The position numbers and the translations under genes are program-made. From the IMG/VR virus record IMGVR_UViG_3300046804_004972, positions 1-59,157 of that record: a DNA stretch of 59,157 nucleotides. One strand, written 5' to 3'. This DNA comes from a virus. The notes under the pieces were generated by a model that saw only the letters and a program-made list of their open reading frames with translations, had not been told where the DNA came from and made no database searches. Shown piece by piece: positions 1 to 59,157 of the stretch (positions are counted from its first letter, which is position 1; every line of letters starts with the position of its first letter).

Positions 1-191
1 AATGAATATTGCATATCTTTGTCAAGATGGTGATGAATATTCATCTCATTTGCAAAGAGAACACAATCAATATGTCCAGAAAAACAACGATTAATAATAT
101 AAGGAGTATACTCTTTAATTGCTGCAGCATCTTCCATCAGATTTTCTTTTGAAAAATTGATAGAATTTAACCAATCTTTAAGTTCAATCAT
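1..191 (-). CDS. 62: gp62-like clamp loader small subunit (3' part cut by window edge)
   Basis: Reading down from the ATG at 191-189 gives 63 residues with no stop before the left edge. The protein opens MIELKDWLNSINFSKENL and later has the segment YIINRCFSGHIDCVLFANEM. This N-terminus matches my memory of T4-like cyanophage gp62, including the N-R-C-x-S-G-H-x-D segment. In T4, gp62 is the small subunit that joins gp44 to load the gp45 sliding clamp onto primer-template DNA. The start overlaps the end of the upstream methylase gene by 8 bases, so its translation is probably coupled to that gene. The position at the end of the gp45-gp44 gene string supports the call. The remainder of the gene lies outside the window. 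Confidence 0.8.
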   Translation of the reverse strand, partial: MIELKDWLNSINFSKENLMEDAAAIKEYTPYIINRCFSGHIDCVLFANEMNIHHHLDKDMQYS

Positions 192-1071
192 AAAGCATAG
201 ATTCTAAACTATTAGTAGATTCTGTTGGATAATTCGTAACCAGAAGTTCTGTTTTTACATTATCATCCGTTCCCTTTTCACCCCTATGTGCCATAGAATA
301 TCTGAGTTTCCACTCTTTTAAATGATAATTTTTATACAATTCAATAAGTCTATCATTCACATTGTATGTAATCATAAACTTGTGAGGACACTTATAAACA
401 TTCTCTGCAAAAAGATCGTGATCAAATGACTTGTGCATTTCCCTGTTTTTACCATAGAGAAAATCCTTAATATCATAAGGTGGATCTAGAAAAACAAATA
501 CATCTTCTCCAGGGGCATTCATCACTTCCGAATAATCAATATTTGTAATCTTCCAATCTTTCATTAATTTTGAATATTCTTTTAATTTTTCAATACCTAC
601 AAAGGAAAAATTAGACCTTGATGCTGTGACAGAAAAGGTGCTATTTTCAGTCAATCCAGAAAAACTACACTTATTCAGAACAAAAAAACTTGCTGCTCTT
701 TCAAGTCCTTCTTGAGTATTAATATCTTGTCGTGTTTGATCAAACAATTCTTTATGAGCAGAATCTATTTCGTCTTGAGTAATATAATCCGATGCTTTTG
801 TTTTAATTTCATTCAAACGTTCTGAGAGTTCTTCTCCGTTGTCACGAAGTTGAACCCAAAAATTATAAAGAGGAACATAAAGATCATTAATCCAAATAGG
901 AACATCTGGATATGCTTGTGTCGTGTAAAAGGCAACAGACCCACCACCAATAAATGGTTCTCTATATTCTTTAAAGTCTTCTGGATACCAAGGAGCAAGA
1001 GTCTTAGTTGCTTTAGACTTTCCTCCAGGATACCTCAAACAGGTTTTTAATGGAAAAGTTTTTACTTTCAT
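184..1071 (-). CDS. dam: Dam-type DNA N6-adenine methyltransferase (D12 class)
   Basis: This 295-aa protein transfers a methyl group from S-adenosylmethionine to adenine in DNA. The N-terminus has the family's YPGGKSK segment (about residues 14-20) followed by the SAM-binding EPFIGGGSVAFY stretch (about 38-49). The catalytic DPPY motif is near residue 197 in VFLDPPYD. Length is normal for the D12/Dam family (about 260-300 aa). The start overlaps the end of gp44 by 4 bases (ATGA), and its end overlaps the gp62 start by 8 bases. It therefore sits inside the clamp-loader pair, which is contiguous in T4. Target specificity cannot be read from the sequence. GATC sites are present in this window, so GATC methylation is possible but unproven. 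Confidence 0.9.
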   Translation of the reverse strand: MKVKTFPLKTCLRYPGGKSKATKTLAPWYPEDFKEYREPFIGGGSVAFYTTQAYPDVPIWINDLYVPLYNFWVQLRDNGEELSERLNEIKTKASDYITQDEIDSAHKELFDQTRQDINTQEGLERAASFFVLNKCSFSGLTENSTFSVTASRSNFSFVGIEKLKEYSKLMKDWKITNIDYSEVMNAPGEDVFVFLDPPYDIKDFLYGKNREMHKSFDHDLFAENVYKCPHKFMITYNVNDRLIELYKNYHLKEWKLRYSMAHRGEKGTDDNVKTELLVTNYPTESTNSLESMLYD

Positions 1072-2015
1072 TTGAATTCACATTCACACATAATTTCAGT
1101 TAATGCTGCTAAGAGGTTAATTTCTTGATCAGCCACAAACGCACATTGGTATTGATACTTAGCAATAACAAGAACGGCAGCAGGGATAGATTGGGGAAGA
1201 AGCACATCATAACAGGCGTCATACACCCTGCGAAGTAGGTGAGAAGAATCGTTGTCCAAGTTGGAGACCACCCACTTTCGGACTTCAGTAAAGTTTTTAT
1301 CCTTGAGAGATTTAACCAATTCATTTACAGAGATGTCTGAGAAAGATGCAAGAATTGCTGAGTCAATTTTTCCCCCCACCGAATACCTTTGACATTCGTT
1401 GAGAACACGTCGGAAATCTGGAAAATGTTTTGAGACCAGTTCGGCAAGAACCTTTTGGTCATAATCAATGTTTTCTGTTTCAAGGATTGTTTGAAGTCTT
1501 TTAAAGAAAGAGGAAGCAAGTTGTGCCTTTTCCTTTCCTTTGACAGTGAAATCAATGACGGCACACCTTGAGTGCAGTGGTTCAATGATCTTGTTCTTGT
1601 AGTTGCAAGTGAAGATGAATCTGCAGTTGCTATAAAATGCCTCAATATTCGCCCGTAGTAAGAGTTGAACATCGTTTCCTGTGTTGTCCGCTTCGTCAAT
1701 GATGATGACTTTGTGTTTAGAAGATCCCGTAAGTGAGACGGTCGAAGCAAAGTTCTTTGCCTGGTTCCGTACAGTATCCAAGAAACGTCCTTCGTCGGAT
1801 CCGTTGATGACATAATAATCTGCTCCCAGTTCATTACAAAGTGCTTTTGCGATTGTAGTTTTACCAATTCCAGGAGGTCCTGCAAGAAGAAGATTAGGAA
1901 TTTCTCCCTTTGCAACAAAGTCCTTAAAAGTTTTTTTAGTTTCTTCAGGAAGAATGCAATCATCAATTACTTGAGGACGATATCGTTCTACGAAAAGAAA
2001 ATCAGTGTTGTTCAT
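1068..2015 (-). CDS. 44: gp44-like sliding clamp loader ATPase subunit
   Basis: A 315-aa AAA+ ATPase that, with gp62, opens the gp45 clamp and loads it at primer termini; loaded clamps also act as mobile activators of late transcription in T4. Walker A is AGPPGIGKTT (about 45-54), Walker B is IIIDEADN (about 104-111), and the clamp-loader SRC motif is in PLHSRCAVID (about 150). Length matches T4 gp44 (319 aa). A TTG codon lies two codons upstream, but the ATG at 2015 is the better start because the protein then begins MNNTDFLFVERYRP, as in the family. The gene starts 6 bases after the preceding gene's stop and overlaps the methylase gene by 4 bases. Confidence 0.95.
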   Translation of the reverse strand: MNNTDFLFVERYRPQVIDDCILPEETKKTFKDFVAKGEIPNLLLAGPPGIGKTTIAKALCNELGADYYVINGSDEGRFLDTVRNQAKNFASTVSLTGSSKHKVIIIDEADNTGNDVQLLLRANIEAFYSNCRFIFTCNYKNKIIEPLHSRCAVIDFTVKGKEKAQLASSFFKRLQTILETENIDYDQKVLAELVSKHFPDFRRVLNECQRYSVGGKIDSAILASFSDISVNELVKSLKDKNFTEVRKWVVSNLDNDSSHLLRRVYDACYDVLLPQSIPAAVLVIAKYQYQCAFVADQEINLLAALTEIMCECEFK

Positions 2016-2021
2016 AATCAA

Positions 2022-2531
2022 TTATACCCAGTCAGGTTTGCGTTGCGGCATACGAAGATAATTAGATGCAACCCAAGGTTTGGATGCGATATACATCTTG
2101 TAAGCAGTAAAAGTGTCAATGCTTGTGTCAAGTTTATACTCATCTGGCATTGCACGAGCAAAAGGTGTCACATTTGTTATTTTACCTTTAGGAAACAAAT
2201 AATATGCTTCCACAAGTGTATTATAACATGAATGAGTTTTTCCATAACGAACAGAGTACTCATCACAGAGATTCATCCCCCATTTTATTAACCAGTAAGC
2301 ATTATCAATGGTTTCTGCTGCCCATTTGGTGCAGGGATGATTCCTGAATGCTCCCTTAGAGGTACTGTAAGGGGTTCCGTCTGCCTTGGGCAGGGTCCCA
2401 TACCCATAATACCACTGCGATGCTACGATGCTAAGCATTTGGCAACACTCAAGTGGCATTTTGACAATGTGCTTATCGGGAAGGCAGATAGCACTTTCAG
2501 CAGGAAATGGATTTGTGACGAAGATGTTCAT
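2022..2531 (-). CDS. conserved phage protein of unknown function between gp45 and gp44
   Basis: A 169-aa protein I recognise only as a family found in T4-like cyanophages and other large phages, with no assigned reaction. It begins MNIFVTNPFPAESAICLPDK; the D-K-H-I-V-K-M segment followed by E-C-C-Q-M-L-S (about residues 19-35) is the most family-like part. It is rich in Cys, His, Trp and Tyr, which could suit nucleic-acid or metal binding, but that is inference. There is no signal peptide or membrane segment. The start codon overlaps the stop of gp45 (ATGA), so it is co-translated with the replisome genes. A replication-associated role is suggested only by position. Confidence 0.6.
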   Translation of the reverse strand: MNIFVTNPFPAESAICLPDKHIVKMPLECCQMLSIVASQWYYGYGTLPKADGTPYSTSKGAFRNHPCTKWAAETIDNAYWLIKWGMNLCDEYSVRYGKTHSCYNTLVEAYYLFPKGKITNVTPFARAMPDEYKLDTSIDTFTAYKMYIASKPWVASNYLRMPQRKPDWV

Positions 2532-3193
2532 CCGAAAGTTGAGTCAGGTTCCAGAGCAATATAATACTGTACGGGATATGTCTTGCTCTTAAACTGTGAC
2601 AAAAGTTTTTGTGAGATTACAACTTCATAAGTTCCTTGCAGAATCTTAATATTTTCTACTTTGAAGTTGAATACGAACTCACTATCAGTTTCACCAACGA
2701 CAATTGAAAAATCGTTTGAAGTTTCATTCTTCTTGTCACGAACAACTAGTTTAACTACACCTGCTTCACCAACAGCAGAAAGATCGGGAAGTTGATAAAC
2801 TGCAGATGCCTTGAGAAGTTTATCTAGTTGCTGAGTACTCAGTTCAAAACAAACATCCTGACTGGGAAGAACAATGTCTTTATCGGGAGGAGTAATAATT
2901 ACACTGGGATCTGAGAAGAAATACTTGGATCGCATTTTACCTTCACGAATCACGACATAACCTTCATTATTAAAATCAAGTTCAGGATTGTTATGAAGAT
3001 TGAGACCGTTTAGGAATTGGTTTAGATCATAGATACCAAAGTCCTTAGGAAGATCTTCCTCAATTGTTGCTTCGGCAAGAATGTTCTTCATCACAGAAAT
3101 AGTGCGAAGTGAATTGCCTTGCTTGAATAGAATGGACTGATTGATTGAAGAAAAGTTTTTGAGAAGATTTAGAGTTGTTTCAGATAGTTTCAT
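2528..3193 (-). CDS. 45: gp45-like sliding clamp (processivity factor)
   Basis: A 221-aa homologue of T4 gp45 (228 aa), the trimeric ring that tethers DNA polymerase and activates late promoters together with gp55. The N-terminal part MKLSETTLNLLKNFSSINQS and the later DFGIYDLNQFLNGLNL are typical of the cyanophage clamp. The protein has the alternating strand/helix, acidic character expected of the fold. An in-frame TTG lies three codons upstream of the ATG at 3193; I prefer the ATG because family members begin M-K-L-S. It follows the previous stop by 5 bases, and its own stop overlaps the next gene. Order 45-x-44-(dam)-62 matches T4-like replication clusters. Confidence 0.92.
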   Translation of the reverse strand: MKLSETTLNLLKNFSSINQSILFKQGNSLRTISVMKNILAEATIEEDLPKDFGIYDLNQFLNGLNLHNNPELDFNNEGYVVIREGKMRSKYFFSDPSVIITPPDKDIVLPSQDVCFELSTQQLDKLLKASAVYQLPDLSAVGEAGVVKLVVRDKKNETSNDFSIVVGETDSEFVFNFKVENIKILQGTYEVVISQKLLSQFKSKTYPVQYYIALEPDSTFG

Positions 3194-3198
3194 AATAA

Positions 3199-3564
3199 TC
3201 AACGAAATTCAGTTAGACCGTTATCTTTGCGAGAATAATGACCATCAAAGTGAAGTAGAAGCATTGCGTAGTGAATCACTTTTAGAAGATCACGTTTGTT
3301 GCGTCCGTCTTTATCACCATAACGACTTCCATATTTTAGAATATTTGCTTGACAAAAACCAGGAGCAAGATCTTTTGCTGCCATCAGATCAATAGTTTGA
3401 ATATCTTTGTAATCTTGATTGTGCCCACAGTAATGACTGCCGTAAGTGCTGGTTACATAATCTTGAATATCCTTAAGGATTTTATCCTCATTATATTTCC
3501 AAAGATGATTAGTTGTTTCGTTCATAGTAATAGTAAAAGTTTGTTCAATCATAAAGGAAGGCAC
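3199..3564 (-). CDS. DUF3310-like small protein
   Basis: A 121-aa protein of unknown function. The central segment FCQANILKYGSRYGDKDG followed by DLLKVIHYAMLLL resembles DUF3310 phage proteins, where a conserved core of the form C-x-G-N-x-I-K-Y-x-x-R is followed by a helix. The assignment is from pattern recognition only. The longest frame begins at a GTG (3564) with an AAAGG Shine-Dalgarno-like run 6 bases upstream; ATGs at 3552 and 3525 are alternatives. A near-consensus sigma70 promoter lies just upstream at 3580-3608, and its expected start site (about 3573) would cut into that Shine-Dalgarno, which favours a later start for RNA from that promoter. It precedes gp45 by 5 bases. Confidence 0.55.
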   Translation of the reverse strand: MPSFMIEQTFTITMNETTNHLWKYNEDKILKDIQDYVTSTYGSHYCGHNQDYKDIQTIDLMAAKDLAPGFCQANILKYGSRYGDKDGRNKRDLLKVIHYAMLLLHFDGHYSRKDNGLTEFR

Positions 3565-3579
3565 TTTTTACCTTTTTAA

Positions 3580-3608
3580 ATTATATCAGGATTGGGGTTG
3601 TTGGTCAA
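3580..3608 (-). promoter_or_regulatory. sigma70-type promoter at the end of the CobS-like gene
   Basis: On the minus strand TTGACC (3608-3603) and a perfect TATAAT (3585-3580) are separated by exactly 17 bases, 11 of 12 consensus positions. It is read toward the DUF3310-like gene and gp45, and overlaps the 3' end of the CobS-like gene. This would give the replication clamp cluster its own host-polymerase start, as expected for an early or middle class. Confidence 0.65.
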
Positions 3609-4713
3609 GGTCAAAAGTTACATGTTCACCATCAGTAGGCATTTGGAAGTCAGCATCAACCTTATCATAGAGTTCAAGGAATGCCTGCTTAGTTTCATCA
3701 TCAAATCGTGCAGTACATACATCAATTGCCTTTGCTTTGTTATCAAAAATACTATAAGCACGGACAATATGAACCAAACGACGGGTACTGATGATTTCTT
3801 CAATACCACCATCATAGAAAGTTTTACGAATGATATCTGCCCAATCCACCAGACGCTTGCAAAAGTCACGATCTTCCACTCCAAGATCTAGAGCAATACC
3901 TTCAAGGATCTTCTGCTCGGTTGTGGGAGCAGGATAGGACTGTTCAAAGGTAACAGGGAATCGTTCCAGGAATGCTTCATTCAAAACATTGGTGCCGATA
4001 AAACGGCCATCATCAGAACCCTTACCTTTAGTATTTGCAGTCGCAATCACGTTAAACCCAGCAGCAGGTTTGACAAACTTACCAATTTTCTTCAGGAAGA
4101 CCCCCTTTCCTTCCAGAACAGATTGCAGACAGAGGATTTTGTTGGAGGCAAGGTCAATTTCATCCAGAAGAAGGATTGCTCCACGTTCAAGTGCTTCAAT
4201 TACGGGACCGTTATGCCAAGCAGTCTCACCGTTGACAAGACGGAAACCACCAATCAGGTCATCCTCGTCGGTCTCAATGGTGATGTTGACACGGATTAGT
4301 TCACGATTGAGTTGAGCACATGCTTGCTCCACACTGAACGTTTTACCATTACCCGAAAGACCCGTAATAAACGTAGGATAGAAAAGACGGGACTGAATAA
4401 TTTTTTTAATATCGTTAAAGTTACCAAACTTGACGAAGGTATCATCTTTATCGGGAATAAGATTTTGATGAACTTCAGGAAGAACAGAAACATTACTAAA
4501 TGAACGTTCCATTTCCTGAACTTTTTGTTGAGTTACTTCTAGATTCCACTTACCACGACCAACTTTGAAAGAATCTAGTCGTTTGGTAACAGTGGGATAA
4601 GAAAGATTTTTGGATGCACAATAACCACGAACGTCTGCAGCAGTAATTACAGAACCAAAAGTGGTTTTAAGGTCGGTAAGAATTTGATCGTCGGTCATTT
4701 GGATGCGAGTCAT
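3586..4713 (-). CDS. cobS: CobS-like MoxR-family AAA+ ATPase
   Basis: A 375-aa AAA+ ATPase widespread in T4-like cyanophages, where it is named after CobS, the ATPase subunit of aerobic cobaltochelatase. Walker A is GLSGNGKT (about 118-125), Walker B is ILLLDEIDL (about 180-188), a sensor-1-like NVIATANTKG is near 221-230, and the arginine-finger-like LERF is near 249-252. The first 60 residues look like a small winged-helix or DNA-binding-type domain (ADVRGYCASKNLSYPTVTKR) rather than the CobS N-terminus. The longest frame starts at a TTG (4734), but a TATAAT at 4748-4743 predicts transcription from about 4736, which supports the ATG at 4713. It follows the VWA protein gene. MoxR-type ATPases act with VWA proteins to remodel or metallate targets, so the pair probably works together; a role in cobalamin synthesis is not supported by neighbours. 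Confidence 0.85.
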   Translation of the reverse strand: MTRIQMTDDQILTDLKTTFGSVITAADVRGYCASKNLSYPTVTKRLDSFKVGRGKWNLEVTQQKVQEMERSFSNVSVLPEVHQNLIPDKDDTFVKFGNFNDIKKIIQSRLFYPTFITGLSGNGKTFSVEQACAQLNRELIRVNITIETDEDDLIGGFRLVNGETAWHNGPVIEALERGAILLLDEIDLASNKILCLQSVLEGKGVFLKKIGKFVKPAAGFNVIATANTKGKGSDDGRFIGTNVLNEAFLERFPVTFEQSYPAPTTEQKILEGIALDLGVEDRDFCKRLVDWADIIRKTFYDGGIEEIISTRRLVHIVRAYSIFDNKAKAIDVCTARFDDETKQAFLELYDKVDADFQMPTDGEHVTFDLDQQPQS

Positions 4714-4742
4714 GATGTGAGTGGTTTGTTTCAACTGAAGTT

Positions 4743-4748
4743 ATTATA
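4743..4748 (-). promoter_or_regulatory. candidate -10 box before the CobS-like gene
   Basis: Minus-strand TATAAT, about 30 bases upstream of the preferred ATG. A TTGAGA (4773-4768) is present 19 bases further up, a long spacer, so the -35 assignment is weak. Confidence 0.4.
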
Positions 4749-4777
4749 GGGCAAAAAGAGGGCCATTTCTCAAAGGG

Positions 4778-4803
4778 GTGTGCCAGTGATTTAACTGGCA
4801 CAC
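4778..4803 (-). terminator. strong hairpin between the VWA and CobS-like genes
   Basis: A perfect 10-base-pair stem GTGTGCCAGT / ACTGGCACAC with a 6-base loop lies 7 bases after the stop of the VWA gene. On the minus strand it is followed by CCCCTTTGAG, not a clean T-run. It may be a weak or factor-dependent terminator, or a 3'-end stabiliser/processing site, with a new -10 box directly downstream. Confidence 0.5.
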
Positions 4804-4809
4804 TGTTGA

Positions 4810-6990
4810 TTATGCAACAAGAGAAATGAACTCGCCAAGAACTTTTTTATTTAGTTTTTTGGTCTTAAGTGACTTAACAAATGCAGATTTAATTTGTGCT
4901 TTGGTTGCTGTTTCTGCAACCTCAAATTCCGATTCTTGAGAGAGTGCAGTAGATGAGAGACCAAAGTATGCATCATACCCAGATCCAGTAATTGTAAAAC
5001 TCCTCAGTTTTTTCCAGTCATTTTGTATGGGACCATATTGTTTGTCAGATACTTTGTGATAAAGATTGATGAAACTCTGTGCTTGACGAGGTTCAAGTAC
5101 ACGAATACCAATGAAATTTACAGATGAGAACTTATCCTTAAGATTTTTTAGAAGAACATCAGTAAAATGATGATATCCAAATCCATCATAGTCAAACTTA
5201 TAAGTAGTTCCAAGTTTACGATCACGGAGAATTGTAGTATTTGGATTTACGTGGCGAGTTCCCATATAAGGTTCTTTTTCCCAACCACGTTTGACCTCAA
5301 CAGTATAAGGAAGATGAGATGCTTCTCCATCAGTAAGAACAATGCACTGAACTTTTTGGAGTTTATTCTCTTGCTGGAATTTTGGAAGAATCTGATGAAG
5401 GCATACAAGTGCTTCATTTAGAGGAGTTCCAGAGAGACAGAGACGAGGGGGATAAGTATACGAAGATCCATAGGTGTTACGGAAACAATCAGCAATCCTC
5501 CAAATATTCAGCAACTGTTTTTCAAGTTCATTTCCAGAAACTTTACTGGTAAGAATATTCATTAGATTGAAATCTTCAGAAATGTCAAATACATGCTCTT
5601 TACTTTCATAATGAGGAGTTCTATCTGAAGGAAGGTATTTACCAGTTTCATAATCAATCTGATAACGACGCCATTCATTAGTAAATGCATACACTTCAAA
5701 TGGAATAGAAACTTTTTTACAAAACCAAACAAGATTAAAGAGTTGCTTGCAAGTATCTAAAAGAACGTTTTGCATTGAACCCGACCAATCAAGAATAAAA
5801 ACCAGTCCGTGATTTTTACCATCAGGAAGAATAGTTACTTTTTTGAACAGGTCTTCACTAAACTTATAAGAATGTAGACGGGCAGTGTCAAGAACACCAG
5901 TGCGAGCAGTAGAAGCACGGGCATACTGATCTGCTGCTTTACGACACTCAAATTCCTTTACAAGATAGTTGACTTCTTTCTGAGCAGATAGTTTGAACTT
6001 TCTAAATTCTTCATCAGATTCCTGAAACAAATTTTTGGGATCGTTTGGTTTTACGATGTTATAAGAATTTTGTTGAGTTTTAAAAGAGTTATTGATCTCT
6101 TTATGAACTTCAGTATTAGAAGCAATCACAGTATTAAGATTCAGTTTAGGAATCTCAATGTAAATGTTTTCATATCCAGAGTTATTCACAAGATCACGGA
6201 GTTTATTTTCCAAAGAATCTGCAGTGCGAATTTCAGGTTCTTTTTCTGGAGCAGAACTGCTTACAGAAACTTGTTCTCCTTGAGCATTTCCAGGAGTAGT
6301 ATTTTCTTGCTGAGATTGACTAGAATTATTATTTTCTTCCGATTCTTGCTCAGACTCAGTTTCTACAGTTTCGGTTGAAGGTGTTTTTGCTCCGTTATCT
6401 TGTTTTTGATGAGAATCAAGATCAGGAAGTTTTTGCTGCTGTTGTTCTTTTTTACAGTATTTGTAAAGTTCTTCTGCCGCAATCATCACATCAGCAAAAG
6501 TTTCACTTACAGCAATCAGATCAACGATTTCCTTTTCCTCAGGATTAAAATCCAAAGGAAGAAAGTTCCCAATTTTAAAATAAAGATTTGCACGATCAGC
6601 AAGATTCAGTTTTGAAATATCTTCACCTTCCAATTGAAAGAAGTCCTGATCTTTTAGTTCCTTATAACCATTAAAGAATGTTTTAGCAAGTCCCATGTAC
6701 TTGCGTTTCATCAATTTTTCTACACGAGCATCCTCAACAACATTCACAAATTGTTGAGGAACTTTATATTTTTCTTCCCAATCTTCATTGGGAGTGAACA
6801 GTGCATGTCCAACCTCATGACCCACCAGAAGGTCGTATACGGTGTTGCTTGCCCGTTCCCAGAGAGGAAGAGTCAAAACCCTAGTGTGAACATTAAAACA
6901 GGCAGTTTCCACTTTCTTGTGCTCAACTACAAGATCTTCAGTGGCAAGAAGTTTGGCAAGTTGGGATTTGATTTCGTGACGGACAGCCAT
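4810..6990 (-). CDS. CobT-like protein: HExxH N-terminal domain plus VWA domain
   Basis: A 726-aa protein seen in cyanophages next to CobS-like ATPases and often labelled peptidase or CobT-like. The N-terminus carries HEVGH (about 58-62), a zinc-metallopeptidase HExxH signature, followed by NVVEDAR (about 83-89), which could supply the third metal ligand (E). Residues of about 190-255 are a Q/E/S-rich linker. The C-terminal half is a von Willebrand A domain with a full MIDAS: D-W-S-G-S (about 395), the later S-G-T-P-L-N threonine and the L-T-D-G-E-A aspartate. This layout matches CobT/MoxR-partner proteins, which deliver metal or substrates to an AAA+ ring. Whether the HExxH site is proteolytic is unknown. 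The gene follows a terminator and a TATAAT box. Confidence 0.75.
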   Translation of the reverse strand: MAVRHEIKSQLAKLLATEDLVVEHKKVETACFNVHTRVLTLPLWERASNTVYDLLVGHEVGHALFTPNEDWEEKYKVPQQFVNVVEDARVEKLMKRKYMGLAKTFFNGYKELKDQDFFQLEGEDISKLNLADRANLYFKIGNFLPLDFNPEEKEIVDLIAVSETFADVMIAAEELYKYCKKEQQQQKLPDLDSHQKQDNGAKTPSTETVETESEQESEENNNSSQSQQENTTPGNAQGEQVSVSSSAPEKEPEIRTADSLENKLRDLVNNSGYENIYIEIPKLNLNTVIASNTEVHKEINNSFKTQQNSYNIVKPNDPKNLFQESDEEFRKFKLSAQKEVNYLVKEFECRKAADQYARASTARTGVLDTARLHSYKFSEDLFKKVTILPDGKNHGLVFILDWSGSMQNVLLDTCKQLFNLVWFCKKVSIPFEVYAFTNEWRRYQIDYETGKYLPSDRTPHYESKEHVFDISEDFNLMNILTSKVSGNELEKQLLNIWRIADCFRNTYGSSYTYPPRLCLSGTPLNEALVCLHQILPKFQQENKLQKVQCIVLTDGEASHLPYTVEVKRGWEKEPYMGTRHVNPNTTILRDRKLGTTYKFDYDGFGYHHFTDVLLKNLKDKFSSVNFIGIRVLEPRQAQSFINLYHKVSDKQYGPIQNDWKKLRSFTITGSGYDAYFGLSSTALSQESEFEVAETATKAQIKSAFVKSLKTKKLNKKVLGEFISLVA

Positions 6991-7012
6991 TGGTTTTGTT
7001 TCGGATGACCTT

Positions 7013-7018
7013 ATTATA
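7013..7018 (-). promoter_or_regulatory. candidate -10 box before the VWA gene
   Basis: Minus-strand TATAAT directly follows the T-run of a terminator and lies 22 bases upstream of the ATG at 6990. No good -35 is visible at normal spacing, because that position falls in the terminator stem. Confidence 0.4.
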
Positions 7019-7019
7019 C

Positions 7020-7044
7020 AAAAAAAGGAGGTCTTGCGACCTCC
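7020..7044 (-). terminator. intrinsic terminator after the 361-aa late gene
   Basis: Minus-strand stem GGAGGTC / GACCTCC with a GCAA loop (GNRA type) followed directly by seven T. It lies 24 bases past the stop of the 361-aa gene and separates that late gene from the VWA/CobS-like unit. Confidence 0.85.
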
Positions 7045-7068
7045 ATGTGGACAGTTTGAAAAGTGGTC

Positions 7069-8154
7069 TCAATTCTCACCACGCATATGTCTTTCAGACT
7101 CTCTTGATTTTATTAACGCTTGTCCAGTGTTTTGTTTTCCCGGAATGTAAGTATGAGCAGAACCAGATTTTCTTTGATTTTCTTTATTAAATTTTTTTTG
7201 AAGATATTCTGTTCTCTTGGTTTCTTCAACAATACTCTGCTTCCATTCTTCACTCATGTTTGCCATAATAGCTATTGCTGCCTCATTTGTATCCGCATAA
7301 CCTTCGGCAACTAGGTGTTCTAGGATATGCTCAAACATATCCTTACCACCCTTTTTAGGGACTTTACCCCTTTTCTTCAATCTAAACTGAGCTGTAGCTG
7401 TTCTAATTCTTGATTTCCAGAAATCCATATCCTTATCATACTGCTTCTTATCAACTTTTGGGTATTGAGTTTCTTTTGGTTCACCCATTTCACCTCTTCC
7501 CATTCTGCTATCATGGCCCTCTTCAAGTTTCTTTGATGCAACATAACCCTGAAGTTCTATTTCTTCACCAGTAAAACCCTTTTTAAATTGTCCAGCAGCT
7601 TTTTTAACTTTACCTGCAGTTACGGCAGTTGCTGCTTTCATTTTCTGCAGTTCACCCATAGCAGCATTATGTCTTGCAATTCCTCTATCAACAGCACTTA
7701 CAACACGATCAAAAATACCTGGTTTCTTTGGTTGTTTCTTTGCAGCAGTAGCAACTGCAGATTGTCTTTGTAGGGATGCCTTCAATCCAGATGGTTTTGA
7801 TGCGGATGCTTTTTCTTCTGCGGATTTTCTTGCTTCTTTTTGAGCACGAAGTCTAGCAAGAGATTTGCCAGTTGGTTTTCCAGATTTAAACTTTTGTCCT
7901 TTTGCAGTTACAGGTTCAATTCTTGCACCACCTGCTCTTGCTTCTGCTAAAACATACTCTTCAGAAATATCATAAACAAACTCGGCAAATTCTTCTACAC
8001 CAAGTTCTTCAATTAAAATATCAACACCATCTTCGTTCAAACCCATTTCATAGAAATAATGAGCAGCAATTGTAACTTCTTCATTAAGTTCTTGCTGTGG
8101 AGCATAAACTGAAACATATGCTTCCATCAATCCTCGAATTTCCTTACTTTCCAT
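7069..8154 (-). CDS. basic, Ala/Lys-rich late protein of unknown function
   Basis: A 361-aa protein of a cyanophage family without a known role. Residues 1-85 are acidic and helical (with segments such as AAHYFYEMGLNEDGVDILIE). A long Ala/Lys/Arg-rich region follows (about 90-200: K-P-T-G-K-S, S-G-L-K-A-S-L-Q-R-Q, K-K-Q-P-K-K). A C-terminal part with MDFWKSRIRTATAQFRLKK and FEHILEHLVAEGYADTNEAA forms a small helical domain seen in other marine phage proteins. The gene lies alone between two terminators, behind a perfect TATAAATA late promoter, so it is probably made late and may be packaged, for example as a DNA-binding internal head or injected protein. That role is inference. Confidence 0.6.
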   Translation of the reverse strand: MESKEIRGLMEAYVSVYAPQQELNEEVTIAAHYFYEMGLNEDGVDILIEELGVEEFAEFVYDISEEYVLAEARAGGARIEPVTAKGQKFKSGKPTGKSLARLRAQKEARKSAEEKASASKPSGLKASLQRQSAVATAAKKQPKKPGIFDRVVSAVDRGIARHNAAMGELQKMKAATAVTAGKVKKAAGQFKKGFTGEEIELQGYVASKKLEEGHDSRMGRGEMGEPKETQYPKVDKKQYDKDMDFWKSRIRTATAQFRLKKRGKVPKKGGKDMFEHILEHLVAEGYADTNEAAIAIMANMSEEWKQSIVEETKRTEYLQKKFNKENQRKSGSAHTYIPGKQNTGQALIKSRESERHMRGEN

Positions 8155-8174
8155 TTTTATAAAGACTTTTTATA

Positions 8175-8182
8175 TATTTATA
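8175..8182 (-). promoter_or_regulatory. late promoter for the 361-aa gene
   Basis: Minus-strand TATAAATA, the T4 late consensus, just downstream of a terminator T-run and 20 bases upstream of the ATG at 8154. Confidence 0.65.
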
Positions 8183-8324
8183 AAAAAGAAGCATCTCTAT
8201 TTTTGAGATGCTTCTTGAGTGCTTGTCTTCGTGCTTTTGCTTGTCTAATTGCTTGAGGTTTCTTCTTCCCCTTGTCGTTCCTCCGAAATGGAGTACGACC
8301 ACTCTCCCAGATTTTGTGTCTCAT
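8178..8324 (-). CDS. small very basic protein (48 aa), tentative
   Basis: ATG at 8324 opens a 48-codon frame beginning MRHKIWESGRTPFRRNDKGK and ending in a run of K/R/A/Q (PQAIRQAKARRQALKKHLKN). It is strongly basic with no acidic patch, as in small nucleic-acid-binding phage proteins. It overlaps the 51-aa gene in another frame, and its last codons lie within the terminator hairpin. No clear Shine-Dalgarno is present (CAGAG at moderate distance). The protein-like composition at the C-terminus is the main support; it could still be a chance frame. Confidence 0.4.
   Translation of the reverse strand: MRHKIWESGRTPFRRNDKGKKKPQAIRQAKARRQALKKHLKNRDASFL
8182..8216 (-). terminator. intrinsic terminator after gp46 and small genes
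   Basis: Minus-strand 12-base-pair stem AAGAAGCATCTC / GAGATGCTTCTT (8186-8197 with 8205-8216), 7-base loop, with the T-run overlapping the distal stem. It ends the uvsY-to-gp46 transcription unit. Confidence 0.85.
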
Positions 8325-8400
8325 CGTACTCTGTTAGTGAATCAAACCAGTCACTCATCCTATCAACTAAACGATCTAACCAGTCTTTGTCTTGTGCCAC
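8245..8400 (-). CDS. small acidic protein (51 aa) directly after gp46
   Basis: A GTG at 8400 immediately follows the gp46 stop (TAAGTG), with AGGATGG upstream as a possible Shine-Dalgarno. The product reads (M)AQDKDWLDRLVDRMSDWF and continues acidic and Ser/Glu-rich to the stop. An in-frame ATG (M-S-D-W-F) offers a shorter start. It is Trp/Asp/Glu-rich with no recognised domain. Its tight spacing behind gp46 argues that it is translated; function unknown. Confidence 0.5.
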   Translation of the reverse strand: MAQDKDWLDRLVDRMSDWFDSLTEYDETQNLGEWSYSISEERQGEEETSSN

Positions 8401-10113
8401 TTAAGAAACCATCCTACTAAATCCTTTTACTTTTTCAAATTTGATTACGTTTTCAAATCTATCATCAAGTCCAGTTTTATGAGAAATTACAAATACGTTT
8501 GCATCCTTAATTACATATTTAATAATTTTTAAAAATTCTTCTGTTCCAAATCCATCAAGTGAAGAATCAAATACTTCGTCCATAATTAATAGATTAGTAT
8601 TCACGGAATTTTTCATCCTCGCAACTTCACGCCAAGTGAAGAGAAGTGCAAGGTCAATTCTCATTTTTTCACCTTCACTAAAAGATGCATAAGAAAAATC
8701 TTCATGAATTGGAGACTGGACGGTTTCGTTAAATTCCTCATCAAGAGTGAAGTTAATATAGAAATCCATCATCTGTAGATAACGGTTAACTTGCTGATTT
8801 ATCAGTGGCAGATACTTCTTAATGATTTTGGTCTTTACTCCACCGTCTTTAAGTAAACTATACGTAAAATCGTAATAATTAATAGAGTCCTTTTTTTCTG
8901 CTAGTTCGTCGTATGCAATTTGGAGATTGTTTTTAAATTCCTCTAACTTCTGATGTTCAGTATTTCGGTTTTTAAGTTGTTCGGTAATAGTTTGAATTTC
9001 ATTTTCAAGATCTCTGATTTGTCTCTGGTTGAGGGAAATCCGAGTATTGTTTTGAGAAATTTCATTCGTTAGTTTTGTAATCTCCTTAGATAGGATGGTA
9101 AATTGACGCTCTCGCAGTTCTTCTTCTTTAATTGCCTCCTCTAGTTCTTTATAACCAGATTGCAACTCCTTTGCTTTATCTTGAGCGTCGTTAATCCTAT
9201 TTATCCTGAAGGTCTCATCAATCTCTTGTGTGCAGGTAGGACAAACCGTATTCTCAGTGAAAAACTTATGCTCCTTAGTAATTGTCGATACCTTCTGAGA
9301 AATCTTTCCTTTTAGATTACCCAACTTGCGAAGTTTTTCTGCAGCACCTGTTACAAGTTCTTGTCTCTCAGTGTGTTTAAAAATATCCTCTTCAATGAGG
9401 AGGTTTTCTCCCATATATCGTTCAACTTCTTGCATTAAATCGGAAATTTTCCGATTATTATTGTTTATGTTATCTTTCCCACGATTTTCCAACTCCTCAA
9501 TAAAGTTGTTTTGCATTTTAACTTTATCAAGAAGTGATTCTTTCTTAAGTTCTAAAGTTTTGATTTCTTCTTTGAGGGAACGAATTTTTTCCTTGATCAC
9601 GACATTCATAGAAGAAAAGATCTTAATATCAAGAAGATCCTCAATCACTTCTCTACGATGTGCTGCAGAAAGTTGCATAAAGGGAACAAAAGTACTTGAT
9701 CCCAGAATTACAATCTGAGTAAAGGACTTATAGTTCATTTTAAGAACACTTTGTTCCAACCATTTTTGCTGATCAAGAGCAGCAGAAGATTGATCAAGAA
9801 TTTTACCATCTCTTTCAATTTCAAATACTGCTGGCTTGATTCCACGAACCACTTTCCATTCCGTTTTTCCGATGGAAAATTCTACTTCAACTTTACAATC
9901 TTTTTCGTTTACAGTATTGGCTAATTGAGGTTTATTAATCTTACGAAATGGTTTACCAAACAAAGAAAAGCACAGAGCATCAAGAACTGTGGACTTACCC
10001 GCACCATTTGTACCGATGATTAAATTTGTAGAGTGCTGAGTAAGATCAAGTTCGGTGAAACTATTTCCAGTGCTTAAGAAATTTTTCCATCGGATTTTTT
10101 TAAATAAAATCAT
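8401..10113 (-). CDS. 46: gp46-like recombination endonuclease ATPase subunit (SbcC/Rad50 type)
   Basis: A 570-aa SMC-like ATPase that pairs with gp47 to resect double-strand ends for recombination-dependent replication. Walker A is GTNGAGKST (about 34-42). Long coiled-coil arms flank a zinc hook C-P-T-C near residue 290. The ABC signature SFSEGEKMR is near 472-480 and Walker B LLIMDEVFD near 505-513. Length matches T4 gp46 (560 aa). Its start overlaps the end of the DUF3110-like gene by 14 bases, which suggests coupled translation. Confidence 0.95.
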   Translation of the reverse strand: MILFKKIRWKNFLSTGNSFTELDLTQHSTNLIIGTNGAGKSTVLDALCFSLFGKPFRKINKPQLANTVNEKDCKVEVEFSIGKTEWKVVRGIKPAVFEIERDGKILDQSSAALDQQKWLEQSVLKMNYKSFTQIVILGSSTFVPFMQLSAAHRREVIEDLLDIKIFSSMNVVIKEKIRSLKEEIKTLELKKESLLDKVKMQNNFIEELENRGKDNINNNNRKISDLMQEVERYMGENLLIEEDIFKHTERQELVTGAAEKLRKLGNLKGKISQKVSTITKEHKFFTENTVCPTCTQEIDETFRINRINDAQDKAKELQSGYKELEEAIKEEELRERQFTILSKEITKLTNEISQNNTRISLNQRQIRDLENEIQTITEQLKNRNTEHQKLEEFKNNLQIAYDELAEKKDSINYYDFTYSLLKDGGVKTKIIKKYLPLINQQVNRYLQMMDFYINFTLDEEFNETVQSPIHEDFSYASFSEGEKMRIDLALLFTWREVARMKNSVNTNLLIMDEVFDSSLDGFGTEEFLKIIKYVIKDANVFVISHKTGLDDRFENVIKFEKVKGFSRMVS

Positions 10114-10372
10114 GATAAGTATTTGGCGGGATTACAATATCATCAGAAGTAATAACAGTATAGTCGTATCCGTGCATTTCGCAAGTTTTTATCATAACTT
10201 CATCTTCAATTTCAAGAACATGCATCTCAGGATAACCATCTTCCTCAAGCATCATTGCAAAACGAATAGCATCATCCTCTTCTTCAAAAAGATAAAGAAT
10301 TTGTTCTCCATCTTCATTTTGAACTGAATATGCTCCTTCTGTTTCTCTTCCGTTGATGGTTAAAATAAACAT
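10100..10372 (-). CDS. DUF3110-like small acidic protein
   Basis: A 90-aa protein wedged between gp47 and gp46. The core (EGAYSVQNEDG, then YLFEEEDDAIRFAMMLEEDG) resembles DUF3110, a small family of cyanobacterial proteins with the pattern F-E-x-E-D-D-A-x-R-Y-x-x-L-L-E. The match is by eye. It supports a cyanobacterial host. The role is unknown; overlap with gp46 by 14 bases and a 1-base gap from gp47 mean it is expressed with the nuclease pair and could modulate it. Confidence 0.65.
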   Translation of the reverse strand: MFILTINGRETEGAYSVQNEDGEQILYLFEEEDDAIRFAMMLEEDGYPEMHVLEIEDEVMIKTCEMHGYDYTVITSDDIVIPPNTYHDFI

Positions 10373-10373
10373 T

Positions 10374-11408
10374 TTAGACTAGTTCACATGCCTCTTGATA
10401 AACTTCTTGAAGTAATTTTTGAATAATTGATTTATCAATATTTACTTCAGATTCCTCTACGTATCTATTTAAGATAGAAAGTGTATCTTCAGATTCAAAT
10501 GCTTCAAAATTTTCAGATTCTTGAATTTCAAAGTTTTCTACAACTTTGAGTTCGGCAATATTTGAAGAATAAAGTTTATCAATAAACTTTTCAAACTTTT
10601 TTGTGTCTGACTTTTTGCGAACGACAACTTTTACGATTTTGTTTTCATATTCCCTTGTATCAAAAGTTTGATAGTTAGTGTCCTCATAGTAAATGTTATA
10701 AAACATTTTATAAGGATTGTTTATTGGTTCATGCTCTAGAGTTTCAGTATCAAAAATAGTAAATCCACGAGTATCACCTACATCCGTCCAGTAAATCTCA
10801 TAAGGATTTCCCGTATAGAATACAGTTCCATTATTAGAACGAGTGTGGTAATGACCAGAAAATACCTTTTTGAAGTTTTTAAAAATATCTGCTTCCAATC
10901 CATGATCCATAACCAAAGAACGATTCACCCGAAATCCCTGAAGTTCTAAATGACCCATAGCAACTTTTGCATTGGTCTTTTGAATCATCTTCAAAGATTG
11001 TTGTTCATTATCCATACAAATCCAAGGAAGAAGTAGAATATCAAGATTTCCTACTTTAATTTCTGTTGGACTTGAATATGTTTTTACATTTGGATAATCT
11101 TTAAGAAGAAGTTGTGGAGAATTGGTATTATTTGTATTCTTATAGTAAGAATCATGATTACCAACAATCATATGAACGTCATATTTGGAGAGAGGATCAA
11201 ATACAACTCTTTTTGCCCACTCTAAACTTTGATAGTCAATTGATTTACGACTATCAAAAGCATCTCCCATGTGAATAACTGTTGTGATCCCGTACTGTTC
11301 CAGCGTCGGGAAGAACACATTCTTATAGAAGAGTTCAAAATAATCATGAAATAGTTTTGAACCTTTACGAGCACCATAGTGAGTGTCGTTAATCAAAGCA
11401 ATACGCAT
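10374..11408 (-). CDS. 47: gp47-like recombination endonuclease subunit (SbcD/Mre11 type)
   Basis: A 344-aa calcineurin-like phosphoesterase, the nuclease partner of gp46. Metal-binding motifs are in order: N-D-T-H (7-10), H-M-G-D (46-49), G-N-H-D (83-86), G-H-L-E (about 150) and S-G-H-Y-H-T (about 187). Length matches T4 gp47 (339 aa). The ATG overlaps the gp55 stop by one base. The C-terminal third is acidic and may contact gp46. Confidence 0.95.
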   Translation of the reverse strand: MRIALINDTHYGARKGSKLFHDYFELFYKNVFFPTLEQYGITTVIHMGDAFDSRKSIDYQSLEWAKRVVFDPLSKYDVHMIVGNHDSYYKNTNNTNSPQLLLKDYPNVKTYSSPTEIKVGNLDILLLPWICMDNEQQSLKMIQKTNAKVAMGHLELQGFRVNRSLVMDHGLEADIFKNFKKVFSGHYHTRSNNGTVFYTGNPYEIYWTDVGDTRGFTIFDTETLEHEPINNPYKMFYNIYYEDTNYQTFDTREYENKIVKVVVRKKSDTKKFEKFIDKLYSSNIAELKVVENFEIQESENFEAFESEDTLSILNRYVEESEVNIDKSIIQKLLQEVYQEACELV

Positions 11409-11902
11409 CAGTAACGAAGTTTAGAATGGATATTATCCTTAATACTATTGTAATCTGAATAGTTGGATCCGTCAAGGGAATTGTCCTCAAATACTTCAGA
11501 GTATCCAGATTTTTCAAGAATTTTATTTTTGATTTCCATCTGACGTTTTTCTCTTTGAATACGTCTTAGAAATGCATAGTGAATGATTTGAGTAAAATAT
11601 GCAAAAGGATTCTGAGACTTCTCGGGATTGAAATTGTGAATGTACTGTACACAATTTTCAATGCCATCGGAAATCATGTCTTCTTTAAACATGTAATTCA
11701 CAAAGTTAGGTTTAAAAGAGAGATGATTTGCGATCTTCAAAAAACACTCTCCAATATATCGTGGAATAGGAGGTTTTGGTTTTCCTTGAATCTCTGCAAT
11801 TTCTTTATCTTCACGATACCTAATTAGAGCAGCAAGAAACTCTTTATTATTGACGTAATGCTCTGACCTTTTTCTCTTGGTCATGACTGCCGTGGTTATC
11901 AT
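11408..11902 (-). CDS. 55: gp55-like late sigma factor
   Basis: A 164-aa homologue of T4 gp55 (185 aa), the sigma-family protein that directs host RNA polymerase to TATAAATA late promoters with the gp45 clamp. Sigma-region-2-like residues are seen in MISDGIENCVQYIHNFNPEK and NPFAYFTQIIHYAFLRRIQ, which resembles region 2.2-2.4 and the gp55 core. The N-terminus is basic (MTKRKRSEHY after a possible internal ATG). Candidate sigma70 promoter boxes lie directly upstream (11928-11956), so host polymerase could make it before late transcription starts. The dozen late promoter candidates in this window are its expected targets. Confidence 0.92.
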   Translation of the reverse strand: MITTAVMTKRKRSEHYVNNKEFLAALIRYREDKEIAEIQGKPKPPIPRYIGECFLKIANHLSFKPNFVNYMFKEDMISDGIENCVQYIHNFNPEKSQNPFAYFTQIIHYAFLRRIQREKRQMEIKNKILEKSGYSEVFEDNSLDGSNYSDYNSIKDNIHSKLRY

Positions 11903-11927
11903 AAGTTTTTATCATTATTATGTATCA

Positions 11928-11956
11928 ATAATACCATCAAATCAAATAGTTGACAA
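11928..11956 (-). promoter_or_regulatory. sigma70-type promoter for gp55
   Basis: Minus-strand TTGTCA (11956-11951), 17-base spacer, TATTAT (11933-11928): 10 of 12 consensus positions, about 25 bases upstream of the gp55 ATG. Its -35 box overlaps the -35 box of a promoter pointing the other way. Confidence 0.6.
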
Positions 11957-11978
11957 CCCCCTTAAATCCAGATATAAT
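11950..11978 (+). promoter_or_regulatory. perfect consensus sigma70 promoter on the gene-free strand
   Basis: Plus-strand TTGACA (11950-11955), 17-base spacer, TATAAT (11973-11978), all 12 consensus positions. Predicted start is about 11985. No plus-strand gene lies downstream; RNA from it would be antisense to the 131-aa gene and uvsW. Confidence 0.6.
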
Positions 11979-12011
11979 TACCTTTGTCGAGGTTAAAGAT
12001 TAATTATATAC

Positions 12012-12407
12012 TTAATTACCTTTAAAGATCTTCTCTAAAATCTCTTTAGCATCATTAACGTTAGATATATATCCCATTCTACGACTTATCTTTGATTGAT
12101 TATTTTTTTCTTTATTTGATTGTCTTAAATAAGTTTGATACATTGATATCATCTCAACATCAAATGACTCGGATAAAGTCATGACATCTTCTAAGTTTAA
12201 AATAAACATATCTTCAGTGGTAGTTTTTAACCATGGTTCCATTTTATATCCGTATATTCCATTTCTACTTTTTATTTCCGAAATAGTGATGGGATTAGAA
12301 ACAATCAAAAAAGTTCTATCTTCTTCTTCCGATGCTGCTATTTTAGCAAATATTTCTTCACCTGATTTTAATTTAAGTGTTGCGTAAAAATCTTCTTCAA
12401 TTCCCAT
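12012..12407 (-). CDS. conserved hypothetical after uvsW
   Basis: A 131-aa protein found in this position in cyanophages, function unknown. The N-terminal half is strand-rich (FYATLKLKSGEEIFAKIAAS, then FLIVSNPITI), resembling a small barrel such as an Sm-like fold; that is inference. The C-terminal third is polar and helical. Its start overlaps the end of uvsW by 11 bases, so it is translated from the same mRNA. After its stop comes the 109-base gap holding the two back-to-back promoters. Confidence 0.6.
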   Translation of the reverse strand: MGIEEDFYATLKLKSGEEIFAKIAASEEEDRTFLIVSNPITISEIKSRNGIYGYKMEPWLKTTTEDMFILNLEDVMTLSESFDVEMISMYQTYLRQSNKEKNNQSKISRRMGYISNVNDAKEILEKIFKGN

Positions 12408-13869
12408 TTTTCTTAAGTTGAATTGTGATTATCTCGTAATTAAAATTCTCTTCATTATAAATTTTAATTCTTTCAATTAAATGATTTAAAGTATAATTTT
12501 TTCTTGAGTTGTAAGTACAGTCATCAGCAATATCATAAAGAACTGCTTTGGTTTTATTTTTTCCTTTTCTTAATACTCGTCCAATTGATTGTAAATTCCT
12601 AATTCTTGATTTACTTGGTGATGCAAATATTACATTATGCAAATTTTTGATGTTAATTCCTGTAGAAAATGTTCCATAAGAAGCAACAATTATTGCATTA
12701 TTTTCTCTTTCAGTAATTTCTCTGACCAATTCTCTTTCTTCAGTATCAACTCCACCATGTACAAAAAATACTTTACGGTTTTGTTGCTTTGTATTATTTA
12801 TCTTTTCATAGAGTATTGCTCCATGTGCTTCTACTCTACTAAAAAGAACTAGAGTGTTACCTTTTAGATCTAAAGCAAGATTGGTAATAAATTTATTTCT
12901 TTGTTCATGAGAAATTAAATATTGAATTTCATCTTCATAAGTTTCAAATTTTTGAGGGGAATGTTTTAATACAATACATCTAATATCCAATTGAGATAAA
13001 TGTCCCTGTCTCATTAACTCGTCGGTTCTAGTAACTTTATATGACGGTCCAAACAAACCTTCTAAAACCCACTTATGCGTTTGAGTTCCGTCAAGAGTTC
13101 CTGTAAATCCAAATCTATATTTTGTATGATGAAGTTTTGTCATAATATCTACAAGTGATTTGCTCTTGAATAAATGTGCTTCATCACCTATAATGCAATC
13201 ATATCCTTCAAAAAATGAACGTTCTAACTTGTATACAGATTGCCAAGTAGTAATTGTGACTGGATGTTCATTTGTTTTTTCTCTACCCGAATAAATGCGG
13301 TGACAATATGACTCAGCATCCCAACCATAATCCTGGAAATCCTTGTATATCTGCTCTACAAGAGATGTCGTTGGAACAACTAAAAGAATTTTTTGCCCTT
13401 TATCCACATAATACCGCACGAGGGCGTAAATCATCAGACTTTTTCCTGACGCAGTGGGACTTATCAATAACTTTCGATTATGTCGTAGGGCATCATATAC
13501 TCCCTCTATTTGATAATCTCTTGGAGAATGAGCACAAATAGATTGCATATAATCTTTAACACCTTCGTATGAGATGTTCTCATTCACCTCAAATGGTTGA
13601 CCATAAAATTTATTTTCTTTAAACTCATATTTGTAATTGTGATTGCTTAGTTTATCAATTACTTTAGGAAGCAATCCTGCATAGATTTCTCCAGTATGAG
13701 TGCTGAGTAAACGAATCTTTCCGTCCCAGTGCCTACTTCTATACTGAGACATAAATTTTGCAGATTCTACTTCAAATGTGAAATATGGTTGAAGTTCGTA
13801 GAGAATGTGTGGTTCACAATGAAGTTTTAAAAATACTTCGTTTTTCTTTTCAATAATTACGTCACTCAT
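12397..13869 (-). CDS. uvsW: UvsW-like DNA/RNA helicase
   Basis: A 490-aa superfamily 2 helicase (T4 UvsW 503 aa) that unwinds R-loops and branched recombination intermediates and shifts replication from origin-dependent to recombination-dependent mode. Motif I is SPTASGKSL (about 135-143), motif II D-E-A-H (about 229-232), motif III GFTGTLDG (about 254) and motif VI QSIGRVLRKG (about 424-433). The N-terminal domain (residues 1-90) includes KFMSQYRSRHWDGKIRLL, typical of UvsW. The start codon lies in one arm of a 10-base-pair inverted repeat whose other arm overlaps a late promoter, which suggests late-only translation. Confidence 0.93.
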   Translation of the reverse strand: MSDVIIEKKNEVFLKLHCEPHILYELQPYFTFEVESAKFMSQYRSRHWDGKIRLLSTHTGEIYAGLLPKVIDKLSNHNYKYEFKENKFYGQPFEVNENISYEGVKDYMQSICAHSPRDYQIEGVYDALRHNRKLLISPTASGKSLMIYALVRYYVDKGQKILLVVPTTSLVEQIYKDFQDYGWDAESYCHRIYSGREKTNEHPVTITTWQSVYKLERSFFEGYDCIIGDEAHLFKSKSLVDIMTKLHHTKYRFGFTGTLDGTQTHKWVLEGLFGPSYKVTRTDELMRQGHLSQLDIRCIVLKHSPQKFETYEDEIQYLISHEQRNKFITNLALDLKGNTLVLFSRVEAHGAILYEKINNTKQQNRKVFFVHGGVDTEERELVREITERENNAIIVASYGTFSTGINIKNLHNVIFASPSKSRIRNLQSIGRVLRKGKNKTKAVLYDIADDCTYNSRKNYTLNHLIERIKIYNEENFNYEIITIQLKKNGN

Positions 13870-13890
13870 AGCATTTGTATTGCTATGAGT
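13864..13890 (-). promoter_or_regulatory. inverted repeat enclosing the uvsW start codon
   Basis: ACTCATAGCA / TGCTATGAGT, a perfect 10-base-pair stem with a 7-base loop. On the minus strand the 3' arm contains the uvsW ATG (13869-13867). The 5' arm begins at the end of the late promoter core, so RNA started there (about 13884) would lack most of that arm. Confidence 0.6.
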
Positions 13891-13899
13891 ATTTATTTA
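13890..13899 (-). promoter_or_regulatory. late promoter for uvsW
   Basis: Minus-strand TAAATAAATA, close to the T4 late core TATAAATA, 21 bases upstream of the uvsW ATG and overlapping the end of uvsY. Confidence 0.5.
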
Positions 13900-14334
13900 C
13901 CCTAATCCAGATTGAAAACGAATAAATTCAATTGCATTTTTAATCTGATAAGTTCTATTTTGAATCATCTTTAGAATACTTTCAATATAATTTAAAAGAG
14001 TGTCATAATATTCAAGTTTTAATGCAACTTGCGATAACTTCTCATCAGAATCCAAATATCCTTGTAGAGTTTCTTTATCACGGATTTTCTTTGGAAATGG
14101 ATTTTCTAAATAAACGTCTGGATCTGCTTTACCTGTAAAATATTCGTATCTTTCATGTCTGATCTTTTTTCTTTGTTGCTCTGCTTTCTTTTTTAAAAGA
14201 TTGATAGTATTATAAAGATCATAATATTTTGCATGAAGCATTGGAATATTTAAAGATTCTGTGTGAAGATTATCCATGTCCATTTTGGAATCTTGCTCCC
14301 ACATTTTTTGGATTGTATCCAAATCAATACTCAT
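13897..14334 (-). CDS. uvsY: UvsY-like recombination mediator
   Basis: A 145-aa homologue of T4 UvsY (137 aa), which loads the UvsX recombinase onto single-stranded DNA coated with gp32. The middle is highly basic and helical (KKKAEQQRKKIRHERYEYF, about 47-65), as in the UvsY DNA-binding region. The C-terminal helix includes LNYIESILKMIQNRTYQIKN. It overlaps the preceding tail gene by 4 bases and precedes uvsW, the standard cyanophage order. Confidence 0.9.
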   Translation of the reverse strand: MSIDLDTIQKMWEQDSKMDMDNLHTESLNIPMLHAKYYDLYNTINLLKKKAEQQRKKIRHERYEYFTGKADPDVYLENPFPKKIRDKETLQGYLDSDEKLSQVALKLEYYDTLLNYIESILKMIQNRTYQIKNAIEFIRFQSGLG

Positions 14335-14879
14335 AATGGTTTTCCAGTTAAATCAACTATATCGTAAATAGTATACTTGAAACTTACGTCTGCTGTAAAG
14401 TAATTAATATCGGTATCTGTTGCATCAAATGTTAACGTAGAGAGAGTATAAGGAAATAAATCTCTAAAAACAACTTGAAAATTTGGTATTTGACTACTTG
14501 TTAAAACTTGTAATGTTCCGTCAGAATAAATATTTTCCTTATCGTTTGCATAATTACCTTGAATGAATCCTCTTCTTTCAAGATCACTATATTGTGTTAG
14601 TACTTCTGGGAATCCTAATCCACGAATCCAATTTTGAATGCACATATAATTTTCAAGATTTTCATCAACCAAAAATCTTATAGTCAAATCTCCAAATTCA
14701 ATGATTTCACCAGGATTTGGTAATGGTTTTAAATAAGATGGTTGCAAAGCAACACCTAGGTTTAAATCAGGAATATTTGCTTGATTGCAAAAGAATGCAA
14801 CTTTAGGTTCTCTTGAGAGAGTAAACTTAAATCCTGTTGGGGATAAAAAGTTTCTATTATCTATCTGTCCTCTAGTCAT
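14331..14879 (-). CDS. 3: tail completion / tube-fold protein at the gp3 position
   Basis: A 182-aa protein located between gp23 and uvsY, where cyanophages carry the gene annotated gp3 (tail tube terminator and sheath stabiliser). The sequence has a tube-like pattern: N-R-N-F-L-S-P near the start, then PKVAFFCNQANIPDLNLGV, a G-D-L-T-I-R-F strand and W-I-R-G-L-G-F-P. These resemble the gp19 tube-fold family. It could be a tube-fold relative (gp48/gp54-like) rather than a strict gp3 homologue. A TCTAAATA element at 14899-14892 may start its transcription, right after the gp23 terminator. Confidence 0.7.
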   Translation of the reverse strand: MTRGQIDNRNFLSPTGFKFTLSREPKVAFFCNQANIPDLNLGVALQPSYLKPLPNPGEIIEFGDLTIRFLVDENLENYMCIQNWIRGLGFPEVLTQYSDLERRGFIQGNYANDKENIYSDGTLQVLTSSQIPNFQVVFRDLFPYTLSTLTFDATDTDINYFTADVSFKYTIYDIVDLTGKPL

Positions 14880-14891
14880 CTTTTTTTTAAA

Positions 14892-14899
14892 TATTTAGA
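14892..14899 (-). promoter_or_regulatory. possible late promoter for the gp3-position gene
   Basis: Minus-strand TCTAAATA directly after the gp23 terminator T-run, 13 bases upstream of the ATG at 14879. The resulting leader would be very short. Confidence 0.35.
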
Positions 14900-14900
14900 T

Positions 14901-14927
14901 AAAAAAAGAGGGTCCGAAGACCCTCTT
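14901..14927 (-). terminator. strong intrinsic terminator after gp23
   Basis: Minus-strand stem AAGAGGGTC / GACCCTCTT with a TTCG tetraloop closed by C-G, followed by an uninterrupted T-run of seven. A second small inverted repeat (TTATGTG / CACATAA, 14935-14956) overlaps the gp23 stop just before it. Confidence 0.9.
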
Positions 14928-14948
14928 GAAAATTTTATGTGAAATAGA

Positions 14949-16376
14949 TCACATAAGGTTCTTAACTGCAACTCTTCTGTAGTAACGGTTGCTGTCAACT
15001 TTGAGAGCACCAAGACCCTGAGTGGTTCCCTCTGCAAATGGGTTTGCAACGAGACCATAACGGGTCTTAAAGCCGATCTTGGGCTGGAAGGTGTTCTCAC
15101 CAACGGCACGTACCATTTGGAGAGGAACGTATGGGCAATAGAAGAGACCAGCATCATATGGGCTGGAACCCTTATAACCAACAACGTAGTACTGGTTACC
15201 AGGAGTTGCATTACCTGCGGTGAGGTTTGCAGCATATGGGTCAATGTATACACGATACTTGCCCATTAGAGTACCAGCAAAGGTATTGCCGGTATCATCT
15301 ACCTGAAGGTTTGCATTGAGTGCAGGGGTGTAATCTAGAACACCAGCCATGGTCAGTGCTGAAGCAACGTCAGCAGAGCACATGATGATGTTACCCTTTC
15401 CTCTACGAGTTCTTTGTGCAATTGCGTTTGCATCTCTCTCAATTTGGAAGAGTAGACCCTTGAACTTCTCAACTGACCAACGACCGTTAGAGTCAACATC
15501 AAGGTCAAAGATTCCAGGAGTTGCTACGTTTTGAACAGCACCTTGCTCAGCAACCTTGTAGATGGTTCTGATGACCTCACGGTTGATTTCAGCAAGAATC
15601 TCAGAGCTGAGGATGTTAGCAAGCTCAGCCTCTGCATTCAGACCATGAATTGCTTTTAGGTCTTGTGCGAGTTCTAAGCTGTACTCAGCCTTGAGTGCTC
15701 TTGACTTTGCAGTTACAGTGACCTTCTCAATTGAGAATGCCATCTGGTTAAAGTCATGGCCGGAAGCACCGAGATTCTCAGAATCTCCAGTTACCATACC
15801 CTGACCAACGTTATATGCGGTCTGATCGCCAGCACCACCAACAGGGTTTAGAACTGATGGATTAGTTCCAGCCTGAGTTGTAGTACCGATACCAGCAGCA
15901 GTGCTACCAAAACCAGCAAGTCCAAAGGATGAATCCTGACCTGAGAATGCAGTATCTACTTCATTGTAGAAGGTTTCAGTACCACTCTGGTTGGTGTAAC
16001 GTGAACGCATTGCGAAGATAAGTCCAGTAGGACCACTCATTGGTTGAACGCCAGCCAGGTCATATGCGACCAGGTTAGGCATTGAACGACGAATAAGTGA
16101 AATCAGTACTGGGTCAAAACCTGCGGTAGGACCTGCAGCAGCTGCACTACCTGAGAAACCACCTGAAGCACCAGCAGCATTACCTGCGTTGGTTGGGGTT
16201 TCCATAAGCATACCCATTGAGCCATGCTCAAATGAGGATTGCTCTCTTAAAAATCTTTCTTGGTTTTCTAGCAGGACTGCGGTTACAGCTCTACGATGAG
16301 AATCTTTGATAGGGTCAATGCCCTGATAGTCAAGTAGAGGTGCCCACTTTTCCTGCAGATGCTCGGAATGGAACAT
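14949..16376 (-). CDS. 23: gp23-like major capsid protein
   Basis: A 475-aa precursor of the main head protein (T4 gp23 521 aa), with the HK97 fold expected for the family. The N-terminal LQEKWAPLLDYQGIDPIKD and HRRAVTAVLLENQERF are characteristic of cyanophage gp23. A likely protease site of the T4 type (L-x-E) is L57-M58-E59 in MGMLMETPTN, after which a Gly/Ala-rich stretch begins the mature protein. The GC and codon use look more even than in the baseplate genes, as expected for a highly expressed gene. It follows gp22 with an AAGG Shine-Dalgarno and ends at a strong terminator. Confidence 0.97.
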   Translation of the reverse strand: MFHSEHLQEKWAPLLDYQGIDPIKDSHRRAVTAVLLENQERFLREQSSFEHGSMGMLMETPTNAGNAAGASGGFSGSAAAAGPTAGFDPVLISLIRRSMPNLVAYDLAGVQPMSGPTGLIFAMRSRYTNQSGTETFYNEVDTAFSGQDSSFGLAGFGSTAAGIGTTTQAGTNPSVLNPVGGAGDQTAYNVGQGMVTGDSENLGASGHDFNQMAFSIEKVTVTAKSRALKAEYSLELAQDLKAIHGLNAEAELANILSSEILAEINREVIRTIYKVAEQGAVQNVATPGIFDLDVDSNGRWSVEKFKGLLFQIERDANAIAQRTRRGKGNIIMCSADVASALTMAGVLDYTPALNANLQVDDTGNTFAGTLMGKYRVYIDPYAANLTAGNATPGNQYYVVGYKGSSPYDAGLFYCPYVPLQMVRAVGENTFQPKIGFKTRYGLVANPFAEGTTQGLGALKVDSNRYYRRVAVKNLM

Positions 16377-16433
16377 TTGCGTTTACCTTTTTACTAAAGT
16401 GCGTTTTTTGGGTTTGAATTATATTAAATTCAA

Positions 16434-17597
16434 TTATTTACTAAATGCTGAGAGGCTCTTAAGATAAGCAGACATTGCTGGTGAGTATGACTCATGTGCA
16501 ATGCTTACTCCCTCAGAAAGAGTATCAGATTTAGTTGAAGGAGATACTACTCTTGAAGGGAAATATGATTCCTTCAAAGTCTCCAGTTTTTCACGATATT
16601 CTTCTTCACTTTCAAACTCAACACTCTCGGCAAGTGAAGCGAGCTTGTCTTTCTGAGTAGCAGCAAGGCCCTCAGAGACCTGTTCAAAGATTCCATCAGC
16701 AACCGACTCTGCGAGACGCTTGTTTAGGGAAACATTTTTCTCGATCTGCTCGTTGAGTTTTGTCTCCATTTCATCAAGTTTTTCTACCATGCTCTCAAGC
16801 ACATCATATTTATCTTCAGGGATTGATACATAATGTTCTTCAAAAAGACCTCTCATTCCTTGAAGGAATGATTCGGTCATTTCGGTCTTAAGACCTTGTT
16901 CAATGACGAGTGCATTTTCTTGCATCCACTCGTCGGCAACATACTCAAGATATGAATCTACTCTTTCGGAAAGTTCGGTCTTAATTTCTTCAACTTCTTC
17001 TGCAAGAGCAAGAGCATACTGCTCTTCAATTGTTTCTTGAATTTGAGAAACTTTGGAACGAAGAGCAGCTTCAAAGATGGTACGTGCCTTCTCTTGGAAT
17101 TCCTCAGAAAGATTCTCACCCTCTAGAAGAGCATTAACATCTTCCTCAATGCTAAACTCTTCCTCCATTTCCTCTTCTTCTTCCTCTTCTTCCTTATCAG
17201 ACTTTTTCTTTTTGCCTCCTTCTTCCTCTTCTTCCTCTTCCTCCTCTTCTTCCTTAGCTTCTAGAAGTTCTTCGTCTTCATCATATTCAAGATCTTCATC
17301 TTCTTTTACAGCACCAGAAGCAAGACTCTGCATTGGCATTGCTGCACTAGCACCTTTATTCACAACATTCTTAACTGCCTTAAGTGTTGATCCGGGTGTT
17401 TTCAGTTTTGCTGAATCATCATCTGGGCGATAGTTAGAAGGATCTGGACCACCTAAATCTTCCCAGCTACCAGTCTGACCTGCAACAGCACCTGCTGCTA
17501 ATTTTGGCATTGCGTCCGCTGCTTTTGCATTTGCATTCACAGCGGTTCTGGATTGCTTAGTGCCTACTTCCATTTCTTGTAAATCTCCACGAGACAT
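16434..17597 (-). CDS. 22: gp22-like prohead scaffold (core) protein
   Basis: A 387-aa scaffold that fills the prohead and is degraded by gp21. Residues of about 105-150 are almost pure Glu with short Lys runs (at 17155-17280). The rest is helical and coiled-coil-like (FSIEEDVNALLEGENLSEEF, LEYVADEWMQENALVIEQGL, MVEKLDEMETKLNEQIEKN). It is longer than T4 gp22 (269 aa), mainly because of the N-terminal 100 residues and the Glu tract. Order gp21-gp22-gp23 and the late promoter directly upstream fix the assignment. Confidence 0.92.
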   Translation of the reverse strand: MSRGDLQEMEVGTKQSRTAVNANAKAADAMPKLAAGAVAGQTGSWEDLGGPDPSNYRPDDDSAKLKTPGSTLKAVKNVVNKGASAAMPMQSLASGAVKEDEDLEYDEDEELLEAKEEEEEEEEEEEGGKKKKSDKEEEEEEEEMEEEFSIEEDVNALLEGENLSEEFQEKARTIFEAALRSKVSQIQETIEEQYALALAEEVEEIKTELSERVDSYLEYVADEWMQENALVIEQGLKTEMTESFLQGMRGLFEEHYVSIPEDKYDVLESMVEKLDEMETKLNEQIEKNVSLNKRLAESVADGIFEQVSEGLAATQKDKLASLAESVEFESEEEYREKLETLKESYFPSRVVSPSTKSDTLSEGVSIAHESYSPAMSAYLKSLSAFSK

Positions 17598-17635
17598 TTG
17601 AACTCTCCGTTTAACCTTACGTTATAAACTATATT

Positions 17636-17643
17636 TATTTATA
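17636..17643 (-). promoter_or_regulatory. late promoter for gp22-gp23
   Basis: Minus-strand TATAAATA, identical to the T4 late core, in the 56-base gap before gp22, with a GGAGAG Shine-Dalgarno downstream. Confidence 0.7.
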
Positions 17644-17653
17644 ATTTAATAAT

Positions 17654-18307
17654 TTACAATGAATTTAAAAACTCATTGAAAAGTGATAGTTTATATTCTT
17701 CAAGTATACCTTGATCAACAAATGTATTTATTTTGTGTTTGGTGTTTTCTGCTACTTTTTCTCTTAGCATTCCACCTTCCCAGCACCATTCCTTTCCTTC
17801 CATAATTCCCTGAACAAAAGCATCAGGTGCAGAAGGATCAGCAACAATATCGGCAGCAGTTGCAAGCATAAAATCTTCACCAACTTCCACATATCCATCT
17901 GGATGTTGTCTCGTAGAACCAAGACCACGAGAAGAAACTCCAAGAGTTACTCCTTCTTTGAGAAGTGACTCCGCAATCTTACCCATAGGTGTAGAAAGAA
18001 TTTGTGCTTTACCAATAAAATCATTTCCACGTTGTTCAAGGGAAACAATCATATGGGAAACCCTATCAAGATTTACAGTTGGACCATCTGGGTGCCCAAG
18101 TTCACCTAAAGCACGACCTTTGCAAATATATTGTTCTGTATATCTTTTTACCTCACGTTCCATTATAGATTTACGATATACTCTATTATTACGATTTTTT
18201 TGTTCGGTTTGAAGGAATGGTCCTTGAATGTATAGAGTTTTTTTACCGTTTTTTTCCTCAGTAATAACTTCTACTGATTCAATTTCTTCTGTGATGAGTT
18301 TCATCAT
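17654..18307 (-). CDS. 21: gp21-like prohead maturation protease
   Basis: A 217-aa serine protease of the T4 prohead type (T4 gp21 212 aa), which cleaves capsid and scaffold after L/I-x-E sites. Characteristic parts are GPFLQTEQKNRNNRVY (about 29-44), GELGHPDGPTVNLDRVSH (about 68-85, containing candidate catalytic His) and TLGVSSRGLG (about 121-130, candidate Ser). Two ATGs lie in tandem (M-M-K-L); a CAGGAG Shine-Dalgarno sits 4-5 bases upstream. The start overlaps the previous stop (ATGA). Confidence 0.94.
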   Translation of the reverse strand: MMKLITEEIESVEVITEEKNGKKTLYIQGPFLQTEQKNRNNRVYRKSIMEREVKRYTEQYICKGRALGELGHPDGPTVNLDRVSHMIVSLEQRGNDFIGKAQILSTPMGKIAESLLKEGVTLGVSSRGLGSTRQHPDGYVEVGEDFMLATAADIVADPSAPDAFVQGIMEGKEWCWEGGMLREKVAENTKHKINTFVDQGILEEYKLSLFNEFLNSL

Positions 18308-18855
18308 GCGTCTCCTGTAATTTGAACTTGTTGGTAATAAACAGATCCAGATCCTACACCATATGCAGAAACTTTGTTTGAGTTAATAACGTGTGCATCC
18401 GCAGAAGAAAATGCGGTAGCAATTCCGGTTGAATTGTAATTGACTGTCATTCTGGTTTGAAAATAACCACCTACTCCCGATGTTGTATTAACTGATAAAA
18501 CTTGTTGATGAGTAAAATTATAATAAGATTGACCAGACACAGTTAAAGAAACATAATCTCCAACACCAAATGGAACTTGAGTTCCTTCTGGAACAGTAAC
18601 TATAGTTGTTGTTCCAGTCGTAACACCTACAACACGATTTGATGCTTTAGTAAGTGCAAGAGTTGCTGTCCCATTTGCAGGAACATAATAATCAGCAATA
18701 GTTGCTGAAGGAGTTGCTCCAACTGCAATATGAGCAGCGCCTCCGACAGCAACCACTCTCAAAACACTTGATTGAACTGAAAATGAGGATGATGTGGATG
18801 CAGCTCCTGCAGTAAATGCAACAGAGGATCCAGTTCCAACTGGTCTATGAGCCAT
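18304..18855 (-). CDS. putative virion protein, Ser/Thr/Gly/Val-rich beta protein
   Basis: A 183-aa protein with no recognised domain, inserted between the head-core genes and gp21. Composition (Ser, Thr, Gly, Val, Ala, almost no Lys until the end) and alternating strands (SSFSVQSSVLRVVAVGGAAH, VGDYVSLTVSGQSYYNFTH) suggest an all-beta virion protein. It may be a head decoration or fibre-like protein; that is inference from location and a late promoter at 18887-18879. Overlaps gp21 by 4 bases. Confidence 0.5.
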   Translation of the reverse strand: MAHRPVGTGSSVAFTAGAASTSSSFSVQSSVLRVVAVGGAAHIAVGATPSATIADYYVPANGTATLALTKASNRVVGVTTGTTTIVTVPEGTQVPFGVGDYVSLTVSGQSYYNFTHQQVLSVNTTSGVGGYFQTRMTVNYNSTGIATAFSSADAHVINSNKVSAYGVGSGSVYYQQVQITGDA

Positions 18856-18878
18856 TATTCGTATAATACACTTTTAGT

Positions 18879-18887
18879 TATTTATTA
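18879..18887 (-). promoter_or_regulatory. late promoter for the 183-aa virion gene and gp21
   Basis: Minus-strand TAATAAATA, 23 bases upstream of the ATG at 18855. It lies across the gap after the 476-aa gene. Confidence 0.5.
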
Positions 18888-18889
18888 AA

Positions 18890-20320
18890 TTAATAAATCT
18901 CTCTCCATTGCACAGAACATGCAACGTTTGCTACTGCATTACCAGTAGTTGTAATTGTTCTCACAATAATTGCGTAAATTTCAGAGTTTGTGGAATCAAT
19001 ATTCTGAACTATAATATTTTTCTTTGCAGAACTTAATGTTCCTGATGCAACAGGAGAAAGTGAGTTTTGAGATGCACCAGAAGGAACAAATCCTGATGCA
19101 AACTCATCACCATCAGAATAAGTTGTAGCATCTACACAATATTCAACACCACTATTGTTTGCTGTAGAAGTCCAAGTTAAAGATCCTGCATTGCCTATGT
19201 ATGCAGAACTTGGAAGTTTTACAACTCTATATACAATGCTATTTGTTTCACAATGTATTGATAAGTTATTCAACCTAACTGATAATCTATTTGGATATCC
19301 TTGAAAACTATTTTTTAATCTAATAGCAATCAAAGGAAACTCTGTTCCTGCTGGAGTTGGAGTTGTTCTTGTGGTAAGCATAGTTTGAGAAAAATCAATT
19401 CCACTTTCTACATATCCACCTTCAGACATTACGGAAGCACAAATTTGGTCAAATGATGCGCCAATACCCACTCCAGTATTTCTTATCTCACAACGAACTG
19501 GAAGATTGGGATTTGCAAGATATACTGTAGGTAAATTATTTGAATGGAAAAACTCATGTGCTGTTACTAATTGTCCATCATGAGCAAACCCACAACGAAC
19601 TCTACCCACACCTAACCATTGAAAATCAATAAATGCAAGTTGAGTTTTTGTGAAATCTAAAGTTATTCCAGATGCACCAGTTCCATTAAATTTATCTCTG
19701 TTCCATTCAGATTGTGGAATTCTTGTTTCTGATGCAATTCCACTCACATAACTTCTTATAACCCAGTTGTAAGTTCCTATACCAGCATGTACACCATCTG
19801 ATGTGTTTATGCCAACCTGTTCAAAAAATATTCCATCTCTATCATCAAAGTATCCAGTTCTTTTTGTTGCATTTTTTTGAGGTGCATAAAAATTAAAAGA
19901 ACTAAAAATTAGTTGAGATTTTCCTGGTTGATAATGATGATAAAATTTTGTTTGATGAACTGAATATGCAGTAGAACCAATTCCAGTGATTAGTCTTGCA
20001 CACGCTTGATTTGATAAAAATGAAACTGTAGAACCAGCACCAGAATAACTGTCTAAAAAGTTTGGATCAATTGCATAAAGATGTTTATAATCTCCAAGAG
20101 TAAAAGGTTCAGAAACTCTTTGTCTTCCAAAAGCATCTACTGAATTTGTATCTGCGTTGATTGTTACAATAGTTTCTGATGATATTCCAACCGTTCCTGT
20201 AACTGGAAAAGGATTTTGGGCACTAATAATTTGTCCATCACTGGAAGCAACGCCAACAACTTCAAATAAACTTCTTTCTTGATTTAAATAATCTTGTGTA
20301 GTTATATTCCACTGAGCCAT
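18890..20320 (-). CDS. phage virion structural protein (AFGRxRVS / QWLGVGRVR family)
   Basis: A 476-aa protein of a family that recurs in marine and environmental phage genomes and is usually labelled structural. Signatures visible here are D-A-F-G-R-Q-R-V-S (about 62-70), Q-P-G-K-S-Q-L (about 131-137), K-R-T-G-Y-F-D-D-R-D-G-I-F-F and DFQWLGVGRVRCGF near the middle, then LPVRCEIRNTGVG and MSEGGYVESG. The C-terminal 130 residues are Ser/Thr-rich beta. The exact role is unknown; head decoration or fibre is possible. It sits in the head-core cluster, 3 bases after the 106-aa gene, away from tail-fibre genes. Confidence 0.65.
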   Translation of the reverse strand: MAQWNITTQDYLNQERSLFEVVGVASSDGQIISAQNPFPVTGTVGISSETIVTINADTNSVDAFGRQRVSEPFTLGDYKHLYAIDPNFLDSYSGAGSTVSFLSNQACARLITGIGSTAYSVHQTKFYHHYQPGKSQLIFSSFNFYAPQKNATKRTGYFDDRDGIFFEQVGINTSDGVHAGIGTYNWVIRSYVSGIASETRIPQSEWNRDKFNGTGASGITLDFTKTQLAFIDFQWLGVGRVRCGFAHDGQLVTAHEFFHSNNLPTVYLANPNLPVRCEIRNTGVGIGASFDQICASVMSEGGYVESGIDFSQTMLTTRTTPTPAGTEFPLIAIRLKNSFQGYPNRLSVRLNNLSIHCETNSIVYRVVKLPSSAYIGNAGSLTWTSTANNSGVEYCVDATTYSDGDEFASGFVPSGASQNSLSPVASGTLSSAKKNIIVQNIDSTNSEIYAIIVRTITTTGNAVANVACSVQWREIY

Positions 20321-20323
20321 TTA

Positions 20324-20644
20324 TCAATCAATCCATTCTAACTTGGATGGGTGGTATCTCTGTGCGTTTTTGATATTTAAATTCTTTTCTGTAACTGGAT
20401 AGATTTGATGAACAACTGCTCCAGGGTAATCAGACTGAAGTTGTTCACCAAGTTCTCTTGTCGATGGAATTCCAGTTTTAGTAACTAATTCTAAACGATA
20501 TAGACTTCCATTCCACATTACATCAGCAACATATTCTTCACCAACTTGCTGTGGTTGTTCTGATTGTGAGTTGATATAAAGATTTCCCGTGAAATCGCCA
20601 GCAATATTAACCGATTCGGAAATAAATTGCTTATAAGATTTCAT
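20324..20644 (-). CDS. small head-cluster protein at the gp68 position
   Basis: A 106-aa protein starting MKSYKQFISESVNIAG, a leader typical of cyanophage head-region proteins. The longer frame to 20674 is rejected because the ATG at 20644 has an AAGAGGAA Shine-Dalgarno and begins one base after the upstream stop. The C-terminal half (VMWNGSLYRLELVTK, then DYPGAVVHQIYPV) forms a small alpha/beta domain that I also see inside the 703-aa protein at 27488-29599. In T4 this location holds gp68, a prohead core protein, but sequence similarity to gp68 is not obvious. Confidence 0.6.
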   Translation of the reverse strand: MKSYKQFISESVNIAGDFTGNLYINSQSEQPQQVGEEYVADVMWNGSLYRLELVTKTGIPSTRELGEQLQSDYPGAVVHQIYPVTEKNLNIKNAQRYHPSKLEWID

Positions 20645-20645
20645 T

Positions 20646-20807
20646 TCATTCCTCTTCTTGATTAATTTGTCCAAACATATCCATTGCTACTGCAGGACGA
20701 AAATCATCAATCTTTTCAGATGCTTTTGCAAATAAAAGTTCTTTGATTTTATCACTAATTTGAGAAGGTGATTCGTCAGTAGCAATCATATCCAGTAAAT
20801 CGTCCAT
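20646..20807 (-). CDS. 67: gp67-like prohead core protein (53 aa)
   Basis: A small gene between portal gp20 and the 106-aa gene: MDDLLDMIATDESPSQISDK opens it, then a helix with ELLFAKASEKIDDFRPAVA and an acidic tail. T4 gp67 is also small, helical and acidic at its C-terminus, and occupies the same place right after gp20. The pattern A-x-x-I-D-x-x-R-x-x-V-A resembles the gp67 core. A TATAAATA late promoter overlaps the end of gp20 about 30 bases upstream. Confidence 0.6.
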   Translation of the reverse strand: MDDLLDMIATDESPSQISDKIKELLFAKASEKIDDFRPAVAMDMFGQINQEEE

Positions 20808-20835
20808 AAGTGCAAAATAAATTAATAATCGTCTT

Positions 20836-20843
20836 TATTTATA
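20836..20843 (-). promoter_or_regulatory. late promoter for the prohead core genes
   Basis: Minus-strand TATAAATA overlapping the gp20 stop codon, 29 bases upstream of the 53-aa gene. Confidence 0.6.
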
Positions 20844-22527
20844 TTTCACCACCTTTGGGCATCTCAGCTGCTTTTGCATTTATTTGAGTTGCTTTATTGT
20901 CTGCTCCCAGATCCGGTTCCATTACTGGTTGACCAAGATCCATTTGAGAAGTTTGATCTAGAGGTAAACCAGTTGCAGGATCAATAGGAATGCTTGGATC
21001 TGGAATAACCCCATCTTTAATTTCTTTTTTAATAATTGCATCCTGCTCAATTATTTCAATATCGGTTTGACGAAGAATTTTACGTCTTACATAATCTTGA
21101 GAGAAATATTTTCCAACATAAGGTTCTGCAATTTGTACCATTGACAATCTTTCATTTAGCAACTCTGCATCTTTTAGTTCTGCAAAGTGGTTGTCATATA
21201 GGAAATCATATTGAATATGCTCATCCATTTGCTGCCAATCTTCTGGAGTGATAATGTTCTTGAGAATCAATTGCGTTCTCAACATATCACTAAACATATA
21301 TGAAAATCTCTTTCTCAATCTTGCAACAAACTTGCTGAACTTAACTTCATCACGAAGAATTTCCGATGAACGTCCAAGATTAAAACCACCTTCTCCATCC
21401 ATTCTTGAGGGAGGAACGTTTAGAGAACGATACAGTTTCTTCTTGAAGTATTCAATATCAGTAATTTCTCCAAGATTCTGACCACCAGGAAGTGTGGAGA
21501 TCTCAGTTCCTCTACCACCTTCTCTTCTTGGAAGCCAAAAGTCTTCAAGCATTGCCATAAACTTACGATCATCACGGATTTCACCAGTGTTTGCATCATA
21601 TACAAGTTTATTGCGATAACGCATCATAACATCACGAAGATATTGTTCTGCTTTTACTTTTGGTAGATTACCTACATCAATGTAGAAAATTCTACGTTCT
21701 GGAGCACGAGACAATCTGTAAATTACGAGTGAATCCTCAATCATACGAAGTTGATTGAGAGATTTAATTGCTTTATGGAGATAAGAAAGAGTTGATCCTT
21801 TATTTCTATCTACGAGACCTGAAGTGCAATATGTGATAGAATCCTTAGTCATTCGGATCCCGGAGTTTGAACCACCCATCGTTCCAGGAGCAGGTGTTCC
21901 TGTTGGGTAGGTCATTTTTGGTTCATAGATGAAATATTCTTCAATCTCAGGAAAGTCATAATCCATAGGATTATCAACCATTCTATTTGAAACGTTATAT
22001 TTGTTTGCGTCTTTTTTCTTTCCTTGACGCACATAACGCATTTTCATTGCGTCAATATACCTCAATTCCTGGATTCCTGCCTCAGGATTTTTGAGATCAA
22101 TTAATTTATGGTAATAAAGTCTACCATCAACATACCAATTTCTATAGATTTCGTGTGCCTTCTTATCAAAATCTAATAATTCTAAAATATGTTTAAATTC
22201 TTGTCTGATTTTCTTTTTAATACCATCACTAGCATTTAGATTGTCCAAATCAATTTGAACAGGACTGTCGTTAGTGTCTGCTACAATTGCTTCGTTAACA
22301 ATATCTTCAATAGCACTATCACATTCCGGATGAAGTGCCATTTCTCTGTATCTTTTAATAAGATCAAATTCTGTTCTATAAACACCTTCAATATCTACAT
22401 ACGAACCAAAAAAACCACTACTCAAATAATGGTCAACCCCGTCCTCTTTATTGGGAGGAACGGGGGAAACAACATTTGGTGATAATGGTTCGTTATCTTC
22501 AATTGAAAAACCAAAAAGTTTTGCCAT
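20839..22527 (-). CDS. 20: gp20-like portal vertex protein
   Basis: A 562-aa portal (T4 gp20 524 aa), the dodecameric ring through which DNA enters and to which the neck attaches. Segments I recognise from cyanophage gp20 include YREMALHPECDSAIEDIVNE (about 60-80), LSRAPERRIFYIDVGNLPK and NVPPSRMDGEGGFNLGRS (about 370). The C-terminal 60 residues are Pro/Asp/Gln-rich and variable. The gene is preceded by a late promoter placed inside a long hairpin. Confidence 0.97.
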   Translation of the reverse strand: MAKLFGFSIEDNEPLSPNVVSPVPPNKEDGVDHYLSSGFFGSYVDIEGVYRTEFDLIKRYREMALHPECDSAIEDIVNEAIVADTNDSPVQIDLDNLNASDGIKKKIRQEFKHILELLDFDKKAHEIYRNWYVDGRLYYHKLIDLKNPEAGIQELRYIDAMKMRYVRQGKKKDANKYNVSNRMVDNPMDYDFPEIEEYFIYEPKMTYPTGTPAPGTMGGSNSGIRMTKDSITYCTSGLVDRNKGSTLSYLHKAIKSLNQLRMIEDSLVIYRLSRAPERRIFYIDVGNLPKVKAEQYLRDVMMRYRNKLVYDANTGEIRDDRKFMAMLEDFWLPRREGGRGTEISTLPGGQNLGEITDIEYFKKKLYRSLNVPPSRMDGEGGFNLGRSSEILRDEVKFSKFVARLRKRFSYMFSDMLRTQLILKNIITPEDWQQMDEHIQYDFLYDNHFAELKDAELLNERLSMVQIAEPYVGKYFSQDYVRRKILRQTDIEIIEQDAIIKKEIKDGVIPDPSIPIDPATGLPLDQTSQMDLGQPVMEPDLGADNKATQINAKAAEMPKGGEI

Positions 22528-22535
22528 AATTTATT

Positions 22536-22580
22536 TTTAACCTTATACAATAGTCGTTTTGACTATTTATTAAGGTTAAA
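22536..22580 (-). promoter_or_regulatory. long hairpin between gp19 and gp20 covering the gp20 Shine-Dalgarno
   Basis: Outer arms TTTAACCTTA (22536-22545) and TAAGGTTAAA (22571-22580) pair perfectly (10 bp), and inner arms AATAGTC / GACTATT (7 bp) close a 5-base loop, with a 3x3 internal loop between. On the minus strand the 3' outer arm carries AAGG, the only Shine-Dalgarno-like run before gp20. No T-run follows, so it is not a plain terminator. Confidence 0.65.
22564..22572 (-). promoter_or_regulatory. late promoter for gp20, nested in the hairpin
   Basis: Minus-strand TAATAAATA. Expected start is about 22558, inside the hairpin loop, so RNA from it lacks the 5' arm and leaves the gp20 ribosome site open. 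Confidence 0.55.
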
Positions 22581-22582
22581 TA

Positions 22583-23206
22583 TTAGGTTAATACGATACC
22601 AGTTTGGTCGGTAGTCTCACCAGCAGTCCAGTACTGAACTTGGAACTCTACGGTGAATTCTTCAATAGTGTCTGATGTATCATATGAAAGATCAATTGCG
22701 GAAATATTGGTTGGGAAAATGCTATAGAACTTGTATGACTTCAATGGAGTTGCAGTTCCGCCAGCAGCAGTTCCGCCATTATTGGTGTCACTAAATCTTC
22801 CCTTATCATAACCTCTGCCAAGTTGGAATACTTCGGCGTCGGTCATATACTGAAGGGGTTCAGTTGCACCAGTATTGTTATCAAGTTTGCTGATACCATT
22901 CATCCAATTTTCAAAAGCACTTCTGATCTTAAAGTCTTCATCGTTAATAACTGTTACTGTCCAAGTATCAAATGTGCGATCACCAGCAACTTTTAAAATA
23001 CGTCCTCTGAATGGAACATCAATTGCTGCAATATTTGATGCTGGTAGAGCTGCTGCCTTGCAAAGGAATTCGAAATTAGTTGCATCCCAATCAGCACCAA
23101 CAGCTGCTGTTGGTAAAGTAGGCATTCTTACTTCAAATAGATTGGGTCTGGCTCCACCACCTTGAAGTGCTGATTTAAACTGAGTGATAGTTCTTAAGTT
23201 TGCCAT
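22583..23206 (-). CDS. 19: gp19-like tail tube protein
   Basis: A 207-aa tail tube subunit (T4 gp19 163 aa), stacked as hexamers inside the sheath to make the DNA channel. The N-terminal FKSALQGGGARPNLFEVRMP and the later AIDVPFRGRILKVAGDRTF and WTVTVINDEDFKIRSAFENW are typical of the tube fold. It has the strongest ribosome site of the region (AAAGGAGG), consistent with a high-copy protein, and follows gp18 by 36 bases. Confidence 0.95.
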   Translation of the reverse strand: MANLRTITQFKSALQGGGARPNLFEVRMPTLPTAAVGADWDATNFEFLCKAAALPASNIAAIDVPFRGRILKVAGDRTFDTWTVTVINDEDFKIRSAFENWMNGISKLDNNTGATEPLQYMTDAEVFQLGRGYDKGRFSDTNNGGTAAGGTATPLKSYKFYSIFPTNISAIDLSYDTSDTIEEFTVEFQVQYWTAGETTDQTGIVLT

Positions 23207-23242
23207 TTTTAGGGTCCTCCTTTTGTTAATTAACTAATTAAA

Positions 23243-25438
23243 TTAAACTCTACCAGCAACTTCTTCAAAACTGACTCCAGTACGTGTAGCAACGAAAGTC
23301 AGAGTTACATAGTTGATTGATTTAGTTGGCTTCAGGAAGATGTTAGCTCTAAATTCATTATTATCAATAACATCAGGAGTATTATTTGTAGTGTCACAGA
23401 CAACTAGGAAGTCATATAGACCACGTTTTGCCTGAACATCTCTCAAATAAGGCTCTACAATGTTTACAAAGTTTGCTCTTGTGATCTCGTCATTGAGTTC
23501 AAAGAGTTGTGCTTGTGCAGCTTTCTCTAATGCTTGCTCAACGGTGAGGAAAAGACGACGAACATTAATTCTATCAAATGCTGAAGCATAACCGAGAGCA
23601 GTTTTATCTCCAAAGAGAAGAATACCAATTCCTGGTTGATTTACAACAGAATTGATTCTTTGTGCATAAAGTTGATCCCTTTGTGCCTTGCTTGGATTGT
23701 ATGCAAGTTTGACAGCATTATTTAAAATGCCTCTTTGTTGACCAGCAGGAGAGAACCAAGGATATGCGACAATAGAAGTTCTAACCATCAGACCTGCAAC
23801 ATCTGGGTTGCAAGGAATGTATCTGAAGGTATTATTGAATCTATCATAGGTATACTTATATCCACTATCAAATACTGCATAAGAAGAAGACTGTAGTGAA
23901 CTGAAGAATCTAACAACGTTTGTTGTTTGAGTTGCCGCAGTCAAATCTCCGATAACATTAGATCTATGTGGTGAAATTACAGCAACACAGTCTTTTCTTT
24001 CATTCGCAATAGAAATAAGGTGATTTGCTTTTGCTTGAGACTGTGGTTCTTCTCCTAAACCAGGACCCATAATCAAGTAATCTACCGCAACTTCATCTTT
24101 GTTTGAGAATAGAGTATAAGAACTGATAAGATCAGAAAGTGCAGCTGTCATCCCATTGCCAGCAGAATAGTTCTTACCTGCTGTTAATGTATAAGTTACG
24201 TTACCAATTGCATTGAAGGTAACCCCTTGTGCGTCTTGGTTCCAAATTCCAGATGCTGTAGAAATGCCTGCCCATCCCGATGCTGTTGTAAACGCTGTTG
24301 CTACTGGAGCAGTTGCATTTTGAGTGTCAATTTGGTCTGAAGGATTTGCTCCAGCATATACATACTGCGAATAGATTGCAAGATAATTCTTCCAAAAATT
24401 CTTTTGTGAAGAATTTACGGCCGATACTGAATCTGCAGCTTTGGAAAGGAACAGATGCTTTTCGAGGAGATTTCCTTGAATTCCAGTTACAGAACCCTTG
24501 TCATCAATAACAACAACGTGAATAGCATCATTCTTTCCACTTCTATCAAGTGAATAACTTGTAGAAACTGGTTTTGGTGCTAAAGACTTCCAGTAAACAG
24601 TTGAATTAGTTAGTCCAAGTGTTTGTTGATCGTACCAGTCAAGAATTGTACTAACTGATGCAGTAGTACCAGTTGTAATGCCGGAATTGTTGATAAATGT
24701 TATAGTATCCGAAGCTTCAAAACTATATCCAGCATTTCCTTCGGCATATGAAATTGGTGTAACAGTTCCATTTGATGCAACTCTTGAAAGAATTTTTACA
24801 TCAATGGAACTTGAACCAGATGCTGATGTGGTGACTCCAGTAATTATACCTTTTAAATAACCAGTAAATGTTTCTGTAGTTCCATCATTCTTGGCAATTG
24901 TTACTGCACTTAACGTTGTTGTAACTCCATATCCAATGACTGCTCCTAGAGCACTTGGATTTGTGGTTGCAATTCCAATAGTTTGGTCAGCTTTATCATC
25001 AATTACACAAACTTTTAGATCATTTGCCCAGTTACCTGGATTTTTTGCAGCATATGCAAAGGTTACACTATCTGAAGAGTGATTATCGTTATAATCTTCA
25101 AAATTGTCAATTTTAAGGCTTGTATTTGCGGTGGTATTAAAACCTGCATTGGAATTATTTAAAGTTGTGCCTGAAGTTCTTACAACCTTAAGAATACCAC
25201 CATAAGATAGGAATGAGGAAGCACTCATCCAATACTCATACTGACTATCTGTAGAGATTGGTTTGCCAAATACATTAATTAGTTCTTGTTCGGTCGTAAT
25301 ATCAACGACCTCATCTACTGGACCTTTTGTAAAGGGTCCGGCAATAGCACCGATGTTGTCAAGAACATTTTCAGCTCTTCCTACAGTTAAATCAACCTCT
25401 CTGATTAGTACTCCAGGAGATAATTGAGGAGTCGCCAT
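23243..25438 (-). CDS. 18: gp18-like contractile tail sheath protein
   Basis: A 731-aa sheath subunit (T4 gp18 659 aa). The N-terminus MATPQLSPGVLIREVDLTV is the standard sheath start, and the C-terminal LTVEQALEKAAQAQLFELND, then GLYDFLVVCDTTNNTPDVID are conserved sheath features. The middle (about 130-420) is a Thr/Ser/Gly-rich protruding domain, the variable exposed part. Ribosome site CGGAG lies in one arm of an inverted repeat with a late promoter in its loop. Confidence 0.97.
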   Translation of the reverse strand: MATPQLSPGVLIREVDLTVGRAENVLDNIGAIAGPFTKGPVDEVVDITTEQELINVFGKPISTDSQYEYWMSASSFLSYGGILKVVRTSGTTLNNSNAGFNTTANTSLKIDNFEDYNDNHSSDSVTFAYAAKNPGNWANDLKVCVIDDKADQTIGIATTNPSALGAVIGYGVTTTLSAVTIAKNDGTTETFTGYLKGIITGVTTSASGSSSIDVKILSRVASNGTVTPISYAEGNAGYSFEASDTITFINNSGITTGTTASVSTILDWYDQQTLGLTNSTVYWKSLAPKPVSTSYSLDRSGKNDAIHVVVIDDKGSVTGIQGNLLEKHLFLSKAADSVSAVNSSQKNFWKNYLAIYSQYVYAGANPSDQIDTQNATAPVATAFTTASGWAGISTASGIWNQDAQGVTFNAIGNVTYTLTAGKNYSAGNGMTAALSDLISSYTLFSNKDEVAVDYLIMGPGLGEEPQSQAKANHLISIANERKDCVAVISPHRSNVIGDLTAATQTTNVVRFFSSLQSSSYAVFDSGYKYTYDRFNNTFRYIPCNPDVAGLMVRTSIVAYPWFSPAGQQRGILNNAVKLAYNPSKAQRDQLYAQRINSVVNQPGIGILLFGDKTALGYASAFDRINVRRLFLTVEQALEKAAQAQLFELNDEITRANFVNIVEPYLRDVQAKRGLYDFLVVCDTTNNTPDVIDNNEFRANIFLKPTKSINYVTLTFVATRTGVSFEEVAGRV

Positions 25439-25440
25439 TT

Positions 25441-25504
25441 TTTTCTCCGTAAATCTCAGTTTTACTAAAAATATTTATTAAAATATTATTTTAAGCGGAG
25501 AAAA
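25441..25504 (-). promoter_or_regulatory. inverted repeat that can pair with the gp18 Shine-Dalgarno
   Basis: Arms TTTTCTCCG (25441-25449) and CGGAGAAAA (25496-25504) are exact 9-base complements, 46 bases apart. On the minus strand the 3' arm is the gp18 Shine-Dalgarno CGGAG itself. The late promoter lies between the arms. Confidence 0.6.
25472..25480 (-). promoter_or_regulatory. late promoter for gp18-gp19
   Basis: Minus-strand TAATAAATA, 33 bases upstream of the gp18 ATG, expected start about 25466. RNA from it lacks the upstream anti-Shine-Dalgarno arm. Confidence 0.6.
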
Positions 25505-25517
25505 CGTGACGTGAACA

Positions 25518-25748
25518 CTACCAATCTGGATATTCCCAACAAACATAGTAAGTACGACTATTTTTATTATTTTTTACTCTATGTATAGAACATTCTTTAC
25601 ACTCATATGAATATGATGAAGAAACCGGACCCCTATCTTTGCGAGTCCTATAAAATCCATCTATTAAATTTTTAACTTCTCCACAAGTTCTACATCTTCT
25701 ATCTGTAAGTAATAAATGACCTAGCAGTATTTGTTTATCTAAATCCAT
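25518..25748 (-). CDS. Cys4 zinc-ribbon-like mini-protein between gp17 and gp18
   Basis: A 76-aa protein whose ATG overlaps the gp17 stop (TAATG). Two CxxC pairs, C19-R-T-C22 and C50-K-E-C53, frame a 27-residue loop and would bind one zinc. The loop resembles the Cys pairs of HNH/endonuclease VII-type fingers, but no H-N-H triad is visible, so I do not call it a nuclease. Its coupling to the terminase large subunit suggests a packaging or DNA-processing helper; that is inference. A longer frame to 25766 is possible but less likely. Confidence 0.6.
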   Translation of the reverse strand: MDLDKQILLGHLLLTDRRCRTCGEVKNLIDGFYRTRKDRGPVSSSYSYECKECSIHRVKNNKNSRTYYVCWEYPDW

Positions 25749-27397
25749 TAGGACAAGTACTCCCACATATAAGCACGATCTCCATATTCATCAGTATACC
25801 ATCTATCTCCACTGTTATCTACAAAACTATTATCATCCAATCCATCGTTAATAAACCCAAATGGAGACATATCTTGTTCAATTTGATTTTTTTGTTCTTC
25901 ATATAATTTCTTTCTTACATCTTGGTCTGTAAGCTCTTTAAAATAATCTTGAGCAACTAACCATGCATAAATTACCAAGCACATTGCAAGGTCATCGTTG
26001 CAACCTTCTTCTGCCTCAAATGAATTGTGCTTTTGAATGAACGTTGTTAACTCACTCATAATATCATAATCATTGAAAATAAGTTTATTCTCTTCAATCA
26101 TCGTTTTAAGATTAAGACATCCAACTTTTTTAACAGTTTTGGACATCTTTACTCCCAACTGAGTTTTCTTTCCAGAAAATCCTTGACCAACAATTTGACC
26201 TGCTCTACCTCTCATAGAGCACATCAAAAGATTGTTATACTCAAGATCATAATGTATAATTGATGCTACCTGATCACCAACATCATTTACTTCGCACAAA
26301 ATATAGGCATTATTGTAGTTTTTTACAACGTCTACAATAATACTTGGAAAAAGCATTGGTTTAATTTCATTATTTCTATACTTTGCAACTACTTTATGCG
26401 GAAAGGTTGTTATATCAACTACAGTGAACGCAGAATAATCGTTACCAACCCCTCTTGCAACGTCAACAGTAGCTAAGTAATCATGATTCTCAATTGGATC
26501 CTCATAAACATCTAAACCACCACTGCTGATCTTAGGATTATCGTAAACAAGTGCTCTAAGTTTTGATGGTGCAATCAAAGTATCAACTGATCCTAAGAAT
26601 TCGCATTCAAACTCAACCTTGAACTGTTGTTCTGAAGTGTTTGAGATTGTTTGTTTTTTCCACTCCTCATCACGACCTGGAACTTCACTCCAGTGAACAT
26701 CAGTGAATACATATTCATTTTTACCCTTCTCCGCATCATGCCACATGCGGTAGAAGTGATTCATACCATGTGGAGTAGATACAATAATTACCTTTGTGTT
26801 TTTACCTGAAGTGATTGTTGGATATACTGAAGCAAAGAAAGAATCTGCAATGTGGTTAGGTACGAACGCAAATTCGTCCAAAAATAGAATATTGAATGAC
26901 ATACCACGAACTGCAGAAGCAGAAGTAGAAGCAGCCAAGATCTTACTTCCGTTCTCAAGTTCAAGAGAACCTTTGTTCCAAGATACGATACCCTGTTGCA
27001 TCCATTTGGGAAGATTCTCATATGCAGTTTGTAATCTGTCTAAAAGTTCTCTTGCGGTTGCTGCTTTGTTTGCAAGAATACCAATATTTACATTATCATT
27101 GAAAACTGCATAGTGTAAAAGAAAAGAAACCACAGTTGTAGATTTACCTGTCTGACGAGGCATCTTGCAGATATTAAATCTGTGCTTGTGGAAGTTGTTG
27201 ATTAACTTTTCTTGGAAATGATATGGTTTAAATGTCTGGAGACCATGATCCAGAGTTACAATTTTTACATAATTATTTGCAAAATAAACCGGATCATCTT
27301 TACACTTCACAAATTCAATAATTTGTTCTTGCGTAAACTCAATGGGAGTATTTGCTCTTTTTAGTAACGGATTTCCAAGATATACATCATTTGACAT
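25748..27397 (-). CDS. 17: gp17-like terminase large subunit
   Basis: A 549-aa packaging motor (T4 gp17 610 aa) with an N-terminal ATPase and C-terminal RNase H-like nuclease. Walker A is MPRQTGKST (about 79-87), Walker B is ILFLDEFAF (about 170-178), and the coupling motif is in IIVSTPHG. The nuclease acidic residues appear in A-T-V-D-V-A-R-G (about 305-312), I-L-C-E-V-N-D-V-G-D and N-D-D-L-A-M near the C-terminus. It lacks the first 70 or so residues of T4 gp17. A 90-base gap separates it from the 703-aa gene, with an AGG Shine-Dalgarno-like run but no clear promoter. Confidence 0.97.
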   Translation of the reverse strand: MSNDVYLGNPLLKRANTPIEFTQEQIIEFVKCKDDPVYFANNYVKIVTLDHGLQTFKPYHFQEKLINNFHKHRFNICKMPRQTGKSTTVVSFLLHYAVFNDNVNIGILANKAATARELLDRLQTAYENLPKWMQQGIVSWNKGSLELENGSKILAASTSASAVRGMSFNILFLDEFAFVPNHIADSFFASVYPTITSGKNTKVIIVSTPHGMNHFYRMWHDAEKGKNEYVFTDVHWSEVPGRDEEWKKQTISNTSEQQFKVEFECEFLGSVDTLIAPSKLRALVYDNPKISSGGLDVYEDPIENHDYLATVDVARGVGNDYSAFTVVDITTFPHKVVAKYRNNEIKPMLFPSIIVDVVKNYNNAYILCEVNDVGDQVASIIHYDLEYNNLLMCSMRGRAGQIVGQGFSGKKTQLGVKMSKTVKKVGCLNLKTMIEENKLIFNDYDIMSELTTFIQKHNSFEAEEGCNDDLAMCLVIYAWLVAQDYFKELTDQDVRKKLYEEQKNQIEQDMSPFGFINDGLDDNSFVDNSGDRWYTDEYGDRAYMWEYLS

Positions 27398-27487
27398 AAT
27401 AAATTAACCTGTATTTTTTAAGTATAAAATTGCTTGCTCTAAATTTTCCAGTTTGATGATTATAATCCATTACTAAAGCATAAACTT

Positions 27488-29599
27488 TTACCACTTAACT
27501 TTATTTGCCCAATAAGCTGCGGACATTGGACCTTTAGCAATATTCTCTGCGTGTCTTGTTTTAAACTTATGACGACGCATTGCATATGCTTTAGATTCAC
27601 CTTTCTTTTTGGGAGAACCTTTTACTCCTCTTTGTCCAAAACGAATAATCTTCTCCTCTCCTCCAGAACATGCCTTAACAACATGTGATTTTCCTGTAAG
27701 AGAATCTCCTACTGCTTGTGCTTTTGGTTTATTACACTTCATTTTTGATTTATCCAATCTAACTGATTCATCAATTTCAACTTCTTCTCCCATAGGTTTT
27801 ACATAATTTCTATTAGGTCCTGGTTTTGCAGAACTACCACCTTGAGGTCCACATACTTGAATAAGAGGTTGTCCTGGTTGAATTTCGGAAACTGAATGAT
27901 AAACTACTTTTGAACCCGGATAAACTTTTTGCAACTCATCATTAATATCTTGACGTGTTGGAAGTTTAACTTGAGGGAAAAACATCTTAAGTGAATAATA
28001 CTTACCTCTCCACATAAGAGTAACCATAATCACATTGCCAGTTTGTGCTTGCATTCTGGTTGCTTCGTCAACTTGTGACTTAAATCCCTTAATTGGTTCT
28101 GGTTTGATTAAATCAACTACTTCTGCAAAAGTATTTCCATTTACATCTTCAAGGGACACATCCTCTGCTTTTACACAACGATTATACTTCTTACCAAAAA
28201 GTTTTTGAGTTCCCTTCTTTTTGTATCCAGGCCAACACTTCATTTCATCTACAATCTTATCAACAAGTTTTTCTTCTTTTTTAATTGATGGTAGGGATAC
28301 CCCCGACATACGAGCAGCAGTAGACTTTTCACCACCCACACCCCTCTGTGCTAGGTTTGCAATTTTCTTTGCTCTTTGTGATTTTCTTACATCTGCTGAA
28401 GTGTGTGTTACATCAAAACTTACACCTTCATCAACATCATGCTCACCACTTTCCATATAATCTGCTGCAGTATCAATATAATCTGCTGCTTTGGTAATTT
28501 TTGATTGTACCCATGCCTCAATATTACCCTCACCTTTTAATCTTTTTCTTAATCTTTTTACTGCATTATCAATAGTAGATAGTTCTGATCTTGCCATTGA
28601 ATACTCGTGGTCTTTTTCTTCTGTTTTAACCATATCTTTTAATTTGGTAGGAATAGAATAGATATCCCAGTATTTTGGTCCATATTTGCACTCACTTCTC
28701 AATTCTTCTTTTTGACACTTTGAACAATACCTCTTTTCATAATCAACATGCACTCCATGAATTGGAGGCATATGAACTGGAGAATCTAAGTCTGCCAATG
28801 ATGAATCACCAACATCCTCTGATTTAGTTCCCCAATTGGAAGCACCAACTTCACGACATTTGACCAATGCTCCAGATGCATACGCACTGGGCCAAATTTT
28901 ATACCTACTTTTTACTTTATGATAACAAGCATCTTTTTCACCTTTTTTTTCTTGAATGTATTCTTCCTGTGTCACAATTTTTGCATCTCCCGATCTATCT
29001 GGATTTGGATCTTCTTTACGTTTTTTAGCAGCTCTTTTATTCCTTTCATCTTTACTCATAGAAGCACGAACATCAGCATCTCTGCAATATGGTTTAGTTG
29101 TTTGTCCTGGTTGACGAGCACAAGGTTTACCATCATATTTTCCACCAGTTTGAACCCACCCCTTAAACCAATCTTTTAAAGAATAATCGGGATCTCTTGG
29201 AGTTTTTCCATCTAATGCTTCTTTTACATCCTTGAACTTTTTATGATGCTTTTTAGCATCAGACTCCATCCTTTTCAAACGAGTATAATAATCTGGAATT
29301 TCATCAAGATGTTGAAGTGCTATATCAGTTGCAAGATCTTTATCCTTTGTATGCTCATGTTCAATAGGAATTCCCATTTCAAGTTGCTTTTTTACAAAAG
29401 AAACTTCTAGACGATGTTTCTTTGCAATACTTTCAACTGATTTATGTGACTTTACTTGATGCATTTCATTAAATGGTGATTTTGATTTGGTCTCTTCACC
29501 CTTTGATCTTTTTCTACGAGCAGCACAATGAGCACGTTGAGAAAACCCCTTAGGACTATCGCAATCAATTGATCTTTTATAATCTTTAGACCAAACCAT
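27488..29599 (-). CDS. 703-aa mosaic of small phage domains (DUF5661-like and others)
   Basis: A large protein inserted between gp16 and gp17 and made of several modules seen separately in other marine phages. In order: a basic CDSPKGFSQRAHCAARRKR N-terminus (about 13-31); a DUF5661-like segment (MGIPIEHEHTKDKDLATDIA, about 74-93); a Cys/Gly module with WFKGWVQTGGKYDGKPC (about 142-158); DACYHKVKSRYKIWPSAYAS (about 220-240); a Cys-rich piece with C-S-K-C (about 295); EAWVQSKITKAADYIDTAAD (about 360-380); a CWPGYKKKG motif; a domain like the 106-aa head protein (about 525-590); and a C-terminal RFGQRGVKGS ... AAYWANKVKW module. It is strongly basic overall. The role is unknown; packaging with DNA or injection is possible. 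A CAATAAATA late element precedes it. Confidence 0.65.
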   Translation of the reverse strand: MVWSKDYKRSIDCDSPKGFSQRAHCAARRKRSKGEETKSKSPFNEMHQVKSHKSVESIAKKHRLEVSFVKKQLEMGIPIEHEHTKDKDLATDIALQHLDEIPDYYTRLKRMESDAKKHHKKFKDVKEALDGKTPRDPDYSLKDWFKGWVQTGGKYDGKPCARQPGQTTKPYCRDADVRASMSKDERNKRAAKKRKEDPNPDRSGDAKIVTQEEYIQEKKGEKDACYHKVKSRYKIWPSAYASGALVKCREVGASNWGTKSEDVGDSSLADLDSPVHMPPIHGVHVDYEKRYCSKCQKEELRSECKYGPKYWDIYSIPTKLKDMVKTEEKDHEYSMARSELSTIDNAVKRLRKRLKGEGNIEAWVQSKITKAADYIDTAADYMESGEHDVDEGVSFDVTHTSADVRKSQRAKKIANLAQRGVGGEKSTAARMSGVSLPSIKKEEKLVDKIVDEMKCWPGYKKKGTQKLFGKKYNRCVKAEDVSLEDVNGNTFAEVVDLIKPEPIKGFKSQVDEATRMQAQTGNVIMVTLMWRGKYYSLKMFFPQVKLPTRQDINDELQKVYPGSKVVYHSVSEIQPGQPLIQVCGPQGGSSAKPGPNRNYVKPMGEEVEIDESVRLDKSKMKCNKPKAQAVGDSLTGKSHVVKACSGGEEKIIRFGQRGVKGSPKKKGESKAYAMRRHKFKTRHAENIAKGPMSAAYWANKVKW

Positions 29600-29622
29600 T
29601 TGAAGTATTATCTCGTCTTTAT

Positions 29623-29631
29623 TATTTATTG
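29623..29631 (-). promoter_or_regulatory. possible late promoter for the 703-aa gene
   Basis: Minus-strand CAATAAATA overlapping the gp16 stop, 23 bases upstream of the ATG. Confidence 0.4.
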
Positions 29632-30069
29632 ATTTGATGCTTCTTCAGAACTTTGTTGCTTTAAAAATTTAGCTAAGTCTGCAGTAGACCCTACAAAAAG
29701 AGCATTATTAACTGTTGTAGGACCTTTTTGCTTTTCTTCTTCAACATCTTTGAGAGTTTTTTGTAGAGACAAAAGTTTTTCCGCAATTTCTCCAGTATTT
29801 TTAATTAACTGACCTGCAACCTCATATGCTCTTGGCATTTCACTTTCTTGAGCAAGTTCAAGAATTCCATTAATTGCTTCTTGACCTTTTTCTATAAGAG
29901 AATATAAATTTCCTCTCGCATATTCATAATCTTTTTTAATATCACTTGCAGTGGTTTCCAATTCCTCTATTTTCTTTTCAATGGCAATAGGTTCTTTTTC
30001 TGCAGCAATTATCTCTGCATCAACATTAAAAGTTTCATTTAACTTGTCAAATTTTTTCGTCATTTTCAT
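29626..30069 (-). CDS. 16: gp16-like terminase small subunit
   Basis: A 147-aa protein (T4 gp16 164 aa) that recognises DNA for packaging and stimulates gp17. It is almost entirely helical and coiled-coil-like, as in T4: PIAIEKKIEELETTASDIKK, then a central helix pair with EMPRAYEVAGQLIKNTGEIA (about 76-95), and a conserved C-terminal NALFVGSTADLAKFLKQ. Two ATGs (M-K-M-T) are close together. Position right after gp15 fits. Confidence 0.88.
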   Translation of the reverse strand: MKMTKKFDKLNETFNVDAEIIAAEKEPIAIEKKIEELETTASDIKKDYEYARGNLYSLIEKGQEAINGILELAQESEMPRAYEVAGQLIKNTGEIAEKLLSLQKTLKDVEEEKQKGPTTVNNALFVGSTADLAKFLKQQSSEEASNQ

Positions 30070-30079
30070 TTTTACTCAT

Positions 30080-31081
30080 TTAAAATGCTGAACCACTGAA
30101 TCCAAAATCATCGCCAACTTCAATTAATATATCATCAGCAGCAGTAATTGATTTAATTGGAGATCCTGTTAAATGCGATGTAATTGTTGTATTATCTTTT
30201 CCCCTCTCAACAGTCAATACGTTTCCAGATTTTGATTTTACTAATAATTCTTCCCCTTCAAGATCAATATAAGTATTGATTGAAATTGACGAAGCATCAT
30301 TTACTGAAATCAAAACATCTTCAGTTGTAATATCATTTGCCAAATTGGTGAGAACAATTCCTGTGTAATTTTTAATTGCTCTAGGTTCAGAAGAATATAC
30401 AATTCCTCTACTTGCACTATTATTTACATCTCCAGCAATATATGTAATAGTACTCTTTCTGATGATATTGTCGTTGACTGTAGATATTGGACCAAATAGA
30501 TATGTTTTTGCTGTAAATCTTAATGTATAAACTAATACCCTTCTTGTTGTAAAATCGCCTTCATAATCATCTTGCATTGTAATATTTTCTAAAACAACAG
30601 GAATATCTCTTTTTTCATTAATATCATCAATCATTTCAACCGTCATTGTATATGCGGGTTGAAAATATGGTAAAATTTGTTCAATAATTTGAAGAGCATC
30701 GTCATTCAATTTTGACATAATACTCAATTCAAATTGCATATTATAGGGGACCGGAAGATAAGTTTTTTTAACTTGTTTCCCATCCGCCGCAGACTTTACA
30801 GTAAAAGATTGTGTTGTAGTAGATTTTCTTGTAGCATCATAAGTTAATCCAGTAAATTCAAATGACATTCTTGGTAATGTAATTTGAACTGGTTTATTTA
30901 AATCTGGAGATTGATTTAATCTAGCAAGAAATTTTTGAGTTGGTCCATAGGCCAAAGGAACTTTAATAATACTAACAACTTCATTATCAGAGTTTTTATG
31001 ATGAATGTTTATGTTGTTGAATAGAGATCCAAAAGAAATTACCGTTTTTCTTAAAATCTCGTGATAAAAATATTCAAACAT
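30080..31081 (-). CDS. 15: gp15-like tail sheath/tube terminator
   Basis: A 333-aa protein (T4 gp15 272 aa) that caps the tail and joins it to the head. The start MFEYFYHEILRKTVISFGSL resembles T4 gp15, as do KVPLAYGPTQKFLARLNQ and IIEQILPYFQPAYTMTVE. The extra length is a C-terminal beta domain (about 235-325: GVVLT-type strands, VNDASSISINTYIDLEGEEL), absent from T4 gp15 as I know it. Confidence 0.93.
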   Translation of the reverse strand: MFEYFYHEILRKTVISFGSLFNNINIHHKNSDNEVVSIIKVPLAYGPTQKFLARLNQSPDLNKPVQITLPRMSFEFTGLTYDATRKSTTTQSFTVKSAADGKQVKKTYLPVPYNMQFELSIMSKLNDDALQIIEQILPYFQPAYTMTVEMIDDINEKRDIPVVLENITMQDDYEGDFTTRRVLVYTLRFTAKTYLFGPISTVNDNIIRKSTITYIAGDVNNSASRGIVYSSEPRAIKNYTGIVLTNLANDITTEDVLISVNDASSISINTYIDLEGEELLVKSKSGNVLTVERGKDNTTITSHLTGSPIKSITAADDILIEVGDDFGFSGSAF

Positions 31082-31123
31082 ATGATTTAACTTACAATAC
31101 TACGGTTTTCTATAATTAACTAG

Positions 31124-31132
31124 TATTTATTC
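31124..31132 (-). promoter_or_regulatory. late promoter for gp15-gp16
   Basis: Minus-strand GAATAAATA, just after the gp14 stop, 42 bases upstream of the gp15 ATG. AATACTA / TAGTATT (31096-31127) forms a 7-bp inverted repeat across it, but does not reach the start codon. Confidence 0.5.
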
Positions 31133-31133
31133 A

Positions 31134-32552
31134 TTATGGCATTCCAAAAGGATTAATTTCATTAAAATCAATTATTTGATCAGACTCTTCTTCAATTTCA
31201 TCATTTTCCGTATATCCATCCTTTGCAGAATATGCATATTCTTCTATAGATCTCAAATAGTGAGATGCTGAAGATGCAGAACCTACAATATTTTCTCCAA
31301 GAGTAAATGTTCCAGTAATTTGAGAAACTTGAAGAATATTTGTAACTGAATTCCAAGATTTAACTCTTGCAGTAACTCCAGAAGTAGTGCCAGTAACTAC
31401 TTCATTGAATATAAAGTTTCCTGTAGATGACAGTGCAGGATTTCCGATAGTTATTATTGGAGATTGAGTATATCCAAGACCGGCATTTGTGATTAATATT
31501 GAAGTTATTGAACCGCCAGCAGAAACGACGGCAGTGGCAGCTGCAGAGACTGAGGAGATGCCAGTAAATGTTATAGAAGGTGGTAAAACATATCCCGAAC
31601 CAGAATTATTGACCGTAATAATTCCAACAATTCCATTTCCAAGAGTTGCTGTTGCTGCAGCACCACTTCCACCACCACTAATAAACCTTACTCCAGGAAC
31701 TACAGTATATCCATATCCGGGATTTGTAATCTGAACTGTTTGGATGGATTTTGAATTTGGAGAAATATTATTGTTACAAACAACAATACCCTCAATCATC
31801 TTAACAATAGCAGTAGCAGTTTTTCCTCCAGATGGTGCAGAAGAAATCCCCACAGTAGGAATACTGGTGTAACCTCCTCCACGATTTGAAATTGTAATAA
31901 ATCTAATTCCGCCATTAACTATTGACGTAATTGCAGTAGCAGTTACTCCAACTCCTACCATATTTAAATTGATGATATTTCCAACAGGGACTTTTTCTGA
32001 ATCATTAGAATCATTACCACTAATCAACTCATCAATTTCGTCAATATTAGTATCAATAAGTTCATCTTCATATCTGAAGAGTTCACATCTTAATTGATAT
32101 GTATATAATCCTTGAAGTTGATAAAATGGTTTTTCATGCTCAACATATTTTATTTCAAATAATCTTTTTCCAAAAGGAAAATAAACTAAATCTCCTTCTT
32201 TTGGTCTTGCTGACAACTTAATATTTGGTTGATCTTGAATCAAAGGTGAAATATAGTTTTTAAATCTTTCCCTAGAAATTGTCAACGTAATTTCATTTAG
32301 TGCTTGAATTCCAAATTTAGATAAAATTGTGGGATTATCCGAATATCCATCATAAGTTTCCACATAAGCCTCTATAGAGTAAGCATTATTGAACTCAGAT
32401 TCAATAACCTCTCTAATTACAGTTTTCTCTGTAATATATTGTCTTGGTAAGTAATATACATCCACTCCATACATTCTAAGTTGTTCATTGATTAAATCCT
32501 GAACAAGTCCTTGTTCTGTTTTGGAACCTTGTAGAAAAAATGGATTTAGCAT
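31134..32552 (-). CDS. 14: gp14-like neck protein with an inserted GxGY repeat domain
   Basis: A 472-aa neck protein (T4 gp14 256 aa). The first 180 residues follow gp14: MLNPFFLQGSKTEQGLVQDL, VDVYYLPRQYITEKTVI, FSKFGIQ-type strand and ISRERF. Residues of about 187-370 are an insertion of four beta repeats with G-G-G-Y-T, G-Y-G-Y-T, G-S-G-Y-V and G-L-G-Y-T, each followed by P-x-V/I and a Gly/Ala-rich A-T-A turn. The C-terminal part ends acidic and then F-N-E-I-N-P-F-G-M-P. The insertion explains the near doubling of length. It follows gp13 by 4 bases. Confidence 0.93.
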   Translation of the reverse strand: MLNPFFLQGSKTEQGLVQDLINEQLRMYGVDVYYLPRQYITEKTVIREVIESEFNNAYSIEAYVETYDGYSDNPTILSKFGIQALNEITLTISRERFKNYISPLIQDQPNIKLSARPKEGDLVYFPFGKRLFEIKYVEHEKPFYQLQGLYTYQLRCELFRYEDELIDTNIDEIDELISGNDSNDSEKVPVGNIINLNMVGVGVTATAITSIVNGGIRFITISNRGGGYTSIPTVGISSAPSGGKTATAIVKMIEGIVVCNNNISPNSKSIQTVQITNPGYGYTVVPGVRFISGGGSGAAATATLGNGIVGIITVNNSGSGYVLPPSITFTGISSVSAAATAVVSAGGSITSILITNAGLGYTQSPIITIGNPALSSTGNFIFNEVVTGTTSGVTARVKSWNSVTNILQVSQITGTFTLGENIVGSASSASHYLRSIEEYAYSAKDGYTENDEIEEESDQIIDFNEINPFGMP

Positions 32553-32556
32553 ATAA

Positions 32557-33411
32557 TTATCCGATCATATCTAGTGGTGGAAGTTCATAAGTGCTAGACA
32601 TCTTTTCCATCAAAATATCAATCTCTCTCTGAGCATCATCAAACATCTGTCTACCATTCAATTCCACACCACCAGGTAGTTTAACTCCAGTGAATTTCAT
32701 CATATTTTGTCCCCACTGACGTTTAATTAGTGAAGTGAGATATGGTTTTAAAAATGAATCATTCCAGACTCTAGAATAATCATTTGGATCTAGTGTTGAA
32801 TAACAATCAATAACAAAATATTGATCTTTAGTGACGGATGACCAATCAATATCTAAATATAGTCTGTCTTGTCTTTTATTGAATCTAATTTGTTTATGAG
32901 TATTAAGAAGAAAATCCAGATCTTCTAAGTAAGTTTTGACCATCGCATAACTTAGAAGTTCGGTTGTTCCCCAGTAGTAAATATCATTCAAAAACAATTG
33001 ATACTTGACACTGAACATATTATGAGTAATGGTGTTTGTGCCATCAAAAGTAAAAATTTTGTTCACGCCAGTGATGTTTGGTGGAACTTGCAAATAATTG
33101 CTATTTTCGTAAAAAGTAAAAGTGGTAGCAGTCCCAACTATATTTGAAGTTGCTGAAGTACTTGCAATTCCTACAGTACTTGTAGACATGCTGGCATATC
33201 CTGCTCTACCTCTATCAATATCTGCTTGTGTTACTTTGTATTTGTAAAAAGTAGGATAAACACCATCAAAATGTCTTTCTTGAAAAAATTGAATAGCATC
33301 ATCTACTAGATCATCAATTTGTTCATCTGCAACATTAATTTCTAAAACTGGTGCTCCCAGTTTTCTTTTACAGTAATCAATAAGTTCCTGTCTAGTAGAT
33401 GGTTGTGCCAT
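32557..33411 (-). CDS. 13: gp13-like neck protein
   Basis: A 284-aa neck protein (T4 gp13 309 aa) that, with gp14, seals the filled head. The N-terminus MAQPSTRQELIDYCKRKLGA with VADEQIDDLVDDAIQFFQER is characteristic of the family. The later NKRQDRLYLDIDWS and SRVWNDSFLKPYLTSLIKRQ also fit. The start overlaps the stop of the 54-aa gene (TAATG). Confidence 0.93.
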   Translation of the reverse strand: MAQPSTRQELIDYCKRKLGAPVLEINVADEQIDDLVDDAIQFFQERHFDGVYPTFYKYKVTQADIDRGRAGYASMSTSTVGIASTSATSNIVGTATTFTFYENSNYLQVPPNITGVNKIFTFDGTNTITHNMFSVKYQLFLNDIYYWGTTELLSYAMVKTYLEDLDFLLNTHKQIRFNKRQDRLYLDIDWSSVTKDQYFVIDCYSTLDPNDYSRVWNDSFLKPYLTSLIKRQWGQNMMKFTGVKLPGGVELNGRQMFDDAQREIDILMEKMSSTYELPPLDMIG

Positions 33412-33575
33412 TAGAGTTTGGATATAACTTCTTGTTGTTTAAAATAAAGTTTTATGTAAGATTTTGCAAAATTTCTTAGAGATTCAATATCATCTATACT
33501 ATCTATATCTCTTGAAATTTTTTCATATTCAAATAATTTACTAATATTTTCAAGAGTAATTTTATCAGGATCCAT
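33411..33575 (-). CDS. 54-aa helical protein of unknown function
   Basis: A short frame upstream of gp13: MDPDKITLENISKLFEYEKI and then a helix ending FAKSYIKLYFKQQEVISKL. A GAGGAA Shine-Dalgarno lies 9 bases upstream. It overlaps its upstream neighbour by 11 bases and gp13 by 1 base (TAATG), so it is clearly embedded in the operon. A small gene like this occurs in other T4-like cyanophages near gp13. No domain recognised. Confidence 0.7.
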   Translation of the reverse strand: MDPDKITLENISKLFEYEKISRDIDSIDDIESLRNFAKSYIKLYFKQQEVISKL

Positions 33576-33789
33576 TTTTTAAATTCCTCAATAAAGTTTT
33601 AATTTCCTCAATGTCATTTTTTAAATCTATAACAGTTTTTTCCAAGTCATTTATTTTTACATCATTTTTACTTTTCATTTCTCTTTGTTTGAGATAATTT
33701 TGATATTCTTCATTATCAGTATTAACAATAGCATTAGATTTTAGTTCTCTTACGAGATTTGCATTATCTTTTACTTTAAGATATTTCAT
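33565..33789 (-). CDS. 74-aa coiled-coil protein
   Basis: A small polar protein whose C-terminal half is a clear heptad-type coiled coil (DVKINDLEKTVIDLKNDIEE, about 43-62). The N-terminus is MKYLKVKDNANLVRELKSNA. It starts 6 bases after the giant DUF4815 gene and overlaps the 54-aa gene. Possibly a virion assembly or tail-completion helper; no family identified. Confidence 0.65.
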   Translation of the reverse strand: MKYLKVKDNANLVRELKSNAIVNTDNEEYQNYLKQREMKSKNDVKINDLEKTVIDLKNDIEEIKTLLRNLKNGS

Positions 33790-33795
33790 ATTTAA

Positions 33796-36700
33796 TTATG
33801 CAAGTGCAATTACTCTCAGATCTCTGTATCTTGGTGGGTATGATTGGTTAGTAGATGTTCCAACAAGTTTTACTGAAAAATATTTGAATGATGGCAAGTT
33901 ATCTATAGTAAATTCATGTTCTTTAAATTCTATATTTGAAGAATCAAATCCAATTCTATCAGTTTTTGATACAAATTTATCGGAAGTTCCATCTGAAGAA
34001 CTTAAGTCTATAACATCACCTGATAGTAGTCTGTTATTATATCCTGGGAATGGATAATAAACGGGATTTTCTGAAGGATCATTTACTATTGCATAAAAAG
34101 CTCTCATATCAGAATAAACATTAATATGGGCAGAAACTAAGACCTTAATAGAAGATGCTGCATTTTCTAAAGAGATAATTTCGGTCGCATAAACAAATTC
34201 TGAAGGATCATCTTCAAGAGTTGCAACTCTACCATCGGAGACATAATTTGTTATGGTTGAGTTAACTCTATTTGTAGTTGTTATGACTGATACTCTATCC
34301 AAATCAATAACTGGAGATAAATATGGATTTGATGTTGATAAATTAAGAGTTAAAGTAAATGATTTATTATTTGGTAAATCTGATAACTTACTAGTCTCAT
34401 TGACTTTAGAGCATATAATTCTGGGAGAATTAAAGTAGTTTGTAGCATTTAAATCTATACTTTGAGTTCCTTTATCCAAGAATGAAACTTCAGATCCACT
34501 AATGCTAGTTCCAGAAACAGTTCTAACATTTGCAGTAATATCTGTGCCGGGAACAGACATTGTTTGAACAACAGGTGTCAATGCTTCAAATTGAATATTT
34601 TGAGTTGCATAAATTTGATCTAATCCTCCATTTTTTGTTTCTTTTAAATAAAGTTTTGGATAAGTAGTATCTACAGTTCTATCTACTCCATTTAATGCGG
34701 GATTTAATTTTATATAATAATGATCTAATCCTATAGGATCTGAAATAATAGAATCATCAATATCTACAAGATCGTGCTGTTTATTGATTCTTCTCAAAGA
34801 AACCCCATTAAATTCGTATTTTTGAATTCTTGTTCCGGAAGAATATTCAAATGATTTTGTTTGGTCTACAGATCTTGTTATCCCAAGTAGTCTTCCGGGA
34901 GATCCTACAGATACTCCTGTATATCCTATTATCTCATTATTAATAATTGCATATCCAGTATTTGCTACAGAAACTGCAACATTTTCAAAAGTTTCGAAAT
35001 TACCAGAAGAAGTATCTGAAATAACAATATCACTACTTCCATTTGTAGAAGCAAATAATGTTGCTTCTTTAATATCTGGAGAGACCCCAGATATTACAAC
35101 TGAGTTTAAATCTGAATGCATACCATGGTTTTTATGATTAACTTTAATATGCAATCCGTCAGTAATCACCTGAGGAGCATTAATTATCAATACATTAGAA
35201 CCGGTTCCATTTAAATCCGTAGTAACACCGGAGTTGTTGATATACTGCATAGTATAACCAACTCCAGATTTAAATTCACCTTGAACGTTATCTAAAATTA
35301 ATTGATTATTTCCTGCTGTGGATTGAATAGTAAGTCTCATATTTCTACCAACGGATTCTGTTGTGAGACCAGAAATACTTACAACATCTCCAACTTGATA
35401 ACCAGTTCCTCCATTATTAATTGTTGCTGCTATTGCGACACCATTTGAAATAGTAATATTTGCAGTAGCGCTATTACCAAAACCAGTTATGTTTGTTAAA
35501 CTTACATTACTATAAACATTTGTAGAAGAAGAAGGAGTATAACCAATTCCAGGATTTGAAATTAAAAGATTTCCAGTTGCTGAACCCGCAGCACCAACAT
35601 AAATTGCGTTAGCATTGCTATTTCTTTGGACAATTTTATTTCCTACAGTAAGTCCAGAATCAATTACAGTAGATCCCAAACCAACTCTTATTTTTCTAGA
35701 AGAAATTTCTAGAGGATTATTGACCAAATTTGCAATTTGTTGATTTCCTTTTGATAGATCGGGGTTATAAAAATTAATAGTTCCGTTGTTGACAAATAAT
35801 GCAGAATACAAGTTAAATTTCAAGTCTTCAAGTTGACTTGGAGACCAAGTTGAGGCATTTTGAGATTTGAAAAGTGATCCAAGAGTTGGTTGTTTGCTAA
35901 CAATATTTTGTTGAGATTCTGGTAATCCTGTCGTTGTTACATCAACCTCACCCAATCTGGAAATCCATACTTTATATTCTGTTGAATTTGATAAAAGAAC
36001 TATTGCATGTTCTTGATTTCCTGCTAGGAAAACTGGTGAAGGAAATACAACCTTTGTGGCAATAGAAGAATCATTTGAGACTTGAACTTGATTTGGGTTC
36101 AAAACTACTTCACTAAATGGATAAACTGTTTCTGTTGGAGTTCCTAACGACATGGATCTCAACTGGACAGTAACAGGAAGTTCGGAATCTTTACTTGCAA
36201 AGTATAAATCAAGAGAAGTTGCAAATACTCCAGTTGGTTTTTCAATAAAAAATGATTGTGCTAATGGATCTTTTCTAACAGCACCACCTTCAATTAAACC
36301 AACTTCTGAAAGAATACATTTAATTATTTCTGAAGTAGTATTTGCTCCATTTTGACAAGAAACGGTGGAAGAACCAATAGTTGGATATACATTTCCAATC
36401 TCTGCCTCAATTGTAAACACTCCCCCAAATCCAGAAAGTGCATTTTTTGATAATTGATACGTGAAATTTATATCAAGAGGTCTATTTGATAAGTAAGATT
36501 CAACTGGAATGGATCTGTTGAATATTTCTGTTCTTTTTGTTCCCGATTTAATAAAAACTTTAACAGAATCAAAAGCAAAAATACTGAGTGAAATGTCAAG
36601 TTTTGGATAAATTACTTCTCTTCTATTTACTGATGTTGTTCTAGTTCTATCATCATAAAATGCATAAATCCAAGATAAATTATAAGGATTGGATAGAGGT

Positions 36701-39700
36701 CTTAGAACATTAAATTTTCCTCCAAAATTAATTAAAAGATCTGCGTCATTTACCACACCAAATCCGGCAAATGATGATTTAATTTTACTAAATGTGCATT
36801 GGCAAGAAGTTGTAGTTGCGGTAGCAGGAGTAACTGGAGTGGTGGGAGTGACTACAGTTGTTATGGTGGGAGGAGGAGAAGGTGGTTGTGTTACAACTGG
36901 TGGTTGGGGTTGTAATGTTTCAACTGGTGGTGGAGGTGGTGGAGGAACCGTTCCAACGATATTTTCAACTACTACCGTATTTGAAGTTCCTAATTGGGTT
37001 CTAGATTCTTCAATAATAGCAGTTTCTTTTCTTACAGTTCTAACAGACAAAATATTTTCTTGAACTGTATTGGTCTTTCCTTCAGCAAAATACTTTTCTT
37101 CTGAGCTGGTATCGGTAAGACCACCAACCAAACTATTGGTTGAACTGTTTGTCAACCTAAAGACCTTAGTGCCAACTTCAAATTTTGGATGTATATTTGC
37201 GTTTGGATTTGGGATAAAGAATGAACCTTTTATTGAACCAACCCCATCAGTCACTAGTCTGACATTAGTAACGGTCGCAACCGCCCCACTGGTTTGACCT
37301 CTAAGTGTCATCCCGGATGTAATCCAACCATGGAAATTGCCGGATGATTGTAATGATAAACTAAAAGTATCTACGTTTAATATTGATGAAGTTGAAGAAT
37401 AGTTTTCTGGTAATGTTGTATTTGAATTATATGGATTTATAATGTAAATGTCAGAAGGATTGTTATATGGTCCTTCTTTATGATTTAATTTGGATACTCT
37501 AAAAGATATTGTAGGGGAATTTGCATTTCCGTTAGAAATGGAACCAATAACAGTCTCTCCAACCGAGAAAGTATTAGATACCATTTGTATTTCAAGTAGT
37601 TTAGGGAAGCAATAATTGTTTACATCAACCCCATCAAAGAATGCATAAAGTCTACTATATGGTTTAAATCTCTTTCCAATAAATTCAATGTTTCTAGATC
37701 TCATAAATGGAATAATTTCCGAACTTACGGTCTTATCTCCTAGAGAAGTATTCCCTCCTAGTTCTCTTGTAAGTCTAGTGGAAGTTCCAGTTCTATTTGA
37801 TATTTGAACTGAAGTGTTTGTAATATTTGTTTGTTGGATAATATTACTATTCCTTACAATTCTATTACCTTGAGATACTGAAGTTTGATTTCCTGTCCAA
37901 ATAGTATTCCAAGAACCCCAAACAATTTGACCAAAACCGGATTGTGAATCAAATTCTTGTCTGGAAAGTTGTGTTTGTGTTTCTATGTAACTCTCCGATA
38001 CAATAGTGTTTGCATTTAATCTAACAGTATCAACCCAAGTATCTGAAGTTGGATTTAATTCAATTGTTCCTGTATAATATGTAACGAGATATGGAGTCAC
38101 ATTTTCAACTCTAGTTGCAAAAGGTTGAGGAACTAAAAGGACTTCAGAATAACCAAGAGTTACAATTCTTTCAGATTTGGTAATATTGCTTCCTTGAATG
38201 TTTACCTGATAATTTGAATCATTTAAAGAACTTGGATCAAAATCGCCAAATCCAAGATCCAAAGAATTTGTATAATGTGTTGGTCTTAACTCAGAATTTT
38301 TAACATCAATACTATTTTTTACATTAGTTACCTTTCTTTGTCCAGAAGTTGAATCAAATGTATCGACAAAAAATCCAGATTTAAATCTATCAAATCCTTG
38401 AGAATCTTTTATTGCTAAATTTGAAGTCTTAGTTTCTAATAAGGATAAAGTCGTGTAATACTCAAGATTTTCAATTCTCGTCTCAAGTTTACTTATATCC
38501 TTCATTGTATATCTTTTATGTTGAAGGATATTGAACTTAATATCATTAATATTATAAATGTATGCTGGTAGATATGCGGTTGCAATTTCTAAAGCATCAT
38601 CTACTGCCTTAGGAAGTTCTGGAGTTTCTGATGCACTTCCCTGAGAAATTTGGAATATTCCATTTTTTGATACAAAAATTCTATCAATTCTGGGTAGATA
38701 GAAAGAATAATCTATAGTAATATCTTCGTCAGAAGCTAGTATATTGGGTACATAGTTTCCAGATCCAGTAAATGATCTACCTAAAAATTCAAATGGAGAT
38801 CTAGATTCGGCAGTTACTGCAAAATCAGAAACACTTGGTCTTATATCAAGAATATCACTATTTTTTATTTCATTTGTTGATGGAATTTCTTTATAATCGA
38901 ATGAATCATATGAATTTTTAGTAATAAAATCGCCATTATCTGCAGAAGAAAAACTTGCACTTTCAAAAAATATTTTTATTTTTCTGGATGGCGAATTTAT
39001 CCCAGATTTTCTAATTATCTTTGAATAGTCATAATGAGTATTTTTTTGTCCCCTATCAAGTAGATAATTTGATGTTATATCAAAATCTCCATTTGTAGTT
39101 TGAGATACAATTGCTTTAACCCCAGATTCTTTAAATCGAATAGTTTCACCTACAACAAATTTATTTTCATTTAGACTTACAAAATTTATAGTTGAATAAT
39201 TTACAGTACCTAAAATCAAACCTACAGTATTACTTTCTAGACCTACAAATTCTTCTCCTACGATAAGATCACTTGTGGTGCTTGTATTACTTTGTATTGA
39301 CTCTAAAATAATTGAAGGAACATCTGGATTTGTTGTGTCATTTGATTCAAAAATTCCATAAATTTTTGTTACATCTGAGGTTAACAGACAAATTTCTTCA
39401 TCTTGAACTCTTGTTCCATATGGAAATAACCCATATGTTAATCCATCATTGGCATTTGTAGTTCCAATTCCAGACTGAGATAATTTTGATTTATCTACTA
39501 CAATGGACTTAACTCTGCTCTTATTCTTAATTTTATTTTTAACTTTGCTTCTTTCTATAGTAGTAATTAATTTAGCTCTTGTTGAACTTGTTGCATTTAA
39601 TCCAACAATTGTTAGTGTTTCTGGGTTTGCAGTTCTATCAATTTTTACCTTATCTGAACTGAGAGGTTCAGTTACTCCATCTTCCCTAATTAATACATAT

Positions 39701-41862
39701 CTTTCTTCATCAAATGACAAGAATTTTTCATTAAGTTGGCAGGAAACCGTGCTGGTTTGATTGTTGGCAATTGTTACATCATATTGTCTTCTTATAGTAA
39801 TTCTAGAATCGGTTAAATCTACAGAAGATATATTTCTTTTTGGCAATACGGTATATAAACTATCATCAATAGAAGAAAGTAAACTAGACGAAAGAATCGT
39901 AAAATCACCTGGAGTGAGTGGTGATGTGGGTAAAAATCCACTGCAAACCCCAGCAACAGAAGTTACTGAAGTAATTCCTACAGAGTTATCGGATACTGAA
40001 GAAATTCTGGCAAAAGAAGGTGTAGTAAGTCCAGGAGTTGAATATGATACTACATTTCCAACTGTAGCAATTCCTGCAAATCTAAAAGTTGAAGATGTTA
40101 CTGTAGAAACACCTCCACTTTGGGAAGTAATACTTACAATTCCTACAGGAACGGCAGATGATTGCATTACATCAGCAGTAAAAGTATATGCAGATCCAAC
40201 TATTCCATATAAAGATTTTATATCACTTGTTCCATAAGAAGTAACTGCAATAGAGATTCTACTTAGATCTTCAGTTCCGTTAAAGATAAACTTTTCGTTT
40301 TTAGAGAATTTTCCTTGAACTCCATAAAATGTTGCAATTCCCGAATTAGTAGTTGAATATCTTAAGTAACCTGTTGCACCACTTGATTTTCCTTTTATAA
40401 AAGTTGGAACCGATAATGTTGTAGGAACATTAAATGAAATTTCTGTATATGTTTGAATATCAAATAGTGAAATATTCCATATATTTGTAGATGGATTTGT
40501 GGAATCATATCCACCACTTTCAAGAGCAAAATCATATACTCTTGCTAGACCAATTTCTTTTCCAGTTGATGCAATTTGAGAAGCACCAACTCTACTATCC
40601 CTTAGAGAAACGGTATAATCTGTGGCAATTCCAATTATTGGAGAACCATAAACTCTATTAAGAGAATAAGATGCTCCAGTTACATAGTTTAATGTTTCAT
40701 TTTCAACAGTTTTTGTGGTTCTTGTTTTATTAAAATCCAAATATGTTGGAGAAATAGTTTCTATTTCATATCCTCTAATGTATGCCTTTCCTGGAGAAAG
40801 TTTGTATGAACCAATATCATCTGATGGAGAATTATTATTATATGTTCTTTGACCTTCTAAAAATACTCCATTATTTCCTTTTAGATTATTGAGTGATTCT
40901 AAAGCAGAAATTTTAAAAGGAGTTACGTAAAAATCTCCAGATTGGTCATAAGTTCTTCTTGCTAACTCATCTTTGATAACATTATATTGTGGATTAGTTA
41001 CAGATTTTATTAGTCTTCCATTTTCAATTTTAAAAATTTCTATAAAATTCTCAAAGTTAGTTTCATTTAAATCCTTTTTAGTTAATTCTAATCTAATTCT
41101 AAACCTATCTGCTCCAGGCGCAGCATAATTATTAAATCCTTTAGAATTGTCAGTCAATGAAGAATCTTCATCTGAAGTTATAATATCTTCTATAACATTA
41201 AATCCTACTTTATAAGAAGGAGTGTTTGAGTGAGCATCTAAAATTAAAGTTTGGTCATCAACATCAACAAAATATCCTCTAACATAATAAACTCCGGCCG
41301 ATAAGATAATTGCAGAACCTATTCTAGAAGCTCCAGAAGAAATAGTATTAGCAAATTGGGTTTGTGCTTCTACAAAAGTATTTGAATTCTGAGAGAAGAT
41401 CGTCTCTTCTACAATCAGTGATTCTGAATCTGAAAAAATAGTTTCTCCAGTTTCAATATTTGTATTTAAGTAATTTAAGAAAAGAGTTATATATCCACTT
41501 GGAGAATTTAAAGAGTCTAAAGTTTCAATTACTTTTGCTCTTAGTCCACTGTTAAATCCTCTAATTGTTTTTCCTTTAAGTGAAGGTAAAAAAGTGCTTA
41601 AAGGTATACCTGAAAAAGTATTCTCAATTTGAACACAATAAAAATTATTATTATAACTTGTCTGCCCAGGAATAACTACAGACCCATCTTTAAAGACATG
41701 ATTGCCAAATTTTTCAATTTGATTTTGAAGTATAGACTGTAAGTTTGTTAACTCTCTGGATTGTATTGGATATCCAGGTTTAAACAAAACTTTATAAAAG
41801 TTTTTATTTGGATCAAAGTCATCAAAATATGGAGAGACATTAAGATTAGTTTCTTGGGGCAT
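33796..41862 (-). CDS. giant DUF4815-type baseplate/tail protein (gp9/gp10 position)
   Basis: A 2688-aa protein. The N-terminus has the DUF4815 pattern (NVSPYFDDFDPNKNFYKVLF, then PGYPIQSRELTNLQSILQNQ), found in contractile tail proteins that attach fibres. Residues of about 1170-1250 include a coiled-coil-like ISKLETRIENLEYYTTLSLLE. A run of Pro (P7, then repeated P-P-x-V-x-T) at about 1634-1687 forms a rigid linker. The region V-R-K-D-P-L-A-Q-S-F-F onward (about 1870-2000) and the C-terminal YPPRYRDLRVIALA are family hallmarks. A GxGY repeat pair lies at about 2087-2161. T4 gp10 is 602 aa, so this is a fusion or expansion. Order gp7-gp8-this matches the cyanophage gp9/gp10 place. Confidence 0.8.
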   Translation of the reverse strand: MPQETNLNVSPYFDDFDPNKNFYKVLFKPGYPIQSRELTNLQSILQNQIEKFGNHVFKDGSVVIPGQTSYNNNFYCVQIENTFSGIPLSTFLPSLKGKTIRGFNSGLRAKVIETLDSLNSPSGYITLFLNYLNTNIETGETIFSDSESLIVEETIFSQNSNTFVEAQTQFANTISSGASRIGSAIILSAGVYYVRGYFVDVDDQTLILDAHSNTPSYKVGFNVIEDIITSDEDSSLTDNSKGFNNYAAPGADRFRIRLELTKKDLNETNFENFIEIFKIENGRLIKSVTNPQYNVIKDELARRTYDQSGDFYVTPFKISALESLNNLKGNNGVFLEGQRTYNNNSPSDDIGSYKLSPGKAYIRGYEIETISPTYLDFNKTRTTKTVENETLNYVTGASYSLNRVYGSPIIGIATDYTVSLRDSRVGASQIASTGKEIGLARVYDFALESGGYDSTNPSTNIWNISLFDIQTYTEISFNVPTTLSVPTFIKGKSSGATGYLRYSTTNSGIATFYGVQGKFSKNEKFIFNGTEDLSRISIAVTSYGTSDIKSLYGIVGSAYTFTADVMQSSAVPVGIVSITSQSGGVSTVTSSTFRFAGIATVGNVVSYSTPGLTTPSFARISSVSDNSVGITSVTSVAGVCSGFLPTSPLTPGDFTILSSSLLSSIDDSLYTVLPKRNISSVDLTDSRITIRRQYDVTIANNQTSTVSCQLNEKFLSFDEERYVLIREDGVTEPLSSDKVKIDRTANPETLTIVGLNATSSTRAKLITTIERSKVKNKIKNKSRVKSIVVDKSKLSQSGIGTTNANDGLTYGLFPYGTRVQDEEICLLTSDVTKIYGIFESNDTTNPDVPSIILESIQSNTSTTSDLIVGEEFVGLESNTVGLILGTVNYSTINFVSLNENKFVVGETIRFKESGVKAIVSQTTNGDFDITSNYLLDRGQKNTHYDYSKIIRKSGINSPSRKIKIFFESASFSSADNGDFITKNSYDSFDYKEIPSTNEIKNSDILDIRPSVSDFAVTAESRSPFEFLGRSFTGSGNYVPNILASDEDITIDYSFYLPRIDRIFVSKNGIFQISQGSASETPELPKAVDDALEIATAYLPAYIYNINDIKFNILQHKRYTMKDISKLETRIENLEYYTTLSLLETKTSNLAIKDSQGFDRFKSGFFVDTFDSTSGQRKVTNVKNSIDVKNSELRPTHYTNSLDLGFGDFDPSSLNDSNYQVNIQGSNITKSERIVTLGYSEVLLVPQPFATRVENVTPYLVTYYTGTIELNPTSDTWVDTVRLNANTIVSESYIETQTQLSRQEFDSQSGFGQIVWGSWNTIWTGNQTSVSQGNRIVRNSNIIQQTNITNTSVQISNRTGTSTRLTRELGGNTSLGDKTVSSEIIPFMRSRNIEFIGKRFKPYSRLYAFFDGVDVNNYCFPKLLEIQMVSNTFSVGETVIGSISNGNANSPTISFRVSKLNHKEGPYNNPSDIYIINPYNSNTTLPENYSSTSSILNVDTFSLSLQSSGNFHGWITSGMTLRGQTSGAVATVTNVRLVTDGVGSIKGSFFIPNPNANIHPKFEVGTKVFRLTNSSTNSLVGGLTDTSSEEKYFAEGKTNTVQENILSVRTVRKETAIIEESRTQLGTSNTVVVENIVGTVPPPPPPPVETLQPQPPVVTQPPSPPPTITTVVTPTTPVTPATATTTSCQCTFSKIKSSFAGFGVVNDADLLINFGGKFNVLRPLSNPYNLSWIYAFYDDRTRTTSVNRREVIYPKLDISLSIFAFDSVKVFIKSGTKRTEIFNRSIPVESYLSNRPLDINFTYQLSKNALSGFGGVFTIEAEIGNVYPTIGSSTVSCQNGANTTSEIIKCILSEVGLIEGGAVRKDPLAQSFFIEKPTGVFATSLDLYFASKDSELPVTVQLRSMSLGTPTETVYPFSEVVLNPNQVQVSNDSSIATKVVFPSPVFLAGNQEHAIVLLSNSTEYKVWISRLGEVDVTTTGLPESQQNIVSKQPTLGSLFKSQNASTWSPSQLEDLKFNLYSALFVNNGTINFYNPDLSKGNQQIANLVNNPLEISSRKIRVGLGSTVIDSGLTVGNKIVQRNSNANAIYVGAAGSATGNLLISNPGIGYTPSSSTNVYSNVSLTNITGFGNSATANITISNGVAIAATINNGGTGYQVGDVVSISGLTTESVGRNMRLTIQSTAGNNQLILDNVQGEFKSGVGYTMQYINNSGVTTDLNGTGSNVLIINAPQVITDGLHIKVNHKNHGMHSDLNSVVISGVSPDIKEATLFASTNGSSDIVISDTSSGNFETFENVAVSVANTGYAIINNEIIGYTGVSVGSPGRLLGITRSVDQTKSFEYSSGTRIQKYEFNGVSLRRINKQHDLVDIDDSIISDPIGLDHYYIKLNPALNGVDRTVDTTYPKLYLKETKNGGLDQIYATQNIQFEALTPVVQTMSVPGTDITANVRTVSGTSISGSEVSFLDKGTQSIDLNATNYFNSPRIICSKVNETSKLSDLPNNKSFTLTLNLSTSNPYLSPVIDLDRVSVITTTNRVNSTITNYVSDGRVATLEDDPSEFVYATEIISLENAASSIKVLVSAHINVYSDMRAFYAIVNDPSENPVYYPFPGYNNRLLSGDVIDLSSSDGTSDKFVSKTDRIGFDSSNIEFKEHEFTIDNLPSFKYFSVKLVGTSTNQSYPPRYRDLRVIALA

Positions 41863-41868
41863 GATAGA

Positions 41869-43434
41869 TCAGAATTGCAAAATTACTTTAATATCTTCTT
41901 TTTGGTTTGCGGATCTTGTAATCGAAGGTCTATTGTCAACATATATTATATTTCCCGAGTATTTTTTAACCTCAGGATTTGCTAAACCATTTTCAAAATA
42001 TTGACCCAATTTATATAACTTATTTATCAACGTAGTCGATACTCCTGTAAAAGAATTATCAATAAGAATGTCAAATGTTCCTCCTTTTATGGTCAAATTG
42101 CCAGATCCTGTAGGTGAAGATGTAAATCTATTGAGATTGTATCCAAAAGATGGAATATTTAAAGGATTACTAGGAGATCCCGTACTTGCAAATCCTACTA
42201 AACTTTTATCTTGCCAATATTTCAAAACTCCTGTTTTTTGGTCATAAGAAACTACCCTTCCTATAGCAGTAATTCCTGTTCCAACTGTTTGTGTTATAAG
42301 TGAGTCCGCAACAAAATTAACCGTACTATATCCAGAACCAACTCGTATTGCAGATACAGCACTAGCTAAATCTAAATTTAATAACGAATTTGAGTCATAT
42401 GATTGGGGATTTTCTACAATTCCAATTCTAGCAATTTGATTTCCTGTTATAAAATCCGGATCTTCATCATTATTTTCTATTCTAGAATAAACTAAAACAT
42501 TATAAGCACCCAACTCTCTAAAGATATCATATCCATGTCCACCTTTAGGTGGAATAATAACATCAAACTCTGGTTTAATTGTTGCACTACTAACAGGAAC
42601 ATTTCCAGACATCAAATCTAAAGTCCCATATGTATATCCAGATCCTCCATTATTTACAGTTACTGAATCAATTTCAGATTGATTATTTACTACCACAGTT
42701 GCTGTAGCACCACTTCCATCCCCGTAAATTGGTACATTTGGATATATTCCTTCACCAACACCAATGTTTTGTCCTTTATTCCTAACAGTTATTATTTTTA
42801 TTTGCCCACTTGTTGTTGCATTATTTCTTATTGCATAATATAGTGGATTTGTATTCCAATCATATGGAACTGGAATGTAATTTAAAAGATCAAATTTAAT
42901 TATATCACTAGGACTAATAGTATAAAGATATTTCCAAATATATCCATCTCCACTTGTTCCTGCCGATCTTGGTTCTAAATCGGTAAATGTCGGTTCATCT
43001 AATGATGGTCTACCTGTTGGATTATCCGGACCAATTCCATTATATAAACAAATATAAACTTGATAATTTGAATTTACAACATAAAAATTAGAAGAATATA
43101 AACTTACCGAACCTGATGGGATAGATTTTTTATCCCTACTAATATCATGACGATACATGTCATATGTTGTACCAGATTCCCATTGAATTTTTCTTACAAC
43201 TAATTTAACATCATCAGATTTTATTTTTTTCAACCCTATCATAGTATCCCAATAATCATTTTCTTGTTCAAAACAGTCCTTAGGGGATGGTGGATTGTTT
43301 TCCCATGTAGAACTATATGATGTTGCATTGGGGAGTCCTACAAATGTATAATATGAATTTGTAGATGATGAAACTCCGGCAACGAAATTTTTTGCATTTA
43401 ATATTCTAATTTGATCAGTTATAATTGCTGACAT
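41869..43434 (-). CDS. 8: gp8-like baseplate wedge protein
   Basis: A 521-aa wedge subunit (T4 gp8 334 aa). The C-terminus N-I-I-Y-V-D-N-R-P-S-I-T-R and K-E-D-I-K-V-I-L-Q-F matches the end of T4 gp8. Typical gp8 features are also DYWDTMIGLKKI near residue 60 and GDGYIWKYLYTISPSD near 157-172. The extra length includes a GxGY segment (G-D-G-S-G-A-T-A and N-N-G-G-S-G-Y-T, about 235-275). A TATAAATA promoter lies in the 38-base gap upstream; no good Shine-Dalgarno is visible. Confidence 0.9.
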   Translation of the reverse strand: MSAIITDQIRILNAKNFVAGVSSSTNSYYTFVGLPNATSYSSTWENNPPSPKDCFEQENDYWDTMIGLKKIKSDDVKLVVRKIQWESGTTYDMYRHDISRDKKSIPSGSVSLYSSNFYVVNSNYQVYICLYNGIGPDNPTGRPSLDEPTFTDLEPRSAGTSGDGYIWKYLYTISPSDIIKFDLLNYIPVPYDWNTNPLYYAIRNNATTSGQIKIITVRNKGQNIGVGEGIYPNVPIYGDGSGATATVVVNNQSEIDSVTVNNGGSGYTYGTLDLMSGNVPVSSATIKPEFDVIIPPKGGHGYDIFRELGAYNVLVYSRIENNDEDPDFITGNQIARIGIVENPQSYDSNSLLNLDLASAVSAIRVGSGYSTVNFVADSLITQTVGTGITAIGRVVSYDQKTGVLKYWQDKSLVGFASTGSPSNPLNIPSFGYNLNRFTSSPTGSGNLTIKGGTFDILIDNSFTGVSTTLINKLYKLGQYFENGLANPEVKKYSGNIIYVDNRPSITRSANQKEDIKVILQF

Positions 43435-43451
43435 TTTTAAAGGTTTTTATT

Positions 43452-43459
43452 TATTTATA
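43452..43459 (-). promoter_or_regulatory. late promoter for gp8 and the DUF4815 gene
   Basis: Minus-strand TATAAATA between the giant gp7-like gene and gp8, 17 bases upstream of the ATG. Confidence 0.6.
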
Positions 43460-43472
43460 GGTAATTGTGCAA

Positions 43473-46400
43473 TTATGATGTAGAATATCCAATATATCTA
43501 AGAGGATTATATCTTTTTATGATGGGTGCGGTTTCAAGACCAACAATTCCATTTGTATTTGAAATTGTAAATTCTTTTGGAGAAGTTCTGTATCCTTGTA
43601 AGAAACTAATTCTTCCCCAAGAGTATTCTCCATAAAAAGAACTGTATCCCAAACCAGTCAATCCATTGTATGAAGAAACTGCAACTGCAACCTTTGCAAC
43701 AAAAGTTAATCCAATTCCTGCAACATTAGTTGTGGCAATGGAAACTGAAGAAACCTTATAAATGTTATCCAAGAAAGTTGTTCCAACACCAACAATAGAA
43801 TTAGATTCATTTAAACTTATAATTCCATTACCAACGTTACTATTATAAACTATAAAATAATATCCAGTTTGTAACTGACTTAATGTAATTGCTGTTCCAA
43901 CAACATTAACATTCCTCAAGAATGAATCATTTTTTATATGAAGATCAAATATAATTGCCGTAGATGCAATTCCAACTAGAGTGCCTGTAGAAATTCCACT
44001 GATAACACCAAAATCACCTTCATAATTAACTTCTTCTATTGTTTCAATGATAGGTGTTGGGTGTTCAATTAAAACTGATGGTGGATTGCTTTGAGAATAG
44101 TTTGATCCATATTCTAATGTAGTTATTCCTACAATAGATCCATTTGAAATCGTTGTAGAAAATCTAGCAGTTGTTCCAACTCCAACAGGAGATGATATTG
44201 AAACGGTTGGCGCGTTAGTATATCCAATACCGGAAGATATAAGATCAAGATAGGAAATAGAACCTGCTGCAGAAACTATTGCCGTTGCGTAGGCACCAAC
44301 TTTAGGTTCTTGAGAAATAATACGTATTTTAGAAATAAATTTATTTGATGCATTTTCTCTTTCATTATCAAAGAATGTTTTTACACTAGATACAAAAATT
44401 ATAGTTGAACCTATACCAACATTTTGAATAATATTAGTTGTTGGTTCAATAGATGGTTCATACATTTCTCTATCTTTTCCTACAGATCTACCATTTATTA
44501 CTCTATCTTCAGTTTGTTTGCACCAAATAATAGGTCTAGAATAAAACTCATCATTAGAAATTCCTGGTCCAGGATATGTATTTGTAATTACAGTATTTGA
44601 AGAGTTTATGATGTCAATACTTCTACTATTTTCAGTAAGATTTTCAGTATTATCATAAATTCTTAAATCATCTCCAATCTTAACTGTTTCTAAAATATCA
44701 ACATCTCTAGTGTCAATATTGGATGTTCCTCTATAAAAATATATCTTTAGAGTATCTCCACCCCAATTTTCTTCAGCAGGTTTAGGTGCCTCAGTAAATG
44801 TAATAATACTTCCTCCATCAAATACATAAGATTGATTTGGAACTTGAAGTATATCATTTATAAAGACTAAAAGGTTCGATGAGAGATTAATCTTTGAGTT
44901 TTCTTTTGCCAAAATGCTAATAGGAAGACCATCCAATTTAAGTTGGAAAGATCTCTTAAATCCATCAAACTCATTTGAAAAATCATCAAAAATTTGAAGA
45001 TCACCTATTGTCCAAGATGCAAATTTGTTATTGTAAATTTGATCTACAGAAATTCTAAATTCATTGAATGGTTTTGATGAATCTGTAGGAATTCCTGTTG
45101 CCCCTCCAATAGGAATTGTCAAAATATCGTCAATTCTATAATTATATCCACTGTTAATAATTTCAAAATCAACAATACTAGATCCTTGCCCAACAACAAC
45201 ATTTACTACTGCTTCTGTTCCAAAACCAGATGAAACTGAACTATACTTTAAAGGAATATTTGAATATGATAGTGGAGAATCGAATATTACAATTGGAGGA
45301 TTCGTTGAAGTGTAACCTGTTCCCGGATTCGTTATTGCAACACTGACAATATTTCCATTTGAAATACTAGCAGTTCCGACAAAATGTAGATTTGGGGTTT
45401 CTAAAGATGAAGTAGTTACAGCAACTCTCACAGTTTGAATACCGGATCTGTAACCAGATCCACTATTGCCTATAGAAATGGATTGAATAGTGCCAGCAAT
45501 AGATACTATCGCAGTTCCTCCAGCAGAAACTAATGGTTGATATCCAAAACCAGAAGTTGATCCAACAGATATAATCACACCTCCAATAGGAACTCCCGAA
45601 GTATTCACATCATATGCAGTAGAAATGCCTGTGCCTTTAAAATATGCACTAGTAATTCCTGATTTCTCTTCAAGATAATAATTTCCAACTACCGGACTAA
45701 TATCAGAATTTTCTGGTCCCTGGAATATATCTTTTATCAATAAAATTGCATTACTAGTTGATATTCCAGTAACATTAGAACCACCTACTTTAAGAGAAAA
45801 ATCGGTCTTAATGCCAGTGAATTGATTAGATATGTCATCAAAAATGTAATTTGTAGAATATGGATCATTTGAAGAATTGACCGCAGAAGATCTACAAAAT
45901 ACTCTTCCACTAAATGTAGAATGTGTTGTTATTCCACTATAATCTCTATCATCTGGTCCATTGGTAATTGTACCAATTGGGTTAGGACCGTAAGGAGGAT
46001 CTACAAAATTTATAACATTATCAACTATATTGTAATTGCCATAAACTTTAGTTATCAAAGAATTTGCATTGTGAACTTTGAGTTCAGAACCAACTGCCTT
46101 TCTTTGAACTCTAATAACATTTGTAGTTCCTACTCCAACAGCAGAAACTCTCATAATCTCATCATTAATATTCAATAAATTTTCTGAAAAAACATTATCA
46201 ACATTTGATATCTTTATAAGGGTATCGGTGAATCCAACATCTTCTAATAAATGTGTGGTTGTTGAGGTAGAAACCAAAGGAGATTGTATCATATTATCAA
46301 TAGATATCAAAACTCTATTATTTTCATTATAAGAAATCAATCTATGATTTGTTCCCAATCCAACAAAAGTGAGATCAAGAACCTCTGGAACTAATTTGAG

Positions 46401-49400
46401 AGCATTTTCTGCAGTAGATGCCAATTTAATTTCATAATCATTGATCTTAACAGCATACACATTTCTAGGAAGTTTGTCTGTTGATCCTATTCCTGGTATT
46501 GTAGTTGTTCCAATTCCAATTGCATTTTGAGTGCTTGTTTGATATCCATCATACAGATAAGAAATTTTTTCTCCAGTTCTAAAGAAATGGTCTGGAATTT
46601 TAATTATATTTCTAGTAGTATCTACTATCTGTGAATTATTTCCAAGGAAATATCTGTGGAAAATTGGAAGATTTTTATGTGTTACATAGAATGATCTTTT
46701 AACGTCGTTTAAAGTTCCAATGTAAACGTTAAACCCACTTTCAATGTTAGAATCACCAAAAACTATTTCACTTTCTGTAGCATTTGCATCTGGTTGATTT
46801 AATGAATTGATAAAACATCTAACTTCAACATTAATATTTGGATTAGGAGTAAAGTTAACATTTAAATCTGATCCGAATAGTGAAGATGAAAATACTCCTA
46901 TTGAAGAATCCGTAACTACAGTTCCAAATTCAGTGATATATGTATCAATTGTGCTATTAACAACTACCAATTCGCACATTTGATATCTATTATTAGTTTT
47001 ATCCTCCACACTAGCCAACAAATATGCTCCATTGGATGGATTTTTAATAGTAGCAACAGTATTTGCTATTGGACTTGCACTTGAAGAAATTGGAGTAATA
47101 GAAGATGATATCTTTGTAGTTGTAAGTGTGTGTGTACCAACTCCAACTGATGAAGTATTGGCAATTGAAACTGATATTGTATTGATAGTATAATCGGTAG
47201 TTACTCCTACAGAAGGAATCAAATCAACTTTAATTAAATTAGAATCAATATAGGCATTAAAAGTACCTATTCCAGAAATAGATTGAGGATTTAATAAATC
47301 GTTATCTAATTGACCATACTCCGATATATAAACGTTAGAATTATCGTGTATCAAATTAATTTCATCCACTTCAAAATAACTCGAATCTATTGATTTAACT
47401 TCAACTAATAGTTTTGAAGTTCTAAAAGTTGTAGCAATTCCCACAACTGTAGTTGATGCATATCCTACATTTAAATCGGACTTGTAATGCTCAATTTTTA
47501 CAGTGTCTCCGAGTTGTGTTGTTCCAATTCCAATAGAACTATTATTTAAATTAAACGATACATAAGAAATATTATAGTCTTCACTAGTAAAGTTTTGTGG
47601 ATAGAATAAAAGTTGTCCTCTAGATCCAAATATACGAAAATCGAAAGATCCCATATCATTTTTTGTTTCAACTCTTCCATATTGATTGAAGAAAGAGAAA
47701 GATCCATCCTGAAGTAAAGAAATAATATTGAATTGTTTGTTATCTGTAAAGAAAGTATCCTCAATCAGAATAAAATACTTTCTATAATTTGATAGTGAAG
47801 ATGAAAACTCATCAACAACCGAAAATACTTCATCTCTTGGATTACTATCAAATTGAGAACTAACGTCATCAATTGTTAAAACTAAATTTCCAGAAGATTC
47901 TATGTAATCTTGAATTACTTTGGAATCAAATTTGATTTGATCGGAAACGATTTTATTGCCAAGATCTATAGAATTTTCTGTGACTAGATCAAAATCATAA
48001 ACGCAATTTAAGTTAGCTGAAGAAATTATATCGGAAGTTGTTATAACTTTTCCTAAATTCTGATCTGTACATATTCCAGAAACTAGATCACATTCACCGG
48101 ATATAAAGGTTGGGGTTGATTCAATGACCAAATCACTAAACTTTTTAAAACCAACAGTATGATTTAAAGAGTTTACGACAGAATCCCAACGATCATATGA
48201 AACTTTTGATTGAAGAGAATATGAAAAATACTGATAATAATCATTATTATGCATTCTTTGAGTATTATCATTTAAAAATCCAGTACTTGTTTTAGATCCC
48301 GATCTTACAATAGATGTGGAATTTAACAAATAATCGGAATCATATTTAATTATATCTGTTATTATAGCTTTTGATGCTGAAGATTTGCCTTTAATTATAT
48401 CATTAATTTTAAATATTTCCTTTGTTGATATTTTCAAATAATCATTCTTATTATCAAAACTTTGAACTTTACCAATACTATCTTTATCTGAAGAAACATT
48501 TTCTCCAATATAAAACTCATTTTTGCTCAATTCAATATCAAATACTGGTAAATACTTTTCAGCAACAACTCTGCCGGATGATTTTAAAGGATTAAATACT
48601 CCAGGAATATTAGTTCCAGAAAAATAATCCGATAAATTAAAGACTATTGACGGATTTACTCCACCAATATTTGGATCTATGGATTTTATAGTAAAAAATT
48701 CATATGAATAGTTTTCTGAATTGTAACCCCTAAACTTATATCCTGTTGATGCTGTAGAAACAGTTGTATTTTCAATTAAAATCTTATCTCCAACAACAAA
48801 TGGGAAATCAGATGCTGTGCTAAATCCTGACAAAAATCCAACATCAAGAGTTACTGTCACATCCTTTGTGGTTGTATTAAATCCAATATTCTTAATTTTT
48901 GAAGCATTTGAATTGTTAATAGGAACAATTCTTGGAGGAGCACTATAAATTCCCTTCGTATTTTGTACGATCGTAACTTTATTTTTTTCTATTGAATAAT
49001 TGAAAACTGCATCTTTAACAACTTGATTGGTAAATCCATCAATTAAAACCAAATCTGGTGCAGTAGTATAATTTTTTCCTGGAGATAATATATTTACACT
49101 CTTAACAGAATTTAAAGGATCAATTTTTAAAGATATTGGTAAATTAGATGATGGTCTTATTGTATTATCTGAAGAATAGTCAAATCCATAGTCAATGATG
49201 TTTACTGACTTTATTTTTCCAATATTTGAACTATTTGGAATTAAGATAGCACCATAACCATCAATAGATACAATTGAACTTATTCCTGGCAGAGTTTTAT
49301 AATTTTTTCCTCCGTTAGTCATTCTTACGGAGTGTATTGGACCACTACTAAAACCAGTTCTGGCATAATATGCTAAATTTGAACTAGAACTACTATAACT

Positions 49401-52400
49401 TGAAGATTCTGGAATATCTGCGATATAATAAGATATTGTATTTGATGTAATTCCACTTACTATCTGTGTTCCGGAATATTTACTAGAAACTTTTGTTATT
49501 ATGTTGTTATTAGTAACATTTTCAGAATCACTAATTAATGATTTTTTGATGGTAGGTACATCAATAAGTCTATTTGGATTTGAAGGAATTAAGTTATAGT
49601 ATAGTATATTTGGAATGTTTTCATCAATCTTTAAAATTAAAGAAGCATTAGTAAGTCCAGGTTCCGATACTCTCGTAATATTTTTAGTATTTAATTTATT
49701 GACAAAGTTTTTATCTGTAAAAATTTCTAATTTAAAGGCAGAATATCTCTGTGAATTTTGAATAAAAGATAGAGATGGGTCGGATAGATCAAAAATAACT
49801 GATCCATTTTTGTACGCAAAAATATTTGGATTTACTTCAGCAATTGTACCTCCAGAAGCACTGTTAATATCAACTTCAATTGCCGGAACTTGAGTGCAAT
49901 TATAATAAGAACTTGCAAGTTTTATTGTATTTTTATCAATAACTACGGTATAATAAATTTCATCATTAAGTAATCCTCCAGAGGGTGATGTTGAAGTATG
50001 AATTACTTTAGTGCCAGTTTTATAATTATGATTGTTTATTGTTATTGTATTTTTAGATGCATCAACATTTGATGTTGAGAAAGTTCTTGGATTAAAGACC
50101 ACTCTAGAATTTACATCATTATACAAAACTTTATACGTAGTAGAAATTCCAGAAATCACATCTACATCAATTATTTCGGCATATGAAACATCATGAGCAG
50201 TTTTAGTTGTTATCGTAGCAACAATTTTATCTACGGTTGCAGTGATTGTATTATTATATTTGGTTTTAAAACTATGAATTGTACCAGTTCCGGTCCCCAA
50301 TAAGAACAAAGTTCCATTATTCCTTTTTGAACTATCAACACCAACAAAAGTTCCTGTGGTAGATAATCCAACTTTAAATGTCGAAATTCCGATCAGATCA
50401 TTAGAAACTTTTGCGACATATACTGTAGATTGGTCTGGTAAATTAAATGAAGACACTCCGTTAGTGGAAATTGATATTGAGTTTCCTCCATTATTTGAAT
50501 AAATTAATTCATCACCAGTTGTAAAATTATGGTTTGGTAGATATAGTGTTTTTGTGGGAATAAAAATAGAAGTAATTCCGAATCCAGGATTTGAGAATTG
50601 TAAAGTATATCCAATTCCAACTCCTTGTGAAGAACCAATACCCAAAGTTTCTGATGGATCAAAATAAAATTCCCTATCAAGCACTGAATTTGAATTGGTT
50701 TCTAGTACATTTAATAAGAATTTTCTAGGAAATTCAAAAATAAAATCAGAAATGCTGTGCGATGATCCAACAGTATTGTCATATGATCTAAGAACTTTTA
50801 TTCTAGAATTATTTTTATCAATTGATAAAATTTTAACTTTTTCAGTGCCTATTCCAACAATATCATTTTCAATAATATATGGATAATTTAAATTACCAGT
50901 AACTTCAAAATAAGTTACAATTCCGGTAATCGCAGTTGATGCTACACCAACCGTCAACTTTAGTGTGTTTGATACTATTGATACTGGAAAATTGCCGTAT
51001 AGGTTTGTTTTTGAAGTTGATAATCCACTAATAGAAACAATATCATTGTATTTTAAATTGTGAGGTTCGGTTGAAATAGCAATTATTCCATTAAATGATC
51101 TATCTTCAAAAAATTTAACATTATTTAAAGTTTCTCTGGAATAAAAAATAGAATCTATATCTTTCCCAACAATAGAGTCAACATCAGCTGCTGCTCCAAA
51201 TCCTCCAGTGCCCTCATTATCAAATGATACAACATCGCCTACTCTATAATTAAATCCACCCGTTTTTATTTCTAAAGAATCTATTGAACCAGAAAAAGTG
51301 GAATTAATTTTTGTTATTTGTTCTGTTATTTTATTTGGTTGCTCTATGTAATTATAGTTACTATTCTTTTCTGTTAAGTTGTATGGATTAGTATTTCTTT
51401 TCCAATTTTCACTATTAAGATCAATAAATTCGTCCGTAGATTTTGAATCGTAATTAAATTCTATAGGTAAGTTCTTATAAGTTTTTCCTATGATATATGG
51501 AAATTGTGGAATTCCCGTTGATACATCTAAGGGGCAAAAATATGCATATGTTCCATTAGGAAATTCTGGGGTTACACAATACCTTCCATTATGTTCATCC
51601 AAATCACCAATTCCCTTATATTCAAAATCATCAATAAAGAATCCAACCGCAAAAGGAGGTCTATTTGGATCTTCTTGAGATGACTCTTTTCTAATATATC
51701 CACTTCTTAATGGAGAAACATTTGAAGTTTCTGATAATGGGTCGGAATATCCATATGGACCATAAATTGGATTTCCATCATAAGACCATCCGACTATGGG
51801 TGAGTGATTTTTTTTAGTATTTAATGGATCGTCATTTGCTAAATCGGAAATATATTTAATTTCTCCTTCAAAAAACGTTTGAGAAAACAGTATTTTTCTT
51901 AAATTTTCTGGCAAATACAAATGGCAATATTGAAGATTATTTTTATTTAAAGAAGGAACAAATAAACCTCCTTCTTTTAAATTAATGTAATTGATATTTT
52001 TTTCAAACTCATTAACATTCCAAGATTTAATTTGAGCATAAAGTTTAGCTCCTGAACCGGCACTAGAAACATTAATAAATGTTCCTTTATTATAACCAAC
52101 ACCACCACTAATTACTTTTACGGATGTTATAAAACCATTTTTTATAATCGGAGTTAAAACAGCACCATTTCCATCTCCAATAATTTCCAAATTTGGAGAA
52201 GATGAGTATCCGTAACCTTGATTTTCTACAACTATTTCAACTATACGACCATTTGAAATTATAGGTGTCAATTGAGCGTTTAATCCTGAATTCAAATTAA
52301 ATGTTGGTTGATGATTGTAGTTTATAATATCAATTGAACCATAATTAAATCCGCCTATATCGGATCCAGTTTTTAATTTAGAATCTAAAGACACTGAAGT

Positions 52401-55400
52401 AATTGATCCTCTAAAAATGGGATTAATTACTGCATTTTGATTGCCTGGAGTAAATGTTGAAACTCCAGTCAATCCATTGATTGTCACTTGAATTTCTGGA
52501 TAATTAAAAATATGTTGTCCAGTAGGAGAAGATTTTAAATTGACAAATTGATTAGTTTTATAGTAAAAATCTTTAGCAGTTTTACCTACTCCAATCTGAC
52601 ACAAATAAAACTCATTATCGTCAAGTTTTTTTACATAATAAGATGTGGATGATAGTCCACTAATTTGAGTTTGAGAATATGAATATGAAATTATTTCGCC
52701 ATCGGAATAACCATGATTTGGTGAATTAATAGTATTTTTAGCAGTGTTTATTCCTGATGAGTAAACAATATTTTTTCTATTTGAATAATTAAGTCCTTCA
52801 TTTTCAATACTTATAGATCCTAGTTTTTTCTTCTTTGTAGTGGACCTTAAAGAATGAATCCCCGAACCAAAAGAAGATATTCCTACAGTGTTGATTCCGG
52901 ATGCTGCCTCATCAAAAGTTTTGTGTAATTTTACAGTAAATGCATCTTGAATGTTTATAAAATATTGAGAATTAGTTGACAATCCTACTAGAGTTTCTCC
53001 ACCATTAGTTTGATAAACGACCTTTTCGTAATTTCTAAATCTATGATAGGTTGAAAATGATATTGTATCATCATCAAGACTAACAGATCCTTTAAATTGA
53101 GAAGCATTAAAATTTACAATATGATCATATGAAATTAAATTGCATTTTGCTGTAGCACCAGATCCATTTCCTCCACTAATTGAGATGATTGGAGTTTCTA
53201 AGTAATCATGACCTTGATCAATTATTTCTATTCTCTTTAAGGTGCCACTGACAGAAACTACTGCAGTTGCTCCATATCCTACTCCATCTATAATATCAAG
53301 AGAAGGTGGATTTATAACATCATAATCTTTTCCAGAATTTAAAACATCAATTTTTTCAATAGGACCATAGTAAACGGAATCTTTTGACTTATGACTAAGA
53401 ATCTCGACACCATTTGAAAACATTCCAACAAATCCAGGTTGAATCTCTTGAACTGTTTTTAGTTGTTGCGGATTAGAAAACTTTCGTATAATTTTTGAAG
53501 TGTTTATTTCTTGTTCCGAATTACTAAAAAGAGTTAATTTGTTTGTATTTTCCGGAACTTGACCTACTGAAAATAATGTAATAGAAGTATTTTTTCCTAA
53601 ATTTTTTGCAGTATATATGTCACCCCTAGTATTGTAAATTTTTATCCTATCATTATCAATTTTTTCTACAAAATACCTTCTCTCACTTAAATTAACTATT
53701 CTATTAGTAGAATTTGTATAACTATACTTTACAGAATCACCTGTAAAAAATCCATGATTCTTTACGAATAAAATATTACTTTCAGCAAGCAATCCTCCAA
53801 AAGTGACTTCCTTCTTTTTGGCAGATAAATCACTTTGATAATATGGTAAAGATGCTGAATAAACATAAAAATTATTATCAGAATCTTTATATGAATTTAA
53901 TACATTTGAGGAATACTTTTCGGATAATTCTGGATAACTTATAAAAGTAGATTTTGATAAAAGTCTTTTTGCAGTAAAAGCATCAACGACAGGATATCTT
54001 GTTATTGTGGAGAACTCCTTTTTAATAATGTTAATTCCATTAACAATAATTATTTCATCAACTTGATCATTAATTCCTGATGGAAGTTTTGCAATATAAG
54101 ATAAAAGTATTCTATCTCCAACGTTTATGATATTATTATCAAAAGTTCTAAATGAATATTTCAAATTATTATTATTTCCTTCTCCTTTAAAGGATGAAAT
54201 CTTATAACTTACAGAAATATTATGTAAAAAAGATCTAGATCTAATATCAGTTAAGTTTTCACCCAGTGTTTTGATATAAATTTCATCATCTTTTGCAAAA
54301 TATTTGCCATTATCATCATAAACTAAATCTGAAATTACTCCAGTAATTCTAAATTTAATTAAATCATTAGAAGTTACATTTTCTGGATCTTCATAATTAC
54401 TTGCATATACATTTAAAAATATATCTTGACTTTCTAAAATATCCTGATCAATACCAGAACACTCAAAAAATTGAGTTAGTGATTTTGATTTGTAGTTAAT
54501 AGTTACTTGAGTTCCATTTGACAAATCAACTATCAATTGCCCAGAGTCTGGAAATCCTACAGTACTATCTACATCCAGATAATCTTGAGAAGAAGTTGCA
54601 TTTGATATTAATTTAGTTTTTGGATGAATTTTAAAATTTCCATAAACTGATCCAGTAACATTAATATCTTTGTCATAGTCATAATCTATACTCAAAACAT
54701 AATGGTCTTTATTATTTTTGTTAAAAAATTGAACATTAGTTACAGTTCCATAAGCAAAATTCAAACCTTGTTGAGAAGGTTGATAAATTGTTTTATTTAA
54801 TAGTTTTAATAAATCTCCTTTTATTTCTTGTACTACAAGATCTTTAGTGATTCTATATTGAGAATCTGATGGTCTGATGAGATAATCTCTTGGTTTTATT
54901 ACATTTACTTGTTCTCCATAAAGAGCACCAAAGAGAATTTTGAAAGATTCATCAGTTCCTTTAAGTGAATAAAAATCTTTTGATTGCTTTATAAATGTCT
55001 TTTCATTCAATCCTGAGAAAAATTCAATATTTTCAAATCCAGGAGTGATTAATGTTTTTGCTTTTTTGAAAAATTCTTTTAGGAATAAAATACTTAAATT
55101 AGTTACAATATCACCCGAAACGTGATCAGAACTGTTAGTGCTTTCAAAAACAACTTCAGAAATTTCATTATTATTTTTTAGTGAAGAAATTCCACTAAAA
55201 CCTCTTATACAACCCTGAAAACTAGTTGAAGTTTTGCTAGTGTACGTAATTATTTCATTATTAATTTTAATAATTCCATATCTTTCTGGAAATCCATAAG
55301 TTGACACCACATCAATAGATGTATCAAAAATTGACACATCTTTTTGTAGTATAGTACTTTCTACTAAATTCGTTAAATTATCTACCTTTACATACTGATC

Positions 55401-55553
55401 AATATTTTGGAGGATGTCTAACACACCTCCTTGATTTTCTAAAGCAATATAATATTGCTTTAGAAATTCTGATACTAAAGGAAACTCATCCTGAACAAAT
55501 AATGGAAGTTGATTCTCAACTATTAAACTGGTTTTTACTCTTGTATTTGTCAT
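43473..55553 (-). CDS. 7: giant gp7-like baseplate wedge initiator with YHYH domain
   Basis: A 4026-aa protein in the gp7 position (T4 gp7 1032 aa), the first wedge subunit. The N-terminus has the tail-protein pattern LPLFVQDEFPLVSEFLKQYY. Residues of about 1240-1360 hold a YHYH-type domain (WSYDGNPIYGPYGY, then L-D-E-H-N-G-R-Y and Y-A-Y-F-C). Repeated beta modules with G-x-x-Y-x-x-x-P-x-I/L-x-I and A-x-A turns occur at about 744-801, 1101-1158, 2081-2174, 3334-3481 and 3758-3838. Many other strands of the type I-G-I-S-T-x-x-V recur throughout. The C-terminus ends KRYNPLRYIGYSTS. The reading frame is unbroken over 12 kb. It is flanked by gp6 (4-base gap) and gp8. Confidence 0.82.
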   Translation of the reverse strand: MTNTRVKTSLIVENQLPLFVQDEFPLVSEFLKQYYIALENQGGVLDILQNIDQYVKVDNLTNLVESTILQKDVSIFDTSIDVVSTYGFPERYGIIKINNEIITYTSKTSTSFQGCIRGFSGISSLKNNNEISEVVFESTNSSDHVSGDIVTNLSILFLKEFFKKAKTLITPGFENIEFFSGLNEKTFIKQSKDFYSLKGTDESFKILFGALYGEQVNVIKPRDYLIRPSDSQYRITKDLVVQEIKGDLLKLLNKTIYQPSQQGLNFAYGTVTNVQFFNKNNKDHYVLSIDYDYDKDINVTGSVYGNFKIHPKTKLISNATSSQDYLDVDSTVGFPDSGQLIVDLSNGTQVTINYKSKSLTQFFECSGIDQDILESQDIFLNVYASNYEDPENVTSNDLIKFRITGVISDLVYDDNGKYFAKDDEIYIKTLGENLTDIRSRSFLHNISVSYKISSFKGEGNNNNLKYSFRTFDNNIINVGDRILLSYIAKLPSGINDQVDEIIIVNGINIIKKEFSTITRYPVVDAFTAKRLLSKSTFISYPELSEKYSSNVLNSYKDSDNNFYVYSASLPYYQSDLSAKKKEVTFGGLLAESNILFVKNHGFFTGDSVKYSYTNSTNRIVNLSERRYFVEKIDNDRIKIYNTRGDIYTAKNLGKNTSITLFSVGQVPENTNKLTLFSNSEQEINTSKIIRKFSNPQQLKTVQEIQPGFVGMFSNGVEILSHKSKDSVYYGPIEKIDVLNSGKDYDVINPPSLDIIDGVGYGATAVVSVSGTLKRIEIIDQGHDYLETPIISISGGNGSGATAKCNLISYDHIVNFNASQFKGSVSLDDDTISFSTYHRFRNYEKVVYQTNGGETLVGLSTNSQYFINIQDAFTVKLHKTFDEAASGINTVGISSFGSGIHSLRSTTKKKKLGSISIENEGLNYSNRKNIVYSSGINTAKNTINSPNHGYSDGEIISYSYSQTQISGLSSTSYYVKKLDDNEFYLCQIGVGKTAKDFYYKTNQFVNLKSSPTGQHIFNYPEIQVTINGLTGVSTFTPGNQNAVINPIFRGSITSVSLDSKLKTGSDIGGFNYGSIDIINYNHQPTFNLNSGLNAQLTPIISNGRIVEIVVENQGYGYSSSPNLEIIGDGNGAVLTPIIKNGFITSVKVISGGVGYNKGTFINVSSAGSGAKLYAQIKSWNVNEFEKNINYINLKEGGLFVPSLNKNNLQYCHLYLPENLRKILFSQTFFEGEIKYISDLANDDPLNTKKNHSPIVGWSYDGNPIYGPYGYSDPLSETSNVSPLRSGYIRKESSQEDPNRPPFAVGFFIDDFEYKGIGDLDEHNGRYCVTPEFPNGTYAYFCPLDVSTGIPQFPYIIGKTYKNLPIEFNYDSKSTDEFIDLNSENWKRNTNPYNLTEKNSNYNYIEQPNKITEQITKINSTFSGSIDSLEIKTGGFNYRVGDVVSFDNEGTGGFGAAADVDSIVGKDIDSIFYSRETLNNVKFFEDRSFNGIIAISTEPHNLKYNDIVSISGLSTSKTNLYGNFPVSIVSNTLKLTVGVASTAITGIVTYFEVTGNLNYPYIIENDIVGIGTEKVKILSIDKNNSRIKVLRSYDNTVGSSHSISDFIFEFPRKFLLNVLETNSNSVLDREFYFDPSETLGIGSSQGVGIGYTLQFSNPGFGITSIFIPTKTLYLPNHNFTTGDELIYSNNGGNSISISTNGVSSFNLPDQSTVYVAKVSNDLIGISTFKVGLSTTGTFVGVDSSKRNNGTLFLLGTGTGTIHSFKTKYNNTITATVDKIVATITTKTAHDVSYAEIIDVDVISGISTTYKVLYNDVNSRVVFNPRTFSTSNVDASKNTITINNHNYKTGTKVIHTSTSPSGGLLNDEIYYTVVIDKNTIKLASSYYNCTQVPAIEVDINSASGGTIAEVNPNIFAYKNGSVIFDLSDPSLSFIQNSQRYSAFKLEIFTDKNFVNKLNTKNITRVSEPGLTNASLILKIDENIPNILYYNLIPSNPNRLIDVPTIKKSLISDSENVTNNNIITKVSSKYSGTQIVSGITSNTISYYIADIPESSSYSSSSSNLAYYARTGFSSGPIHSVRMTNGGKNYKTLPGISSIVSIDGYGAILIPNSSNIGKIKSVNIIDYGFDYSSDNTIRPSSNLPISLKIDPLNSVKSVNILSPGKNYTTAPDLVLIDGFTNQVVKDAVFNYSIEKNKVTIVQNTKGIYSAPPRIVPINNSNASKIKNIGFNTTTKDVTVTLDVGFLSGFSTASDFPFVVGDKILIENTTVSTASTGYKFRGYNSENYSYEFFTIKSIDPNIGGVNPSIVFNLSDYFSGTNIPGVFNPLKSSGRVVAEKYLPVFDIELSKNEFYIGENVSSDKDSIGKVQSFDNKNDYLKISTKEIFKINDIIKGKSSASKAIITDIIKYDSDYLLNSTSIVRSGSKTSTGFLNDNTQRMHNNDYYQYFSYSLQSKVSYDRWDSVVNSLNHTVGFKKFSDLVIESTPTFISGECDLVSGICTDQNLGKVITTSDIISSANLNCVYDFDLVTENSIDLGNKIVSDQIKFDSKVIQDYIESSGNLVLTIDDVSSQFDSNPRDEVFSVVDEFSSSLSNYRKYFILIEDTFFTDNKQFNIISLLQDGSFSFFNQYGRVETKNDMGSFDFRIFGSRGQLLFYPQNFTSEDYNISYVSFNLNNSSIGIGTTQLGDTVKIEHYKSDLNVGYASTTVVGIATTFRTSKLLVEVKSIDSSYFEVDEINLIHDNSNVYISEYGQLDNDLLNPQSISGIGTFNAYIDSNLIKVDLIPSVGVTTDYTINTISVSIANTSSVGVGTHTLTTTKISSSITPISSSASPIANTVATIKNPSNGAYLLASVEDKTNNRYQMCELVVVNSTIDTYITEFGTVVTDSSIGVFSSSLFGSDLNVNFTPNPNINVEVRCFINSLNQPDANATESEIVFGDSNIESGFNVYIGTLNDVKRSFYVTHKNLPIFHRYFLGNNSQIVDTTRNIIKIPDHFFRTGEKISYLYDGYQTSTQNAIGIGTTTIPGIGSTDKLPRNVYAVKINDYEIKLASTAENALKLVPEVLDLTFVGLGTNHRLISYNENNRVLISIDNMIQSPLVSTSTTTHLLEDVGFTDTLIKISNVDNVFSENLLNINDEIMRVSAVGVGTTNVIRVQRKAVGSELKVHNANSLITKVYGNYNIVDNVINFVDPPYGPNPIGTITNGPDDRDYSGITTHSTFSGRVFCRSSAVNSSNDPYSTNYIFDDISNQFTGIKTDFSLKVGGSNVTGISTSNAILLIKDIFQGPENSDISPVVGNYYLEEKSGITSAYFKGTGISTAYDVNTSGVPIGGVIISVGSTSGFGYQPLVSAGGTAIVSIAGTIQSISIGNSGSGYRSGIQTVRVAVTTSSLETPNLHFVGTASISNGNIVSVAITNPGTGYTSTNPPIVIFDSPLSYSNIPLKYSSVSSGFGTEAVVNVVVGQGSSIVDFEIINSGYNYRIDDILTIPIGGATGIPTDSSKPFNEFRISVDQIYNNKFASWTIGDLQIFDDFSNEFDGFKRSFQLKLDGLPISILAKENSKINLSSNLLVFINDILQVPNQSYVFDGGSIITFTEAPKPAEENWGGDTLKIYFYRGTSNIDTRDVDILETVKIGDDLRIYDNTENLTENSRSIDIINSSNTVITNTYPGPGISNDEFYSRPIIWCKQTEDRVINGRSVGKDREMYEPSIEPTTNIIQNVGIGSTIIFVSSVKTFFDNERENASNKFISKIRIISQEPKVGAYATAIVSAAGSISYLDLISSGIGYTNAPTVSISSPVGVGTTARFSTTISNGSIVGITTLEYGSNYSQSNPPSVLIEHPTPIIETIEEVNYEGDFGVISGISTGTLVGIASTAIIFDLHIKNDSFLRNVNVVGTAITLSQLQTGYYFIVYNSNVGNGIISLNESNSIVGVGTTFLDNIYKVSSVSIATTNVAGIGLTFVAKVAVAVSSYNGLTGLGYSSFYGEYSWGRISFLQGYRTSPKEFTISNTNGIVGLETAPIIKRYNPLRYIGYSTS

Positions 55554-55557
55554 ATCT

Positions 55558-57483
55558 TTATAATCTTGTTAAGTCTCCGTTAGAATAACTTGAAGATGTG
55601 ATGAAACGAGATCCTGAGAGATCACTTCCAGACGACATTTCATCAGAAATCATGTTAAAAACACTGTTATTAATATCTAGTTGCAAATATAGTTCCTGTT
55701 TTCCAATAACGTCATTTGATCTTGGAGAAACTGAAATTTGAATGATAGGATCACTTCCAACATTTTTTTCTGTACTAATTATATTTACCGGTTTCAAAAG
55801 TATCTCACCTTTAATATAGTCAATAGTTCCAGCATTTTTTCTCACAATTTGAGGAATAACTTTATTGCCGTCATTTTGCATCTTAAAGAAAAATATTGTT
55901 CCTTTTGTTAAATCATTAGTATTAGGTAGGTCTGACAAATAAACAGTTCCTGAAACTCCAGAAACTCTAAATCCAGATGACTTTATATTATATCCATCTT
56001 TATTTTTAACAAAAAATTCATTCCCATAACAAATTTCATAACTAGCAAATTGATTAAGATATGCTTTTAAATCTCTTCTAATTTGAACTGTTGTTATATT
56101 TGATGTGATGGATTCATTACTATCGTCCAATATTTTTAAAAATTTACTATATTTGAATCTTGCTCCATAAGTGTTTAATTCTGTAGATTTTGAATATTGA
56201 GTTACATTATCAATCACAGCATTTCTTACAAAAGATGCCGAAGGAGCAAAATTTGTATTGTAGTAAATATTTGATTTTATTTCAATAAACAAATATTTAA
56301 GATCAAGTATTTCTGGAACAATTCCTGCAACAGCATACGGTCTCAATTTTTGTTTTATATTATCCTTAAGAGAGTTTGATAAGAAATTTCCAACTCTTGG
56401 TTTAATGGAAATAAAAACTTTTCCATATTTTGGAGGAGTTAATTCTTCACCGCCAAATACAGAAACTGACTGTGCTTCTTCATAAATTTGAGGAACAATA
56501 GATTCATAATCTAAGGAAGTTACTGCTCTATTTTGAGACGCATAAATTCTTGGCGCGTATCTTTTGACAGAACTAACAGATTCAATTTCAGAACCTCCGG
56601 AGGCAATACTATTAACAGTAACTAATGAAATTCCTCCAAATACGGGTGTTCCATTATTGTCTATAATTGTTCCAGAAAAGTTAAAAAGATTAATTCCATT
56701 TGCCGATTCTCCAGAACTAATTAAGTAAGAGGCATCTACCACATTACCGTTACTCAATTTTTTGCCAAAAACATCATCTCCAAAAAATATCTCGTATCTT
56801 TGATCTTCAATTTCTTGTAAAAAGAAAACTCTAGAATTAGGTCTAATTCCAAATAAACTTGTTGATAAATTAAACTTTCTTGTTGGAGAACCTGTATTTG
56901 ATCCATCCTTTACTAAAACTCTAATCGTAGAAGTATCAATATTTGCATTATCAAGAATATATCTTTGGTCGGGATTAAAAGAATCAAATGTAAATGTAGA
57001 AGTCACATAAGTTCCTTCGTAAATTGGAATATTATCAAATAATGCTATTCCATTGACAATAGAAACTGTGATATCATCTAGAATTGAAAAAACATAACTT
57101 TGAGCACCAAATGCTTGAGTTGTACAAACAAGACCTTTTTTTAAAGTTAGAGTTAATGAGTCTGAGAGTGAAGTTCCAGTTACATCAACAAAAAATGAAA
57201 TATTTGCTCTAGCAGACGTAATAGACCTTGGAACGTACCCTACGTTTCTTGCTAGAGATACAACGTTCTCTCTTAGAGTAGCACCATCAATAAAAACCTC
57301 ATTACTTACCATATTGGCATTGTATGAGGAGATATACGTATTATATGCAAGAGTATCAATTAGTACTGATAGGTTAGAACCTTCAAAATCGTAATCGGTA
57401 AAGTTAGAATTTGCTCTAAGATAATCGACAATTGATTGTCTTATTTGGTCAAAGTCTAAGTTGGTAAAATTGACGAGTGCCAT
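55558..57483 (-). CDS. 6: gp6-like baseplate wedge protein
   Basis: A 641-aa wedge component (T4 gp6 660 aa; J-like baseplate family). The start with FTNLDFDQIRQSIVDYLRAN and YDFEGSNLSVLIDTLAYNTY is characteristic of gp6. VISLARNVGY-type helix (VVSLARNVGYVPRSITSARA) and RAVTSLDYESIVPQIYEEAQ also fit. Three bases separate it from gp25. Confidence 0.95.
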   Translation of the reverse strand: MALVNFTNLDFDQIRQSIVDYLRANSNFTDYDFEGSNLSVLIDTLAYNTYISSYNANMVSNEVFIDGATLRENVVSLARNVGYVPRSITSARANISFFVDVTGTSLSDSLTLTLKKGLVCTTQAFGAQSYVFSILDDITVSIVNGIALFDNIPIYEGTYVTSTFTFDSFNPDQRYILDNANIDTSTIRVLVKDGSNTGSPTRKFNLSTSLFGIRPNSRVFFLQEIEDQRYEIFFGDDVFGKKLSNGNVVDASYLISSGESANGINLFNFSGTIIDNNGTPVFGGISLVTVNSIASGGSEIESVSSVKRYAPRIYASQNRAVTSLDYESIVPQIYEEAQSVSVFGGEELTPPKYGKVFISIKPRVGNFLSNSLKDNIKQKLRPYAVAGIVPEILDLKYLFIEIKSNIYYNTNFAPSASFVRNAVIDNVTQYSKSTELNTYGARFKYSKFLKILDDSNESITSNITTVQIRRDLKAYLNQFASYEICYGNEFFVKNKDGYNIKSSGFRVSGVSGTVYLSDLPNTNDLTKGTIFFFKMQNDGNKVIPQIVRKNAGTIDYIKGEILLKPVNIISTEKNVGSDPIIQISVSPRSNDVIGKQELYLQLDINNSVFNMISDEMSSGSDLSGSRFITSSSYSNGDLTRL

Positions 57484-57486
57484 TTA

Positions 57487-57888
57487 TTAACGTGTCGGTT
57501 GTAATACAAATGTTAACTGTTGCTGCGGAACATTTATTCCAACTATTTTATAAGTAACTGTTATATTGAATTCGTTATTGTCATAGTTTGGTTCAACCAA
57601 CACATCACTCAATTCAACTCTTGGTTCAAAAGAATTGATAGTATATTCAATTTCATATTTGATTTCTCTTGCAGTAAAATTATCAAGATTGTCAAAAAGT
57701 AATCTAGAAACTCTTGATCCCAATGAAGGATTAAAAAATCTTTCTCCTGGAGAGGTAAGTACAAGATTTCTTACAGATCTGGCAATTGCTGTCTCATTTT
57801 TAAGTGCAATCAAGTCATAGTTCAGGGGATTGACCTGAAAAGTCATGCTTAAATCCTTAAATCCCTTACTTACCCTCTCTAGAGGCAT
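57487..57888 (-). CDS. 25: gp25-like baseplate wedge (lysozyme-like fold) protein
   Basis: A 133-aa protein (T4 gp25 132 aa), the conserved small wedge subunit that contacts the sheath. Characteristic segments are VRNLVLTSPGERFFNPSLGS (about 41-60) and the terminal V-N-V-P-Q-Q-Q-L-T-F-V-L-Q type strand. T4-like gene pair gp25-gp6 is intact. Confidence 0.96.
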   Translation of the reverse strand: MPLERVSKGFKDLSMTFQVNPLNYDLIALKNETAIARSVRNLVLTSPGERFFNPSLGSRVSRLLFDNLDNFTAREIKYEIEYTINSFEPRVELSDVLVEPNYDNNEFNITVTYKIVGINVPQQQLTFVLQPTR

Positions 57889-57909
57889 AAAGATACTATA
57901 AAATCTGTC

Positions 57910-58170
57910 TTATTTATTCAGGTTTTTGGACTCATAAAGGGGTTCTGTACCATACTCCCAATCATCATAGTCCTCATCATTACGAATTTTTGAATGAAGT
58001 TCATTTTGAACTAAAAAATCGTGTTTTTTTGGTGTTAATTCATCATTTGAGATCTCACGAAGCATTTTTTGAGAGTTGATTTTAGAATCCCAACCATATT
58101 CACTTGACAAATATTGAGTTCCCCACTGATTTTTCATAAAATTTTCATCCTTATCGACTTTTTTGGTCAT
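57910..58170 (-). CDS. small acidic hypothetical before gp25
   Basis: An 86-aa polar, charged protein, MTKKVDKDENFMKNQWGTQY at the start, ending acidic. No domain recognised. The Shine-Dalgarno GGAG lies 9 bases upstream of the ATG and directly after a 7-base-pair hairpin (58180-58197). Its stop is overlapped by the gp25 late promoter, so it belongs to the same region but may be transcribed from further upstream. Confidence 0.6.
   Translation of the reverse strand: MTKKVDKDENFMKNQWGTQYLSSEYGWDSKINSQKMLREISNDELTPKKHDFLVQNELHSKIRNDEDYDDWEYGTEPLYESKNLNK
57911..57919 (-). promoter_or_regulatory. late promoter for gp25-gp6-gp7
   Basis: Minus-strand GAATAAATA at the stop of the 86-aa gene, 22 bases upstream of gp25. 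It would start the long baseplate transcript. Confidence 0.5.
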
Positions 58171-58179
58171 TTTTTTCTC

Positions 58180-58197
58180 CTGATTTACTAAAATCAG
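58180..58197 (-). promoter_or_regulatory. small hairpin touching the Shine-Dalgarno of the 86-aa gene
   Basis: CTGATTT / AAATCAG, 7-base-pair stem with a 4-base loop. The last stem base on the minus strand is the first G of the GGAG ribosome site. Confidence 0.4.
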
Positions 58198-58214
58198 AAC
58201 TTTTTAAGGGGTTT

Positions 58215-58733
58215 CTATCCCTTGTTAATCAAATCATAGTCGTCTTCAAGAATTTCTTTTAAATAATCGTTGTTCCAGTAGTCATAATAATTTGTTTTTG
58301 ATAAAATTTCACGAAATTTTCTTAATTTTTGCTTTGGTTGTGCCAAAATTAAGTTATATTTTCCATTATTCGTCTGAATTTCATTAATGAAGGTGTCGTA
58401 TGATGCACAATCTTCAAAAAATTTCCATTCTTCGTACTTACTATTATATATTTCTACCCATTCTAGAACTTCATCTAATGTTAAGTTTGATTCAATTGCA
58501 AAAATAATGACATCATACCCATCTTCAGGAACGATTTCGGATGCAGCACACTCAATAATCTTATATTTTGCTTTCTTGGCAAAGGGACATATCGCAAATC
58601 CACCTAGATCTGGTCTTACTTCAGATACATCATTAATCCATTTTAAAATATCTTTTTCCAACATCTGATTATAATAGAGGTTTATCCGGTAGTTATAAGA
58701 ACTTTGCACATTAACGAGAGAAACGGCGGTCAT
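58215..58733 (-). CDS. hypothetical protein with a CPFA motif
   Basis: A 172-aa protein of unknown function. After an N-terminal stretch that may not be translated, a helix K-D-I-L-K-W-I-N-D-V is followed by G-G-F-A-I-C-P-F-A-K-K-A (about 44-55). The C-P-F-A-x motif near a Trp-containing helix recalls DUF1415-like proteins, a weak resemblance only. The rest has alternating helices and strands (YDVIIFAIESNLTLDEVLEW). The start is uncertain: the ATG at 58733 lies just after the terminator and has no clear Shine-Dalgarno; an ATG at 58664 (M-L-E-K-D) is an alternative. Confidence 0.55.
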   Translation of the reverse strand: MTAVSLVNVQSSYNYRINLYYNQMLEKDILKWINDVSEVRPDLGGFAICPFAKKAKYKIIECAASEIVPEDGYDVIIFAIESNLTLDEVLEWVEIYNSKYEEWKFFEDCASYDTFINEIQTNNGKYNLILAQPKQKLRKFREILSKTNYYDYWNNDYLKEILEDDYDLINKG

Positions 58734-58746
58734 AAAGATTCATAAA

Positions 58747-58780
58747 CAAAAAAAGAACTCAGAGAATGACTCCGAGTTCT
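58747..58780 (-). terminator. intrinsic terminator after the 46-aa gene
   Basis: Minus-strand stem AGAACTC / GAGTTCT, continued after one mismatch by GAG / CTC, followed by seven T. It lies 7 bases past the stop of the 46-aa gene and separates it from the baseplate side. Confidence 0.85.
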
Positions 58781-58786
58781 GTAAGA

Positions 58787-58927
58787 TTATTTTCCCTGAC
58801 CCCTGTATTTTTTCTTTGCGGGATTGCGACTACTTGCAGCATATTTTGTATGCTTTCCAAGACCCTGACGAGTGGATTTTGGATGAGATTCAATTTTGTT
58901 TGCATTAAGTGATGGACGCTTTGCCAT
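58787..58927 (-). CDS. 46-aa very basic conserved cyanophage protein
   Basis: A short frame with a strong GGAGG Shine-Dalgarno 9 bases upstream: MAKRPSLNANKIESHPKSTR at the start, then K/R/S/N-rich to Y-R-G-Q-G-K. I recognise similar short proteins from T4-like cyanophages. High Lys/Arg and lack of hydrophobics suggest nucleic-acid binding or a disordered protein; function unknown. It overlaps the end of the 57-aa gene by 23 bases in another frame and is followed by a terminator. Confidence 0.75.
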   Translation of the reverse strand: MAKRPSLNANKIESHPKSTRQGLGKHTKYAASSRNPAKKKYRGQGK

Positions 58928-59078
58928 TGTCAATTTCCTCCAATTCTAATAGATGAATATCAAATTCAGAATCACTGTAGTATCTTTGAGCAATCTCGTC
59001 AAGTACTTCAGTACATTCTTCATACGAAAGATCTGAATAAATTTTACGTCCTTGATAAAGAACATTAAATTTTTTCAT
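58905..59078 (-). CDS. 57-aa acidic hypothetical
   Basis: MKKFNVLYQGRKIYSDLSYE opens a small strand-turn-helix protein (V-L-Y-Q-G-R-K-I-Y, then E-E-C-T-E-V-L-D-E-I-A), a pattern common in short cyanophage proteins. The ATG overlaps the upstream stop (TGATG), and its last 23 bases overlap the 46-aa gene. Function unknown. Confidence 0.65.
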   Translation of the reverse strand: MKKFNVLYQGRKIYSDLSYEECTEVLDEIAQRYYSDSEFDIHLLELEEIDNGKASIT

Positions 59079-59157
59079 CAGATCACTCGTGTCTTCTCGT
59101 GACCTACACGAACTCTTGGATCACACCAAATTTCAAAACCTTGTTCCTTAGCATCAA
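59078..59157 (-). CDS. C-terminal end of a possible glycosyltransferase (5' part outside window)
   Basis: Only 25 complete residues before the stop are visible (E-I-W-C-D-P-R-V-R-V-G-H-E-K-T then R-V-I). The ending W-x-D-P-x-x-R-x-G-H-E-K is one I associate with phage and cyanobacterial family-2/Anp1-like glycosyltransferases. The fragment is too short to be certain. Confidence 0.4.
   Translation of the reverse strand, partial: DAKEQGFEIWCDPRVRVGHEKTRVI

What the first reader, a model, noticed from the sequence alone, without database searches (positions are those of the whole stretch)
13864..13899. Third nested case: uvsW start codon inside a 10-bp hairpin downstream of a late promoter
The uvsW ATG is in the 3' arm of a perfect 10-bp stem. 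The 5' arm overlaps the end of the late-promoter core TAAATAAATA, so a late start (about 13884) loses most of it. UvsW in T4 is made late, when replication switches to recombination mode, so blocking translation from uvsY read-through RNA makes sense. Three independent cases in one window suggest a phage-wide regulatory strategy.
Basis: partly seen in the sequence, partly recalled or inferred. Interest (0 to 1): 0.7.

Follow-up and report, generated by a model that had tools for sequence, protein, structure and literature searches.

The report
Hairpin timing switch at cyanophage uvsW
In marine cyanophages, the start signal of the late DNA helicase gene uvsW is folded into an RNA hairpin that only the short, late-made messenger escapes, so the protein is probably kept off until late in infection; the trick is known from a few genes of phage T4 but I found no report of it for this gene or this phage group.

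Summary
On the minus strand a perfect 10-bp stem (11 with a closing U·G) spans 13891-13863; its 3' arm contains the uvsW AUG (13869-13867) and its 5' arm starts in the last bases of the late promoter TAAATAAATA (13899-13890). A late transcript starting near 13884 keeps 4 of the 11 pairs.
It is far from chance and is selected as RNA: 283 of 286 stem cells pair in 26 distinct relatives, with compensatory changes and with G·U, rather than A·C, as the tolerated departures. The same promoter and start sequence in front of other genes (37 cases) never has such a stem; 35 of 37 uvsW leaders do. Several cyanophages (e.g. P-SSM2) have unrelated stem sequences in the same place. A sigma70-type promoter just before uvsY, conserved at synonymous sites inside gene 3, supplies the read-through RNA that the model needs.
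It is the known T4 scheme (genes e, soc, 49, I-TevI) on a new gene and phage group, hence a new member of a known kind. The 'phage-wide strategy' claim fails: uvsW is the only start in the window with it.

The parts
13890..13899 (-). T4-type late promoter core TAAATAAATA (contains AATAAATA); overlaps the uvsY stop codon
   Evidence: NATAAATA is the late promoter motif given for cyanomyoviruses (PMC2984593)
13881..13891 (-). 5' arm of the hairpin, U-ACUCAUAGCA; mostly upstream of the predicted late start
13863..13873 (-). 3' arm UGCUAUGAGU-G, containing the uvsW start codon AUG (13869-13867)
13874..13880 (-). 7-nt loop, variable in relatives
13884..13884 (-). predicted late transcription start (6th base after the promoter core); inferred from T4 spacing, not mapped
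   Evidence: TATA box about one helical turn upstream of the start; inference
12397..13869 (-). uvsW, helicase, 490 aa
13897..14334 (-). uvsY, recombination mediator, co-oriented and 27 nt upstream
14370..14399 (-). sigma70-type promoter TTTACA-18-TATACT inside the 3' end of gene 3, upstream of uvsY: likely source of read-through RNA
   Evidence: -10 codons TAT ACT are the only two of 124 scored gene 3 codons with no synonymous variation in 67 loci

Best explanation
It is an RNA timing switch. RNA that reads through uvsY (from the sigma70-type promoter in gene 3) contains both arms, folds the uvsW AUG into an 11-pair stem, and is not translated into UvsW. Once the phage's late sigma factor directs transcription from TAAATAAATA, RNA starts at about 13884, inside the 5' arm. 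Only about 4 pairs remain, the AUG is free, and UvsW is made late. Shown by computation: the stem, its conservation and covariation as RNA, its restriction to uvsW, the nested promoter motif, and the conserved upstream promoter motif. Inferred: the exact late start, read-through past uvsY, the translational block, and the benefit (avoiding early UvsW, which in T4 unwinds origin R-loops).
For: Fold -13.9 versus -2.1 kcal/mol for the predicted late RNA; AUG accessibility about 0.001 versus about 0.7. Leader has no Shine-Dalgarno sequence, and SD-less cyanobacterial genes tend to have weak 5' structure (PMC6847405). 26 distinct leaders: 99% of cells paired, 0 of 500 shuffles as high; both-side changes at two pairs; sliding the pairing by 1-3 columns collapses it. 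Departures other than the invariant closing U.G: 11 G.U, 1 A.C, 2 other. Same promoter and ATGAGTGA start: 35 of 37 uvsW leaders have at least 7 nested pairs and -7.8 kcal/mol or lower; 0 of 37 other ORFs do. Energy lost on late initiation: window uvsW 12.3, top of 131 cyanophage cases; the T4 controls gene 49, I-TevI and soc score 10.9, 5.8 and 5.2 in the same scan. Unrelated stems at the same place in P-SSM2, S-SKS1, Bellamy and others. Where no late promoter is recognisable, mostly with uvsW abutting or overlapping uvsY, the strong hairpin is absent too. Conserved -10 box before uvsY.
Against: No mapped transcript ends or UvsW timing for this phage or its relatives were available. 26 of 78 promoter-bearing uvsW leaders have only a weak or no nested stem by my cut-off, so the device is not obligatory outside the window's clade. 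The 14 loci without a recognisable late promoter apparently make UvsW from uvsY RNA. Six of the 11 pairs never vary, partly because the 3' arm is coding. The two-sided covariation rests on two pairs.
Confidence: 0.78

Rival explanations
1. Translational coupling: the stem makes uvsW translation depend on ribosomes finishing uvsY, whose stop codon lies only 5 nt before the stem; a terminating ribosome would melt the 5' arm and open the AUG.
For: The uvsY stop (13899-13897) is within reach of the stem, and most relatives have an upstream stop just before it.
Against: P-SSM2 has an 8-9 bp stem up to the uvsW AUG although the upstream gene stops about 41 nt before uvsW, outside ribosome reach. The loci in which uvsW most tightly follows or overlaps uvsY have no strong stem. 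Coupling does not explain why the 5' arm lies between the late promoter and its start.
Confidence: 0.1
2. DNA palindrome: an operator over the late promoter bound by a dimeric repressor, as for I-TevI on its own late promoter.
For: The inverted repeat overlaps the promoter; I-TevI autorepression is a precedent for an operator there (PMC2988022).
Against: Variable departures are G.U on the sense strand far more than A.C (11 to 1), which a DNA site would not favour; stem sequence turns over completely between lineages while position stays.
Confidence: 0.04
3. 3' end element: a terminator or RNA-protecting stem at the end of uvsY RNA.
For: It lies directly after uvsY; a pattern scan flags a terminator-like site on the other strand (13864-13890 plus).
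Against: No U-run follows the stem on the coding strand; the stem is A+U-rich; it includes the uvsW AUG; no gene reads toward the plus-strand 'terminator', whose T-rich tail is just the promoter's complement.
Confidence: 0.04
4. Chance or by-product of coding and promoter constraint.
For: The 3' arm is partly fixed by Met-Ser-Asp codons.
Against: 0 of 37 other ORFs with the same promoter and same ATGAGTGA start have the stem; z -5.7; compensatory changes.
Confidence: 0.02

Closest known systems
T4 gene e, soc, 49 and I-TevI late-promoter/hairpin translational control
   Same: Start region held in a helix in long early RNA; a late promoter in or before the 5' strand gives RNA without it (PMC3014915; PMC2988022). 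Gene 49, I-TevI and soc came out of the same blind scan as uvsW.
   Different: Different gene (uvsW) and phage group (cyanomyoviruses); the AUG itself, not a Shine-Dalgarno, is buried, and the leader has no Shine-Dalgarno.
Aeh1 mobE and T4 segB hairpins
   Same: RBS sequestration in read-through RNA (PMC2988022).
   Different: Homing endonucleases, mobile genes; uvsW is a core replication/recombination gene.
T4 uvsW
   Same: Expressed from a late promoter; late UvsW unwinds origin R-loops (PMC3016281).
   Different: In T4 uvsW is on the strand opposite uvsY and behind segE, and no hairpin is evident in the 110 nt before its ATG (by eye).

Membership tests
T4-type late-promoter-nested translational hairpin | Stable helix covering the SD and/or AUG in read-through RNA | tested here: met
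   predicted; AUG unpaired probability about 0.001
T4-type late-promoter-nested translational hairpin | Late promoter placed so that late RNA lacks most of the 5' strand | tested here: met
   TAAATAAATA at 13899-13890; -13.9 to -2.1 kcal/mol. The start position itself is inferred from T4 spacing
T4-type late-promoter-nested translational hairpin | Earlier promoter upstream giving read-through RNA | tested here: inconclusive
   sequence evidence only, favourable: conserved TTTACA-18-TATACT with no synonymous variation in the -10 codons; transcripts not measured
T4-type late-promoter-nested translational hairpin | Structure selected as RNA | tested here: met
T4-type late-promoter-nested translational hairpin | Protein made late only; disruption gives early protein | not testable with these tools
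   needs infection time course or reporter
Rfam RNA family | Match above gathering score | tested here: not met
   none
Intrinsic terminator | G+C-rich stem followed by U-run on the transcribed strand | tested here: not met
   no minus-strand hit here; stem 4 G-C of 10, no U-run

The most novel reading that the evidence does not exclude
Late-only translation of uvsW by promoter-nested hairpins has arisen or been rebuilt repeatedly with unrelated stem sequences across cyanomyoviruses, while sister lineages use a short upstream ORF or uvsY coupling instead, so UvsW timing is under strong and recurrent selection in a phage group outside the enterobacterial T4 relatives.
Probability: 0.4. Interest if true: 0.55.

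Novelty: new member of a known kind. Interest (0 to 1): 0.42.

Why it matters
It carries a textbook T4 timing device into ocean cyanophages and onto the gene thought to switch T4 from origin to recombination-driven replication. It gives a compact, testable leader (arm swap mutants) and suggests that keeping UvsW off early matters. It also supplies a conserved sigma70-type promoter before uvsY, a handle on cyanophage early/middle transcription, which a 2010 review called still unclear (PMC2984593).

Tried and rejected
The 'phage-wide' idea was tested and rejected. Rfam: nothing. A two-codon AUG-CUA-UGA ORF overlapping the uvsW AUG in the window was considered and dropped, because relatives lose its AUG by changes that keep the stem (L016, L019, L021). 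Terminator and DNA-operator readings were rejected as above. No paper in the held library was found describing a hairpin at uvsW (two papers hold all three terms; one was searched and describes no uvsW hairpin, the other was not opened), nor mapped transcript starts near uvsW in a marine cyanomyovirus; the Syn9 transcriptome paper cited elsewhere (Doron et al. 2016) did not come up in searches. Three rows (L018, L021, L022) used a wrong upstream in-frame ATG; one search has the right start.

Full report
What is there. The window is a 59-kb IMG/VR record of a T4-like cyanomyovirus; its uvsW region matches Synechococcus phage S-SM2 best. Minus-strand order is gene 23, gene 3, uvsY, uvsW. Between the uvsY stop (13899-13897) and the uvsW ATG (13869) lie 27 nt. 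This stretch, with the stop, carries the late promoter core TAAATAAATA and a 10-bp perfect stem, 11 pairs with the closing U.G, whose 3' arm holds the ATG.

Is it more than chance? Its fold is the most extreme of 40 gene starts in the window. Perfect stems this long with short loops are expected 0.6 times in the window. The best control is natural. A scan of IMG/VR for TAAATAAATA-N12..30-ATGAGTGA, which does not specify the 5' arm, returned 37 distinct uvsW leaders and 37 leaders of other ORFs (a few of those ORFs are too short to be genes). 35 of the 37 uvsW leaders have at least 7 nested pairs at -7.8 kcal/mol or lower; none of the others does.

Is it RNA? In 26 distinct leaders with identical spacing, 283 of 286 cells are standard pairs; permuting arms never reached this in 10,000 trials, nor did 500 column shuffles. 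Pairs 11-35 and 18-28 show changes on both sides; tree reconstruction gives several separate changes at each. The variable departures are G.U 11 times and A.C once, which favours RNA of the coding strand over a DNA palindrome. Caution: six pairs never vary, and the count of pairs with two-sided change (2) is reached by 27 of 500 shuffles.

How far does it reach? In the window's clade it is close to universal. Beyond it, cyanomyovirus uvsW leaders with a late promoter lose a median 8.8 kcal/mol (ATG starts, 35, the window's clade included) or 3.1 (GTG starts, 40) when started late, against 0.4 for 124 other late-promoter starts. Several have stems of quite different sequence at the same place: P-SSM2 AUAAUCCUA/UAGGAUUAU, S-SKS1 ACUUAUAG/CUAUGAGU, Bellamy ACAGAUGU/AUAUCUGU. 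By a cut-off of 4 kcal/mol and 5 nested pairs, 52 of 92 loci have it, 26 have the promoter only, and 14 have no recognisable promoter (three rows set by hand). The labels need at least 21 changes on the tree, so gain and loss have been frequent; the cut-off itself adds some of these.

Where does read-through RNA come from? TTTACA-18-TATACT lies in the 3' end of gene 3, 65 nt before the uvsY ATG, in nearly all loci examined. The two -10 codons, TAT and ACT, are 67 of 67 and 59 of 59 identical where the amino acid is kept, the only two of 124 scored gene 3 codons with no synonymous variation. That is good evidence of a selected sigma70-type promoter, though a simple scan of the window alone finds as many such sites as chance gives. 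Its time of use is unknown.

Is it general? No. Scanning all late promoters near starts in the window, S-SM2, six relatives and T4 gave 131 cyanophage cases; the five largest losses of structure among them are all uvsW, the window's (12.3) first. The same scan recovered T4 gene 49, I-TevI and soc, known examples, so it is sensitive to the kind. In the window the other late promoters do not bury a start.

Mechanism and comparison. The anatomy is that of T4 genes e, soc, 49 and I-TevI (PMC3014915, PMC2988022). In T4, UvsW is made from a late promoter and unwinds origin R-loops (PMC3016281); there uvsW is not downstream of uvsY, so no uvsY read-through RNA would reach it. In these cyanophages it follows uvsY, directly or after a small gene, and the hairpin would keep the late timing. 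That last sentence is inference. Translational coupling to uvsY is the main rival; P-SSM2, whose upstream stop is about 41 nt away, speaks against it as the general function.

Noticed in passing
window 14399..14370 minus: Sigma70-type promoter TTTACA-18-TATACT inside gene 3 with no synonymous variation in its -10 codons across 67 loci; a conserved internal promoter for uvsY.
   Followed up: yes
L035, L048, L058 and others, upstream of uvsW: GTG-start uvsW leaders carry a conserved five-codon ORF (AUG ... UGA) whose stop overlaps the GUG start, in 26 of 40; it begins about 2 nt after the predicted late start. Possibly a termination-reinitiation leader.
   Followed up: partly
L029, L032, L040, L051, L055, L062, L068, L247: No late promoter between uvsY and uvsW; uvsW ATG overlaps the uvsY end, suggesting joint expression with uvsY.
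   Followed up: partly
L054, L078 upstream of uvsW: Hairpin with GGAGG in or beside its loop and a TTG start just after the stem.
   Followed up: no
window 14927..14906 minus: Strong intrinsic terminator between gene 23 and gene 3, followed directly by TCTAAATA before gene 3.
   Followed up: no
window 8185..8216: 12-bp perfect stem just upstream of a TATAAATA late promoter for the gene starting at 8154; looks like a terminator followed by a late promoter.
   Followed up: no
window 22527-22571 minus: Late promoter followed at once by AATAGTC-AAAAC-GACTATT, about 20 nt before the start; not over the start.
   Followed up: partly
window 55435..55466: 14-bp perfect stem with a 3-nt loop near the 5' end of the 4026-aa ORF.
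   Followed up: no

Follow-up and report, generated by a model that had tools for sequence, protein, structure and literature searches.

A conserved element between an endonuclease VII-like ORF and the gp18 late promoter of T4-like cyanophages

The gp17-gp18 junction and its predicted fold

We analysed a 59,157-nucleotide stretch of viral DNA (the window; IMG/VR record IMGVR_UViG_3300046804_004972), in which the gene order 17-ORF-18-19 on the minus strand is that of the T4-like cyanophage block. The features of the junction are listed below.

25748..27397, minus strand: gene 17, terminase large subunit
25518..25748, minus strand: 76-aa endonuclease VII-like ORF (phrog_4723 / T4-GC282), its ATG overlapping the gp17 stop
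25520-25518, minus strand: ORF stop TAG (sequence)
25490..25516, minus strand: conserved upstream element, -50 to -24; here GTTCACG-TCAC-GTTTTCTCCGCTTAAA, family consensus GTTCAYGNNNNRTTTCCCCNNTGAAA
25504-25496 (25496..25504), minus strand: upstream arm TTTTCTCCG, exact complement of the Shine-Dalgarno (SD) arm
25480-25472, minus strand: T4-type late promoter motif TAATAAATA (motif per PMC2984593), TAAATA at -11 to -6
25439..25466, minus strand: predicted 5' leader of late RNA, placed by the promoter spacing known from T4
25449-25441, minus strand: gp18 SD arm CGGAGAAAA (sequence)
25438-25436, minus strand: gp18 ATG (sequence)
23243..25438, minus strand: gene 18, tail sheath (phrog_23, E 9e-127)

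Read along the mRNA, that is, on the minus strand, the order is TAG, TGTTCACGTCACG, TTTTCTCCG, CTTAAAATAATATTT, TAATAAATA, TTTTTAGTAAAACTGAGATTTA, CGGAGAAAA and AAATG. An Rfam scan of the window returned no match. As a separate observation, positions 25446-25466, between the late promoter and the SD, hold a AGATAAACTGAGA-like stretch that is kept in the MATPQ clade.

The sequence-only reading had proposed that the gp18 ribosome site is hidden by an upstream arm that late transcripts do not carry. The two arms, TTTTCTCCG and CGGAGAAAA, are indeed present in the minus-strand sequence as exact 9-nt complements, 46 nt apart, and the late motif TAATAAATA lies between them, so that late RNA from the predicted start would be without the 5' arm; the predicted +1, at about 25466, is what T4 numbering gives. 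When the upstream stretch was shuffled by mononucleotides, 0.26% of the shuffles gave an exact 9-nt complement. Among the 10 testable ORFs of the window, gp18 alone had a complement of at least 8 nt. In RNAfold the read-through leader folds as that reading had claimed, with the 9 bp helix and, spanning the start codon, CGUCA/UGGCG pairing (-17 to -19 kcal/mol, z -2.3 to -3.2), and the predicted cost of opening the ribosome site is 13-19 kcal/mol in read-through RNA vs 5-10 kcal/mol in late-start RNA. The late-start leader is not completely open, because GGAG of the SD pairs with CUCC of codons 3-5 over 4 bp (SD unpaired 0.03; AUG free). This GGAG/CUCC pairing, at 25422-25449 of the window, is widespread in the MATPQ clade. 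Thus, the arm is real, and by this modelling it could hide the gp18 ribosome site in this one phage.

The upstream element and its neighbouring ORF across cyanophages

The arm is the local version of a longer element, (G)TTCAYG-N4-RTTTCCCC-N2-TGAAA, which T4-like cyanophages carry between the endonuclease VII-like ORF and gp18. The comparison covered about 250 related leader sequences gathered with gp18, ORF and motif queries. For 120 of the loci the query was the exact TTTCCCC pattern, which biases the conservation figures drawn from them, and TAAATA, present in every leader analysed, was itself an entry requirement. Among the 123 distinct leaders not selected by motif, 85 carry TTTCCCC, 26 from one clade carry a CACCACC-type core and 12 carry another; in the S-RSM4/S-CAM4 subclade TTCACCACCTCT, complementary to the phages' own SD, stands in place of TTTCCCC. 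The window arm differs from the TTTCCCC core by C-to-T changes at -35 and -33.

The element keeps a fixed distance from the late promoter. The TTTCCC-to-TAAATA spacing is 27 nt in 160/188 leaders and 26-28 nt in all 188, and in the set not chosen by motif it is 27 nt in 76 of the 85 TTTCCCC leaders and 26-28 nt in all 85, while the flanking distances vary (ORF stop to element, 11-18; TAAATA to ATG, 37-46). In promoter register the blocks are TTCA at -49 to -46, TTTCCCC at -38 to -32, AAA at -26 to -24 and TAAATA at -11 to -6. They recur at intervals of some 11-15 bp, and the spacers separating them are close to random in sequence. Exact matches to TTCACGTCANGTTTCCCC with enough flanking sequence all lie directly upstream of gp18; for one further exact match, after an ORF stop, the contig ends before gp18. 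In 17 named phage records and a long window relative, the element is single-copy when this locus holds the ORF (the degenerate copy in the long relative scores below the threshold of the copy-number search) and is missing from those records when the ORF is not there. No convincing second copy was found elsewhere in these genomes, and matches in MH319757 and MH327487 were rejected as extra copies as they lie inside coding sequence. By eye, the element could also be read as an antisense mini-ORF (GGGGAAAC-RTG).

T4 late promoters show no sequence conservation at -35 and need no -35 element (PMC2988020); the T4-type motif is TATAAATA (PMC2988020) and its cyanophage form NATAAATA (PMC2984593). The gp18 promoter resembles them in its TATAAATA-like -10 box, TAATAAATA, which lies at the expected distance upstream of a late gene. 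Unlike T4 promoters, it has conserved blocks at -50 to -44, -39 to -32 and -26 to -24, including TTTCCCC at -38 to -32 in ORF-carrying phages, and would therefore be a variant late promoter. The TTCA and TTTCCCC blocks were absent from 18 other late promoters. Fourteen of these 18 NATAAATA/CTAAATA promoters (window and L360-L365) have A at -25, a hint that cyanophage late promoters may in general share an upstream A-tract.

The neighbouring ORF matches phrog_4723 over its full length (E 5.7e-32, residues 1-76). Its family has invariant CxxC..CxxC pairs and a C-terminal YPDW. Only 1/31 members matched Pfam Endonuclease_7 (E 0.08), and the conserved D/H/N catalytic set was found neither between nor after the CxxC pairs, so the product appears, as judged from its sequence, to be non-catalytic. 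An AlphaFold2 model of the product had a pLDDT of 69 and gave no Foldseek match at E <= 0.001. YPDW is coded at 25518-25529 of the window and in relatives, and is possibly the protein-contact tail of a small zinc protein. The ORF is also intact, and unannotated, in the S-RSM4 and S-CAM4 records (L360 9001-9231, L362 9001-9231).

In every leader at this locus the ORF and the element are present or missing together, and on the gp18 tree at least 7 joint changes are forced by well-supported branches (11 by parsimony). ORF-less phages have no arm, yet retain the promoter and the SD. Two loci keep an intact element beside a broken ORF (S-SKS1 L093, L337), and in L357, L358 and L359 (P-SSM2 212713-213078) the ORF is missing between gp17 and gp18 and has been relocated downstream of psbA, with no element 3' of the psbA-adjacent copies. 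The joint occurrence thus makes the linkage clear, but psbA copies without the element and broken ORFs with it show no clear dependence. Hypervariable genes between the ORF and gp18 were considered as a linkage test and dropped, as they lie upstream of gp17 in S-RSM4 and others. ORF-less phages, too, have about 15 nt from AAA to TAAATA, and in them the gp17 stop TGTAAA occupies the same position as the TGAAA block; part of the fixed spacing therefore predates the element. The ORF and the element accordingly seem to have been inserted together just upstream of about -30.

DNA element or RNA arm

What the family conserves is the DNA sequence of the arm at a fixed distance from the late promoter, and not a strong RNA stem. 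The explanation that we tentatively prefer is that the element belongs to the gp18 late promoter as an upstream component and acts in DNA; masking would be lineage-specific, either as a by-product or as a second role. RNA polymerase or a regulator would contact the -50 to -24 element and thereby change sheath transcription; the two C-to-T changes would have turned the element of this phage into a perfect anti-Shine-Dalgarno arm, and its read-through RNA is therefore predicted to be poorly translated. The position of the exact matches directly before gp18, the fixed spacing, the regular recurrence of the blocks and the lack of such blocks at 18 other late promoters, the single copy per genome, the failure to find a consensus RNA structure and the broken-ORF loci that keep the element count in favour of action in DNA. 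That action and any effect on gp18 are inferred, while the element, its spacing, its co-occurrence with the ORF and the fold prediction were found directly. Against it count the ORF-less phages, which manage without the element, and the part of the spacing that is older than it.

The first alternative, possible but rather doubtful, is that in read-through RNA the arm pairs with both the ribosome site and the start codon of gp18 and so prevents translation, while late RNA is translated; the pairing would be loose in most relatives and strong in some. The difference in opening cost within the window favours it. The sequence-only reading had named covarying arms in related cyanophages as a check, and there the result was divided: arm and start site show weak co-adaptation across the family, and no conserved stem emerged. 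Masking may thus be a conserved secondary role. Arm and start-region pairing in 82 representatives was stronger in native than in permuted combinations (-12.33 vs -11.28 kcal/mol, p < 0.0002, relatedness ignored). Independent sister pairs favoured the native combination in 58/101 cases (p 0.054, uncorrected, with several such tests run), a signal driven by pairs below 85% gp18 identity (28/38); pairing of the arm core with the SD alone gave no signal in sister pairs (p 0.73). The arm paired better with its own gp18 start than with the starts of other genes in MATPQ, MAGIG and MSLNL, and in MPLNL, a large clade, pairing to the gp18 start was at chance and did not exceed that to the starts of other genes. 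In the S-RSM4 clade the arm ACCTCT stands opposite the SD AGAGGT, which fits RNA pairing better than action in DNA, and the start-codon flanks CATGGC and GATGCC occur with the arms GTCATG and GCATC, respectively. Cores deviating from TTTCCCC also pair strongly more often than the others (4/13 vs 18/191, Fisher p 0.04). The z value of the arm duplex against shuffled arms averaged -0.86 (window's clade -1.15, MPLNL -0.19, window -2.9), and opening energies were 12.8 for native, 11.7 for arm-shuffled and 9.9 for late leaders (MPLNL, native 13.2 vs arm-shuffled 13.6).

The remaining comparisons speak against masking as the general role. RNAalifold found no consensus structure for 72 diverse leaders, and the central pairs of the window fold were kept in just 2/34, 17/72 and 24/72. 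The TTTCCCC core stays constant while SDs vary, even opposite non-matching SDs; C is about as frequent as T opposite the A of the start codon; the arm is missing in ORF-less phages; and the SD of the late RNA is itself paired with codons 3-5. In addition, gene 17 of T4 belongs to the late class just as gene 18 does, so that masking is not as obviously needed here as it is for e or soc.

A second alternative, which we consider improbable, holds that the element is a binding site, an operator or a homing-site relic, through which the adjacent endonuclease VII-like zinc protein regulates gp18, as DNA or RNA. The co-occurrence of ORF and element with its repeated joint changes argues for this, as do the conservation of an ORF without catalytic residues (PMC3037559) and the precedent of I-TevI, whose operator binding represses a late promoter (PMC2988022). 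The psbA-downstream ORFs without a 3' element and the broken ORFs beside an intact one argue against it, and recombination with an ORF-less allele could explain joint loss simply. More speculatively, and against our own expectation, a formerly homing-type endonuclease behind the terminase gene may have become, or brought, a promoter-specific control unit, in which a non-catalytic zinc protein would recognise the -50 to -24 element and tune late transcription of the sheath gene, and in some lineages its translation, as the private regulator of one T4-type late promoter. A third and equally remote alternative rests on short stems within the element near the ORF stop: TTTC/GAAA-like and GTTCA/TGAAC stems do occur in several clades, 0-7 nt past that stop, but they are of 3-5 bp, often broken and not found by RNAalifold, and they leave the fixed spacing to TAAATA unexplained.

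Comparison with known systems

T4-type late promoters have been described as a bare -10 box, and the gp18 element is present in most of the cyanophage leaders examined. If it acts as we suppose, such a conserved upstream element, tied to an endonuclease gene in decay, would illustrate how late transcription becomes promoter-specific, or how the insertion of a mobile gene was accommodated. The case also cautions that a perfect anti-Shine-Dalgarno arm in a single genome can be another kind of conserved element.

T4-GC282 was described as inserted at the gp17 3' end with its catalytic residues lost (PMC3037559); the ORF in the window, of phrog_4723, is the same gene in the same place with the same loss. 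The difference from that account is the conserved 3' element, of which we found no earlier description in the literature searched, where journal coverage was incomplete.

Masked leaders are known for T4 e, soc and 49 and for I-TevI (PMC3014915, PMC2988022). As in those leaders, the late promoter of gp18 is flanked by a 5' arm on one side and the ribosome site on the other, the arm is complementary to the SD and start (in the window, a helix of 9 bp and another 5 bp) and read-through RNA is predicted to be masked. The proposal of e/soc/49-type masking is partly supported, by the predicted thermodynamics and the promoter position in this phage and, weakly, across the family. Unlike in T4 e, soc and 49, the stem is not kept strong across the family, the arm is conserved independently of the SD, and the gene upstream, that for terminase, is also a late one. 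The I-TevI operator overlaps its own late promoter (PMC2988022), and here, likewise, an endonuclease-family gene is accompanied by a late promoter with a putative site; unlike in I-TevI, that promoter drives a downstream structural gene.
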